Shown piece by piece: positions 1 through 39,528 of a stretch of 39,528 nucleotides of DNA. The stretch covers positions 1 through 39,528 of the IMG/VR virus record IMGVR_UViG_3300003323_000938; one strand, given 5' to 3'. The notes beneath the pieces are model-generated. The model saw only the letters and a list, made by a program, of their open reading frames with translations. It was not told where the DNA came from and did no database searches. The position numbers were made by a program, and so were the translations under genes. This stretch comes from a virus. How positions within the stretch are numbered: position 1 is the stretch's first letter; each line of letters opens with the position of its first letter.

Positions 1-1365
1 GCCGCCGGGGTGCTGCCGCTGGCCGGCCCGATCCTGGTCGTCTGCCCCGGCAGCGTCGTGGACAGCTGGGTTCGCGCGGTGCGGGAGTGGACCACATTGG
101 CCGCGGTGGCCTGGCGCGGCACTCCGAGCCGCCGGGAGCGGCTGCGTGGCGTCGCCGATGTCTACGTGGCCAGCTACGGCACCGCCCGCAACGACGCCGG
201 CAAGGCCGGCGACCTGGAGCACAAGCTCAAGCGCCGCCAGGTGGACGGCCCGCTGTGGACGCTGGCCCCCGTGGCGGTGGTCGTCGACGAGTGCCACGCG
301 CTGAAGAACCGGGATTCGCGGCAGTCGCGCATGGTGCGCCGGCTGGGCAGCCGGGCCCGCGCGGTGTTCGCGCTGTCCGGCACGCCCATCACCCACACCC
401 TGCGCGACCTGTGGCCCAACATGGCCATGATCGAGCCCGCCGGCTATCCGTCCGAGGAGCGCTACACCGCCCGCTACCTACAGACCAGGGGCAACGACTA
501 CGGCGAGCCCGAGGTGCTTGGCCTACAGCCTTGGCGGCAGGCCGAGTGGGACCAGGCGCTGCTCGGCCAGTACCGCCGGGTCAGCAAGGCCGACGTGCTG
601 CCCCAGCTGCCGCCCAAGATCTATTCCGTGCGGGAGGTGGAGCTGCCGCCGGCCTACCGCAGGGCCTACGATCAGTTCGAGACCGAGATGCTCGCCGAGC
701 TGCCGGATGAGGACGTGGAGCTGTCGACCATGTCCGAGCTGGCCAAGCTGGAGCTGCTGTGCCGGCTGGCCTGCGCCGCCGCCGACGTGTTCATGGTCGA
801 GGTTCAGGTGGTCAACCCGATCACCGGCGAAACCGAGATCGAACAGCGCCCCCGGGCCAGGCTGCGCGCGCCGAGCTGGAAAGCAGACGCCCTGGTCGAG
901 GTGCTCGATGAGCGGCCCGGCCAGCAGGTGGCGGTGTTCGCGCCGTCGCGGCAGATGGTCGACGTGGCCCATGAGGTGGCCACCAAGGCCGGCTATCGCT
1001 GCGCGCTGGTCGTCGGCGGCCAGTCGGCGCGGGAGCGCACTGCCGAGGTGGACCGGTTCCAGGCCGGCGAGGCGGACGTGATCCTGGTGACCACCTCGGC
1101 CGGCGGTGTCGGCATCACGCTGACCGCGGCGTCGGTGGTGGTGTTCCTCCAGCGGCCGTGGTCCTACGTGGAAGCCGCGCAGGCCGAGGACCGGTGCCAC
1201 CGCATCGGCTCGGAGATCCACGACTCGATCGAGGTGATCGACATCGTGGCAGCCGACACCGTGGACTCCCGGGTGCGCGAGGTGCTGCGCACCAAGGCCG
1301 GCGCGCTGGCCGAGCTGGTGAAGGACCCCCGGATCGTGCGCGAAGTGCTCGGCGGCAAGAAGTAG
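1..1365 (+). CDS. SNF2/DEAD-type helicase, 5' truncated by window
   Basis: C-terminal part of a superfamily 2 helicase. The frame is open to base 1, so the start and the Walker A motif lie upstream; the GTG at 10 is probably internal. Visible motifs are the DECH box (motif II, bases 286-297, VVVDECHALKN), SGTP (motif III), TTSAGGVGI (motif V) and QAEDRCHRIGS (motif VI). The last is the SNF2/RapA-type signature. The protein probably moves on or remodels DNA during replication or recombination. It ends just before a promoter at 1370, so the following operon is transcribed separately. The helicase assignment is firm; the exact role is not known. Confidence 0.9.
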   Translation, partial: AAGVLPLAGPILVVCPGSVVDSWVRAVREWTTLAAVAWRGTPSRRERLRGVADVYVASYGTARNDAGKAGDLEHKLKRRQVDGPLWTLAPVAVVVDECHALKNRDSRQSRMVRRLGSRARAVFALSGTPITHTLRDLWPNMAMIEPAGYPSEERYTARYLQTRGNDYGEPEVLGLQPWRQAEWDQALLGQYRRVSKADVLPQLPPKIYSVREVELPPAYRRAYDQFETEMLAELPDEDVELSTMSELAKLELLCRLACAAADVFMVEVQVVNPITGETEIEQRPRARLRAPSWKADALVEVLDERPGQQVAVFAPSRQMVDVAHEVATKAGYRCALVVGGQSARERTAEVDRFQAGEADVILVTTSAGGVGITLTAASVVVFLQRPWSYVEAAQAEDRCHRIGSEIHDSIEVIDIVAADTVDSRVREVLRTKAGALAELVKDPRIVREVLGGKK

Positions 1366-1369
1366 GGTA

Positions 1370-1399
1370 TTGCACTTCGTTGCAACTTGGCCTTATGCT
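1370..1399 (+). promoter_or_regulatory. Promoter P1 with TTGCA-N6-TGCAA operator
   Basis: The -35 box TTGCAC (1370-1375) is 18 bases from the -10 box TATGCT (1394-1399). The inverted repeat TTGCA-N6-TGCAA (1370-1385) overlaps the -35 box. The same arrangement, with the same spacing, recurs at 6071-6100. The leader after it shares ACACCGAGGAGC with the second copy. Confidence 0.7.
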
Positions 1400-1435
1400 G
1401 GTCCGACAACAACCGAACACCGAGGAGCGCCCCCG

Positions 1436-1897
1436 ATGACCAGGTCCACCATGATCAGCCTCGCCGGCACCGTGCACGCGCCGGACCGCTATGAGACCGG
1501 TCGCACGCTGTGCGCGCCGGGTCGGGGCGGCCGCTCGTTCGTCGCCGTGAACCCCGACGCCGACGCCCAGATCACCTGCAAGTCGTGCCTGCGTCGCATC
1601 GCCGGTGCTGAGGCGCAGGTCCACCTGTTCCTGGACGCCATCGAGCGCGGCGAGGCCGATGCGGTCCGCCACACCGGCCACCCGACCTTCACGGCCGACC
1701 CGGCGCACGCCGACGGGCTGGTCCGCCTGCTGCCGGTTCGGCAGGAGCAGGTGGGCTTCTGGCTCGGCAAGGGCGACGCCCGGCGCGCCGGCGACGCCGC
1801 CTACGCGCTGCGCCGCAACCAGGTCGAGTTGGCCATGCTGATCGCGGCCGAGCTGGAGACCCCGGAGTCGTTCGTTCGATCGCTCCCGATCAGCTGA
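1436..1897 (+). CDS. Hypothetical protein, first gene of P1 operon
   Basis: A 153-residue protein, not recognised. The ATG at 1436 was chosen because GAGGAGC lies just upstream at a good distance; the frame is open back to 1370 but that part is the promoter and leader. Near the N-terminus C26 and a CKSCLRR motif could bind a metal, but there is no full zinc finger. The C-terminal half is mostly helical and charged. It is followed by a strong hairpin (1909-1948) and then the methyltransferase-like gene. As the first gene behind a regulated promoter it could be an early protein; that is inference. Confidence 0.75.
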   Translation: MTRSTMISLAGTVHAPDRYETGRTLCAPGRGGRSFVAVNPDADAQITCKSCLRRIAGAEAQVHLFLDAIERGEADAVRHTGHPTFTADPAHADGLVRLLPVRQEQVGFWLGKGDARRAGDAAYALRRNQVELAMLIAAELETPESFVRSLPIS

Positions 1898-1908
1898 CCC
1901 ACTCAGCC

Positions 1909-1948
1909 GGCGACGCTGCCTGGTGGATCGGCCCTGGGCAGCGTCGCC
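1909..1948 (+). promoter_or_regulatory. 12-bp perfect hairpin before methyltransferase gene
   Basis: GGCGACGCTGCC (1909-1920) pairs perfectly with 1937-1948 across a 16-base loop. It has no T-tract and lies 7 bases before the GGAGGAG ribosome site. It may be an attenuator or processing site that lowers read-through from the upstream gene. Confidence 0.5.
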
Positions 1949-1967
1949 TCACCACGGAGGAGTCACC

Positions 1968-2648
1968 ATGCGGCGCAAGCCGAGATTGTTGGAGCTGTTC
2001 AGCAGCGCCGGCGGCGCGGCGATGGGGTACAGCCGGGCCGGGTTCGAGGTGGTGTGCGTGGACATCGCGCCACAACCCCGTAACCCGTTCGAGTTCCACC
2101 AGGCCGACGCGTTCGAGTTCCTGGCTGAGCACGGCCACGAGTTCGACGCGGTCAGTGCGGGCCCGGAATGCAGGGACCACACCGCGCTCACGTCGGTGGC
2201 CGGGACCAAAGGCACCGGCTGGCAACTGGCGAAGATCATCGAGGATCTGGACGCGCTGGGAAAGCCCTACGTGGTCGAGAACGTGATCACGGCCAAGTTC
2301 GGTCACAACCTGGTGTTGTGCGGTGACCGGCACTTCGGCCTGCGCACCGTGCGACACCGGAAGTTCCGCTGTGTCGGTTTCACCGTTCCCCAACCGCCGC
2401 ATCCGCCCGGCCACAGTGCGCCGACCAGCACGCGCAAACGGATGACGGACTACGACCGGGGGATGTTGATCTCGGTGACCGGAGATGTCGGTACACGGGC
2501 CGGATCGTTGGCCATGGGCATTGACTGGATGACCAGCAAGGAGCTGGCCCAGGCGATCCCACCCGCCTACACCCACCTGATCGGTGACCACCTCATCCGG
2601 ACCCTACGCGCAACGAATCCTGCACATGAAAGCGAGAATGCCTCATGA
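1968..2648 (+). CDS. C5-cytosine DNA methyltransferase-like protein
   Basis: A 226-residue protein with the fold signature of C5-cytosine methyltransferases. Motif I is LFSSAGGAAMGYSRAGF (about residues 10-26), which binds S-adenosylmethionine; a VVENV motif (motif VI) follows near residue 100. The usual PCQ catalytic motif IV is changed to GPECR, with Cys68 kept but the proline before it replaced by Glu67. Methyltransferases of this size in actinophages probably protect phage DNA from host restriction. The start at ATG 1968 follows a strong GGAGGAG site at 1956-1962. The stop overlaps the next gene by ATGA. Activity is uncertain because of the altered motif. Confidence 0.85.
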   Translation: MRRKPRLLELFSSAGGAAMGYSRAGFEVVCVDIAPQPRNPFEFHQADAFEFLAEHGHEFDAVSAGPECRDHTALTSVAGTKGTGWQLAKIIEDLDALGKPYVVENVITAKFGHNLVLCGDRHFGLRTVRHRKFRCVGFTVPQPPHPPGHSAPTSTRKRMTDYDRGMLISVTGDVGTRAGSLAMGIDWMTSKELAQAIPPAYTHLIGDHLIRTLRATNPAHESENAS

Positions 2649-3256
2649 TCAGCATCATCGGGGTGGACCCCGGCGGCACCACCGGCGTGGCGCTGCTCCA
2701 GATGCGGCCCGGGGCCGACGGCACGCCGCGGTACTGCTGCCCGAAGGCCTTTCAGGTGCGCTCGGTCGGCAACGGGGCCCGCGACATCGTGGAGACACTG
2801 GAGGACCGGTTCGGCGAGCTGCTGGCCGCGCACCGCCGGCGGGAGCGCGGGTCCGGATCACACCTGGTGTTCGCGGTGGAGGCCTACGTGGTCAACGCGC
2901 GGGCCGGTCGTGCGTCGACGCCGCAGGCCGGCCACGCCGCCCGCAAGGTGATCGGGCAGCTGCACGGCTTCGCGCTGACCCATGACGCCATCGTGCTGGA
3001 GCGCTCGGCGTCGCTGGTGAAGCTGTGGGCCACCGACGCGCGCCTTCGGCGGGCCGGCGGCGCGCTGTCGAGCGCGACCGGGGCGGTGCCGGCGTCCTCC
3101 CTCTACGACGCCACCGCGAAGCTGCCGCACGCCCGCGACGCTGCCCGCCACGCGCTCTACGCGGCCCGGCACGATGTGCATTGGCCGGACCCGCTCTCGC
3201 GTTCATACTGGGAGTCGTTGGATGCGCTGACCAGCGCTGACACCCCTGGAGAGTGA
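2645..3256 (+). CDS. RuvC-like Holliday junction resolvase
   Basis: A 203-residue RNase H-fold nuclease. GVDPGGTTGVAL at the N-terminus carries Asp8, FAVEAY carries Glu79, and HARDAARHAL near the C-terminus carries Asp165 with nearby histidines. This is the acidic pattern of RuvC resolvases. Phage members cut branched DNA before packaging or during recombination. It starts with an ATGA overlap on the methyltransferase-like gene and ends next to the WhiB-like gene, so it belongs to the same operon. Confidence 0.85.
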   Translation: MISIIGVDPGGTTGVALLQMRPGADGTPRYCCPKAFQVRSVGNGARDIVETLEDRFGELLAAHRRRERGSGSHLVFAVEAYVVNARAGRASTPQAGHAARKVIGQLHGFALTHDAIVLERSASLVKLWATDARLRRAGGALSSATGAVPASSLYDATAKLPHARDAARHALYAARHDVHWPDPLSRSYWESLDALTSADTPGE

Positions 3257-3258
3257 TC

Positions 3259-3642
3259 ATGCGAGACAACCGCCTCGGACGCAACGGCAGAGCTCCCGCC
3301 GGCCGTCTGGTCGGTGCCGCCGAGCCGATCGACACGTCCGGCTTTCGCCAGCCCGAGTGGATGTACGACGGGTCGTGCGCCGACGGACGTCGGTGGGACA
3401 ACCAGGCGGCCGAGGACTGGTTCGAGCCCATCGGGTCGACCGCGGCCAACCGCGCGCAAGCCACATGCACGCTGTGCCCGGTGCGTGAGCGGTGCGCCGC
3501 GTACGCGCTGGACAACGAGATCGAGTTCGGCATCTGGGGAGCGGTCAACCAGGCGCAGCGTCACGCCTTGATCAAGGAACGCAACCCCGGCTACCGCAAG
3601 CGCAGGCTGGTGGCGGCCAAACGGCGAAAGAAGGCGGCGTGA
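3259..3642 (+). CDS. WhiB-family Fe-S transcription factor
   Basis: A 127-residue protein with four cysteines spaced as in WhiB proteins (Cys40, Cys70, Cys73, Cys79; the last three as CTLCPVRERC). GIWGA (91-95) follows, matching the GIWGG turn, and the C-terminal tail is rich in Lys and Arg. WhiB proteins bind a 4Fe-4S cluster, contact the host sigma factor and change promoter choice; phage WhiB copies can alter host gene expression. ATG 3259 follows GGAGAG at five bases; an in-frame GTG at 3253 overlapping the previous stop is also possible. Confidence 0.92.
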   Translation: MRDNRLGRNGRAPAGRLVGAAEPIDTSGFRQPEWMYDGSCADGRRWDNQAAEDWFEPIGSTAANRAQATCTLCPVRERCAAYALDNEIEFGIWGAVNQAQRHALIKERNPGYRKRRLVAAKRRKKAA

Positions 3643-3887
3643 GCCTGCACAAGTGTCGGCACTGCGGCGAGGACATCCGCTCCCGCCGGCTATGGCTGCC
3701 TCGGCCGGCGGGAGAGCCGTTCTGGCTGCCGCCGCCGTTCGAGACCGAGTACGTCGGCCTGGACGACGGCAGCCAGTACTGCCGCCTGGGCGGCACCTTC
3801 TACCTGGATGAGCTGGACGGCCTGGTCGTGGTGCCGCCATCGGTCCAGGCGCTGCACCACCAGCCGATGCCGCGGGTAGGCGCCTGA
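3639..3887 (+). CDS. Small zinc-ribbon-like protein
   Basis: An 82-residue protein starting at a GTG that overlaps the WhiB-like stop (GTGA). A single CRHCGED knuckle lies near the N-terminus and there is one more Cys at mid-length. The rest is acidic and rich in aromatic and proline residues. Function unknown. Its stop codon lies inside copy 1 of the 27-bp repeat, and the next gene on the minus strand ends within the same repeat. Confidence 0.75.
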   Translation: MSLHKCRHCGEDIRSRRLWLPRPAGEPFWLPPPFETEYVGLDDGSQYCRLGGTFYLDELDGLVVVPPSVQALHHQPMPRVGA

Positions 3888-3905
3888 ACAGACGTATGTA
3901 TATCT
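3879..3905 (+). repeat. 27-bp dispersed repeat, copy 1 (convergent junction)
   Basis: GGCGCC then T then GAACA, then G and ACGTATGTATAT. It lies in plus orientation at the end of the plus operon, contains that operon's TGA (3885-3887), and touches the stop of the convergent minus gene (3904-3906). Confidence 0.85.
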
Positions 3906-4065
3906 AGCCGGTGTGGGCCAGCGGCAGGATGGCCAGCACCAGCGCGACGCCGAGGCCGACCACGCCGGCGATGCGCACCGCCAGCGCGGCCGGCGTGGTG
4001 ATGACGCCGCCCAGGCACCACAGGAACACCCCGGCCAGGAACGCGATCAGCACGGGCCCGGTCAC
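3904..4065 (-). CDS. Small two-helix membrane protein, holin-like
   Basis: A 53-residue protein starting at GTG 4065, which overlaps the stop of the upstream holin-like gene (GTGA). It has two hydrophobic helices (about residues 4-22 and 32-49) with a short loop between them and no basic tail of note. Its place next to the endolysin suggests a second holin or a holin partner. No family was recognised. Confidence 0.65.
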   Translation of the reverse strand: MTGPVLIAFLAGVFLWCLGGVITTPAALAVRIAGVVGLGVALVLAILPLAHTG

Positions 4066-4343
4066 GGCGTCGGCCCAGCCTGAGGCGGGACGACTGGCGG
4101 CGCGGATGGGGCCTGCGCGCTGTCATCGGCGTTGGTGACGTCGACGATGTTGCGCGGGGTGTGCTTGGCCAGCCACGCCAACCCGAACGTCACGCCGCCG
4201 GTGACCAGCGCCAGCACAGGCGTGCCCACCCAGGCCGGCACCGCGCCGGACGGCAGCACGTCGCCCACCGCGCCGAGCAGCAGCGCCGTGAGCGTCGCGG
4301 CCACCGCGCCGACCTTGACCTTGAGCTCCACAGGTGCAGCCAT
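4062..4343 (-). CDS. Putative holin
   Basis: A 93-residue protein with two hydrophobic segments (about residues 10-30 and 37-60), then KHTPRN and a polar, proline-rich C-terminal tail. This is the pattern of two-helix actinophage holins, which make holes in the membrane so the endolysin can reach the wall. It lies just downstream of the endolysin gene (13 bases) and overlaps another small membrane gene. Confidence 0.65.
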   Translation of the reverse strand: MAAPVELKVKVGAVAATLTALLLGAVGDVLPSGAVPAWVGTPVLALVTGGVTFGLAWLAKHTPRNIVDVTNADDSAQAPSAPPVVPPQAGPTP

Positions 4344-4355
4344 GGTGTTGTCCTT

Positions 4356-5168
4356 TCAGCCCTGCGGCGTGGGCGGCGTCGACGAGACGCTGCCGGTGCC
4401 GCTGATGGAGAATGATCCGCTCAGGCTCGGCTGCGCCGACTTCAGGTCGGCCAGCGCCGCCGTGATGGCGTCCACCTTGGCCGTCAGCGCGGTGACCTGA
4501 GCCAGCACGCCTTCAGCCGCGGTCTGTGCCGCGCCCGACTTCTCGTTGTCCCAGGTCTCGTACTCCTCGGCACGAGCCGGGTCCTGGCCGTCGCGGGTGA
4601 TGGTGTAATCCCAGACCGCCTTCGCGATGGCCTGGGCGTCGTCAGAAGTGACCATGCTGTCCTCCACGGGGTCGATGCCAGGTACGTAATCGGCCACCAG
4701 GGACTCGTCCCAGTGGCCGCCCGGCGTGTCGGTGAACTGATGCGCCATCGCACCAGGGGGGATGACGGGGTTGCCGTTGCCGTCGGTGGGATTCGGGTAT
4801 CCGGCGATCCACCAGCCAGGCTCGGGCACCCCGCGGCTGTGGAACGCGTTGCGGCAGTTGCCCCAGTCCGAGTACGAGCAGTACACGATGGGCGCGGGGT
4901 GTCCGGCGCGCCGGCGCATGAGCACCCAGTCGACGGCCTGCGCCGCGGTGGCGTCGCCCAGCTCGCGGTCGATGGCATCGCCGTCGTTGGTGGTGCTGAA
5001 CACGGCGATCCGCACGTGCCGGCTGGCTGGGAACCGGTTCCAGTCGGCCTGGCTCCAGGCGTACCGGCCGTCGATGTAGCCGAGCACCAGCGCCCAGGGC
5101 TTGCCGGTGGTCGGGTCGTTGACGGGGATGTCGGTGGCGGTGACCGAGTCGGCGCAGCGTCTGGTCAT
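4356..5168 (-). CDS. Endolysin, glycoside-hydrolase-like
   Basis: A 270-residue protein. Residues 1-170 look like a GH25/DUF1906-type barrel: LVLGYIDGRYAW near residue 30, an IVYCSYS strand near 95, and GWWIAGYPNP then GAMAHQF at 118-145. The C-terminal third has a coiled-coil stretch (about 215-245) and a Ser/Gly-rich tail, which could bind the wall or help oligomerise. Such enzymes cut peptidoglycan sugar bonds at lysis. ATG 5168 overlaps the upstream stop (ATGA); an earlier in-frame extension is a shadow of that gene. The catalytic acids could not be placed with certainty. Confidence 0.75.
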   Translation of the reverse strand: MTRRCADSVTATDIPVNDPTTGKPWALVLGYIDGRYAWSQADWNRFPASRHVRIAVFSTTNDGDAIDRELGDATAAQAVDWVLMRRRAGHPAPIVYCSYSDWGNCRNAFHSRGVPEPGWWIAGYPNPTDGNGNPVIPPGAMAHQFTDTPGGHWDESLVADYVPGIDPVEDSMVTSDDAQAIAKAVWDYTITRDGQDPARAEEYETWDNEKSGAAQTAAEGVLAQVTALTAKVDAITAALADLKSAQPSLSGSFSISGTGSVSSTPPTPQG

Positions 5169-5503
5169 GACCACTTCCCCTGTTCGTCGCGCCGGGCCGC
5201 GATCAGCAGCCACAGCAGCCAGATCTGGACGCCGACGCCCAGCACGGTGCCGACCACGGCCGGCACGCCGTCGGCGGGGTGGTTGCCACTGTGCACCAGG
5301 TTCACGATCCCGGTGACGTAGCGCAAGGTCAGCGCCAGCGACAACCAGAGGATGAACTGCCGGGCCCGGCGCACCGCCGGACGCTCGCCGGCCGGCCGGC
5401 GTCGCCAGATGCGGATGCCGACCAGCCAGCCGACCAGGAACGCCGCCGAGGTGGCGACGCCGAGCAGGTAGACGGCCCAGCTGATGGCGGCGGCGGCGCT
5501 CAC
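5165..5503 (-). CDS. Membrane protein of lysis cassette
   Basis: A 112-residue protein with three likely membrane helices (about residues 7-30, 49-64 and 80-101) joined by arginine-rich loops. It starts with an ATGA overlap on the gene before it and overlaps the endolysin start. Function unknown; it may be a holin-type or accessory lysis protein. Confidence 0.7.
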   Translation of the reverse strand: MSAAAAISWAVYLLGVATSAAFLVGWLVGIRIWRRRPAGERPAVRRARQFILWLSLALTLRYVTGIVNLVHSGNHPADGVPAVVGTVLGVGVQIWLLWLLIAARRDEQGKWS

Positions 5504-5703
5504 GCTCTACCTCCATACACGTCCAGGGCGGCGGCCACGGACTCGGACAGCCGGTTCTGCCGCCGGCTGGTCTTCACGGCCTGAATGGTCGGCTGCGCGT
5601 CGGCAACCAGCTGCTCGGCCTCGGCCAACCTGCGCCGGGATTCCTCCAGCGTCGCGTATTCGGCGTCGGCGCTGCTCTTCCCCCAGTGCAGTGGCCATTT
5701 CAC
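5500..5703 (-). CDS. Short coiled-coil protein
   Basis: A 67-residue soluble protein starting at GTG 5703, overlapping the upstream stop (GTGA). Residues 17-50 are highly charged and helical (EESRRRLAEAEQL). It has no membrane segment. It sits between two membrane proteins of the lysis cassette and may be a partner of them. Not recognised. Confidence 0.65.
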   Translation of the reverse strand: MKWPLHWGKSSADAEYATLEESRRRLAEAEQLVADAQPTIQAVKTSRRQNRLSESVAAALDVYGGRA

Positions 5704-6032
5704 GTCTCGATCCCCTGTCGCCCGGACAGCGGCACGTCCCCGCCGTCGATGGTCAGGGAGCGGAACCGTTCCACCGTCTGGACGGCCAGCTTCACACCGG
5801 GTTGCAGCTCCAACAGCGTCTTGGCCAGCATGTCGCCCCGTGCCTGCTCGGCGTCGTGGGCTTTCTGCAACGCGCGTAGCCGTCTGCCGGTGACCAGCCT
5901 GTCGGTGGCCATCGAGTAGACCAGCCAGCCGCCGCCGCCGAACAGCAGCAGCACGGCGACGAACCACCCGCCGGCCACGCCGAGCACCTGCGACAGCGAC
6001 GTCACGTCCACGGCGCTCGGATCCGTTCCCAT
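5700..6032 (-). CDS. Single-pass membrane protein, first gene of lysis cassette
   Basis: A 110-residue protein with one membrane helix (about residues 20-41) followed by a long charged helix (about 50-95). It could be a spanin-like or signalling protein; no family was recognised. ATG 6032 has no clear ribosome site. A TACGCT box lies 7 bases before it, so a leaderless transcript is possible. It is divergent from the 6138 gene and shares the operator region at 6071-6086. Confidence 0.6.
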   Translation of the reverse strand: MGTDPSAVDVTSLSQVLGVAGGWFVAVLLLFGGGGWLVYSMATDRLVTGRRLRALQKAHDAEQARGDMLAKTLLELQPGVKLAVQTVERFRSLTIDGGDVPLSGRQGIET

Positions 6033-6070
6033 GCTGGTCAGCGTAACCCGATGCACTTCGGAATACGCTG

Positions 6071-6100
6071 TTGCACTCCTATGCAACTTGGTGTCATACT
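6071..6100 (+). promoter_or_regulatory. Promoter P2 with TTGCA-N6-TGCAA operator
   Basis: -35 TTGCAC (6071-6076), 18-base spacer, -10 CATACT (6095-6100). The inverted repeat TTGCA-N6-TGCAA at 6071-6086 matches P1 exactly in its arms. It lies between divergent transcription units, so a bound protein could act on both. Confidence 0.7.
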
Positions 6101-6137
6101 GGTTCGGCAAGCCCAACCGAACACCGAGGAGCACCCC

Positions 6138-6488
6138 GTGGACACCATTGTCACGATCCCCGCCGGCTACGACGTCCGCTACCGCCTGGTCGCCGAGGTG
6201 GACAACCAGGGCGAGCCCTGCGAGGTCTGCCAGCTGGAGGACAACACCGTGACCCGCCTGGTCTACGGCGTTGTGCTGGGCGAGCACGCCAGCCTGTTCC
6301 AGGCGCTGGAGTGTTGCGCGGGGTGCACCGGGGCCGTGGTGTCCACGATGGACCGCGACCAGACGATCACGGTCGAGGTGGCCGACGGGTGCGAGGAGCT
6401 GTTCGGCGGGCTGAACGAGTTGACCGACGCCGACGCGGACCGGATGCACGGCATCGACTGCCGGTGCCCGCACCCGGATGGAGAGTGA
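6138..6488 (+). CDS. Hypothetical cysteine-rich protein
   Basis: A 116-residue acidic protein starting at GTG 6138 after GAGGAGC. CEVC near residue 28 and ECCAGC near 62 suggest metal binding; a further CRC lies near the C-terminus. The last third is strongly acidic. Function unknown. It is the first gene behind P2 and heads a chain of tiny genes. Confidence 0.7.
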   Translation: MDTIVTIPAGYDVRYRLVAEVDNQGEPCEVCQLEDNTVTRLVYGVVLGEHASLFQALECCAGCTGAVVSTMDRDQTITVEVADGCEELFGGLNELTDADADRMHGIDCRCPHPDGE

Positions 6489-6497
6489 GGGAACAGC

Positions 6498-6611
6498 GTG
6501 ACCACGTGCGAACCGCCGAAGCCGGTGTGCGGCAGCTGTGGGGAGCCGACCGACTCCCACCGCTGCGCCACCTGCGGCGGCTGCTGGGTGAACTGCCCAT
6601 GTCCGCGATGA
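6498..6611 (+). CDS. 37-residue cysteine-rich peptide
   Basis: Starts at GTG 6498. It has eight cysteines in 37 residues, including CGSC, CATC, CGGC and CPC patterns, so it probably folds around one or two zinc ions. The codon pattern keeps Cys and Gly regularly spaced. Function unknown. Confidence 0.55.
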   Translation: MTTCEPPKPVCGSCGEPTDSHRCATCGGCWVNCPCPR

Positions 6612-6790
6612 CCGTGGCGCTGGAGGACGGTCGGCGGGACCGTCGGGCACGAGACCGTCGGCCTGGTGGCTGCTGGCTGGCGCTGGGCGTGCCGGCCGCG
6701 CTGGTCGCCGTCGCCGTGGCGTTCGCGTCGATGGAGCTGACCGTGGCCGGGCAGTTCTACGCCCTGCTCGGTCTGCTGGCGTCGACGTGA
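6599..6790 (+). CDS. Single-pass membrane protein
   Basis: A 63-residue protein: a basic N-terminus (GRRDRRARDRR) then one or two hydrophobic segments (about residues 26-43 and 48-61). ATG 6599 follows GGGTGA at seven bases; the in-frame ATG 6608, which overlaps the previous stop as ATGA, is the alternative. Function unknown. Confidence 0.55.
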   Translation: MSAMTVALEDGRRDRRARDRRPGGCWLALGVPAALVAVAVAFASMELTVAGQFYALLGLLAST

Positions 6791-6900
6791 GCGGCAGAGG
6801 CTGGCGGGAGGGCCTGCGCAACGCCGTTCCGCTGGTGTTCATGATGATCGCGCTGGTCGGCGGCGTCGTGCTGCTGATCAGCGCCCTGATAGGAAAGTGA
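6787..6900 (+). CDS. 37-residue membrane peptide
   Basis: Starts at GTG 6787, overlapping the previous stop. One hydrophobic helix (about residues 14-35) follows a short basic start. Not recognised. Confidence 0.5.
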   Translation: MSGRGWREGLRNAVPLVFMMIALVGGVVLLISALIGK

Positions 6901-6902
6901 TC

Positions 6903-7088
6903 ATGGCCAAGCACGTCATGAAAGAGACCGCGCCGGGCGGTGGGCGTCACCGCGCGGCCGGCGAGCCCGCCGACCCGATCACCGACAAGCGGGTCCCGGG
7001 CGCGACGCTCAAGCCCGAGGACCGGCGGGCGCATCAGATCGCCGCCGCCCAGCACCAGCAGCAGAACCTGAGGGAGCACGGGGCATGA
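6903..7088 (+). CDS. Small basic hypothetical protein
   Basis: A 61-residue soluble protein. ATG 6903 follows AGGAAAG; GTG 6897 is possible. Rich in Lys, Arg, His and Gln (AAAQHQQQNLREHG). Function unknown. Confidence 0.6.
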   Translation: MAKHVMKETAPGGGRHRAAGEPADPITDKRVPGATLKPEDRRAHQIAAAQHQQQNLREHGA

Positions 7089-7183
7089 CCGACCCTGATG
7101 TGTTGGCCGAGGCCAAGCGACTGGCCGAAGAGCTGCAACGCAAGACCGAGGAAGAGCGCCGCCGACTGGAGGGTGACAAGTGA
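7085..7183 (+). CDS. 32-residue helical peptide
   Basis: Overlaps the previous stop as ATGA. Nearly all of it is a charged helix (AKRLAEELQRKTEEERRR). Function unknown. Confidence 0.5.
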   Translation: MTDPDVLAEAKRLAEELQRKTEEERRRLEGDK

Positions 7184-7284
7184 TGGCGAGAAACCCGGCG
7201 GACGACATGCGTGACTACGTCGACGAGATCGTCGACAAGGGCGCGGCGAAGGGCAACACCGACGAGAACGGGGACGACGACTGA
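7183..7284 (+). CDS. 33-residue acidic peptide
   Basis: TGATG coupling to the gene before. The C-terminus is a run of Asp, Asn and Glu. Function unknown. Confidence 0.45.
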   Translation: MARNPADDMRDYVDEIVDKGAAKGNTDENGDDD

Positions 7285-7424
7285 TGCCGGACCGCAACGG
7301 CGACTGCGCGCACGACCAGGGAACGACCGTCCGCACGGTGGGTCAGGTGGAGATCGAGTCGTGCGTCAAGTGCGACGCTGAGACCAGCCGGCGCGCCGTC
7401 GGTTCCGACCCGCACGCGGACTGA
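7284..7424 (+). CDS. 46-residue Cys-containing peptide
   Basis: TGATG coupling. C-A-H near residue 8 and CVKC near 27 could form one zinc site. Function unknown. Confidence 0.5.
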   Translation: MPDRNGDCAHDQGTTVRTVGQVEIESCVKCDAETSRRAVGSDPHAD

Positions 7425-7504
7425 TGAGGCCGCCCTACGCCGCCGGCACGACGTGCTCCACGTGCGGCAACCCGAACTGCCCGCTGCCCGGCGATTGCAA
7501 GTGA
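7424..7504 (+). CDS. 26-residue cysteine knuckle peptide
   Basis: TGATG coupling. CSTCGNPNCPLPGDC gives four cysteines, enough for one zinc site. Last gene of the chain, just before the terminator. Confidence 0.45.
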   Translation: MRPPYAAGTTCSTCGNPNCPLPGDCK

Positions 7505-7530
7505 GCACTGCCGGGTAGACCTACGAACGC

Positions 7531-7568
7531 AGGCCCCGAACCCCCACCGTCCTTGGGGTTCGGGGCCT
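7531..7568 (+). terminator. 14-bp hairpin between convergent operons
   Basis: Perfect stem 7531-7544 with 7555-7568 and a 10-base loop. No T-tract. It lies between the stop of the tiny-gene operon (7504) and the stop of the convergent tail gene (7609), so it could end transcription from either side. Confidence 0.75.
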
Positions 7569-7579
7569 GTCCACGTCCG

Positions 7580-7606
7580 GGCGCCGGAACACACGTGTGT
7601 ATAGGT
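7580..7606 (+). repeat. 27-bp dispersed repeat, copy 2
   Basis: GGCGCC-G-GAACA, then C and ACGTGTGTATAG. Plus orientation, intergenic, just after the terminator of the plus operon. Its core ACACACGTGTGT is a perfect palindrome. Confidence 0.85.
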
Positions 7607-7608
7607 GG

Positions 7609-8079
7609 TTATGGGCTGGGCACCTCGGCGATCCACCGACTGTGGCTGGCCAGCACCTTGATCGGGCTGCCCGGCGTCGGGCCGATGTAGCCGGTGCGCA
7701 TCTTGATCGTGTGGCTGCCCGCCGACAGGTTCACCGTCCAGAACTCGGCGTTGGACGCGTTCTGCCCGTTGAACTCGGTCTGGCCGGCCTGATCCACGCC
7801 GTCGACGTTGATCCGCCCCACCAGGATCGCGCCGGTGACGCCGATGTCGGCGTTGGCCGCGAAGTTGCAGTCGAACGACGCCGAGATCTTGATCGTGCAG
7901 GCGAACGCCACCGAGAACGTGACCGAGGTGCCCGTGACGTCGATGAACGTGTTGGCCGCGCCGGCCGTCTTGGCGTCGGTGGAGCTGGTGCACTGCCCGG
8001 TGATGAACCGGATGACGTTGAGTGGAATCTGGGCCAGCAGGTTGGCGGTGATCCGGTTTCCTGCGACGGGAACGGCCAT
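7609..8079 (-). CDS. Minor tail protein, C-terminal module type
   Basis: A 156-residue protein rich in Thr, Ser, Gly and beta-type sequence, with no catalytic motif. It is the last gene of the structural block and follows the large minor tail protein. Small beta-rich proteins here in actinophages are usually virion surface or tail-tip parts. NLSAGSHTIKMR looks like a carbohydrate-binding-type strand pair, which would fit host recognition; this is inference. Confidence 0.6.
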   Translation of the reverse strand: MAVPVAGNRITANLLAQIPLNVIRFITGQCTSSTDAKTAGAANTFIDVTGTSVTFSVAFACTIKISASFDCNFAANADIGVTGAILVGRINVDGVDQAGQTEFNGQNASNAEFWTVNLSAGSHTIKMRTGYIGPTPGSPIKVLASHSRWIAEVPSP

Positions 8080-8088
8080 CGGCGAGCC

Positions 8089-10884
8089 TCACAGTCCGAC
8101 GTAGAAGGGATGGAACAGCCGGACGTCCGAGCCGAGCACGTGTGCCTTGACCACGCCGTTGACCGAGCGGGTGACGGTGAAGGTCTGCGGCGAGGTGGCG
8201 CCGGTGATGTTGGTGACGGTCATCCGCTCGCCGTCACACATGATGTCGAACGGGAAGTCCCCGGCCGCCGTCGTCCACGGCTGGTTGCCGGTGAACGTGG
8301 TCACCTGGAACGACGTGGCCGAGCTGGTGATGGCCGCGGTCAGAAACGCCCCGTCGGTGTCCAGCCGGCTGTCCGTGGCCGCCGGCGTGGTGCCGGCCAC
8401 GATGCCGACGTGCTGGGGCTCCTCGGGCTGGGTGGTGAAGACGAACTCGTGCTTCTGGGTGTGCAGCAGCTCTTTCATGCCGATCACCGTGAGCTCGGCG
8501 TCGTCGTAGAGCCCGCTGGGCGACATGCCGGTGACCGTGATCTTGTCCCGGATGTCGACCATCAGCAGGGTGGCGAACGCGCCCGACCAGCCCGAGGCCA
8601 CCACCGCGCCGGTGGCGCGGTTGACGCGCAGCGCGGAGTACCGCGGCTTGTCGACGGTGCCCAGGCCGACCAGCCACGCTGCGATGTTGCTCAGCACGTA
8701 GTAGACGAACGCGTTGGCCGACCAGCTGGAGTCGTACAGGCCGGCCCCGTTCGGCGGCGTGGCCGTCGACAGCGCGCCCGAGGTCTTCTGGTAGCGGTAG
8801 GCGCTGCCGTCCGGCGCGGTGGCGGTGACCGAGTTGCGGGTGTTCTGGTCGTCGTCGATCGGCAGGAACGGCGGGGCCAGCTGCTGGCCGGACAGCGACA
8901 GTGTCAGTCGGGTCGGCCGGTTGTTCAGCCACGCCTGGGTGAAGTAGTGCAGGCCGGACGACCCGCGCGACTCCACCAGCTCGCCCACGTCGGTGTTGAC
9001 GCACTCCTGGATGAGCTGGCCCACCGGCTGGGCCCGCTGAGGGCCCATCTGGGGGGTGAACACGAAGTCGGTCGAGTCGTTGTACCCGAACTCGATGCCT
9101 TCCTCGCTGCACAGCCGCTTGAGCCGATCCAGCACCACCTCGGTCTTGTGGCCGGTGAACGCGCTGTAGATGGCGGTGCGCGCCGACAGGCCCAGGTCCG
9201 AGCCCCAGACGCCGACGTGGCCGAAGTACAGCTGGTCCTCGACACCCAGCGGCGTGGGGAACACGCACTGCGCCACGGCCTGGAACCCCTGCACGCCCAG
9301 CGCGGTGGTGCCGCTGTTCTCCGCGCCGTCCCGGTTCATCGTGACCACGACGTTGCCGCCCGACTGCGCCGCGGTCACCGAGTACATGTGCCACACCCCG
9401 TCAATGGCGTCCGCGCCCAGCGCCGCGAACGACGCCATCAGCGTGCTGCCACCGATCTGGGTCAGGTACACCGTGGCGCTGCCGTCGGTGAGCAGGTTGA
9501 CCGACACCGCGAACGGGCCATTGCTCGACAGGATGACGGTGGTGCCGGCGGTGCGGGTGATCCGCGCGGCGAAGCACACCGTCCAGGCCCCCGCGCCCTG
9601 GATGGGGTTCGGGTCGATCCAGCCGTAGAGCTGCGCGCCCTGGTTGAGCGCCGGGGCCGGGCCGCCGCCGAGGATGGTGTTGTCCTGGGCCCACTTCACC
9701 GCGCCGGATCCGGAAGCGGTTCCGGCCTGAATGGCCTGGATCGGCGAGGTGGAAGGCCCGAGGTTGATGCCCGACGGCGACGCCGCGCCGTCCTCCAGCG
9801 GCCAGTACGCGTAGGGGCTCTGCCGAGTGATGTGGCGGCGCAGGCTGGAGTCCGACGGGCCGCGGCCGGCCAGCAGGCGGCGCAAAGGGCCGGCCGCGGT
9901 GACCGACACCGTGCCGTAGCTCATGGTGGTGTCCCAGCTCTGCGGCCACTCGGCCACCTCGCCGGCGAACCGCGGCGAGCGAACCTGCACGTTGTCGATG
10001 GTGAACGTGATGGGCAGCGTGTTCGAGTTCGCCGAGTCCATCGCGGTGTAGAGGGTGACCCAGCCGCTCTGCAAGTCGTTGAGCTCGGCCGAGTCGCCCT
10101 CGGACCACACGATGTCCCAGCCCACGGGTTCGGGCTGCGTGCCGAACATCCACGCCTTGGCGCGGAAGATCTGCCCCTCGACCTGGAGCCGCACCATGAT
10201 CGGGGTGTTGGCGGCGTAGGTGCACCGGCTGATGGACACCGTGGGCCCGATGGCGGTGCCGTCGGCCTGGCCGATCGACAGCAGCGGTGTGGTGGCCGAC
10301 ATGGTCAGCGACAGCTGGTAGTAGTGCGTGCCGTCGGACTTCACCCGGACGCCGGCGAACAGGCTGCCACCGGTGATGGGGGCGACAGTGCTGGCGGCCA
10401 CGGAGAACGACACGTCGACGTCCGAGGTGGACAACGCCTGGAGCGACGCGAAGTGCGGCGTGGTCCGGTTGCTGTGGGTCATCGTGCCGGCGCTGCCGTT
10501 GACGGCGTAGTCGGACGCCGAGCCGCCCGATGTCGTCCAGGCCCAGCCCTCGTTGGTCGAGCCCCAGCCGTTGCTGACGGTACGGGTGAACGAGTCGGCG
10601 GCCATGATCAGGGACAGCCGCATCGGCGTGTTGCGGGTCAGCGTGCCGAAGTACGCGCCCAGCGGGTTGCGCGGCGAGTAGTTGCCGGTGGAGTTCTTCA
10701 GCACGAACGCGCAGTTCTGGGGCGTGGTCTGGGCGGTCTCGTTCAGCCGGCCGCGGGTGATGGCGCACCCCTCGGCCCAGCGCACGTCGTCGGTCGCGTC
10801 GATCCAGCCGGGTCCGACGTTGAGCTCCAGCGCGATGCGCTGAGGGGTCAGGGGGAAGGTGCGCGAGTTCGGCGTGACGGCCAT
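8089..10884 (-). CDS. Large minor tail protein
   Basis: A 931-residue protein directly after the tape measure gene (ATGA overlap). The N-terminal 100 residues (GWIDATDDVRWAEG, NSTGNYSPRNP) match the pattern of actinophage minor tail proteins. A jelly-roll-like region lies around residues 100-270 and a LamG-like one starts at ITRQSPYAYWPLEDG. The C-terminal third contains the typical beta-sandwich ending. It probably forms the tail tip or baseplate hub and may bind host polysaccharide. Only one more tail gene follows, so this protein probably carries several tip functions. Confidence 0.8.
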   Translation of the reverse strand: MAVTPNSRTFPLTPQRIALELNVGPGWIDATDDVRWAEGCAITRGRLNETAQTTPQNCAFVLKNSTGNYSPRNPLGAYFGTLTRNTPMRLSLIMAADSFTRTVSNGWGSTNEGWAWTTSGGSASDYAVNGSAGTMTHSNRTTPHFASLQALSTSDVDVSFSVAASTVAPITGGSLFAGVRVKSDGTHYYQLSLTMSATTPLLSIGQADGTAIGPTVSISRCTYAANTPIMVRLQVEGQIFRAKAWMFGTQPEPVGWDIVWSEGDSAELNDLQSGWVTLYTAMDSANSNTLPITFTIDNVQVRSPRFAGEVAEWPQSWDTTMSYGTVSVTAAGPLRRLLAGRGPSDSSLRRHITRQSPYAYWPLEDGAASPSGINLGPSTSPIQAIQAGTASGSGAVKWAQDNTILGGGPAPALNQGAQLYGWIDPNPIQGAGAWTVCFAARITRTAGTTVILSSNGPFAVSVNLLTDGSATVYLTQIGGSTLMASFAALGADAIDGVWHMYSVTAAQSGGNVVVTMNRDGAENSGTTALGVQGFQAVAQCVFPTPLGVEDQLYFGHVGVWGSDLGLSARTAIYSAFTGHKTEVVLDRLKRLCSEEGIEFGYNDSTDFVFTPQMGPQRAQPVGQLIQECVNTDVGELVESRGSSGLHYFTQAWLNNRPTRLTLSLSGQQLAPPFLPIDDDQNTRNSVTATAPDGSAYRYQKTSGALSTATPPNGAGLYDSSWSANAFVYYVLSNIAAWLVGLGTVDKPRYSALRVNRATGAVVASGWSGAFATLLMVDIRDKITVTGMSPSGLYDDAELTVIGMKELLHTQKHEFVFTTQPEEPQHVGIVAGTTPAATDSRLDTDGAFLTAAITSSATSFQVTTFTGNQPWTTAAGDFPFDIMCDGERMTVTNITGATSPQTFTVTRSVNGVVKAHVLGSDVRLFHPFYVGL

Positions 10885-13421
10885 CAGCTGTTCCTTCCCA
10901 GGGCGGTCTGCACGTCGCCGCCGCCGTGCACACGGACGTAGCGCCGGATCATCATGGCCACGAACTGTGACGCCTCATCACCGGGGTTCACCACTTCGAG
11001 CACGACCGAGCCGCCGCCGCGCCCGCCGGCGTTGCCCAGCGCGTCGGTGATGGCCTTGTCCACCCCTGAACGCGGCACCACCGTCGCGCCGGCGACGTTG
11101 CGGATCAGCTCGGCCCCCTGCTCGCCGACCACGGTGAGCCCGGAACTGCCCAGCACCTTGCCCGAGGCCGCGCCGCCCATGACGCCGCCGTGTGCCAGAC
11201 GGCCGGCCGAGGCGATGCCGCCCGACCCGAGCACCGAGGTGTAGATCTGGATCGTGCGGCCGTTGTTCATCGTGATGAAACGGTCGATCACGCCCTGGGC
11301 CTGCGCGGTCGACGCGGACACCTGCGTGGATATGTTGCTGGGCACCAGGTGGTACTTGTCGATCAGACCCTGGATCTGATCCTTGGTCAGGCCCGCCTTG
11401 CTCAGCACGCCCACCAGCTGGTTCTGGTTGTTCTGGAGCGAGCGGTTGATGTCGTCGGTGGTCGCGCCTGCGTCCGCCATCGCCTGGGCCTGTCCGGCCC
11501 AGCTCTGCTGGCTCTGCTCCAGCACCTGGAGCACGTCCCGGCCGCGCTCGGTGGTGGTGTTGAGTTCGTGGTTGGTGTCGAACACCGCGCCCTTGGCGTT
11601 CTGCATCTGCGTCGTGAACCCGTCGATGGCGGTGCCGAACTGGGCGGCGTAGTCCTGGGCCTTCTGGAATCCGTTGTCGCCCAGAATGGCCAGGGAGTCG
11701 GCCAGCGCCTTGATCTTCTGGTCGGCGGTGGACGCCGCGGCGTTCATGACGTCGATGTCGGCCTTGAGCTGGCTGGTGTTGGACGACGCCGCCTGGGTGG
11801 AGTTCGAGTAGATGGCGACTTTTCCGGACAGCTGGTCAGCTGTGACCGCCGTGAGCCCCATACTGGCGGCCCAGTCGTTGTACTTCTTGAGGGTGTCGTC
11901 GACAACTTTTCTGTTGTCCTGCACCTTCTGGCTGAGATCGGCGATTTGGCTGGCGTTCTTGCCCGCCTTGTCACCATAGACGTCGGTGGTGTTGACGCTG
12001 TCTTTCTGCGCGGTCTGCAAATCACGCATACTGGTGATGTAGTCGTCATTCGCCTTGCGCATGTCGTCCATTTGCTTGCGCGTCTGCGCTGCCCTGGTGC
12101 CGCCCTGCTCCAGCGAGGCCGCCATCTTGTCGGACTGGTCGGCCAGATCCTGGGCGTGCTGGGCGTCCAGGTCCATCGCGGTGCCGATCAACGCCAGCCC
12201 GACGCCGATGTAGGGCAGCGAGTTGCCCACCTTGGTGAGGCCGCCCGCGATCTTGGTGGTGGTGTCGCCGAACACCGTGCCCTTGGTGCCGGCGTTCTCC
12301 AGCGCGGTGGCGGCGCTGCCGATCGGCTTGTCGAGCTTGCCGAGCAAACTGACGTTCATGTAGGCCGAGGCCGCGGTGCCCCCGAACACGCCCAGCAGCG
12401 ACGACGCGGGTCCCAGCGCGCCGAGGAAGCCGTTCAGCACGGCCAGATCGGCCTGGATCCCACCACCGAGCGCGGGCAGCGCGGTGTGGGCGATGCCGGA
12501 CACCGTGGTGCCGAAGGTGTTCAGCGTGGTCAGCATCGAGCCGCCCAGGCCGTGGGCGAAGGTGTCGGCCATGTCGCCGACCAGGTGGCCGACGGTGGTC
12601 TCCAGCGACGCCACGATCTGGCCGACCTGGCTGATCGAGGTGCCGATCTGGGTGCTGTGCTGGCTGACGTCGTTGACCATCTGGCCGGTGGCCTGGCCCA
12701 CAGAGCGGGCCGCGCCGTCGACGCCGCTGAACACGGGGATCAGCCGGCCCGAGGCGCTGACCAGACCGGGCATCGCCTGGGTGGCCAGATCGCTGACCGA
12801 GCGGCCGAGCAGCACGATGTCCGGGCTGGTGTTGCCCAGCGCCTCGGTGATCTGCGGCTTGAGCTTCTGGAACCCACCCTCGATCACGCCCAGCGACTGG
12901 ACGATGGGCTTCTCCATCTGGTCGCCCCAGGTCTGGGCGTCGGCCTTGAGTTCGGCACCGAATTCCGAGAACGACTGCTTGACCTGGGTGTTCTGCTTGG
13001 CCACCACGCCGGCCAGGCCGACCAGCCCGAGGCCGACGCCGCCGACCAGCGCCGCGCCGGCCGCCGCGCCGGCCAGTGGGGCGCCGGCCAGCAGCGCCGC
13101 GCCCAGCAGCGATCCGGCGTCGCTGCCATCCTTCTTGGCCTTGTCCTTGGCCGCCTTGCTGGCTTCGTCGCCGACGTCCTCGCCCGACTTGCGGGCAGGG
13201 GCCTTGCCGCCCTCACCGATGCCCTTGCCGAGCTGCTCGCCGACCTTCTTGCCGGCCTCGGTGCCGGTGGTGGGCGCGGTGGCCTTGGTGCCCTCCCCGA
13301 CGCCCTTGGTGAACTCCTCGCCGGCCTGTTTGCCGGTGACGCCGAAGCCGTTGCGGATGACGTCGCGAACACCCGCGGTGTCGTCCCGGGCGGTGATCCT
13401 GATGACCACTTCGTTGGCCAC
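10884..13421 (-). CDS. Tape measure protein
   Basis: An 845-residue helical protein with repeats of Gln, Ala and Thr and many coiled-coil stretches. A Lys/Gly-rich N-terminal part is followed by a glycine/alanine-rich hydrophobic segment (about residues 145-185), as seen in tape measures that insert in the host membrane. Length sets tail length; at about 0.15 nm per residue this predicts a tail near 125 nm. GTG 13421 follows GGAGGTGA. It is the largest structural gene and follows the frameshifted chaperones, the standard position. Confidence 0.92.
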   Translation of the reverse strand: MANEVVIRITARDDTAGVRDVIRNGFGVTGKQAGEEFTKGVGEGTKATAPTTGTEAGKKVGEQLGKGIGEGGKAPARKSGEDVGDEASKAAKDKAKKDGSDAGSLLGAALLAGAPLAGAAAGAALVGGVGLGLVGLAGVVAKQNTQVKQSFSEFGAELKADAQTWGDQMEKPIVQSLGVIEGGFQKLKPQITEALGNTSPDIVLLGRSVSDLATQAMPGLVSASGRLIPVFSGVDGAARSVGQATGQMVNDVSQHSTQIGTSISQVGQIVASLETTVGHLVGDMADTFAHGLGGSMLTTLNTFGTTVSGIAHTALPALGGGIQADLAVLNGFLGALGPASSLLGVFGGTAASAYMNVSLLGKLDKPIGSAATALENAGTKGTVFGDTTTKIAGGLTKVGNSLPYIGVGLALIGTAMDLDAQHAQDLADQSDKMAASLEQGGTRAAQTRKQMDDMRKANDDYITSMRDLQTAQKDSVNTTDVYGDKAGKNASQIADLSQKVQDNRKVVDDTLKKYNDWAASMGLTAVTADQLSGKVAIYSNSTQAASSNTSQLKADIDVMNAAASTADQKIKALADSLAILGDNGFQKAQDYAAQFGTAIDGFTTQMQNAKGAVFDTNHELNTTTERGRDVLQVLEQSQQSWAGQAQAMADAGATTDDINRSLQNNQNQLVGVLSKAGLTKDQIQGLIDKYHLVPSNISTQVSASTAQAQGVIDRFITMNNGRTIQIYTSVLGSGGIASAGRLAHGGVMGGAASGKVLGSSGLTVVGEQGAELIRNVAGATVVPRSGVDKAITDALGNAGGRGGGSVVLEVVNPGDEASQFVAMMIRRYVRVHGGGDVQTALGRNS

Positions 13422-13974
13422 TACTTGTCACCTCCCAGCGTCACGATCAGCTCCAGTTGCAGCAGTTCGGCGCTCTCCTCCAGCAGCGTCGACAAGGTGT
13501 AGCCCGGATACGTCTTCAGCAGCCGCAGAATGGTCTGCGCCCGAGTCAGCTCGCCAGGGCGGCGAAATCCACCGTCATCGGGATCAGGGACTCGTCCACC
13601 GTAGCGGGCCCAGTGTTCGAGTCGGCGTCTAAAGGGGCGGGGACGCCAGCCGTCCGGAACAGCCACGATTCCACGAGCCGAATGCCGAAGTCGTGATCCA
13701 GTGACAGAACGCCGTCCAGCGTCGCCGGCACGGGCTCACCCGTGGCCGGATCCTCGACGTTCCACTCCAGCAGTCGGCCGGCGAACAGCTCGTACAGCCC
13801 GCGCAGCCGCCGCCCCTGCTCGGCCTCGGGCAGCGTCGGGTCCTTGATCCAGGAGAGGTCGACGTGGTCCATCGCCTCGCCGACCGACGGGGGCCGGACC
13901 TTGACCTCCAACCCCTCGAAGTCGTCCCCCTCGAACTGGAGCACGTACACCGTGCGCTTCGGCCGGTAGCCCAT
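13421..13974 (-). CDS. Tail assembly chaperone, -1 frameshift product
   Basis: The upstream frame is read to codon 115 (Leu, TTA) and then the ribosome slips back one base on CCCTTTA (13630-13636, minus strand; zero-frame codons CCT TTA). It continues with AGA in the frame ending at 13421. The fused product is 184 residues. In siphophages this longer chaperone is made at a small fraction of the short one and both coat the tape measure before tube assembly. The downstream frame alone (13421-13666) has a poor start, which supports expression by slippage. Confidence 0.8.
13546..13974 (-). CDS. Tail assembly chaperone, short form
   Basis: A 142-residue protein made by normal reading. It is acidic, with the small helical body typical of the G-type chaperone (SWIKDPTLPEAEQGRRL). 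It lies just before the tape measure gene, with the slippery site at 13630-13636. The short and long forms together guide tail tube polymerisation around the tape measure. Confidence 0.85.
   Translation of the reverse strand: MGYRPKRTVYVLQFEGDDFEGLEVKVRPPSVGEAMDHVDLSWIKDPTLPEAEQGRRLRGLYELFAGRLLEWNVEDPATGEPVPATLDGVLSLDHDFGIRLVESWLFRTAGVPAPLDADSNTGPATVDESLIPMTVDFAALAS
13630..13636 (-). promoter_or_regulatory. Slippery heptamer CCCTTTA
   Basis: Fits X XXY YYZ exactly in the chaperone frame (zero-frame codons CCT and TTA at 13632-13630). The A-site codon TTA is the rarest leucine codon in high-GC actinobacteria, which would slow the ribosome. Confidence 0.8.
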
Positions 13975-13979
13975 TCAGA

Positions 13980-14396
13980 TCACGTCCAGGTCGGGACCGC
14001 GCCGTCGGCGAGCGCCGCGGGCACGGTCCAGGTGAACGCGCCGCCCTGGGCGCGCTTGAGCTGGTAGTCGGTCAGCACGCAGTTGTTGACCAGCGTGCTG
14101 GTCACCGCGCCGACCGTGAGCGCCAGGGTGATGGCGCGGGTCACCGACGTGGAGCTCACGGTCTTGAACACGTCGTGGCTCTGGTTGGCCGCGTTGTTGA
14201 AAACGCCGTTCATCTGGAGGGAGTAGTCGGCGAGCAGCAGCAGCCGCTCCATCGCGAACTTGTCCACACCGGTGATGTCCTGCACGGCCCGGGGCAGCGC
14301 GTAGTTGAAATCGGTGATGTCGTTGCTGATGACCCGGTTGGTCGGCGTGGCATCCTGCACCGTCACCGAGTATCCGAGGCCGGAAGCCTTCGCCAT
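13980..14396 (-). CDS. Tail tube-like protein (short paralog)
   Basis: A 138-residue beta-rich protein. MAKASGLG, then DITGVDKFAMERLL and FNNAANQSH, also appear in slightly changed form in the 253-residue protein at 14968-15729, so the two are paralogs. The gene lies just before the tail chaperones, the usual position of the major tail protein. Which of the two builds the tube cannot be told from sequence. Confidence 0.65.
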   Translation of the reverse strand: MAKASGLGYSVTVQDATPTNRVISNDITDFNYALPRAVQDITGVDKFAMERLLLLADYSLQMNGVFNNAANQSHDVFKTVSSTSVTRAITLALTVGAVTSTLVNNCVLTDYQLKRAQGGAFTWTVPAALADGAVPTWT

Positions 14397-14408
14397 GGTG
14401 ATCGCCTT

Positions 14409-14951
14409 TCAGCTGGTGATGTCGTGGGTGATCCGCTCCATATGGGTGCGGAAGTCGTCCAGGAACGGATCGGGCCCGCTGTGCCGGCGTTCGACGTTGC
14501 CCCAGTGGTCGCGCACCTGGAACAGCGGGTTGACGGCCACGGTCCGCTGGTGCTCGGCGGCCTGGAAACACGCCTGGTGCGGACTGAACGCGAACACCAC
14601 CATGCCCGGCGGCAGCGGGGTGAACTCCTCCAGCGGCTCACCGGGCTGCTTGTCGGCGTTGCGCTGCGCCGCCAGCGCGGCTCCCCGCTCGTTCCACTCG
14701 CCGCTGCTGTACTCGGTGAACGTTCGGCCGGACCCGCGCCGGATGTAGTCCGCCCGGCCGTCCTCGGCCGGCAGTGCGGTGTGCCAGCCGTCGCGCCAGC
14801 CGTTGCACTGCACCTCGGCGCAGGTGGCGCGCTCGTACGTGATGTCCGCGCTGATGCCGAAGTTGTCCTGTTCGGTGTAGGTGTTGTGCAGCAGCGTCGG
14901 CCGGTGATAGCCGCCGAGCTGGGCCCATCCGGGCGGAACGAGTGGCTCCAT
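14409..14951 (-). CDS. Hypothetical protein in tail module
   Basis: A 180-residue protein between the two tube-like paralogs. It is rich in Trp, His and Cys (CAEVQCNGW; GMVVFAFSPHQACFQAAEH) with an acidic C-terminus. Proteins with PGMVVFAF-type strands occur in actinophage tail modules, but no function is known. It does not look like a standard connector or chaperone. Confidence 0.65.
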   Translation of the reverse strand: MEPLVPPGWAQLGGYHRPTLLHNTYTEQDNFGISADITYERATCAEVQCNGWRDGWHTALPAEDGRADYIRRGSGRTFTEYSSGEWNERGAALAAQRNADKQPGEPLEEFTPLPPGMVVFAFSPHQACFQAAEHQRTVAVNPLFQVRDHWGNVERRHSGPDPFLDDFRTHMERITHDITS

Positions 14952-14967
14952 ATGCTTCCCCTGTCTG

Positions 14968-15729
14968 TTAGAACGACACCGCTTGGGTGTTCTTGACGAC
15001 GGACACGGCGAACTTCACCGAGGTGAATCCACCGGTGGTGACGGTGACGACGCGGACGTACTGGCGCAGGGTGGCGGTGCCGCCAACAGCCAGCCGCTGA
15101 CCGAGCGGCAGCGTGGTCGCGCCGGTGATCTGGGGAAACGCCCCGCTGGCCACGTCGGCAAACGTGGTGTTGTCGGCCGAGTCCTGGAGTTTGATCGTGA
15201 CGTCGGTGCCGCTGAACGCGTTGACGTGCAGGTAGGCCTGCCAGCCGAACGACGTCGACACCGAGCCGTTCCAGGCGGTGCCGTTGGTGGCCCCCGTGTC
15301 GGTGCGGAATCCGGCGGTGAGCGCGTTGCCCCACTCCAGGCCGAACCCGTTGGCCGCGCCGTCGACGTTGCCGATCAGGGAGCCGTCGTTGCCGCGTTTC
15401 CAGTCGTAGTCGATCTGCTTGGCCAGCAGGTGCGCGGCCGGGTTGCCGATGGCCGCGCCGTGCAGGTAGGACATCAGCCGGTCGGTGCGCGGCAGCGTGG
15501 ACAGCGTCGGGTGCTCGGTGCCGCCGGTGGCGGCGTTGTTCCAGAACGGCGAGAACTTGATCGTGCCGTCGCGCTTGGCGAGGATCCGCTCCATCGCGAA
15601 CTTGTTGATGCCGGTGACGTCCAAAGGGGCGGCTGGGCTGGCCAGCTGGTCCACCGCGCCGACGTCGCCGGACAGGTCGACGCCATCCACGTACAGCAGG
15701 TCGCCGAGACCTGAGCTCTTCGCCATCAC
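14968..15729 (-). CDS. Major tail tube-like protein (long paralog)
   Basis: A 253-residue beta-rich protein. Residues 1-90 align by eye with the protein at 13980-14396 (MAKSSGLG; DVTGINKFAMERIL; FWNNAA). Residues 140-253 look like an added Ig-like domain of the kind that decorates tail tubes (TDVTIKLQDSADNTTF). It follows a conserved small membrane-type gene with ATGA overlap. It is likely the major tail protein. Confidence 0.7.
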   Translation of the reverse strand: MMAKSSGLGDLLYVDGVDLSGDVGAVDQLASPAAPLDVTGINKFAMERILAKRDGTIKFSPFWNNAATGGTEHPTLSTLPRTDRLMSYLHGAAIGNPAAHLLAKQIDYDWKRGNDGSLIGNVDGAANGFGLEWGNALTAGFRTDTGATNGTAWNGSVSTSFGWQAYLHVNAFSGTDVTIKLQDSADNTTFADVASGAFPQITGATTLPLGQRLAVGGTATLRQYVRVVTVTTGGFTSVKFAVSVVKNTQAVSF

Positions 15730-16004
15730 GCACCGCCTTTCTGAGCCACATCATCGCTCACGGGTCGCCCGAATGCGGCCGCCTGGCCCGCCGTCGGCGG
15801 CTGGTCGGGGTGGTGTCTCCAGCAGACGCACACGCCGGCCACCGACACCTTGCCGAATCGCCAGCATTTCTTGACGTGGCAGTTGTGTTTGTAGGCGAAC
15901 ACCGCCACCGCGCCGAACATCGACAGGTCTGACCCGAAGCCGGACCAGAAGTTGAACCAGGGGCCGGTGCCGTTCAGCCCGAGGAAGTCGACAACCCACC
16001 CCAT
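15726..16004 (-). CDS. Cys/His-rich protein with a membrane segment
   Basis: A 92-residue protein: WVVDFLGLNGTGPWF at the start, a hydrophobic segment (about residues 27-38), then HNCHVKKCW and CVCWRHHP, which could bind zinc, and a polar tail. Small proteins of this layout are found in actinophage head-tail regions; their role is not known. It overlaps the long tube-like gene by ATGA. Confidence 0.65.
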   Translation of the reverse strand: MGWVVDFLGLNGTGPWFNFWSGFGSDLSMFGAVAVFAYKHNCHVKKCWRFGKVSVAGVCVCWRHHPDQPPTAGQAAAFGRPVSDDVAQKGGA

Positions 16005-16008
16005 GGCG

Positions 16009-16497
16009 TCACCGAGCCTGTGTCCACACGTCGGCCAGCAGAATCGGCACCAGGATGTCCATGATGCGGTACTGCGCCGAGGCTTCAGGGGAACCGACTT
16101 TCATGTATCCGCATTTCGCCACCACGCCCTGGCTCTTTTCGCCCAGAAGATCGATGGCGTAGATGGATTCGGTGAACGTGAATCCCTCGTTGAATTTCCG
16201 CATGATCAGCGCGGTGGCATTGATGACTTTCGGGTCGACCACGTCCGGTGTCTGCTGTGCGGTGGAGAAGTACAGGCGGACGATGAATTGGACGCGCAGG
16301 GACGTGACGTTGGTTCCCGACAATCCGGCCACCGGGTCGATGGCGTCAGGCGCGGGGAACACCGCCGCCACGAAGTGGCCGACATTTCCGTCCAGCTCGA
16401 ACGCCTGCACGGAATCGAACAGGGCCGTCTGCTCCAGGTAGCTCACGATGTCGTTGATGAGCGTCTCATAGGCGAAACCGCCTTCGGGCGCGGTCAT
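16009..16497 (-). CDS. Tail terminator-like protein
   Basis: A 162-residue protein in the position of the tail terminator, between the neck protein and the tail tube. It has an N-terminal helix (YETLINDIVSYLEQTALFD) and alternating strands, the layout of such proteins, which cap the tube and join it to the head. Assigned by position and length rather than clear motifs. Confidence 0.55.
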   Translation of the reverse strand: MTAPEGGFAYETLINDIVSYLEQTALFDSVQAFELDGNVGHFVAAVFPAPDAIDPVAGLSGTNVTSLRVQFIVRLYFSTAQQTPDVVDPKVINATALIMRKFNEGFTFTESIYAIDLLGEKSQGVVAKCGYMKVGSPEASAQYRIMDILVPILLADVWTQAR

Positions 16498-16880
16498 GCG
16501 TTCATCCTGTCTATGAACCGGCGCAAGTCACCTTCGACGTACTTCAAAATGCCTCGGTTGAGCTTGGCGGTTTCCTTTTGGAACAGGTGATAGCCGGGGA
16601 ACTGGGTCACCGGAGCGTTGCGGCTGCCGATACCCTCCAGCCACCAGGCGTACACCTTGCCCTCGCCGTCGATTTTCGACGCCCCGAAGGACAGCGGCTC
16701 GGCGTGCACGGTGCTCTCATACGCGCCGGTAGGCACCTTGAACGTGGAGAACATCGACGTGCGTAGTTCTCGCACACCCTGATCAGCCACGTTCATCGTC
16801 ATGTCGCCCTGGAAATGGCGCATATCAGCGTCCCATTCCGCAGAGCTGAAGAACGGGCCACGAAATTCCACGTCGTTCAT
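16494..16880 (-). CDS. Head-tail connector, HK97 gp10-like
   Basis: A 128-residue protein starting at ATG 16880, which overlaps the previous stop as ATGA. It has the short alpha-beta layout of minor neck proteins (ADQGVRELRTSMFSTF; LFQKETAKLNRGILKYVEGDLRRFID). The ORF is open further upstream but that is a shadow of the adaptor gene. Position between adaptor and terminator supports the call. Confidence 0.55.
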   Translation of the reverse strand: MNDVEFRGPFFSSAEWDADMRHFQGDMTMNVADQGVRELRTSMFSTFKVPTGAYESTVHAEPLSFGASKIDGEGKVYAWWLEGIGSRNAPVTQFPGYHLFQKETAKLNRGILKYVEGDLRRFIDRMNA

Positions 16881-17938
16881 ACGACTCGCGCCGCCGTCCG
16901 GATTCGGGGGCCACGGCGGTAGCGCTGTCGGACCTGTTTCCACAGCGCGTCGGCGGTGGTGACCTTGGTCATGCTGCCGCGCTCGATGACGGTGGTGTAG
17001 CCGGCGCGCTCCAGGCCGAAGGCGCGCAGTGTCTCGGCGATGGCCAGGGTCTGCACAGGCGTGGGCACCTGGTGCACGTTGATCGGCGCGTTGACGGCGT
17101 GGGTGGCCGCGGTGGTGCCGAGCGCGCCGCGTAGCAGCGTCACGCCGCGGTTGGCGTAGACCGTGGCCCCGCTGGTGTGCGCGGCCAGCGCCGAGCCCTC
17201 CCACGCGCGCTTGACGACGGCGTTCGAGCCCGCCACCGCGGTCACCAGCATCTCCTCGGCGTCGATCAGCAGCACCTCGCCTTTGGCCACGGTGCCGGCG
17301 GACAGCGCCACCAGCGTCGCGTTGCTGTTGGCCGTCAGGTTGGCCTGGAGCGTCAGGGCGCTGTCGGCGAACGTCTTGTCCGTGATCACGCACCGCTCGG
17401 TGTCCACCCGGATCACCGAGCCGACGCCGACGGCCGTTCCGTTGGACACCACGGCTGTGGTGGTTGTGGTGCTGTTCAGGGCGGACAGCGTGCCGCCGGT
17501 GGTCTCGCGGATCGGGCAGGCCATGAACACGCCGCCGACGGCCACGGCGCGCTGGTAGGTGTCGGTGGAGCTGAACGTGGCGTTGGACGCCAGGTTCGTC
17601 TCCAGGTAGTTGAACGGCGCGGTGCTGTCGTCGACGCCGTTGCGGGCCAGGATGCCGGCGGTGATGTCGACGCCGCCGGACACGACGCTGGTGGGCTGCG
17701 CGGCCAAGTCGTTGCCGTCCAGCCACAGCCGCCAGGTGATGCCGAACTGGTGCGGCAGCCAGTCGAAGTACCGGAGGTCGGTGACGGGCCAGAACGAGCC
17801 GTCCGGCCGTTTCATGTCGGCGTCGATCAGCAGGCTGGACGACTGGATCTCACGGTCGATCTGGCTGTCCACCCAGCTGGGGGCGGTCACGTTGATGGCC
17901 TGCTTGACCTGCTCCCGCGTGCAGTACATCGGGTCCAC
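16877..17938 (-). CDS. Head-tail adaptor with inserted beta domain
   Basis: A 353-residue protein, longer than the usual 100-180. The N-terminal helical part (CTREQVKQAINVTAPSW, WVDSQIDREIQ) and the C-terminal helices (LAIAETLRAFGLER) fit a connector that binds the portal. About 180 residues between them are rich in Thr, Ser, Val and Ala, with AEEMLVTAVAGSNAVVKRAWEG, and look like an inserted beta domain. Start GTG 17938 follows GGAAGGGAGGG. Confidence 0.6.
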   Translation of the reverse strand: MDPMYCTREQVKQAINVTAPSWVDSQIDREIQSSSLLIDADMKRPDGSFWPVTDLRYFDWLPHQFGITWRLWLDGNDLAAQPTSVVSGGVDITAGILARNGVDDSTAPFNYLETNLASNATFSSTDTYQRAVAVGGVFMACPIRETTGGTLSALNSTTTTTAVVSNGTAVGVGSVIRVDTERCVITDKTFADSALTLQANLTANSNATLVALSAGTVAKGEVLLIDAEEMLVTAVAGSNAVVKRAWEGSALAAHTSGATVYANRGVTLLRGALGTTAATHAVNAPINVHQVPTPVQTLAIAETLRAFGLERAGYTTVIERGSMTKVTTADALWKQVRQRYRRGPRIRTAARVV

Positions 17939-17957
17939 GTCGGCCGCCCTCCCTTCC

Positions 17958-18182
17958 TCAGCTGCTGCCTACCGCCGGGTAGGCGTCGTCCGCGGTGCCG
18001 TCCCAGCGCCAGCCGCAGAACGGGCAGTAGATCTCGTCCTCGGGCCCAGCCTTTACTGGGGTTCCGTCGTGGGGGCAGGCTTGGGGGTGGGCTTGCCGCC
18101 ACTCTTCGCGGGTTTCTTGGGCGTACCGGAAGATGTTGAGGGCTCCGTACCACCCTGCGCCGTCGGGTTGGCTGATGGCTGC
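17958..18182 (-). CDS. Zinc-ribbon ORF with no canonical start (-1 frame)
   Basis: An open frame of up to 74 residues with TAG-free coding from 18182 to the TGA at 17958. It contains YGALNIFRYAQETREEWR, then ACPHDGTPV and YCPFCGWRWDG: the Cys pattern of a zinc ribbon, and a layout I recall from small actinophage head-module proteins. There is no ATG, GTG, TTG or CTG codon in the frame. It is in the -1 frame of the gene at 18053-18385. An ATC at 18176 has GGAGAGGG nine bases upstream. It could be made by -1 frameshifting, by a rare start, or the base count may be wrong here. Confidence 0.55.
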   Translation of the reverse strand, partial: AAISQPDGAGWYGALNIFRYAQETREEWRQAHPQACPHDGTPVKAGPEDEIYCPFCGWRWDGTADDAYPAVGSS

Positions 18183-18385
18183 TCACCCTCTCCGCTGTCC
18201 GGCTGCTCGGCGTCGTCTGTACGTACGTCCGTTCCGGCGCCCTCGGCGTCGACGTGCGTGGTGGTGTGCACCGTGACCGGGTTGCCGTCGTCGTCGAAGC
18301 CGGTCAGCACGACACCGTCAGGGTCGGCGAACAAACCGGGGAACGTCTCGGCGTGCGGGTTGTGCGCGGGTTCGGGGTGCGACAT
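18053..18385 (-). CDS. Low-complexity head-module protein
   Basis: A 110-residue protein from ATG 18385 (MSHPEPAHNPHAETFPG). The first 45 residues could be folded (GVVLTGFDDDGNPVTVH); the rest is Ser, Pro, Lys and Gly rich and unlikely to fold. It carries copy 3 of the 27-bp repeat (18215-18241) in its middle. The zinc-ribbon ORF overlaps its 3' part in the -1 frame. Function unknown; position suggests a head or neck part. Confidence 0.65.
   Translation of the reverse strand: MSHPEPAHNPHAETFPGLFADPDGVVLTGFDDDGNPVTVHTTTHVDAEGAGTDVRTDDAEQPDSGEGEQPSANPTAQGGTEPSTSSGTPKKPAKSGGKPTPKPAPTTEPQ
18215..18241 (-). repeat. 27-bp dispersed repeat, copy 3
   Basis: GGCGCC-G-GAACG, then G and ACGTACGTACAG on the minus strand, same direction as its host gene. 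Encodes GAGTDVRTD there. Confidence 0.85.
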
Positions 18386-18475
18386 GGTCTCTACCTTCCG
18401 TGTCGGCTGCCACCTGGAACGCCGCACGGACAGGGGGTACGCGCGGCGAACCGGACGGCAGTCGGGGACGTGCCG

Positions 18476-18982
18476 TCAGAACAGGAGCGGCTGGAGATTG
18501 GCCGGGCCGAAGCGCTCGGACAGGTCCGCGGCCACCATCTGGATGTTGGCGGTGCGAGCGACGGCCACGGTGGCGATGTCGACGCTGACGTAGTCGTAGC
18601 CGGGCAGCAGGCTCGGCACGTGCAGTTCCACCAGGGCGATCACCTGCTTGGTGGCGTACGTCGCGCCGGCCAGCGTCAGCGTGCCGTCGGTGGCGGCGTT
18701 GGCCACGTTCGCCCACGTCTCGGTGTTGGCCAGCAGCGTGGCCGACTTCACCCAGGCGTGGTCGGCCACGTACGGCTGGGCCGAGCCGCCCGAGCTGGCC
18801 TGCCACTGGTTGATCGTGAGCACGACGTTGGCCGTGCCCGAGGCCGCCGCGCCGAGCTCCACCAGGAAGTTCGGGTTGTTGAAGTTGCGGACGTTGGTCC
18901 GCTTGCCCGTGATGGCCGTGGTGGACAGGTCGGCCGAAGTGCCGACGAAGCCCACATCGAACGCGTATCCCAGCTTGAACAC
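18476..18982 (-). CDS. Head protein, possible decoration or fibre-base protein
   Basis: A 168-residue beta-rich protein directly after the capsid gene. GTG 18982 follows GAGAGG. It has many Ala, Thr and Val strands and no motif. Capsid-adjacent proteins of this kind are often decoration proteins; this remains an inference. The gap between it and the capsid gene carries two competing hairpins. Confidence 0.5.
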   Translation of the reverse strand: MFKLGYAFDVGFVGTSADLSTTAITGKRTNVRNFNNPNFLVELGAAASGTANVVLTINQWQASSGGSAQPYVADHAWVKSATLLANTETWANVANAATDGTLTLAGATYATKQVIALVELHVPSLLPGYDYVSVDIATVAVARTANIQMVAADLSERFGPANLQPLLF

Positions 18983-19014
18983 GAGAGTGCCTCTCTTTCA
19001 GTTCCACCCGAATG

Positions 19015-19064
19015 GGCCTGGAACGGGTCCAGGCCGACGACGCCGACCAGCGCCGCCGGCCTGG
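19015..19064 (-). promoter_or_regulatory. Two mutually exclusive hairpins after the capsid gene
   Basis: Stem A pairs 19057-19064 with 19029-19036; stem B pairs 19028-19035 with 19015-19022. Both are 8 perfect pairs and share the middle strand, so only one can form. They lie just after the capsid stop and may set how much transcript continues. Confidence 0.5.
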
Positions 19065-19068
19065 GGGA

Positions 19069-20502
19069 TCAGTGCGCCAGCGCCACGTACGGGCTGAGCT
19101 TCACGCTGGAGTTGTTGTGCGGGGTGATCGGCACCGGGACCCACGGCCGGCCGTCAACGCGCTCGATGCAGCGGAACGCGGTCTTGTCGGTGCCGAACAG
19201 GTAGTCGGTGCTGGACTCGACCTGCATGATCTGCCGGTCGCCGACCAGGTACTCCGAGAAGTCGACGAACATCACGTCAGTGGTGCCGCCGGTCGGAAAG
19301 CCGAGCGGGCCGATCTTCTCGGTGAAGATCACGGGCCGGCCGAGGATCGTGGGCACCGGAGCGCCGGTGGCGTTCTGGAGCCAGATCATCACCGGCACCG
19401 GGATCGTGCCGCCGCCGCCCGAGTTCGGGATGAAGTAGAGCTCGGCCATCTCGGCGAAGGCGTCGTGCGACATCACCCAGACGGCGTTGGGGATCGAGCT
19501 CGGGTACATGGCCTGGTACATCGCCACCAGGTCCTCGTACCGGATGTGGTTGGTCGTGGTGCGCGACACCGACACCACACCCGCGCCGTTGGCCACGCCG
19601 AGCGGCTGGGTCACACCGTCGCCGGTGAGGAAGCCAATGTCCTCGAACCAGGTGATGCCCTGGGGGAACTTCGCAGCGAACCAGGACATGAACGCCGGGG
19701 CGTCCATCATCAGCTCGTTCGGGATGCCGGCGTAACCCATCAGCTTCTTGGCGTCCAGGGTGACCTGGCCGAACTTGGCCGAGCTGTCGATACCCGGACC
19801 GCCTTCAGCCGTCCAGAAGAACTGGAGACCACCGAAGATCGAGCTGACGCGGGAGCGCTCGTCGACGGCCGGGATCGGCACCTTGAGCGAGTCCATCTGG
19901 ATGACCGTGGCGCGCTGGCGCACGATCGATTGCGGCAGCGCCAGCTGGAGGATCTCCGAGCGCAGCACCTCGGGAATCAGGAACCCGCCGTCGCTGGGCA
20001 CGATCGAGCCGTAGCTGTTCTGGATGTCCTGGTGCTTGGCCAGCGACGCCAGCAGGTCCGAACGGCCCGGCACGTTCCATTGGGACTTCGCGTCGGCGTT
20101 GATCGCGGCGAAGAACTGCCAGGTGTCCTTGAACTGGCCGTCGACCTTCGCGCCGAGGGCGGACTTGTTGTGCAGCTCGCCCTTGCCCTTGAGGTGCGCC
20201 ACCAGCCCCATGGACTGCTTCTTGGCGTCCAGCTCGGCCAGCATCTGGCCCGGCTTGAACCCCTTCGGCAAGTCCTGGCCGTGCTCGTTGAGGAACTCGA
20301 TGAGCTCCAGTTCCTTCGCGGCCAGGGTCTCGGACGCCAGCACCTGGCCGGCCTTGGTCTTGGCGTGCGCGGCGGCGTAGTTCTCGCCGAAGTTGTGCAG
20401 GAACCGGCCGAACTCCGCCGGGTCGTTGCTGATCTTGTTCCGGATGTCCTCGGTGAGGTAGGTGCCGAGTGCTTCCGGGGTGGTGGGAATCGCCGTGGTC
20501 AT
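19069..20502 (-). CDS. Major capsid protein, HK97 fold
   Basis: A 477-residue protein. Residues 1-140 form a charged helical scaffold-like segment, probably removed by the protease encoded just before it. The rest has HK97 capsid features: GGFLIPEVLRSEIL, FFWTAEGGPGIDSSAKFGQVTL, GLPNELMM-type loop and a C-terminal DVMFVDFSEYLVGDRQIM. ATG 20502 follows GAAGGG and overlaps the protease stop. Confidence 0.93.
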   Translation of the reverse strand: MTTAIPTTPEALGTYLTEDIRNKISNDPAEFGRFLHNFGENYAAAHAKTKAGQVLASETLAAKELELIEFLNEHGQDLPKGFKPGQMLAELDAKKQSMGLVAHLKGKGELHNKSALGAKVDGQFKDTWQFFAAINADAKSQWNVPGRSDLLASLAKHQDIQNSYGSIVPSDGGFLIPEVLRSEILQLALPQSIVRQRATVIQMDSLKVPIPAVDERSRVSSIFGGLQFFWTAEGGPGIDSSAKFGQVTLDAKKLMGYAGIPNELMMDAPAFMSWFAAKFPQGITWFEDIGFLTGDGVTQPLGVANGAGVVSVSRTTTNHIRYEDLVAMYQAMYPSSIPNAVWVMSHDAFAEMAELYFIPNSGGGGTIPVPVMIWLQNATGAPVPTILGRPVIFTEKIGPLGFPTGGTTDVMFVDFSEYLVGDRQIMQVESSTDYLFGTDKTAFRCIERVDGRPWVPVPITPHNNSSVKLSPYVALAH

Positions 20503-21635
20503 CCCTTGTTCCCTTCGGTCCACGCCGACGCGAATGCCGCGGCGTCCCATTCCGTCTTCTGTTCGGCCGGCGTGGTGTCGGCCTTTGCCGTGATGGTAAC
20601 CGGCGCGTTCGCGGACTGGCGGCCGTCGTACTTGTAAAACGACATGTTCCAGTCGCGCTTCTGTTCGGCGATGCTGGCCGTCGTGCCCGTTTCGCCGATG
20701 TGGTCGGCCAGGCCGGCGTCCAGCGCCTCCTGGGCGCTGTACCACTGCTCCCCGCGCATGACGTTGCGCCAGTCCTCGGCGGTGCCGCCGGCCTTGTCGG
20801 CGTACATCGACGCGATGCTGTCGGACAGCCGGTCGAGCAGCTGCTGCATCTCGGCCATGTCGGCGGCGTTGCCGCGGCACATGCCCATCGCGTCGTGGAT
20901 CATGAGCTGGCTGTTGGGCATCATCGTGAGCGAGTCGGCAGCCGCGGCGATGAAGCTGGCGGCGCTGGCGGCCAGGCCGTAGTTCACGGCGTTCACCGTG
21001 GCCGGGTGCGCCCGAAGCAGGTTGGCGATGGTGACGCCGTCGAACACGTCTCCGCCGGGCGAGTTGACCCGCAAGTGGATGACCGGCGCGGTCACGGCCT
21101 GGAGCTGCTGGGCGAACTCCGAGGCGGTGACGCCCCAGAAGCCGATCTCGTCCATCAGGTCCAGGGTGGCTTCCTGGCCGGTGGTGTTGCTGAATCGGAA
21201 CCACTGTCCGCCGTTGCTGGCCAGCTGCATCCGCGGGGCGTGCTGGCGCACCCGGTCCTCACTGGACAGCATCCCGATAGCGGCCGCGTGGTTCCAGAAT
21301 GCCTTCAAATCGGCACCCATGGAATCACCCGCTTTCCTGTTGTAATCGTTCAGATGCGCCTGAAGATGAGAACGCACCCCCGCTTTGTCGCCGTCCGGAA
21401 TACTTGATCCCGACAACCGAGCCAAACCGTTCCGGCATCCCGGAATATTCGCCGGCCCACCGTCGCTCTTGTGGTGCGGGAATTTGTAACCACTCTTCTC
21501 GTCGCCTGCGCCGTCTTCCTGCCACGCATGACAGTAGTGCAGTACCGACTTGGAATTGGGCATGGCCGCCACAGCGGCGGGACCGTCCCACGGCTCATTC
21601 ACCGTGGACGTGTGGTGCACACCGATCGCAGGCAT
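20499..21635 (-). CDS. Head maturation protease, ClpP-like, with N-terminal HHT domain
   Basis: A 378-residue fusion. Residues 1-100 hold a phage domain (GVHHTSTVNEPWD; YKFPHHKSDGGPAN; CRNGLARL) of unknown job. Residues 130-330 are a ClpP-type serine protease: NSPGG at 191-195, catalytic Ser225 in LAASAAS, His248 in MIHDAMG. It would cut the scaffold part of the capsid protein during prohead maturation. ATG 21635 overlaps the stop of the MuF-like gene by one base. Confidence 0.9.
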   Translation of the reverse strand: MPAIGVHHTSTVNEPWDGPAAVAAMPNSKSVLHYCHAWQEDGAGDEKSGYKFPHHKSDGGPANIPGCRNGLARLSGSSIPDGDKAGVRSHLQAHLNDYNRKAGDSMGADLKAFWNHAAAIGMLSSEDRVRQHAPRMQLASNGGQWFRFSNTTGQEATLDLMDEIGFWGVTASEFAQQLQAVTAPVIHLRVNSPGGDVFDGVTIANLLRAHPATVNAVNYGLAASAASFIAAAADSLTMMPNSQLMIHDAMGMCRGNAADMAEMQQLLDRLSDSIASMYADKAGGTAEDWRNVMRGEQWYSAQEALDAGLADHIGETGTTASIAEQKRDWNMSFYKYDGRQSANAPVTITAKADTTPAEQKTEWDAAAFASAWTEGNKG

Positions 21636-22438
21636 TACGCCGCCGCCTTTCGCCAGACGCCGACAACAAGTCCGCGGCACCGGTCACGGCCCAGGCAGTC
21701 GATGTAGCCGCGGACGGGGTAGTACTCGAACACCTTGGCCACGTCACCGGAGTTGACGTCGCCCAGCAGCGTGCCGTGGATCTCGTGGCAGGGCTCGCAG
21801 GTGTTGGTGTCGTTGACCTCGGACGCGTACAGGTACACGTCGTCGACATCGAGCAGCGTCGCGATGCGGGCGGCGTTGCCCGCGCCGTGCAGCAGCGCGC
21901 CGAGCACGTACTGGGTCTGGGCGTCGGTGAGGTTGGCGGCGTGATCGTGCACCAGCTGCTGGGTGTGCGGCACCGAGCTGCGCGGGCCGTGCACTCGGGC
22001 GGCCTCGCTGCCCAGCGACGTGGCCAGCTGGCTGGCCAGCAGCTGCACCGCCACCTCGGCCTCGGCGTCCAAATCGGCCTCGCTGGGCACGTGCTGAGTG
22101 ACGGCCGGTGCGCCCTGCGCGTCCAGCTCGGCGGCCACCAGGCCGGCGCTGGTGCCGGCGAACGCGGTGGTGGCCGAGGTGACCAGGCGGCGGCCGGCGT
22201 CCAGGCTGGGCAGCTTCAGCCGGCCGAGGCCACGCCGGTCGCCGGCGTGCAGCACGCGTCCCACCTCGCCCACGAACCAGCTGGACCACGCCGCCTTGAT
22301 CGACTCCCAGCCGGCCAGCAATCCGGTCAGCGCCGCGCCAAACGCAGCAGCCACAGGCGCGACGTCGACGGACTCAGCCGCGACCGGATCCTTCTGCGCG
22401 ATGGCGTCTATACGCACGTATGTTCCGGCGCCGGTCAC
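21635..22438 (-). CDS. MuF-like minor capsid protein
   Basis: A 267-residue protein between portal and protease. The C-terminal part contains the MuF pattern (SEVNDTNTCEPCHEIHGT then VRGYIDCLGRDRCRG). Such proteins are ejected or sit at the portal inside the head. GTG 22438 overlaps the portal stop. Copy 4 of the 27-bp repeat lies at its very start and codes for residues 3-11. Confidence 0.85.
   Translation of the reverse strand: MTGAGTYVRIDAIAQKDPVAAESVDVAPVAAAFGAALTGLLAGWESIKAAWSSWFVGEVGRVLHAGDRRGLGRLKLPSLDAGRRLVTSATTAFAGTSAGLVAAELDAQGAPAVTQHVPSEADLDAEAEVAVQLLASQLATSLGSEAARVHGPRSSVPHTQQLVHDHAANLTDAQTQYVLGALLHGAGNAARIATLLDVDDVYLYASEVNDTNTCEPCHEIHGTLLGDVNSGDVAKVFEYYPVRGYIDCLGRDRCRGLVVGVWRKAAA
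22406..22432 (-). repeat. 27-bp dispersed repeat, copy 4
   Basis: GGCGCC-G-GAACA, then T and ACGTGCGTATAG on the minus strand, at codons 3-11 of the MuF-like gene. Confidence 0.85.
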
Positions 22439-23820
22439 AGGTCACCCCAGCTGGGCGCGAACTGATCGACGAACGCCTGCACCGCGCGGCGGCCGGGCAG
22501 CGTGGCCATCAGCTCGGGCAGGCTCTGTACCTTGGCCTGCTGAGGGTCGGTCTGCGGCGCGTTCTGGGCCGGCCCCGGAGCGCCGACGTAGCGCATGGCC
22601 GCCATCGACAGGCTGGCCAGCACGTCATCGGGGTGGTAGCCGGCGGCCACCAGCTCGGCGGCGGCGTGCGCGTTGGCCGCGGTGGTGGCGGCATCGGCCT
22701 GCCAGTCCTCAGGGACGATGTTGTCGAAGTCGAAGCAGAACGTGCCATTGGCCGCCGAAGTGAACATCGGGAGAAAGAAGCAGTTCAGCGCCGCCCGCCA
22801 CCGCCGGCCCTTGTTCACGATGGTCCACTTGGTCCACGTGTATTCAGCAGCCTCGGCGTTGGCACGGTTCACGTCTTCAGTGACGCCGATGATGCTCTTC
22901 GGCGTGCGGTAGCCCTCGTAAATGGCGTTCCGATCATCCTGCCGCATCGCGGTGAACTGCATGTCTTTCAGCGACACGTCGTTCTGAATCCACTTGCCGC
23001 GCTCCAGAATAGCGACACGATGCGCATTGCGGACGCCGCGGTGCTGATCTGCCCACCGCTCGGACAGCTCATTCAGTTCCCGCTCCGGAATGATCGACTC
23101 TTCGTCCAGCTCGATGATGCCGCCGGGATTCGCGCCGTTCTTGAAGAAATTCCGGCGATATTCCGAGGTCATATGCGCGGCTTCAAGGTCGGTGAGCAGC
23201 GGTTTGGCCGGCGACATGCCGCCGAGCGGGTCGTTCGGGTCCGGCACCTGGATCGGGATGACCTCGTCGAAGCCGAGCGGAATGTAGCTGCCGTCGTCGC
23301 AGACGTAGGCGTAGCCGGCCAGGTAGAGCTCAGGGTGCGGGATCGGCACGATACGGGTGCGCGGCACGGGCCACAGCGAGGTGGGGATGCCGGCGGTGCG
23401 CGCCGCCACGATGTAGGACAGCCCGGTCAGCTCCACCAGTAGCTGGCTGTACTCCACAAAGAACTGGGAGTGCATGAACGGGTTCGGCCGGTTCCACAGC
23501 CGAAGCGCGGCGTGGTCCTGCACTTCCTTGCGCGGGTCGGGCCCGCTGATCCGGCCGCGACCGGTGCTGGTCTGGAACAGCCGCCACGTCAGCCCGCCCA
23601 CTGCTTCGGCGTTGAGCTGCGCCGCGGTGTAGAGCGGCGTCGACTTGCCGTACTGATCCACCTGGCGGCCGACGTCGTTGCGCGCCCCGCGCAACATCGG
23701 CAGCGAGCTGCCGCGCTTGGCCGTGATCGGCACCGGTGGCCGCTCGCCCTGGGGGAGCACCGGTGCCGAGGCGGCGAACACCCGGCGTGCCAGCTGGCTA
23801 CCGAGCGACCTCACCGCCAT
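22435..23820 (-). CDS. Portal protein
   Basis: A 461-residue HK97-type portal protein. RNDVGRQVDQYGKSTPLYT lies near the N-terminus, and LTGLSYIVAAR, PLGFDEVIPIQVPDP and EYRRNFFKNGANPGGII are typical portal segments; GYRTPKSIIGV lies in the stem. It forms the twelve-fold ring through which DNA enters and leaves. ATG 23820 was chosen; the frame is open upstream but overlaps a separate gene. Its start lies inside the small membrane gene by 23 bases. Confidence 0.93.
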   Translation of the reverse strand: MAVRSLGSQLARRVFAASAPVLPQGERPPVPITAKRGSSLPMLRGARNDVGRQVDQYGKSTPLYTAAQLNAEAVGGLTWRLFQTSTGRGRISGPDPRKEVQDHAALRLWNRPNPFMHSQFFVEYSQLLVELTGLSYIVAARTAGIPTSLWPVPRTRIVPIPHPELYLAGYAYVCDDGSYIPLGFDEVIPIQVPDPNDPLGGMSPAKPLLTDLEAAHMTSEYRRNFFKNGANPGGIIELDEESIIPERELNELSERWADQHRGVRNAHRVAILERGKWIQNDVSLKDMQFTAMRQDDRNAIYEGYRTPKSIIGVTEDVNRANAEAAEYTWTKWTIVNKGRRWRAALNCFFLPMFTSAANGTFCFDFDNIVPEDWQADAATTAANAHAAAELVAAGYHPDDVLASLSMAAMRYVGAPGPAQNAPQTDPQQAKVQSLPELMATLPGRRAVQAFVDQFAPSWGDL

Positions 23821-24070
23821 TGCCGTCCTCCCCGCGCGTGATGTAGTCGAGCGCGAAGAATGAGATGCCGACGGCGACAAACCCCGCGATCTGATGCCAT
23901 TGGAACATGGCGTAGTCCACCGAAGCCAAACCGGCGCACTGAAGCACCACCGAGCGGATGTCCGCGGCACGCCGCCGGCCGAGTCGACGAAGCCGGTCGC
24001 CGAGTTGCGCCGCCCGAGCAACACCGCCCTGCGCCGCCACCACACCGAGCTCGGAAACGCTGGCCACCAT
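23798..24070 (-). CDS. Small membrane protein between terminase and portal
   Basis: A 90-residue protein with a basic N-terminal part (RLRRLGRRRAADIR) and one hydrophobic helix (about residues 58-76, IAGFVAVGISFFALDY). Starts two bases after the terminase stop. Its end overlaps the portal start by 23 bases, so the two are translationally coupled. Role unknown. Confidence 0.7.
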   Translation of the reverse strand: MVASVSELGVVAAQGGVARAAQLGDRLRRLGRRRAADIRSVVLQCAGLASVDYAMFQWHQIAGFVAVGISFFALDYITRGEDGNGGEVAR

Positions 24071-24072
24071 CG

Positions 24073-25521
24073 CTATCGCCTCGCCTTCTTGATACCCGCG
24101 GTGACGCGGTCGACCTTGGCCACCACGTAGCGCATGGCGTCCATGCCGTGATCGTTCTCTTTCAGCGGCACGTCCTTGCTGACCTTGCCGTCGGGCTGGT
24201 CCCAGACGTAGCTGGTGATCTCCTCCAGTGTGCAGGTGGGCTTGCCCGCGTCACGCAGCGACTGGTCGAGCTTGGTCCGCGCACCCTGGAGCAGGTAGAG
24301 CCGCGGCCGGCCGTCGCCGGCGAGCTTCAGCCGGGACTGCACCGCCTCGATGCCCGGCTTGACCCACTTCACCGCGGACACCGTGCTGTAGCCCCAGTGC
24401 TTGCGGAAGGTGGCCCGGTCCTCGGCGTCGTGGTCACAGATGATGTACCAGGGCATGGGCTCCTGTTCGACCATCTCGCCGGTGCGCGGGTTCTTCTTGA
24501 GCACCTGGCGCTTGAGGTCGCGGACGTGATCCTCCACCAGGCGCTGGGTCATGTACTGCTCCCGGTACAGGTACAGCCGGCCGTCGTCGTCGCGGGCCCA
24601 GCGCTGGATCACCGTGGGGTTGGTGAACCCGAAGTCGATCGACCAGTAGCGCTCCCAGTGCCAGGGCAGGCCGGCGGCGCACAGCCGGGTGTCGGGCCAC
24701 CCGCCGTGTAGCGCGGCGATCTCGGCCAGGGTGGGGCTGTGAACGGCGGCGTCGAACGCCTCATAGACCTGGCCGTCGGTGGCCACCCACTTGCCGTCGC
24801 GAAGCCGGGCCAGCCGGACTCCGGTCAGCGCGTCCAGCCGTGCCATGTACTCCACGCCGTAATCGGGTGTGAGCTGGCCGTCACGGGTGTAGATCCGGGG
24901 GTTGTCCTTGTGCCGGGACTCGACCAGGTGCACGGTGCCCGAGTCGGCCAGCTGCTTGAGCCAGTGCGTCGGGGCGTCGGGGTTGGTGTCGGCGATCAGC
25001 TGTTGAAACGACACGCGGCCGTTCCGCAACCGGGTGTCGAGCTGCTCCCAGTCGGTGATGGTGAGCTGGGTCGCTTCCTGGATGTAGATCACGTCGTACT
25101 CGGTGGACATGATCCGGCCAGGGTCGTTCATCCCGCCGATGGCGATGAACGAGCCGCCCTTGAACCCGCCGTTGGGTCCGTTGGCGTAGCGGTAGCCGGC
25201 GGGGTCGGACTTGCTGCCGCCGAAGTAGTCGACCAGGCCGGTGGCCAGCGACTCGGTGGCCACGTGCTGCTTCCACGTGACCAGTGCGGTCGAAGCCAGG
25301 TCCGCGGCCACCTTGCGCACGATCAGCCCGCGCATCCCGGGGTTGAGCAGCGCCATCAGGTGCAGCTTCTCCAGGCACGCCCGGGTCTTGCCCGTGCCGG
25401 CGGGCCCGGACAGCAGGATGCGCGGTCCGCGGTAGCCGAACAGTGTCTTGGCCGCGCCCCACGGCTCGTACTGGTGGGTAAGGATCTTGGCCGGCGATGG
25501 GGCCAGATCGACGGGAATCAC
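24073..25521 (-). CDS. terL: Terminase large subunit
   Basis: A 482-residue packaging motor. Walker A GPAGTGKT (39-46), Walker B YDVIYIQEA (142-150, Glu149), then the RNase H-type nuclease acids Asp296 (DFGFTNP), Asp363/365 (CDHDAED) and Asp457/461 (ENDHGMDAM). It pumps DNA into the prohead and cuts it. GTG 25521 was chosen for its GTGA overlap with the previous gene; the longer open frame upstream is a shadow. Confidence 0.94.
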   Translation of the reverse strand: MIPVDLAPSPAKILTHQYEPWGAAKTLFGYRGPRILLSGPAGTGKTRACLEKLHLMALLNPGMRGLIVRKVAADLASTALVTWKQHVATESLATGLVDYFGGSKSDPAGYRYANGPNGGFKGGSFIAIGGMNDPGRIMSTEYDVIYIQEATQLTITDWEQLDTRLRNGRVSFQQLIADTNPDAPTHWLKQLADSGTVHLVESRHKDNPRIYTRDGQLTPDYGVEYMARLDALTGVRLARLRDGKWVATDGQVYEAFDAAVHSPTLAEIAALHGGWPDTRLCAAGLPWHWERYWSIDFGFTNPTVIQRWARDDDGRLYLYREQYMTQRLVEDHVRDLKRQVLKKNPRTGEMVEQEPMPWYIICDHDAEDRATFRKHWGYSTVSAVKWVKPGIEAVQSRLKLAGDGRPRLYLLQGARTKLDQSLRDAGKPTCTLEEITSYVWDQPDGKVSKDVPLKENDHGMDAMRYVVAKVDRVTAGIKKARR

Positions 25522-25706
25522 CGTGGATCCCCAGAGCCGAGCAGCGAGCGGCACCGCCCGTCGTGGCCGGTGTCCAAGGCACAGCGCGTCATACCGACCT
25601 CTCGCGCACAGCGGCCGGACAACTCGGGCGGAGCGAAGTGGTCGGCGCTGCGCAGCCACCATGCGGATCGGTCGACACCGTCGGCGGGCTGCTGCGTGGT
25701 GGTCAC
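25518..25706 (-). CDS. Small zinc-knuckle protein
   Basis: A 62-residue protein from GTG 25706. CAREVGMTRCALDTGHDGRC matches the C-x8-C-x5-H pattern of the knuckle proteins at 33-36 kb, but ends in Cys in place of the last His. It lies between a membrane gene and terminase with overlaps on both sides. Function unknown. Confidence 0.65.
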   Translation of the reverse strand: MTTTQQPADGVDRSAWWLRSADHFAPPELSGRCAREVGMTRCALDTGHDGRCRSLLGSGDPR

Positions 25707-25921
25707 CGTCGGTCCAGCCACGCCCAGGTGCTGGCGGTCCAACGCCACACCGACTTCGGTTGGAAGTTCGTGATGATCTTCAACGCGTGGTCGGGGTAGC
25801 CGATGGCGGCCACCACGACGGCCAGCCACGCCAGCGTGCCGAATGGGCCACAGAGGCCGACCAGCACGACGGTGGCCAGCAGCGCCAGCACAGCGACGGT
25901 CAGCCCGCGGGTGAGTGTCAC
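25703..25921 (-). CDS. Two-helix membrane protein
   Basis: A 72-residue protein with two hydrophobic segments (about residues 6-24 and 27-41) and a Trp-rich C-terminus (SVWRWTASTWAWLDRR). GTG start overlaps the previous stop. Function unknown. Confidence 0.65.
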   Translation of the reverse strand: MTLTRGLTVAVLALLATVVLVGLCGPFGTLAWLAVVVAAIGYPDHALKIITNFQPKSVWRWTASTWAWLDRR

Positions 25922-26247
25922 GGCGACGTCACCTCATCCCAGGTCTGGCCGCACACGCAGGTGTGGCTGCCGTCCAGGTCGGTCTCGGTGGTCTTGCAGT
26001 AGTGCACACACTGGGTGCCGTCGTCCAGGTTCTGCACCAGCGCGGCGTTGCACACGCCCTCAGCCTCGGACCGAGGGCAGGCCGGCAGGTCTTCCATCCG
26101 CGACTGGCGTGGACGCAGCAGCTCGGCCAGCTGCGCCATCGCGGCTTCCTGCCGACTGGCCGGCGCGGGGAAGCCAGGCTCAGGGCCGAACGGCGGCCCG
26201 CTCTGTACGGACGTCTGTTCGGGCGCCTGTTCGTCACTCCGCGTCAC
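25918..26247 (-). CDS. Hypothetical protein with C-terminal Cys/His site
   Basis: A 109-residue protein from GTG 26247. The N-terminus holds copy 5 of the 27-bp repeat (codons 7-15). The C-terminal half has CPRSEAEGVC, then CVHYC and CVCG, enough for one or two zinc sites. Function unknown. Confidence 0.65.
   Translation of the reverse strand: MTRSDEQAPEQTSVQSGPPFGPEPGFPAPASRQEAAMAQLAELLRPRQSRMEDLPACPRSEAEGVCNAALVQNLDDGTQCVHYCKTTETDLDGSHTCVCGQTWDEVTSP
26201..26227 (-). repeat. 27-bp dispersed repeat, copy 5
   Basis: GGCGCC-C-GAACA, then G and ACGTCCGTACAG on the minus strand, near the start of the host gene. Confidence 0.85.
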
Positions 26248-26744
26248 TTCAGCGCCTCCGGATCCACGCCGACCACCTGGAACTTGATCTCGGCGTCCAT
26301 GGTCACCTGCTGCTTGACCGGCGCGTTCTCGCCGTGCAGCTGCGACAGCTGCGCCTCGATCATGCGCAGCTCACGGATGGCCGCGACCCGGGGCGCGTCG
26401 TCGTGCAGCGGGTCTCCGGTCTCCGGATCGAACATGACCTTGCCGTTGTTGACCACGATGTGGTCCCGGTCCAGGATCTCCTGGGCCCGCCGGCGCAGCT
26501 CGGCCAGCCGCTCGCCGCGCTCGGCCCGAAGCGCCGACAGCTGGGGCGAGATGATGGCCTGGAGCCCGCGCTGCCACTGCTGCCGAACAGCCTCATCCGA
26601 TGGGGGGCTGTCTCGATGGCCCGGCCACTCGCCGGCCTCCCACATCACCCGGCCGATCTCGGCCCACTTCAGATCGTCCCGGCGCAGCTCGATGATCCGG
26701 GCGCGCGCCGTCGCCGCGTCCGCCGCGTCGTCCCAGCGGGGCAC
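26244..26744 (-). CDS. Terminase small subunit-like protein
   Basis: A 166-residue helical protein next upstream of the terminase large subunit in transcription order. A likely HTH (LKWAEIGRVMWE) sits near the N-terminus and a long coiled-coil (QLSALRAERGERLAELRRRAQEI) in the middle, as in small subunits that form rings and recognise packaging sites. GTG 26744 was chosen because a near-perfect ribosome site, GGAGGTGATC, lies seven bases upstream; the longer open frame to 26816 is rejected. Confidence 0.75.
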   Translation of the reverse strand: MPRWDDAADAATARARIIELRRDDLKWAEIGRVMWEAGEWPGHRDSPPSDEAVRQQWQRGLQAIISPQLSALRAERGERLAELRRRAQEILDRDHIVVNNGKVMFDPETGDPLHDDAPRVAAIRELRMIEAQLSQLHGENAPVKQQVTMDAEIKFQVVGVDPEALK

Positions 26745-26802
26745 CTGATCACCTCCGGTCACCAAGAACAGCATGGTCCCAGCCGTCAACTTGCACAGGG
26801 TA

Positions 26803-26846
26803 GCAAGAAGGGGCACCAGGTGCGTCCACCCGATACCCCTTCTTGC
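26803..26846 (-). promoter_or_regulatory. Dumbbell hairpin upstream of small terminase gene
   Basis: GCAAGAAGGGG (26803-26813) pairs perfectly with 26836-26846; inside it GGTG (26819-26822) pairs with CACC (26827-26830). It lies in the gap between two genes just upstream of terS, where packaging or attenuation sites are often found. Confidence 0.5.
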
Positions 26847-26857
26847 ATCACCGCAGG

Positions 26858-26992
26858 TCAGACACCATCTTCGCCGCGGTCCTTATTGGCCTGGTCGATG
26901 TCCTTCTGCCGCTGCTCGTGCCGCTTGGCCTGAGCCTGCTTCGCCTGCTTGTCCTGCGGCCCGGCGGGCTCGATCTCGTCACGCCTACCCAT
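26858..26992 (-). CDS. 44-residue charged peptide
   Basis: ATG 26992 has a perfect GGAGGAG site. The product is almost all Gln, Lys, Arg, Asp and Glu and should be a single helix (KQAKQAQAKRHEQRQKD). No function known. It ends 113 bases before the terS start. Confidence 0.6.
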   Translation of the reverse strand: MGRRDEIEPAGPQDKQAKQAQAKRHEQRQKDIDQANKDRGEDGV

Positions 26993-27013
26993 GATCTCCT
27001 CCAGGTGATCGGT

Positions 27014-27283
27014 CTACATCTGGTCATCGCCGGCGGCGGCCTCGGCGTTACCTTCGGGCACCACCCGCCACTGGCTGGCCTTGATCTGCTCCAGCTTGGT
27101 CTGGCTGTAGCGCACCAGCGGGTAGCCGCCGTCGGTGCGGTCGAAGATGAAGACCGTGCCGTCGGGCAGCTTGCCCTTCTTGCGCCGGTAGTGCAGGGCG
27201 CGTTCCCCGATGCCGAGGAACGCCGCCGCCTGGCTACGCGTCAGCATGTCCGGATCGTCCGGGCTGTCGGGGAACACGTCCAT
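27014..27283 (-). CDS. Helix-turn-helix DNA-binding protein
   Basis: An 89-residue protein. LTRSQAAAFLGIGERALHYRR (about residues 14-34) is a MerR/excisionase-type helix-turn-helix. The following VFIFDRTDGGYPLVRYSQTKLEQIK is the wing and last helix. It could bind phage promoters or act as a recombination directionality factor. ATG 27283 has a TAGTCT box seven bases upstream, so the transcript may be leaderless. A weak match to the shared operator (TTGCA-N6-AGCAC, 27285-27300) sits over this start. Confidence 0.75.
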   Translation of the reverse strand: MDVFPDSPDDPDMLTRSQAAAFLGIGERALHYRRKKGKLPDGTVFIFDRTDGGYPLVRYSQTKLEQIKASQWRVVPEGNAEAAAGDDQM

Positions 27284-27310
27284 GTTGCAAAGACTAGCAC
27301 AGAGGTGGCA

Positions 27311-30300
27311 TCACCCGCTGTGCCAGCTTCGGGCCGGCGGGCCGCCCGCCTCGGCGGTGATGGCGATGTCGCCGAGCTGGCGGGTCATTACCCCCAGCAG
27401 CGTGTCCAGGCCGAGCTGGGCCTGATCCTGCGGCACCATCGCCACGATCTCGTCATGCACCGGCATGAGCACACCACCGCCGAAACTGGCGTCGTCCCAC
27501 TCCAGCAGCGCATCGGCGAGCAGTTCCCGCGCGGTGCCCTGGATCAGGTAGTTCGGGGCCTTGTGCGGCAGCTTGGGGTCGAGGTGGATGACCCGGCCCG
27601 AGTAGGTGCGCCACTGCCGCAGGCCGGTGCGCACGCCCTGCTTGATCTCCTCGGACCACGCGGCCAGCCGCGGGGTGAGCGCGCGCAGCGCGTCGACGGC
27701 GGCGGCCACGATCTCCACCGAGACGCCGGACTGCTTGGCCAGGGTCTCGAACCCGCCGCCGTAGATGTAGCCGAACACGATGCGCTTGGCCAGGGTGCGG
27801 TTCTCGTCGGCCAGCGCCTCGCCGAACACCTGGGCGGCGATCATGCGGTGGATGTCCAGGCCCTGCTCCAGCACCGAGCGCAGCACGGGGTCCCCGGACA
27901 GCGCCGCGGCCACGCGCAGCTCCACACCCTCGAAGTCGGCCGAGACGATGGCGAACCCGGCGTCAGCCAGCACGCACTCGCGCACGCCGCCCTTCTTGCT
28001 GATCTGCTGCATGTTGGGCCGAACGCAGCTCATGCGGCCGGTGTCCGCGCCGAGGGTGTAGACGGTGGGCCGGACCCGGCCGTCGCCGCGCTCCACGGCG
28101 ATCAGCCACGGCCGCAGGATCAGCTTCAGCAGGGTGTCGTGGTGCCGCCAGTCCAGCACCAGCCGTGCGGCGGCCTGTGCGGGCCCTGAGCGCTCCGCAA
28201 GGGTGTGCAGCACGTCCTTGGCCGTCGACGGAGCGCCGCCCGGCGTGTGGGGCAGCGAGACGCCCATGCGGGTGAACGCCTCGCCGAGCTGCTTGGGGCT
28301 GCCGGGGTTGTCGATGCCGAGGGCGGAGCGGACCTGCTGGCGCAGCTGCTGCTCGGCGGCGTCGTGGTCGTCGTGCTGGCTGCGCACCAGCGCGGCGTCC
28401 AGCGGGAAGCCGAAGGTGGCGGCGGGGGCGACGATGCGCTGCACGCGCTTCTCGCGCTCGTGCACGGCCGGATCGGGGGCCGGCGTGGTCAGCGCCAGCA
28501 GCGCGCCGTCCAGCACGTCGGAGCAGGCGTAGCTGATCATCGTGGAGCTGCGCTTGTCCACCTGGAGCCAGCCGGACTTCTCCGCCGGCGTGGTGGGCTC
28601 GGTCTCGGTGAGCCAGCCCGAGGCCGTGAACAGGGCCTTGCGGCGCTCCTCGGCGGCCGGCGAGGTGGCCTGCGCGCCGAGTCGGACGGCGCTGGCCGCC
28701 TTGAGCGCCGGGTTGCCGCCGCCGCCGCTGGGGTCGGCCAGCTTCTCCCCGATCACCGTGTCGTCCATCTTGGCCCACAGCTCGGCGTGGGTGGCGATGC
28801 CGGCGTGGTGCAGCGCGGGAATGTCGGCGTGGGCGTTGTGGGCGTGCAGCACCTGGGCGCGGCCCAGCGCCGCGGTGGCGACGGCACAGCACGGTGTGCA
28901 GTCGGCGTCCAGGTCCACGGCCAGCACCCGGGTGCCGAGCTGGACGGTCCGCAGCGCGTAGTCGGGGTGCCCGATCGGATAGCCCGAGGTCTCCACGTCC
29001 ACGGTGAGGTGGCCGTCGCTCTTGGCCATCGCGTCGGTGAGCAGGGGGCCGACGTGCACGTGGTCGACGTGGCGGGGAGTCGGGGTGGTGCGCCGGACCA
29101 CGGCGGGCAGCTCCACGGTCTCGCCGGCGAGCTCGGCCACCCTGGCCGCCTTCTCCGCTGCCTTGCGCGCCTGCACCGGGGTGGGCTCGCCGGGCTGTCG
29201 CCGAGTCCGCTTGGGCTTCGCCGGGGGCTCGGGCTCGGCCGACTTCTCGGTGGCTTCCCGCTCCTGACGGCGCAGCGAAGCGTAGTTCGCACTTAGGGGA
29301 GCCTTACTATGCTGCCGATGTACGGACGTATGTACCGGCGCCAAGCCGGATGACGGGTCCGCCGAATCACCCGTCATGGCGAGTTCGCCCTGGTCAGATA
29401 CCGAGTTGGCGGAATCGACTGACGGATCGCTGACTGGCTCCGGTATTCCCGAGTTATATGTACTTACTTGATTAAGATGATGATGAAAAGTTACTGGCGA
29501 ACCATCCATCACATCCGTCATCTCATGATCAACTTGGGTGCTGACCTGCGAAGACGGGATGACTGATCCAGACTCGGCATCAGTCACGGATGTGTCATCA
29601 CCCGTCATCGTCTTCCCAGCGGCCGGAACCGGTTCCGGAGCCGGTCCGGTGAACCAGTTCCCACCCGGGTTCTGCTTGAGCTCCAGGTGTCGGTACCGGG
29701 TCTCCGCGGTTCGGGTGAGCCCCACACCGGCCTTGGTCAGCCGTCGGCCGAAGTCCACCGATGAGAGCACCGCGCGCCGGCCGAACGCCGGGTGGTTGCG
29801 GAACCAGACGGCGAAGTCGTTGTGCAGCAGCTGCGCCGGGGTGCCGGGCTCGGCGGCCACCGTGCGCTCGTCCATCCACAGTCGGACCGGGTCCTGCTCG
29901 CGGACCATGGTCTCCACCAGCTCGGCCACCGCGGCCGGCGTGGCCGAGGGGGCCAGCGTGGCGGAGTCGGCCAACCACGCCGAAGCCCGGCGCATCATCG
30001 CGGCCAGCACGCCGGGCGCTTCCCGGGCCCAGGCTCCGCTGATGGTGTCCCCGGCGACTTCGCCCAGCGCCGCTCTAGCACGACTGACCTGATCGGGGTC
30101 GCCGTCGCAGGCGATCACCCGGGCCCGGTCGCGCAACGCGTCGTCGGTCAGCTCAGGCGCGTCGTTCTGCATCAGCACCAGCGTGTGTGTGGAGTCCCAG
30201 GTCACCGGATCCCGACGCATCTGGTTGCCGGTCATCCGGCCGCCGCCGGTGAGCAGCTTGACCCGCTCCACCTTGTCCCGGTGCGTCGGCGCGGGCTCGT

Positions 30301-32092
30301 CGATATAGGCCAGCCGCAATCCCTTGAGGCTGTAGACCACCGAGCCGTGGGCTTCCGGGGCCACGATCAGCTTCTGGTCGGCCGGGCCGCCGTAGGTGCC
30401 CAGCAGGTTGCACAACAGCGCCACCACCTGCGTCTTGCCGCGCCCGGTGTCGCCGTAGAGCACGGGCATGATCCGCGGGCTGTGCCCGGTCAGGCCGACG
30501 GCCAGCACGCGCAAGGCCCACTCTCGAATCTCGGCATCCGGCCACACCGCGGCCACGAAGGCGTCCCACAGCGGCGTGGGCCCCTCCACCGGCTCGAACC
30601 GGGCGGAGTGGGTGTGCGGGGTCAGCGGGTCCACACCGTCGGCCAGCGCGCACGTGCGCAGGTCCCACGGCCGGCCCCCCGCCCACAGAATCGCCGGGTC
30701 GGCGTCCAGCTCGGACAGCCGCACGTGGTTGGGATGGCTGCCGGCCGCGGTCAGTTCCCGGATCTTCTTGGCCACTGGGGCCGACCCGGCCGAGGAGTGG
30801 AAGCGCTGGTGCCGCCAGCCCTGCCAGTGCTCCGCGGTGCGCTCGGACGGGTCCTTGGGCACCGGCCGCGCGCCGTAGGGCATCCGCACGGCCACCTCGG
30901 TCACCGCCCAGCCCGAGGCGTCGCGGGTGATGGTCTGCCAGCGTTCCGGGCCGCGGACCAGCCAGCTGCCGGATTCGGAGTCCATCCGCAGGTTCGGGTA
31001 GAGCTCGGCCAGCACCGACTGGGCAAGGCCGTGGTCGGTGTTGTCCTCGGCCGGGTCGAACACGTCAGCCAGCCGGCCGTGCGAGCGGACGTGCTCCAGG
31101 GAAGCCAGGGCGCGCGGCGGCAGCGCCGGCTGGCCGGCCGACCCCGCGGCGTACCCGCTGTCGTCCCAGACCTTGAACGGCCGGCGCTGCCCGTCGGCCA
31201 GGCCGTCGCGGATCCACCGCGCGTCGTCGGCGTCTGGTTCGTTGCCCCAGGCCCGGCCGGCGGCGTCTTCCAGCCCGCTGTACGCGGTGGCGGCGTCCAG
31301 CACGCCGGCGGCCACGTAGCCGCCCAGGGTCAGCGCGGCGCGCATGAGCACGTGCCGGTAGCCGGACCCGGGCGTGGCCGGGGCCGAGGCGGCGGCCAGC
31401 TCCCGGGCGATGGCGGCGCGGGCCGCGGTGAGGCTCTGCGGCGGCCGGGCCATGAACTGCGACCAGCCGTCGGCGTGCTGCTCGCCGGGGACGGCCGGCG
31501 GCATCGGCCGTTCCTGCCGCTCGGCCAGCGCGCTCACCCAGGTCTCGGGCAGGAACGGCAGATCCGCCACCAGCGGTAGCTCGCCGGGCGCGGCCGAGGT
31601 GAAGTCGGGGCGGTACCAGGCGTAGACGCCGCCCTCGGGATGCACCGACGGCGCGGCCACGATGTAGCGGTGGTGATGCTGGAGCACGTCGATGCCGAGG
31701 CCGGCCTTGCCGCGCAGCGTCACATCGGCCTGGGGCAGCCGGTAGAGCCACACCCGCGCCGGCGAGTCCGCGCCGCGGGAGGTGGAGCTCCAGGTGGCGG
31801 GCAGCGGACCCAGCTCGGCCATCAGCTCGGCCAACGTGTCCGCGCCAGGTTTGCCGTCGTAGTGGTCGACGTCGATGCCGACCACCCCGGCGGGCAGCCG
31901 CAGGCCGATGTAGGCCGGGCCGGCCTGCGCCCAGGCGAGCACCTGGGCGATCTCGGGCGTCGCGCCGCCGGCCCCGGTGAAGCCTTCCGGCGGCGGGAAC
32001 TTCGCGCCGAGCGGGAGCGGCAGGGTGCCGGTCCACCCTGCCTGGATGTACATGCCGGCCTGCGCGAAGGGACTGGTGCTGCTACCGTGCAC
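27311..32092 (-). CDS. Primase-helicase-exonuclease-DNA polymerase fusion
   Basis: One frame of 1593 residues. Residues 1-200: primase-polymerase domain (GIDVDHYDG, Asp74/Asp76; SVHPEGG near 149). About 520-700: D5/SF3-type helicase (Walker A GDTGRGKT 547-554; YIDE 596-599; sensor MQNDAPE near 641). Residues 827-1020: disordered linker rich in Ser, Asp and Lys. About 1025-1195: 3'-5' exonuclease (DVETSG, Asp1032/Glu1034; Asn1086 to Asp1090; Tyr1188 to Asp1192). About 1340-1560: family A polymerase (Asp1386 with ELR; motif B Arg1432, Lys1436, Phe1440, Tyr1444; HDE 1546-1548). All key residues are present, so every domain could be active. GTG 32092 has AAAGG nine bases upstream. The gene probably encodes most of the phage replication fork. 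Confidence 0.92.
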   Translation of the reverse strand: MHGSSTSPFAQAGMYIQAGWTGTLPLPLGAKFPPPEGFTGAGGATPEIAQVLAWAQAGPAYIGLRLPAGVVGIDVDHYDGKPGADTLAELMAELGPLPATWSSTSRGADSPARVWLYRLPQADVTLRGKAGLGIDVLQHHHRYIVAAPSVHPEGGVYAWYRPDFTSAAPGELPLVADLPFLPETWVSALAERQERPMPPAVPGEQHADGWSQFMARPPQSLTAARAAIARELAAASAPATPGSGYRHVLMRAALTLGGYVAAGVLDAATAYSGLEDAAGRAWGNEPDADDARWIRDGLADGQRRPFKVWDDSGYAAGSAGQPALPPRALASLEHVRSHGRLADVFDPAEDNTDHGLAQSVLAELYPNLRMDSESGSWLVRGPERWQTITRDASGWAVTEVAVRMPYGARPVPKDPSERTAEHWQGWRHQRFHSSAGSAPVAKKIRELTAAGSHPNHVRLSELDADPAILWAGGRPWDLRTCALADGVDPLTPHTHSARFEPVEGPTPLWDAFVAAVWPDAEIREWALRVLAVGLTGHSPRIMPVLYGDTGRGKTQVVALLCNLLGTYGGPADQKLIVAPEAHGSVVYSLKGLRLAYIDEPAPTHRDKVERVKLLTGGGRMTGNQMRRDPVTWDSTHTLVLMQNDAPELTDDALRDRARVIACDGDPDQVSRARAALGEVAGDTISGAWAREAPGVLAAMMRRASAWLADSATLAPSATPAAVAELVETMVREQDPVRLWMDERTVAAEPGTPAQLLHNDFAVWFRNHPAFGRRAVLSSVDFGRRLTKAGVGLTRTAETRYRHLELKQNPGGNWFTGPAPEPVPAAGKTMTGDDTSVTDAESGSVIPSSQVSTQVDHEMTDVMDGSPVTFHHHLNQVSTYNSGIPEPVSDPSVDSANSVSDQGELAMTGDSADPSSGLAPVHTSVHRQHSKAPLSANYASLRRQEREATEKSAEPEPPAKPKRTRRQPGEPTPVQARKAAEKAARVAELAGETVELPAVVRRTTPTPRHVDHVHVGPLLTDAMAKSDGHLTVDVETSGYPIGHPDYALRTVQLGTRVLAVDLDADCTPCCAVATAALGRAQVLHAHNAHADIPALHHAGIATHAELWAKMDDTVIGEKLADPSGGGGNPALKAASAVRLGAQATSPAAEERRKALFTASGWLTETEPTTPAEKSGWLQVDKRSSTMISYACSDVLDGALLALTTPAPDPAVHEREKRVQRIVAPAATFGFPLDAALVRSQHDDHDAAEQQLRQQVRSALGIDNPGSPKQLGEAFTRMGVSLPHTPGGAPSTAKDVLHTLAERSGPAQAAARLVLDWRHHDTLLKLILRPWLIAVERGDGRVRPTVYTLGADTGRMSCVRPNMQQISKKGGVRECVLADAGFAIVSADFEGVELRVAAALSGDPVLRSVLEQGLDIHRMIAAQVFGEALADENRTLAKRIVFGYIYGGGFETLAKQSGVSVEIVAAAVDALRALTPRLAAWSEEIKQGVRTGLRQWRTYSGRVIHLDPKLPHKAPNYLIQGTARELLADALLEWDDASFGGGVLMPVHDEIVAMVPQDQAQLGLDTLLGVMTRQLGDIAITAEAGGPPARSWHSG
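29316..29342 (-). repeat. 27-bp dispersed repeat, copy 6
   Basis: GGCGCC-G-GTACA, then T and ACGTCCGTACAT on the minus strand, in the linker of the polymerase fusion (codons 918-926). Confidence 0.85.
29349..29610 (-). other. AT-rich linker segment with iteron-like repeats (possible origin)
   Basis: ATCACCCGTCAT occurs at 29366-29377 and 29597-29608, with a close variant at 29508-29521 and an inverted ATGACGGGT at 29350-29358. The segment around 29449-29500 is far richer in A and T than its surroundings. It lies inside the linker of the replication protein gene, as the lambda origin lies inside gene O. Origin function is inference. Confidence 0.4.
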
Positions 32093-32181
32093 AGTGCTTG
32101 ACCTTTCGTAGTGCGGTGGTGTTGCTGCTCGGCCACCGGGTGCGGCGGCGAGGTCGGGCGAACACTCCTCCAGGGTGTAGG

Positions 32182-32214
32182 GACCCCCACCGGCGACGCG
32201 GTGGGGGTCTTTTC
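32182..32214 (+). terminator. Intrinsic terminator, plus strand
   Basis: GACCCCCACC (32182-32191) pairs perfectly with 32200-32209 over an 8-base loop, followed by TTTTCT. Only the plus direction has the T-tract. No plus-strand gene lies between here and 7504, so its transcript is not explained. Confidence 0.75.
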
Positions 32215-32251
32215 TGTTGGCAGGACTCGGACTCTACGCCTCAAACGTCCA

Positions 32252-32273
32252 GTTTCCACGACCAAGTGGAAAC
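32252..32273. promoter_or_regulatory. Perfect palindrome GTTTCCAC-N6-GTGGAAAC
   Basis: Eight-base arms with a six-base spacer, four bases before the -35 box of the plus promoter P3. A likely operator in the divergent region between the polymerase fusion gene and the recombination operon. Confidence 0.6.
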
Positions 32274-32276
32274 AAG

Positions 32277-32305
32277 TTGCAAACCCCTGCACACCAGCGT
32301 AGCGT
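32277..32305 (+). promoter_or_regulatory. Promoter P3, leaderless, with operator variant
   Basis: -35 TTGCAA (32277-32282), 17-base spacer, -10 TAGCGT (32300-32305), and the ATG at 32313 is eight bases after it, with no ribosome site. TTGCA-N6-TGCAC (32277-32292) matches nine of ten bases of the P1/P2 operator. Confidence 0.6.
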
Positions 32306-32312
32306 GGCGGCC

Positions 32313-33026
32313 ATGACCCAGACGACCGACACCCTGGACCGGGCCCGGATCGAGGCCCAGGCCGACGCGGTGAACTACGCGGGAGCGCGCTTCGTGCTGG
32401 AGCCGTTCGAGACGCCCGACGGCGAGAACGCCGACCCGGTCACCGGCGCGGTGCCCGTGATCACCATGTGGGGCGTGTTCGACACCGAGCGCCGCGACGA
32501 CGGGCGGGGCGGGATGGTGTGGCTGCCCAAGGCCCTGAGCACCACGCAGGCCGGTTTCCAGGCGGCGCGTGACGAGATCGCCGCGCTCGGCCTGCTGTCC
32601 GACGTGCGCTCCGAATTCGTCGCCGAAGCGATGCGCGTGTGGGACGCCGCCCACGAGCAGCCGCCCCAGCCCGTGCACACCGTGATCCGGCTGGACCAGC
32701 TCACCACCGACGCCGACCCGGCCAACCGGCCCGACCGGCTGCGCCAGCTGGCGGCGATGTACGACCAGGCCAAGCGCGCCGCCGATGAGGCCGCCGCGGC
32801 GCTCAAGGAGATCACCGACGGCATCAAGGCCGAGGTGCGCCGGCTGCACCCGGAGTCCGAGGACTTCACCATCACCTCGGGCGCGCTGGCCCACCCGCTG
32901 ACGCTCCAGCGTGTGGTCAGCCGCCGGTTCGACACCGCCGGGGCCAAGCGGGTGCTGACCGCCGAGCAGTACGACTCGCTGTGCAAGGACAGCGAGGCCT
33001 GGGTGCTCCGGGCCAAGAAAGGCTGA
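32313..33026 (+). CDS. Hypothetical protein, first gene of recombination operon
   Basis: A 237-residue protein. The middle (about residues 140-180) is a charged helix (AMYDQAKRAADEAAAALKEITDGIKAEVRRL); the end carries LTLQRVVSRRFDTAGAKRVL. This helical layout resembles accessory recombination proteins of the Gam type, but no motif proves it. ATG 32313 fits the leaderless promoter. Function unknown. Confidence 0.7.
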   Translation: MTQTTDTLDRARIEAQADAVNYAGARFVLEPFETPDGENADPVTGAVPVITMWGVFDTERRDDGRGGMVWLPKALSTTQAGFQAARDEIAALGLLSDVRSEFVAEAMRVWDAAHEQPPQPVHTVIRLDQLTTDADPANRPDRLRQLAAMYDQAKRAADEAAAALKEITDGIKAEVRRLHPESEDFTITSGALAHPLTLQRVVSRRFDTAGAKRVLTAEQYDSLCKDSEAWVLRAKKG

Positions 33027-33030
33027 CCGA

Positions 33031-33207
33031 GTGGACGCCACGACGTTGGCCGCCGAGATCGCGAACGCGCTGCACACGACATGGTGCACGCCCGAGTGCG
33101 ACTCCTGGGACGGTCGAAACTGCGAGAGTTACTACGCCGATGAGACGGTCGAGTCGGCCACCGCTGTGATGGCCGTGGTCCGGCCCTACCTGACCCTGGA
33201 GGACTGA
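33031..33207 (+). CDS. 58-residue hypothetical protein
   Basis: GTG 33031, five bases after the previous stop. WCTPECDSWDGRNC could hold a metal through three cysteines. The end couples to the next start (TGATG). Function unknown. Confidence 0.55.
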   Translation: MDATTLAAEIANALHTTWCTPECDSWDGRNCESYYADETVESATAVMAVVRPYLTLED

Positions 33208-33461
33208 TGGGAAACAAGATCAGCTACGCCAGTTCGCGCCGGGGGCACGCCGCCGCGATGAAGCATTCGGCCTGGAGCCGCAAGCCCGGCCGTGTCGACT
33301 ACTCGGGCGCGACGCGCAGCCGCGACACCCAGGTGGTGCCGCACCCGATGCGGGGGCTGGGCACCGGCTTCCGGCGCAGCAGCCGGCCGGCGGTGCGGGC
33401 GGCGGCCAAGCGGCTGTTCCCCGACGTCGTCGACGGCACGCGCCGCACCAGGGAGGGCTGA
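33207..33461 (+). CDS. Small basic protein
   Basis: An 84-residue, strongly basic protein (ISYASSRRGHAAAMKHSAWSR region; RRSSRPAVRAAAKRL near the end). It may bind nucleic acid. Start ATG 33207 overlaps the previous stop by one base. Not recognised. Confidence 0.65.
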   Translation: MGNKISYASSRRGHAAAMKHSAWSRKPGRVDYSGATRSRDTQVVPHPMRGLGTGFRRSSRPAVRAAAKRLFPDVVDGTRRTREG

Positions 33462-33464
33462 GCA

Positions 33465-34631
33465 GTGGCCTACACGATCCCGGCCGTGGACCGGTGTCCC
33501 GTCCGCAACAGCACCCGGAACCGGTGCGCGCTGGCCGCCGGCCACACCCACCACCACGTCACCCCCGGTGGCCTGCACTTCGCGGCGGCGAGCGGCGAGG
33601 TGGTCACGCCGAAGCTGCCCGAGCCCCTGCCGGCCTGGACCGGCCAGCCGTTCGACCAGTGGGCGCAGGATCAGGGCCTCGCACCCGCCACCGCGCTGAC
33701 GTCGTCACAGCGGTCCGAGATCGAGCGCACATTCAGCATCGTGCTGGCCGATCAGAACGGACTCACAGCGAAGTCGGTGTACACCGTGTCCGACCTGCTG
33801 GAGCGCAACAAGCAGCGGGCCGACGAGTTCGCGGCGTTCAAGGCCGGCGTGGAGAAGACGCTGGAGCACCTGGCCGACCAGGCGTCCCGGCACGCCAACA
33901 CCCTGGGCGCGCTCGGCCAGACTTGTGACCGGCTGGAGAACACGCTCAACCGCAGCCGCCGGGCGCACCAGAACCTCGGCGAGACCGTGGCCCGCCACGA
34001 TGAGCACAACACCGAGCTGCGCCGGGATCTCAACCGTCTGATCGGCATGTTGGGCGACGGCGAGGCCTGGAACGAGCGTAAGCAGCTGGCCACGTTGGAT
34101 GACGTGCACAGCTGGTCGAGGCGGCACGACCGGCTGACTCTGTCGTTTTCCAGGCTTGGCGAGCGGCTGCACAACGTGGAAGAGCAGGGCCGGATCAGCG
34201 CCGAGGCCATCGAGCGGCTGGAGCAGGCCCCGGGCAACCATGACGGTCGTCGGTTCGAGCGACTGATCAAGCAGGTACAGGCGTTGGCCACCGAGAACAG
34301 CCGCCTGGGCAATCGAGTGGTGGAGCTGGAGAACGCCATCCAAGGGCAGAACTCGAACACCACCATTGAGCTGACCAGGTTGCACAACCGGCTGAGCACG
34401 CTGGAACAGCGGTTCGAGGTGCCGCTGGCGTGGGGGATCAAGTCTGCTGAGCCGCCACGCCACCAGACCTATCAGGATGCCGAGGGCGACCTCTGGCAGT
34501 GCCGCGGTGATCGCTGGTACGGCGTTCGGCAGGATGGCGAATGGGGGTCTGGCGGAGATGGGGTGACCTGGCCGTTCGACAACAACAACCGCAAGTATTT
34601 CCCCTGGAAGGTGTGGAATGGCCGGGACTGA
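33465..34631 (+). CDS. Coiled-coil protein with zinc knuckle
   Basis: A 388-residue protein. N-terminal knuckle CPVRNSTRNRCALAAGHTHHH (C-x9-C-x5-H-x3-H), then long coiled-coil (about residues 85-315) with regular Leu, Arg and Glu heptads, then a Trp-rich end (WQCRGDRWYGVRQDGEW; YFPWKVWN). GTG 33465 is close to the previous stop. Coiled-coil length suggests a rod-like oligomer. Function unknown. Confidence 0.7.
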   Translation: MAYTIPAVDRCPVRNSTRNRCALAAGHTHHHVTPGGLHFAAASGEVVTPKLPEPLPAWTGQPFDQWAQDQGLAPATALTSSQRSEIERTFSIVLADQNGLTAKSVYTVSDLLERNKQRADEFAAFKAGVEKTLEHLADQASRHANTLGALGQTCDRLENTLNRSRRAHQNLGETVARHDEHNTELRRDLNRLIGMLGDGEAWNERKQLATLDDVHSWSRRHDRLTLSFSRLGERLHNVEEQGRISAEAIERLEQAPGNHDGRRFERLIKQVQALATENSRLGNRVVELENAIQGQNSNTTIELTRLHNRLSTLEQRFEVPLAWGIKSAEPPRHQTYQDAEGDLWQCRGDRWYGVRQDGEWGSGGDGVTWPFDNNNRKYFPWKVWNGRD

Positions 34632-35313
34632 TGGAGTGCTCGACAACTGGCGCGAGGCGTTGGCCGCGGTGATGGACGCCGCCGGGGCCTCCTACCGCGA
34701 TCTTCCCGAGAGGCTGGCTGCCGCCGAGGCCTACCTGCGCCGGCACATCGCCGAGCTGGAGAACGAGCAGCACGCGCCGAGCGAGGCCGAGTTGGACCGG
34801 GTGGCACGCTACGTGGAGCGTGTCCAGTCAGCAGGCGGGTACCGGTCCTGCTCGGTGCGGATGCCGAAGTCCTGCGTTCGGCCGCACGGACACAGTGGCT
34901 GGCACATCAGCAACTCGGGCACCACCTGGCCAAGGATGCAGACGCCGGAACAGGCGTATGTACAGAATCCGCTGTGCTGCGACCGGTTCGAGGCGTTGGA
35001 CGGCGTGCTCTACTGCGGCAAGCCCTCCGGCCACGACGACAACCACGCCGCGCTCAACCCCCACCACAGCGTCACGGTGTGGGGGCGACCCGAGCAGTAC
35101 GAAGCGCTGCCGCCGGCCAGGACAGCGCCGACGCACCTGTCCGAGGGCCGGTTGGCGCAGGATGGCGAGGCGGTGTGCGCTCGCCCGAAGTACGGCGCGG
35201 ACCCGACCGCGGGCCCGGTCACCGACTGCGCTCGGGAGAAGTGGCACAACGGCCCGCACATGGACGCCACGGCCATCGCGCACGCCGGCAAGGCGGGGGA
35301 GGTGTGGGAGTGA
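34618..35313 (+). CDS. Triple zinc-knuckle protein
   Basis: A 231-residue protein with an N-terminal helical part and three C-x(n)-C-x5-H-x3-H knuckles: CSVRMPKSCVRPHGHSGWH, CDRFEALDGVLYCGKPSGH, and CARPKYGADPTAGPVTDC followed by AREKWHNGPH. Copy 7 of the 27-bp repeat lies between the first two (34941-34967). It overlaps the previous gene by 14 bases. The knuckles suggest protein or nucleic acid contacts; function unknown. Confidence 0.7.
   Translation: MAGTDGVLDNWREALAAVMDAAGASYRDLPERLAAAEAYLRRHIAELENEQHAPSEAELDRVARYVERVQSAGGYRSCSVRMPKSCVRPHGHSGWHISNSGTTWPRMQTPEQAYVQNPLCCDRFEALDGVLYCGKPSGHDDNHAALNPHHSVTVWGRPEQYEALPPARTAPTHLSEGRLAQDGEAVCARPKYGADPTAGPVTDCAREKWHNGPHMDATAIAHAGKAGEVWE
34941..34967 (+). 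repeat. 27-bp dispersed repeat, copy 7
   Basis: GACGCC-G-GAACA, then G and GCGTATGTACAG, plus orientation, within the triple-knuckle gene. The least conserved copy. Confidence 0.8.
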
Positions 35314-35726
35314 GCGAGTTCGAGGCCCGGCTGAACCAGCTGCGCACGTTCAGCGGCGATGACTACGTGCTGGGTCTCCAGACGGTGGCCGAGGGGCTGG
35401 CCGAGGTGGTGGAGCTGCTCAAGCCGTTGGTGGAGACCATCACGGCCAAGCCCGAGCCGCTGGAGCTGCGCTCGGTCGGCCCCGCGGTGTCGTGGTGCCT
35501 GGCGGGCGACCCGGGCAGCAACGGCTTCCGTCGGTGCACGGAGCCGTACGGCCACGCCGGCGACCACGTGCACACCGACCGGATGACCAACACGAAGGTG
35601 CGGTGGTCGCAGCGCGAGGCCGTGCAGTGCGCCGACTACAACCACGACAACGGTGACCGCTGGTGCGTGCTGTCCCTGGACCACGCCGGCGTGCACACCG
35701 ACGGCACCGAGGGGGTGACGTGGTGA
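35310..35726 (+). CDS. Double zinc-knuckle protein
   Basis: A 138-residue protein from GTG 35310 (overlaps previous stop). Two knuckles: CLAGDPGSNGFRRCTEPYGH then GDH, and CADYNHDNGDRWCVLSLDH then GVH. The N-terminal 50 residues are helical. Same knuckle type as its neighbours; function unknown. Confidence 0.7.
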   Translation: MSEFEARLNQLRTFSGDDYVLGLQTVAEGLAEVVELLKPLVETITAKPEPLELRSVGPAVSWCLAGDPGSNGFRRCTEPYGHAGDHVHTDRMTNTKVRWSQREAVQCADYNHDNGDRWCVLSLDHAGVHTDGTEGVTW

Positions 35727-35920
35727 TCGGCGAGGTGCTGCTGGAGCTGCTGGACATCCTGATGGAGCGCCGCCTTGCCCGCCGTCGACGCGTTCCCGTG
35801 CAATCCCCGGCGCTGTTCGTGCGCTGCGCCGCCCGGGATCCGCGCAACCGGCGGTGCGTGCTGGCCGCCGGCCACGCCGAGCAGCACCAGCCGATGAGGT
35901 CGGACAGGTGGTGGCGGTGA
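35723..35920 (+). CDS. Single zinc-knuckle protein
   Basis: A 65-residue protein: an amphipathic start (GEVLLELLDILMERRLARRRR) then CAARDPRNRRCVLAAGHAEQH. GTG overlaps the previous stop. Function unknown. Confidence 0.65.
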   Translation: MIGEVLLELLDILMERRLARRRRVPVQSPALFVRCAARDPRNRRCVLAAGHAEQHQPMRSDRWWR

Positions 35921-36105
35921 TCAAGGTGTGGTGGCTCGTGCCGTGGCGCTGCCACCTGTTCCGGCTGTCCTGGGGGCGCAACTTGCGTTCGGTGCAGGTG
36001 CCGGGCGTCCAGGTGGAGTGGCTGCGTCCGAAGTCGCCGGCGACTCAGCGCTGCACAGTGCACTGTCGTCCGAGCTGCTCCTACCCGAAGTGCGAGGAAT
36101 CGTGA
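35917..36105 (+). CDS. 62-residue Cys-rich basic protein
   Basis: GTG 35917 overlaps the previous stop. Trp-rich start, then CTVHCRPSCSYPKC near the end, enough for one zinc site of a different type. Its last codons overlap the nuclease start. Function unknown. Confidence 0.6.
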   Translation: MIKVWWLVPWRCHLFRLSWGRNLRSVQVPGVQVEWLRPKSPATQRCTVHCRPSCSYPKCEES

Positions 36106-36941
36106 CTCAGCCCAGCCTGGCCGCGTTCTTCTCGGCCCCGCCCCGCCATTCCGTGCCGCTCCAGTCGGGCAACACCGAGTGGGCGGCGCGGATGGCCGCC
36201 GAGATCAAGGCGGTGATCCGGCACACCACCGAGTACTCCCCGCGCTCGCTCCAGGCCCACCTCGGCCCGTCCGAGCTCGGCGTGGAGTGCGACCGGCAGG
36301 TGGTGGGCAAGCTGGTGGGGGAGACGCCCACCAACCACGTGTTCGACCCGTGGCCATCGTTCATGGGCACCGCCGGCCACTCGGCGATGGAGAAGGCGCT
36401 GCTGACCGACAACGCCCGTGTCGCGCCGCTGCCCGGCGAGCCGCCGAACTTCGTCCGGTGGCTGGTGGAGACCCGGGTGCAGCCCTGGCCCGGGGCCGAG
36501 GGCACCGCGGACGTCTACGATGCCCGGGAACAGGCGGTGCTCGACCACAAATTCCTCGGCGAGTCGAGCCTGGCCAAGGTGGTCGACGGCCGGATCCCGC
36601 GCAAGTACCGGCGGCAGCTGCTGCTCTACGGCCTGGGCAACATCCGCGCCGGCCGTCCGGTGACCCGGGTGGCGCTGATCGCCTACCCGCGCACCCGCTC
36701 CAGCCTGGACGGCCTGTACGTCTGGGAGACCCCGTTCGACGCCGAGGCGGTGGCCGAGATCGCCGACACCTTCGCCGAGACCTCGCGCCGGCACCAGCTG
36801 GCCGCCGAGGTGGCCGCCGGCCGCATGACCCTGGAGCAGGTCAGCCGCACGCCGGTGCGCGACGAGTGCTACTTCTGCCCCTTCTACCGCCCTGAGGGCG
36901 GGCACGGGCCGGCCGTCGGCTGCCCGGGGACGGTGGGCTGA
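36102..36941 (+). CDS. Cas4/RecB-like Fe-S exonuclease
   Basis: A 279-residue PD-(D/E)XK nuclease. Cys63 (VECDRQ) with Cys256, Cys259 and Cys274 (CYFC, GCPG) form the Fe-S site; His93, Asp137 region (GTADVYD) and LDHKF (Asp148, Lys150) with Gln172 are the nuclease centre. It could process DNA ends for recombination with the SSB. GTG 36102 overlaps the previous stop. No Cas1 or CRISPR array is nearby, so this is a phage recombination enzyme and not an adaptation protein. Confidence 0.9.
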   Translation: MTQPSLAAFFSAPPRHSVPLQSGNTEWAARMAAEIKAVIRHTTEYSPRSLQAHLGPSELGVECDRQVVGKLVGETPTNHVFDPWPSFMGTAGHSAMEKALLTDNARVAPLPGEPPNFVRWLVETRVQPWPGAEGTADVYDAREQAVLDHKFLGESSLAKVVDGRIPRKYRRQLLLYGLGNIRAGRPVTRVALIAYPRTRSSLDGLYVWETPFDAEAVAEIADTFAETSRRHQLAAEVAAGRMTLEQVSRTPVRDECYFCPFYRPEGGHGPAVGCPGTVG

Positions 36942-37396
36942 TGGCCCGAGCGAAGCCGGACGGTTCCGGCTGGGAACTGACCGATGACGACGTGGCCGAG
37001 ATCACGGGAAACCTGGAGAGTGATATTCCGATGGCGAAGTTGTTCGGGCCGGCCCCTCAGCCGACGCCGCCCAAGGTGGAGATTGAGCTGACCGAGGGCG
37101 GGTTCGGGACGCTGCTGGTCGACGGCAAGGACCTGGGTTCGATGGTGACCGACATGGCGCTGTTCGCCCGGCCCGGTCAGCGCACCAAGGTGATCGTGGA
37201 GTTGTCGGCCGCCGCGGCGCTCAAGGCCGGCACGGGCCAGGTGCTCATCGGCGACGAGACCGCGGCGCTGCTGGTCGGCCTCGGCTGGACGCCGCCGGCC
37301 GTGAAAGACGGTGTTGCACAGGAGCGCAACGACGTGCAAGAATCGAGCCACGGCGGGACGCCGACGGAACCGGGTGCACCCGAGTCCGCCGGCTGA
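36941..37396 (+). CDS. Hypothetical acidic protein after nuclease
   Basis: A 151-residue protein coupled to the nuclease by TGATG. Helical start (ELTDDDVAEITGNL), then a beta-rich middle and a polar tail. A promoter with the shared operator lies inside its last codons (37314-37343). Function unknown. Confidence 0.7.
   Translation: MARAKPDGSGWELTDDDVAEITGNLESDIPMAKLFGPAPQPTPPKVEIELTEGGFGTLLVDGKDLGSMVTDMALFARPGQRTKVIVELSAAAALKAGTGQVLIGDETAALLVGLGWTPPAVKDGVAQERNDVQESSHGGTPTEPGAPESAG
37314..37343 (+). promoter_or_regulatory. Promoter P4 with operator variant
   Basis: -35 TTGCAC (37314-37319), 18-base spacer, -10 AAGAAT (37338-37343). TTGCA-N6-CGCAA (37314-37329) matches nine of ten bases of the P1/P2 operator. 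It would transcribe the tRNA-like and structured segment and the SSB gene. Confidence 0.5.
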
Positions 37397-37755
37397 ACGC
37401 CCAGGGTCATGGACGTAGTGGCAGCGTCGCCCCCGTGAGAGGGGGAGGGGTGGGTTCGAGTCCCACTGATCCGCGACAGCCCGCCACGCTCGCTCCGCTC
37501 CAGAACCGTCTGGGATGGGAGCCATAGCAACGGTCGGCAGTCAAGGGAAAGGGCACAGCGGGAGTACGGCGGGCGTCCGGATTCGAGTCGCCGACGGCAC
37601 GACAACCGCTGTGCCACCAGGCAGGGCGGCTGACCTATCGGGGCTCCGGAGCATGTCCGACGTGAGAGCGGATCCGGCGTCAATCGTCTCTCCGGTCCGG
37701 CCGCCCTGCCCAATCACCAGGCACAAGCGCAGTCACCAGCAGAGATGAGAGCACC
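37397..37755 (+). ncRNA. Structured non-coding segment before SSB
   Basis: Besides the tRNA-like part it holds two long perfect stems: 37552-37561 with 37606-37615 (10 bp, inner stem 37567-37571 with 37589-37593) and 37620-37630 with 37700-37710 (11 bp, with inner stems). No ORF with a ribosome site was seen. It follows P4 and precedes the SSB-like gene. A structured RNA or regulatory leader is likely. Confidence 0.5.
37403..37474 (+). tRNA. tRNA-like cloverleaf, possible Leu (GAG)
   Basis: A 72-base fold: acceptor 37403-37409 with 37467-37473 (one mismatch at the end, one G-U), T8 and G9, D arm GACG/CGTC, anticodon arm with loop GTGAGAG (T33, anticodon GAG, A37) and one mismatch at its base, and a perfect T arm GTGGG-TTCGAGT-CCCAC. 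The variable loop is only three bases, unlike normal leucine tRNAs, and CCA is not coded. It may be a tRNA, a decayed tRNA, or an att site that copies a tRNA 3' half. Confidence 0.35.
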
Positions 37756-38715
37756 GTGACCTATCCCCAGCAGCAGTTCCCGGGGTACCCCCAGCAGCCG
37801 GCTGCCGTGTCGCCGTCGCAGCCCATGGGCGGTTTCGTCCAGCAGCCGACGCCGGGGTACGGCCAGCCGGCCCCTCAGGGCTACCCCCAGCAGCAGGGCT
37901 TCTACCCGCCCCAGCCGCAGTACGCCCCTCCCGCGCCGCCGGCCCCTCCGCTGGCCCAGGGTTCTCTGGACAGCTTCTACAACCAGCCCGCGGTGGGCGG
38001 CGGCAAGTCGCTGAAGTTCACCCAGATCGGCGAGACCGTGCAGGCCATGGTGGCCCGCGACGTCACCAACGGCGACGTGCAGCAGGAGACCACGTTCGCC
38101 ACGCCGGGCCAGCCCAGCCAGCCGAAGTTCTTCCGGGACGGCTCGCCGCGCTACCAGCTGATCCTGCCCCTGCTGCTTCCCAACGGCGAGCAGTCGACGT
38201 TCTACGTCAAGGGCGCGACCCGCGAGGTGCTCATCGACGCGATGAACAAGGCCGGCTGCCCGGCCAACTCGTTCCCGGCCAAGGGCGACGTGCTGACGAT
38301 CACGCTGTCCGGCCTCACCCCGACCGGGTTCGGCCAGCCCCGCAAGGACTACTCGATCAGCTACGTGCGGGCCAACCAGGCCGGCGGCGGCCCGAACACC
38401 GCCCAGCAGCTCGCCCAGGCTCCCCAGCACCCGGCGGGCGGGCCGTCCGGCACGACGCTGGCCCAGCCGCCGCAGACGGTGCAGCAGTTCGTCCAGCAGC
38501 CCCAGCAGTTCACGCCGGCGCAGGCGGCGGCTGGGCAGCTTCCGGTCAACCAGGGCGCGTACCAGCCGCCGACCGAGCAGCCACAGGCCACTCCGGGCGC
38601 GGCGGCTCCCCAGGCCCCGGCCGCGGGCTGGTTGCCGCCGGGCATGGTTGCGGGCTCCCCGGAGCACCAGGCGTTCCAGGCCCTGCTCGGCCAGGCTGCC
38701 CAGCCGGGCGCCTGA
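37756..38715 (+). CDS. Single-stranded DNA-binding protein-like
   Basis: A 319-residue protein. Residues 1-68 and 210-310 are rich in Pro, Gln, Gly and Tyr and should be disordered. The core (about 70-205: SLKFTQIGETVQAMVARDV; YQLILPLLLPNG; KGDVLTITLSGL) has the OB-fold pattern of actinophage SSB-like proteins, which keep single strands open at the replication fork. GTG 37756 has a weak ribosome site. Its stop lies in copy 8 of the 27-bp repeat. The disordered tails on both sides are longer than usual. Confidence 0.75.
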   Translation: MTYPQQQFPGYPQQPAAVSPSQPMGGFVQQPTPGYGQPAPQGYPQQQGFYPPQPQYAPPAPPAPPLAQGSLDSFYNQPAVGGGKSLKFTQIGETVQAMVARDVTNGDVQQETTFATPGQPSQPKFFRDGSPRYQLILPLLLPNGEQSTFYVKGATREVLIDAMNKAGCPANSFPAKGDVLTITLSGLTPTGFGQPRKDYSISYVRANQAGGGPNTAQQLAQAPQHPAGGPSGTTLAQPPQTVQQFVQQPQQFTPAQAAAGQLPVNQGAYQPPTEQPQATPGAAAPQAPAAGWLPPGMVAGSPEHQAFQALLGQAAQPGA

Positions 38716-38733
38716 TCGGACGTGTGTATAGAT
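38707..38733 (+). repeat. 27-bp dispersed repeat, copy 8
   Basis: GGCGCC-T-GATCG, then G and ACGTGTGTATAG, plus orientation. It contains the stop of the SSB-like gene, as copy 1 contains the stop of its plus operon. Confidence 0.85.
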
Positions 38734-39032
38734 TTCCGGCCCTGACTGCCCCGCGGTGTGGCCAGGTACGGAAGCGCCGGTCCCCGCCTTTTCGGACCCC
38801 CCGGGCGGGGACCGGTCCCCCAGACGTGCCGAGCCATGACGGCACGTGTCGGAAGTCGTGGGGGCTTCCGGCAGCCGGGCCCGCTATCTGGCGGTGCGGG
38901 TCCGGCACTCATACTTCGCCGAGCGAGCAGCCGGGCCGCCTGACTAGCGGCGCTCACCCCAGCTCGGCACCATGCGGCCGACCTGCGCCCCTCTCGACCC
39001 GTGGGCCGGCCGCCCTTTCTCCTGGAGGAGAC
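38716..39032 (+). other. Non-coding segment with an array of hairpins
   Basis: Stems: 38777-38788/38804-38815 (12 bp), 38824-38831/38840-38847 (8 bp), 38850-38855/38865-38870 (6 bp), 38874-38884/38896-38906 (11 bp, one G-U) and 38918-38924/38962-38968 (7 bp). No gene of its own was found; upstream extensions of the next ORF have no ribosome site. It may be a leader RNA, an origin element or a packaging site. Confidence 0.5.
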
Positions 39033-39119
39033 ATGATCCAGCTGCTGGTGTTCGGCATCGGCTGCCTGTCGGCCATGACCGTGATGCTCTGGCACGACAC
39101 GAACGGTGGTCTGCGGTGA
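39033..39119 (+). CDS. 28-residue membrane peptide
   Basis: ATG 39033 follows GGAGGAG. One hydrophobic helix then HDTNGGLR. The ribosome site lies in a small palindrome, CTCCTGGAGGAG, which could hide it. Function unknown. Confidence 0.55.
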   Translation: MIQLLVFGIGCLSAMTVMLWHDTNGGLR

Positions 39120-39253
39120 ACGTCAACCAGACCGGCGACACCGCCACCCAGATCTGGCTGTCGCTCGGCCAGCTGTTCTCCGGGGCCACCGGCGGCACCG
39201 TGCTGGCGCTGGTGATCGTGGCGTTCATCATCGGACGGAAGTCCAAGCGGTGA
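39116..39253 (+). CDS. 45-residue membrane peptide
   Basis: GTG overlaps the previous stop. One helix (about residues 22-39) and a basic end GRKSKR. Function unknown. Confidence 0.55.
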   Translation: MNVNQTGDTATQIWLSLGQLFSGATGGTVLALVIVAFIIGRKSKR

Positions 39254-39360
39254 ACGCGCGGTTGGCGATCGGCTGCGTGTTCAGCGTGATCATGGTCGTG
39301 CTGGCCGCCATCGGCTTCGTGCACCTGGTGCTGGACTACTTCGGGTGGGTGACCGGATGA
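39250..39360 (+). CDS. 36-residue membrane peptide
   Basis: GTG overlaps the previous stop. Almost entirely one hydrophobic helix. Function unknown. Confidence 0.5.
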   Translation: MNARLAIGCVFSVIMVVLAAIGFVHLVLDYFGWVTG

Positions 39361-39491
39361 CCACCGCTGACTGGCTTGACCTGTTCGCCGGGATCGGCGT
39401 CGGCCTGGTTTGCCTGGTCGCGCCGCTACTCGGCTACCTGCTGGTGACGCTGTTCCTGAAGTTCCTCGACTGGCTGGACGACGACCGATGA
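39357..39491 (+). CDS. 44-residue membrane peptide
   Basis: ATG overlaps the previous stop. One long hydrophobic helix, then DWLDDDR. Function unknown. Confidence 0.5.
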   Translation: MTTADWLDLFAGIGVGLVCLVAPLLGYLLVTLFLKFLDWLDDDR

Positions 39492-39528
39492 TCCCCATGT
39501 ACCAGCTGACCGAGCGGGAGCGCGAGGT
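39488..39528 (+). CDS. Start of an ORF cut by the window end
   Basis: ATG 39488 overlaps the previous stop (ATGA). Only MIPMYQLTERERE and one more base pair of codon are visible. Nothing can be said of its function. Confidence 0.4.
   Translation, partial: MIPMYQLTERERE

Follow-up and report, generated by a model that had tools for sequence, protein, structure and literature searches.

A conserved single-frame phage replicase whose linker DNA is a candidate replication origin

The window analysed here, a viral stretch of 39,528 nucleotides that makes up IMG/VR record IMGVR_UViG_3300003323_000938, encodes recognisable terminase, portal, major head and tape measure proteins together with a DNA helicase, an exonuclease and a WhiB-like protein. 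Because of these genes we take it to be a tailed phage, probably of an actinobacterium; a megablast search with positions 15000-39528 found no match among phage records. The minus strand carries a replicase gene (Table 1), with GAAAGG located ~11 nt 5′ of its start codon and a TGA stop at 27311-27313. The interval 32093-32310, from which the replicase gene and a plus-strand gene apparently diverge, contains a GC-rich hairpin (GACCCCCACC...GGTGGGGGTC) just 5′ of the replicase. A small minus-strand ORF with a weak excisionase match lies directly 3′ of the replicase (27017-27283), and ARAGORN reports a tRNA-like gene with an unassigned two-base anticodon at 37403-37474.

Table 1. Features of the replicase gene and its linker DNA, in window positions.
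Feature	Residues	Position	Strand	Basis or remark
Fused replicase gene	1593 aa	27311..32092	-	GTG start at 32092, single open frame
Prim-Pol domain	15-173	31574..32050	-	Pfam; motif I D74/D76, motif III D135
D5_N + SF3 helicase core	359-651	30139..31018	-	Pfam, PHROGs, alignment
Helicase C-terminal region	~721-808	29669..29932	-	Alignment; at Pox_D5 position of other D5/SF3 primases
Low-GC translated linker, candidate replication origin	~809-961	29210..29668	-	GC, repeat tests
Iteron ATGACGGGTG		29599..29608	-	2 mismatches to GTGACGGATG
Iteron GTCACGGATG		29583..29592	+	1 mismatch, opposite orientation
Iteron GTGACTGATG		29578..29587	-	1 mismatch
Iteron ATGACGGATG		29512..29521	-	1 mismatch
Iteron GTGATGGATG		29503..29512	-	1 mismatch
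AT-rich core between arms, candidate unwinding element		29446..29500	.	Site layout, base composition
Iteron CTGACGGATC		29419..29428	+	2 mismatches, opposite orientation, right arm
Iteron ATGACGGGTG, second copy		29368..29377	-	2 mismatches, right arm
Iteron ATGACGGGTC		29350..29359	+	Opposite orientation, right arm
3′-5′ exonuclease domain	~1001-1209	28465..29092	-	Alignment
Family A DNA polymerase domain	~1211-1593	27314..28462	-	Pfam + alignment

The initial annotation placed a Prim-Pol, a D5/SF3 helicase, an exonuclease and a PolA polymerase in one frame of 1593 residues, and Pfam, PHROGs and a PolA alignment confirm this. Pfam matches follow in the order Prim-Pol, D5_N, DUF5906/SF3 and DNA_pol_A, with nothing else matched, and PHROGs assigns residues 7-803 to DNA primase (phrog_1156, E 6e-93) and 1022-1560 to DNA polymerase (E 3e-88). 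A search for the same domain order elsewhere, proposed in the same annotation, identified it fused in three single-frame relatives from separate metagenomes (L001, 1555 aa; L002, 1573 aa; L003, 1556 aa) that are 56-75% identical, and with DUF3854 in a second family described below; no relative was matched in the genome-contig scans. The window linker contains no stop codon in the replicase frame, compared to 4-11 in each of the other five frames, and the linkers of the fused relatives likewise have none in the coding frame and 1-11 in the others. As the linker is stop-free in this frame only and the relatives are open end to end, the openness exceeds chance. The joining of primase-like, helicase, exonuclease and polymerase parts in one chain is genuine and conserved.

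The initial annotation also reported every catalytic residue as present, which stands for the exonuclease, polymerase and Walker motifs and fails for one position of the Prim-Pol. Alignment with D29 and other phage PolA sequences shows intact exonuclease residues (Exo I, D1032/E1034; Exo II, D1090; Exo III, Y1188/D1192), and Pol A (D1386), Pol B (R1432/K1436/F1440/Y1444) and Pol C (H1546-D1547-E1548) are all present in the alignment. With a DNA_pol_A match (PF00476) at 1238-1571 (E 3.6e-51; 174.7 bits vs a cut-off of 34.3), the C-terminal half has the Pfam match and the full set of Exo I-III and Pol A, B and C residues of a family A polymerase with proofreading. In the helicase core, Walker A is GDTGRGKT at 547-554 and Walker B is D598/E599. 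The profile matches in this core lie under their curated cut-offs, slightly so for D5_N at 359-518 (E 4e-4; 21.2 bits vs 22.4) and further for DUF5906/SF3 at 545-651 (E 2e-3; 19.2 vs 27.6 bits) and TIGR01613 (84.3 vs 108.7 bits); among the relatives, L002 exceeds the cut-off for D5_N (25.0 bits) and L003 that for DUF5906 (36.3 bits). A Pox_D5 match is present in L042, L043 and L068 and absent from the window protein, and we assign the helicase C-terminal region a putative winged-helix DNA-binding role.

The Prim-Pol match (PF09250, E 5e-21) passes its curated cut-off with 76.2 bits vs 22.8. At the motif II His position, the window protein, L001 and L002 carry Arg, whereas L003 and a Prim-Pol of a Streptomyces plasmid have His. 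The window protein is a Prim-Pol member by domain that departs from the full AEP signature (DxD, His, D), and priming by this degenerate domain is less certain than first stated because of the His to Arg change. A sequence search found no solved structure for the Prim-Pol region. AlphaFold2 models of the two halves, built from 4-sequence alignments, had mean pLDDT values of 42 and 39, too low for fold comparison.

Between the helicase and exonuclease regions, the two 400-bp intervals of lowest GC in the record, starting at 29201 and 29301, lie in the linker (GC 0.57 vs ~0.70). The linker carries iterons with the consensus GTGACGGATG, whose copies in opposite orientations flank an AT-rich core. 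This array of origin type was not seen in the initial annotation. The window iterons are diverged, with no exact copy of the consensus; exact 7-mer and 8-mer repeat scans do not place the linker among the top repeat regions, and its sites were found only through a motif built from L001 and L002. In those relatives, TGACGG occurs 11 and 8 times in the linker, respectively, in both orientations; the left arm consists mainly of direct copies, the right arm of inverted ones, and an AT-rich core separates the arms. The peptide encoded depends on the orientation of the copy (VTD or DPSP), and thus the repeats do not reflect a repeated peptide.

To compare these counts with an expectation under the same protein sequence, we used synonymous-codon shuffles. 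The shuffles do not attain the TGACGG counts of L001 (11 vs a mean of 4.4), L002 (8 vs 2.1) or the window linker (6 vs 1.6, P 0.0015). Scanned with the motif derived from the two relatives L001 and L002, the window linker yields 9 sites where 1.0 is expected (P 1e-6), and 5/7 window sites coincide with L001 sites at a single constant offset, a result reached in 0/5000 randomisations. The strongest repeat clusters of records L005, L006 and L007 also fall within linkers. At the protein level the linker is 46-50% identical between close relatives and 19-26% identical to L003.

A 19-mer representing the iteron tandem (GTGACGGATGTGACGGAKG) matches 28 viral contigs, 24 of which carry arrays in both orientations. 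In 19 contigs besides L001 and L002, the array begins ≤34 bp beyond the end of a D5/SF3-type primase gene, counted from the stop codon, and invariably lies 3′ of it. These contigs, many of which have a 797-aa gene in common, represent a small number of lineages and so are not 19 independent cases; their genomes range from 43 to 68% GC. One lineage comprises Lactobacillus phages; in CL2 these iterons follow the DNA primase gene, with sites at 0, 12, 75, 152, 161, 216 and 228. Counted from the second direct copy, and leaving out one inverted copy at 32, the L001 sites are at 0, 12, 78, 87, 161, 173, 230 and 242. Replication origins are annotated 3′ of the primase gene in the records of Lactobacillus phage A2 and Streptococcus phage Sfi21. 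The A2 origin shares the two-arm layout but not the iteron, and the Sfi21 iterons likewise differ from those of the window. Covariation between the iteron and the helicase C-terminal region was sought and not demonstrated; the proteins beside the same iterons are 18-27% identical to the window protein there. The window linker has the A2/Sfi21-type origin layout (two-arm iterons, an AT-rich core, a position directly 3′ of the D5/SF3 coding region), inside the gene and not after a stop codon, and its DNA is best read as an A2/CL2-type origin that the window phage would translate.

The second fused family has the order DUF3854-D5_N-SF3-exonuclease-PolA, DUF3854 replacing Prim-Pol. Its members are a protein of the complete Streptomyces linear plasmid pS1D4-14.2 (P0002, WP_181360814.1), annotated merely as a P4-family primase, and 14 viral contigs (L029-L042), which include a record of the plasmid itself and are all open over the match. 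In a tree with long branches the polymerase of this family clusters with those encoded by the split genes of Xkcd426 and BabyGotBac and apart from the window group, and the family is likely a separate fusion event. In its linkers an AT-rich core is flanked by inverted repeats of the GGTAC type. Repeat scores are higher than in synonymous shuffles at P ≤0.05 in 11 of the 14 contigs, and the two arms vary in concert from contig to contig. These repeats appear to back the origin reading, as weaker support because the contigs are related.

L003 (7524-12194) is a mosaic, combining a different Prim-Pol/helicase half with a polymerase half nearly like that of L001: the two are ~88% identical over the exonuclease and polymerase, 35-46% over the Prim-Pol and helicase, and 26% over the linker. 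Its linker has another iteron, TGGCGG, in 10 copies vs 2.2 in shuffles. As the repeat motifs of L003 and P0002 were picked after seeing the data, their P values are descriptive. The initiator and origin of L003 seem to have been exchanged together, with a breakpoint near the 3′ end of the linker.

Several further arrangements were observed among these records. The second-family replicase of L036 (354-5762) is ~357 aa longer than the others, with LAGLIDADG and homing-endonuclease matches inside the SF3 domain, and the insertion is probably an intein. Plasmid pS1D4-14.2 (L009, NZ_CP041606.1; L033) also appears in IMG/VR as a virus, and a fused replicase of its type is carried by several viral contigs of 85-96 kb; the plasmid and these related contigs are likely a group of linear phage-plasmids. 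In L008 (7847-11047), a 1066-aa frame with uracil-DNA glycosylase, 3′-5′ exonuclease and PolA matches is another PolA fusion.

The initiators of P4/A2-type replicons are believed to act on iterons directly 3′ of their own genes, binding these and opening the AT-rich core that they flank. We consider it quite probable that the window gene encodes a fused replicase and that its linker segment is an origin of this kind that is also translated. The N-terminal half (Prim-Pol, D5_N, SF3 and C-terminal region) would correspond to a P4/A2-type initiator, primase and helicase, whose gene, having no stop, would read in frame through the origin into the exonuclease-PolA gene; the origin would thereby be translated as a disordered linker. 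As a hexamer, the N-terminal half would bind the iterons inside its own gene, melt the AT-rich core and load as an SF3 helicase, and the tethered Exo-Pol half would reach the new fork and extend primers. The fusion probably arose by merging neighbouring genes, since the two halves adjoin in the same order in many actinophages.

It is possible, though unlikely, that the chain is instead a polyprotein, cut in the linker or supplemented by polymerase from an internal start, so that the halves act separately. The linker is long and, by sequence, unstructured, and the polymerase of the apicomplexan enzyme Prex is released by proteolysis (PMC7689252, PMC8113025). A separate polymerase product could also be made in the window phage because in-frame GTG codons near residues 985-998 follow GGAG; however, the four relatives have no start codon in common that is preceded by a good ribosome site, and no protease gene was recognised among the window proteins scanned. 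As actinophages make the halves as two genes, a fusion kept over divergence suggests that the tethering is used, and the protein may work uncut.

We regard as improbable a second alternative, in which the iterons form a regulatory or partition site (an operator or a centromere-like element). Plasmid iteron clusters also act as operators or partition sites, and binding would look identical in sequence, but two arms and an AT-rich core directly after a D5/SF3 gene occupy the position of the annotated A2 and Sfi21 origins, and no partition gene was recognised among the window proteins scanned. Quite improbable, too, is that only the fusion matters and the linker is an ordinary disordered tether, its repeats resulting from a low-complexity peptide and relaxed base composition. 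The poor conservation of the linker protein is expected of a tether and the window iterons are imperfect; against this, the motif encodes different peptides in its two orientations, its counts exceed synonymous-codon shuffles, the window site positions match L001 at one offset, and non-coding DNA just after the D5/SF3 genes of unrelated phages has this motif in this layout. An assembly or sequencing artefact joining neighbouring genes, suggested by the adjacency of the same two halves in many actinophages, has a negligible chance, and with it the linker frameshift raised in the initial annotation is rejected, as one frame is kept in four independent contigs (the window and its three close relatives) and in the 14 second-family contigs, including a complete plasmid.

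The reading of the linker as a translated origin extends to a broader proposal, to which we give even chances: a one-gene replicon, in which one CDS would encode initiator, helicase, proofreader and polymerase and hold its own origin in the linker codons, having arisen at least twice by origin read-through, with initiator and origin moving as a unit. A translated origin of this kind must satisfy protein coding and initiator binding together, and opening of the frame through an intervening origin would be a route for fusing adjacent replication genes. The candidate origin of <350 bp and one gene would form a minimal phage replicon open to direct testing, and in a naturally tethered initiator-helicase-polymerase the coupling of unwinding and synthesis could be studied in a single chain.

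The arrangement was initially described as not standard. It is real and conserved, but it has precedents in Prex, in the Pyrovirus 3173 polyprotein and in the neighbouring genes of actinophages, and the architecture is a variant on already known fusions. Our partial coverage of the literature yielded no published description of a Prim-Pol/SF3/Exo/PolA fusion or of an origin at such a seam.

In function, Prex and the Pyrovirus 3173 polyprotein come nearest to the window protein, but their domains differ from its own. Prex, the apicomplexan plastid replication-repair enzyme, joins primase, helicase, 3′-5′ exonuclease and PolA (PMC8113025). Like the window protein it has all four parts in one polypeptide with the polymerase half C-terminal; it differs in being processed, whereas the window protein is a phage Prim-Pol and D5/SF3 fusion with an origin-like array in its linker. 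Prex is a nuclear-encoded organelle enzyme, and its primase and helicase belong to another class than those of the window. Of the Prex signature, a TOPRIM-type primase and a DnaB/Twinkle-type helicase fused to PolA, only the PolA part had a Pfam match in the window protein. The PolA polyprotein of Pyrovirus 3173 (1606 aa) fuses a helicase/primase-like region to exonuclease-PolA (PMC7689252) and is likewise phage-encoded, fused in some relatives and split in others. Its N-terminal half is of the DUF927/COG5519 type, in contrast to PF09250 and D5_N/SF3 in the window protein, which has no Pfam match to DUF927 at E up to 1. Virophages and polinton-like viruses encode AEP-S3H and PolA-S3H fusions without exonuclease, for which helicase-exonuclease compensation has been proposed (PMC11071308). 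These also join a primase-polymerase or a family A polymerase to an SF3 helicase, but the window protein has intact exonuclease motifs in addition to its helicase. With both activities predicted from its motifs, it contradicts the proposal that viral polymerase-helicase fusions lack exonuclease (PMC11071308).

Also comparable in layout are the pS1D4-14.2 protein and its relatives in L029-L042, which share with the window D5_N, SF3, exonuclease and PolA in one frame and inverted repeats in the linker, and differ in having DUF3854 for Prim-Pol and GGTAC-type iterons. The phiC31-type actinophages (phiSASD1 gp11/gp12, Samy, BubbaBear, Xkcd426) also encode a D5/SF3 primase-helicase followed by PolA, but as two genes, with TOPRIM and not Prim-Pol matches in the three tested; split actinophage pairs showed no excess of repeats where the primase and polymerase genes meet. 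Phages A2, CL2 and Sfi21 share with the window two-arm repeats and an AT-rich core immediately 3′ of a primase gene, and CL2 shares the iteron and near-identical spacing; their origins are non-coding, whereas the window array is translated as a linker. In phage lambda, the iterons of ori-lambda lie inside the initiator gene O (PMC3985674), a location shared by the candidate origin iterons of the window. Lambda O is an initiator only, whereas the candidate window origin sits at the helicase-polymerase seam. A conserved origin-type array serving as a translated linker in two fused families is more surprising, and more unusual, than the fusion.
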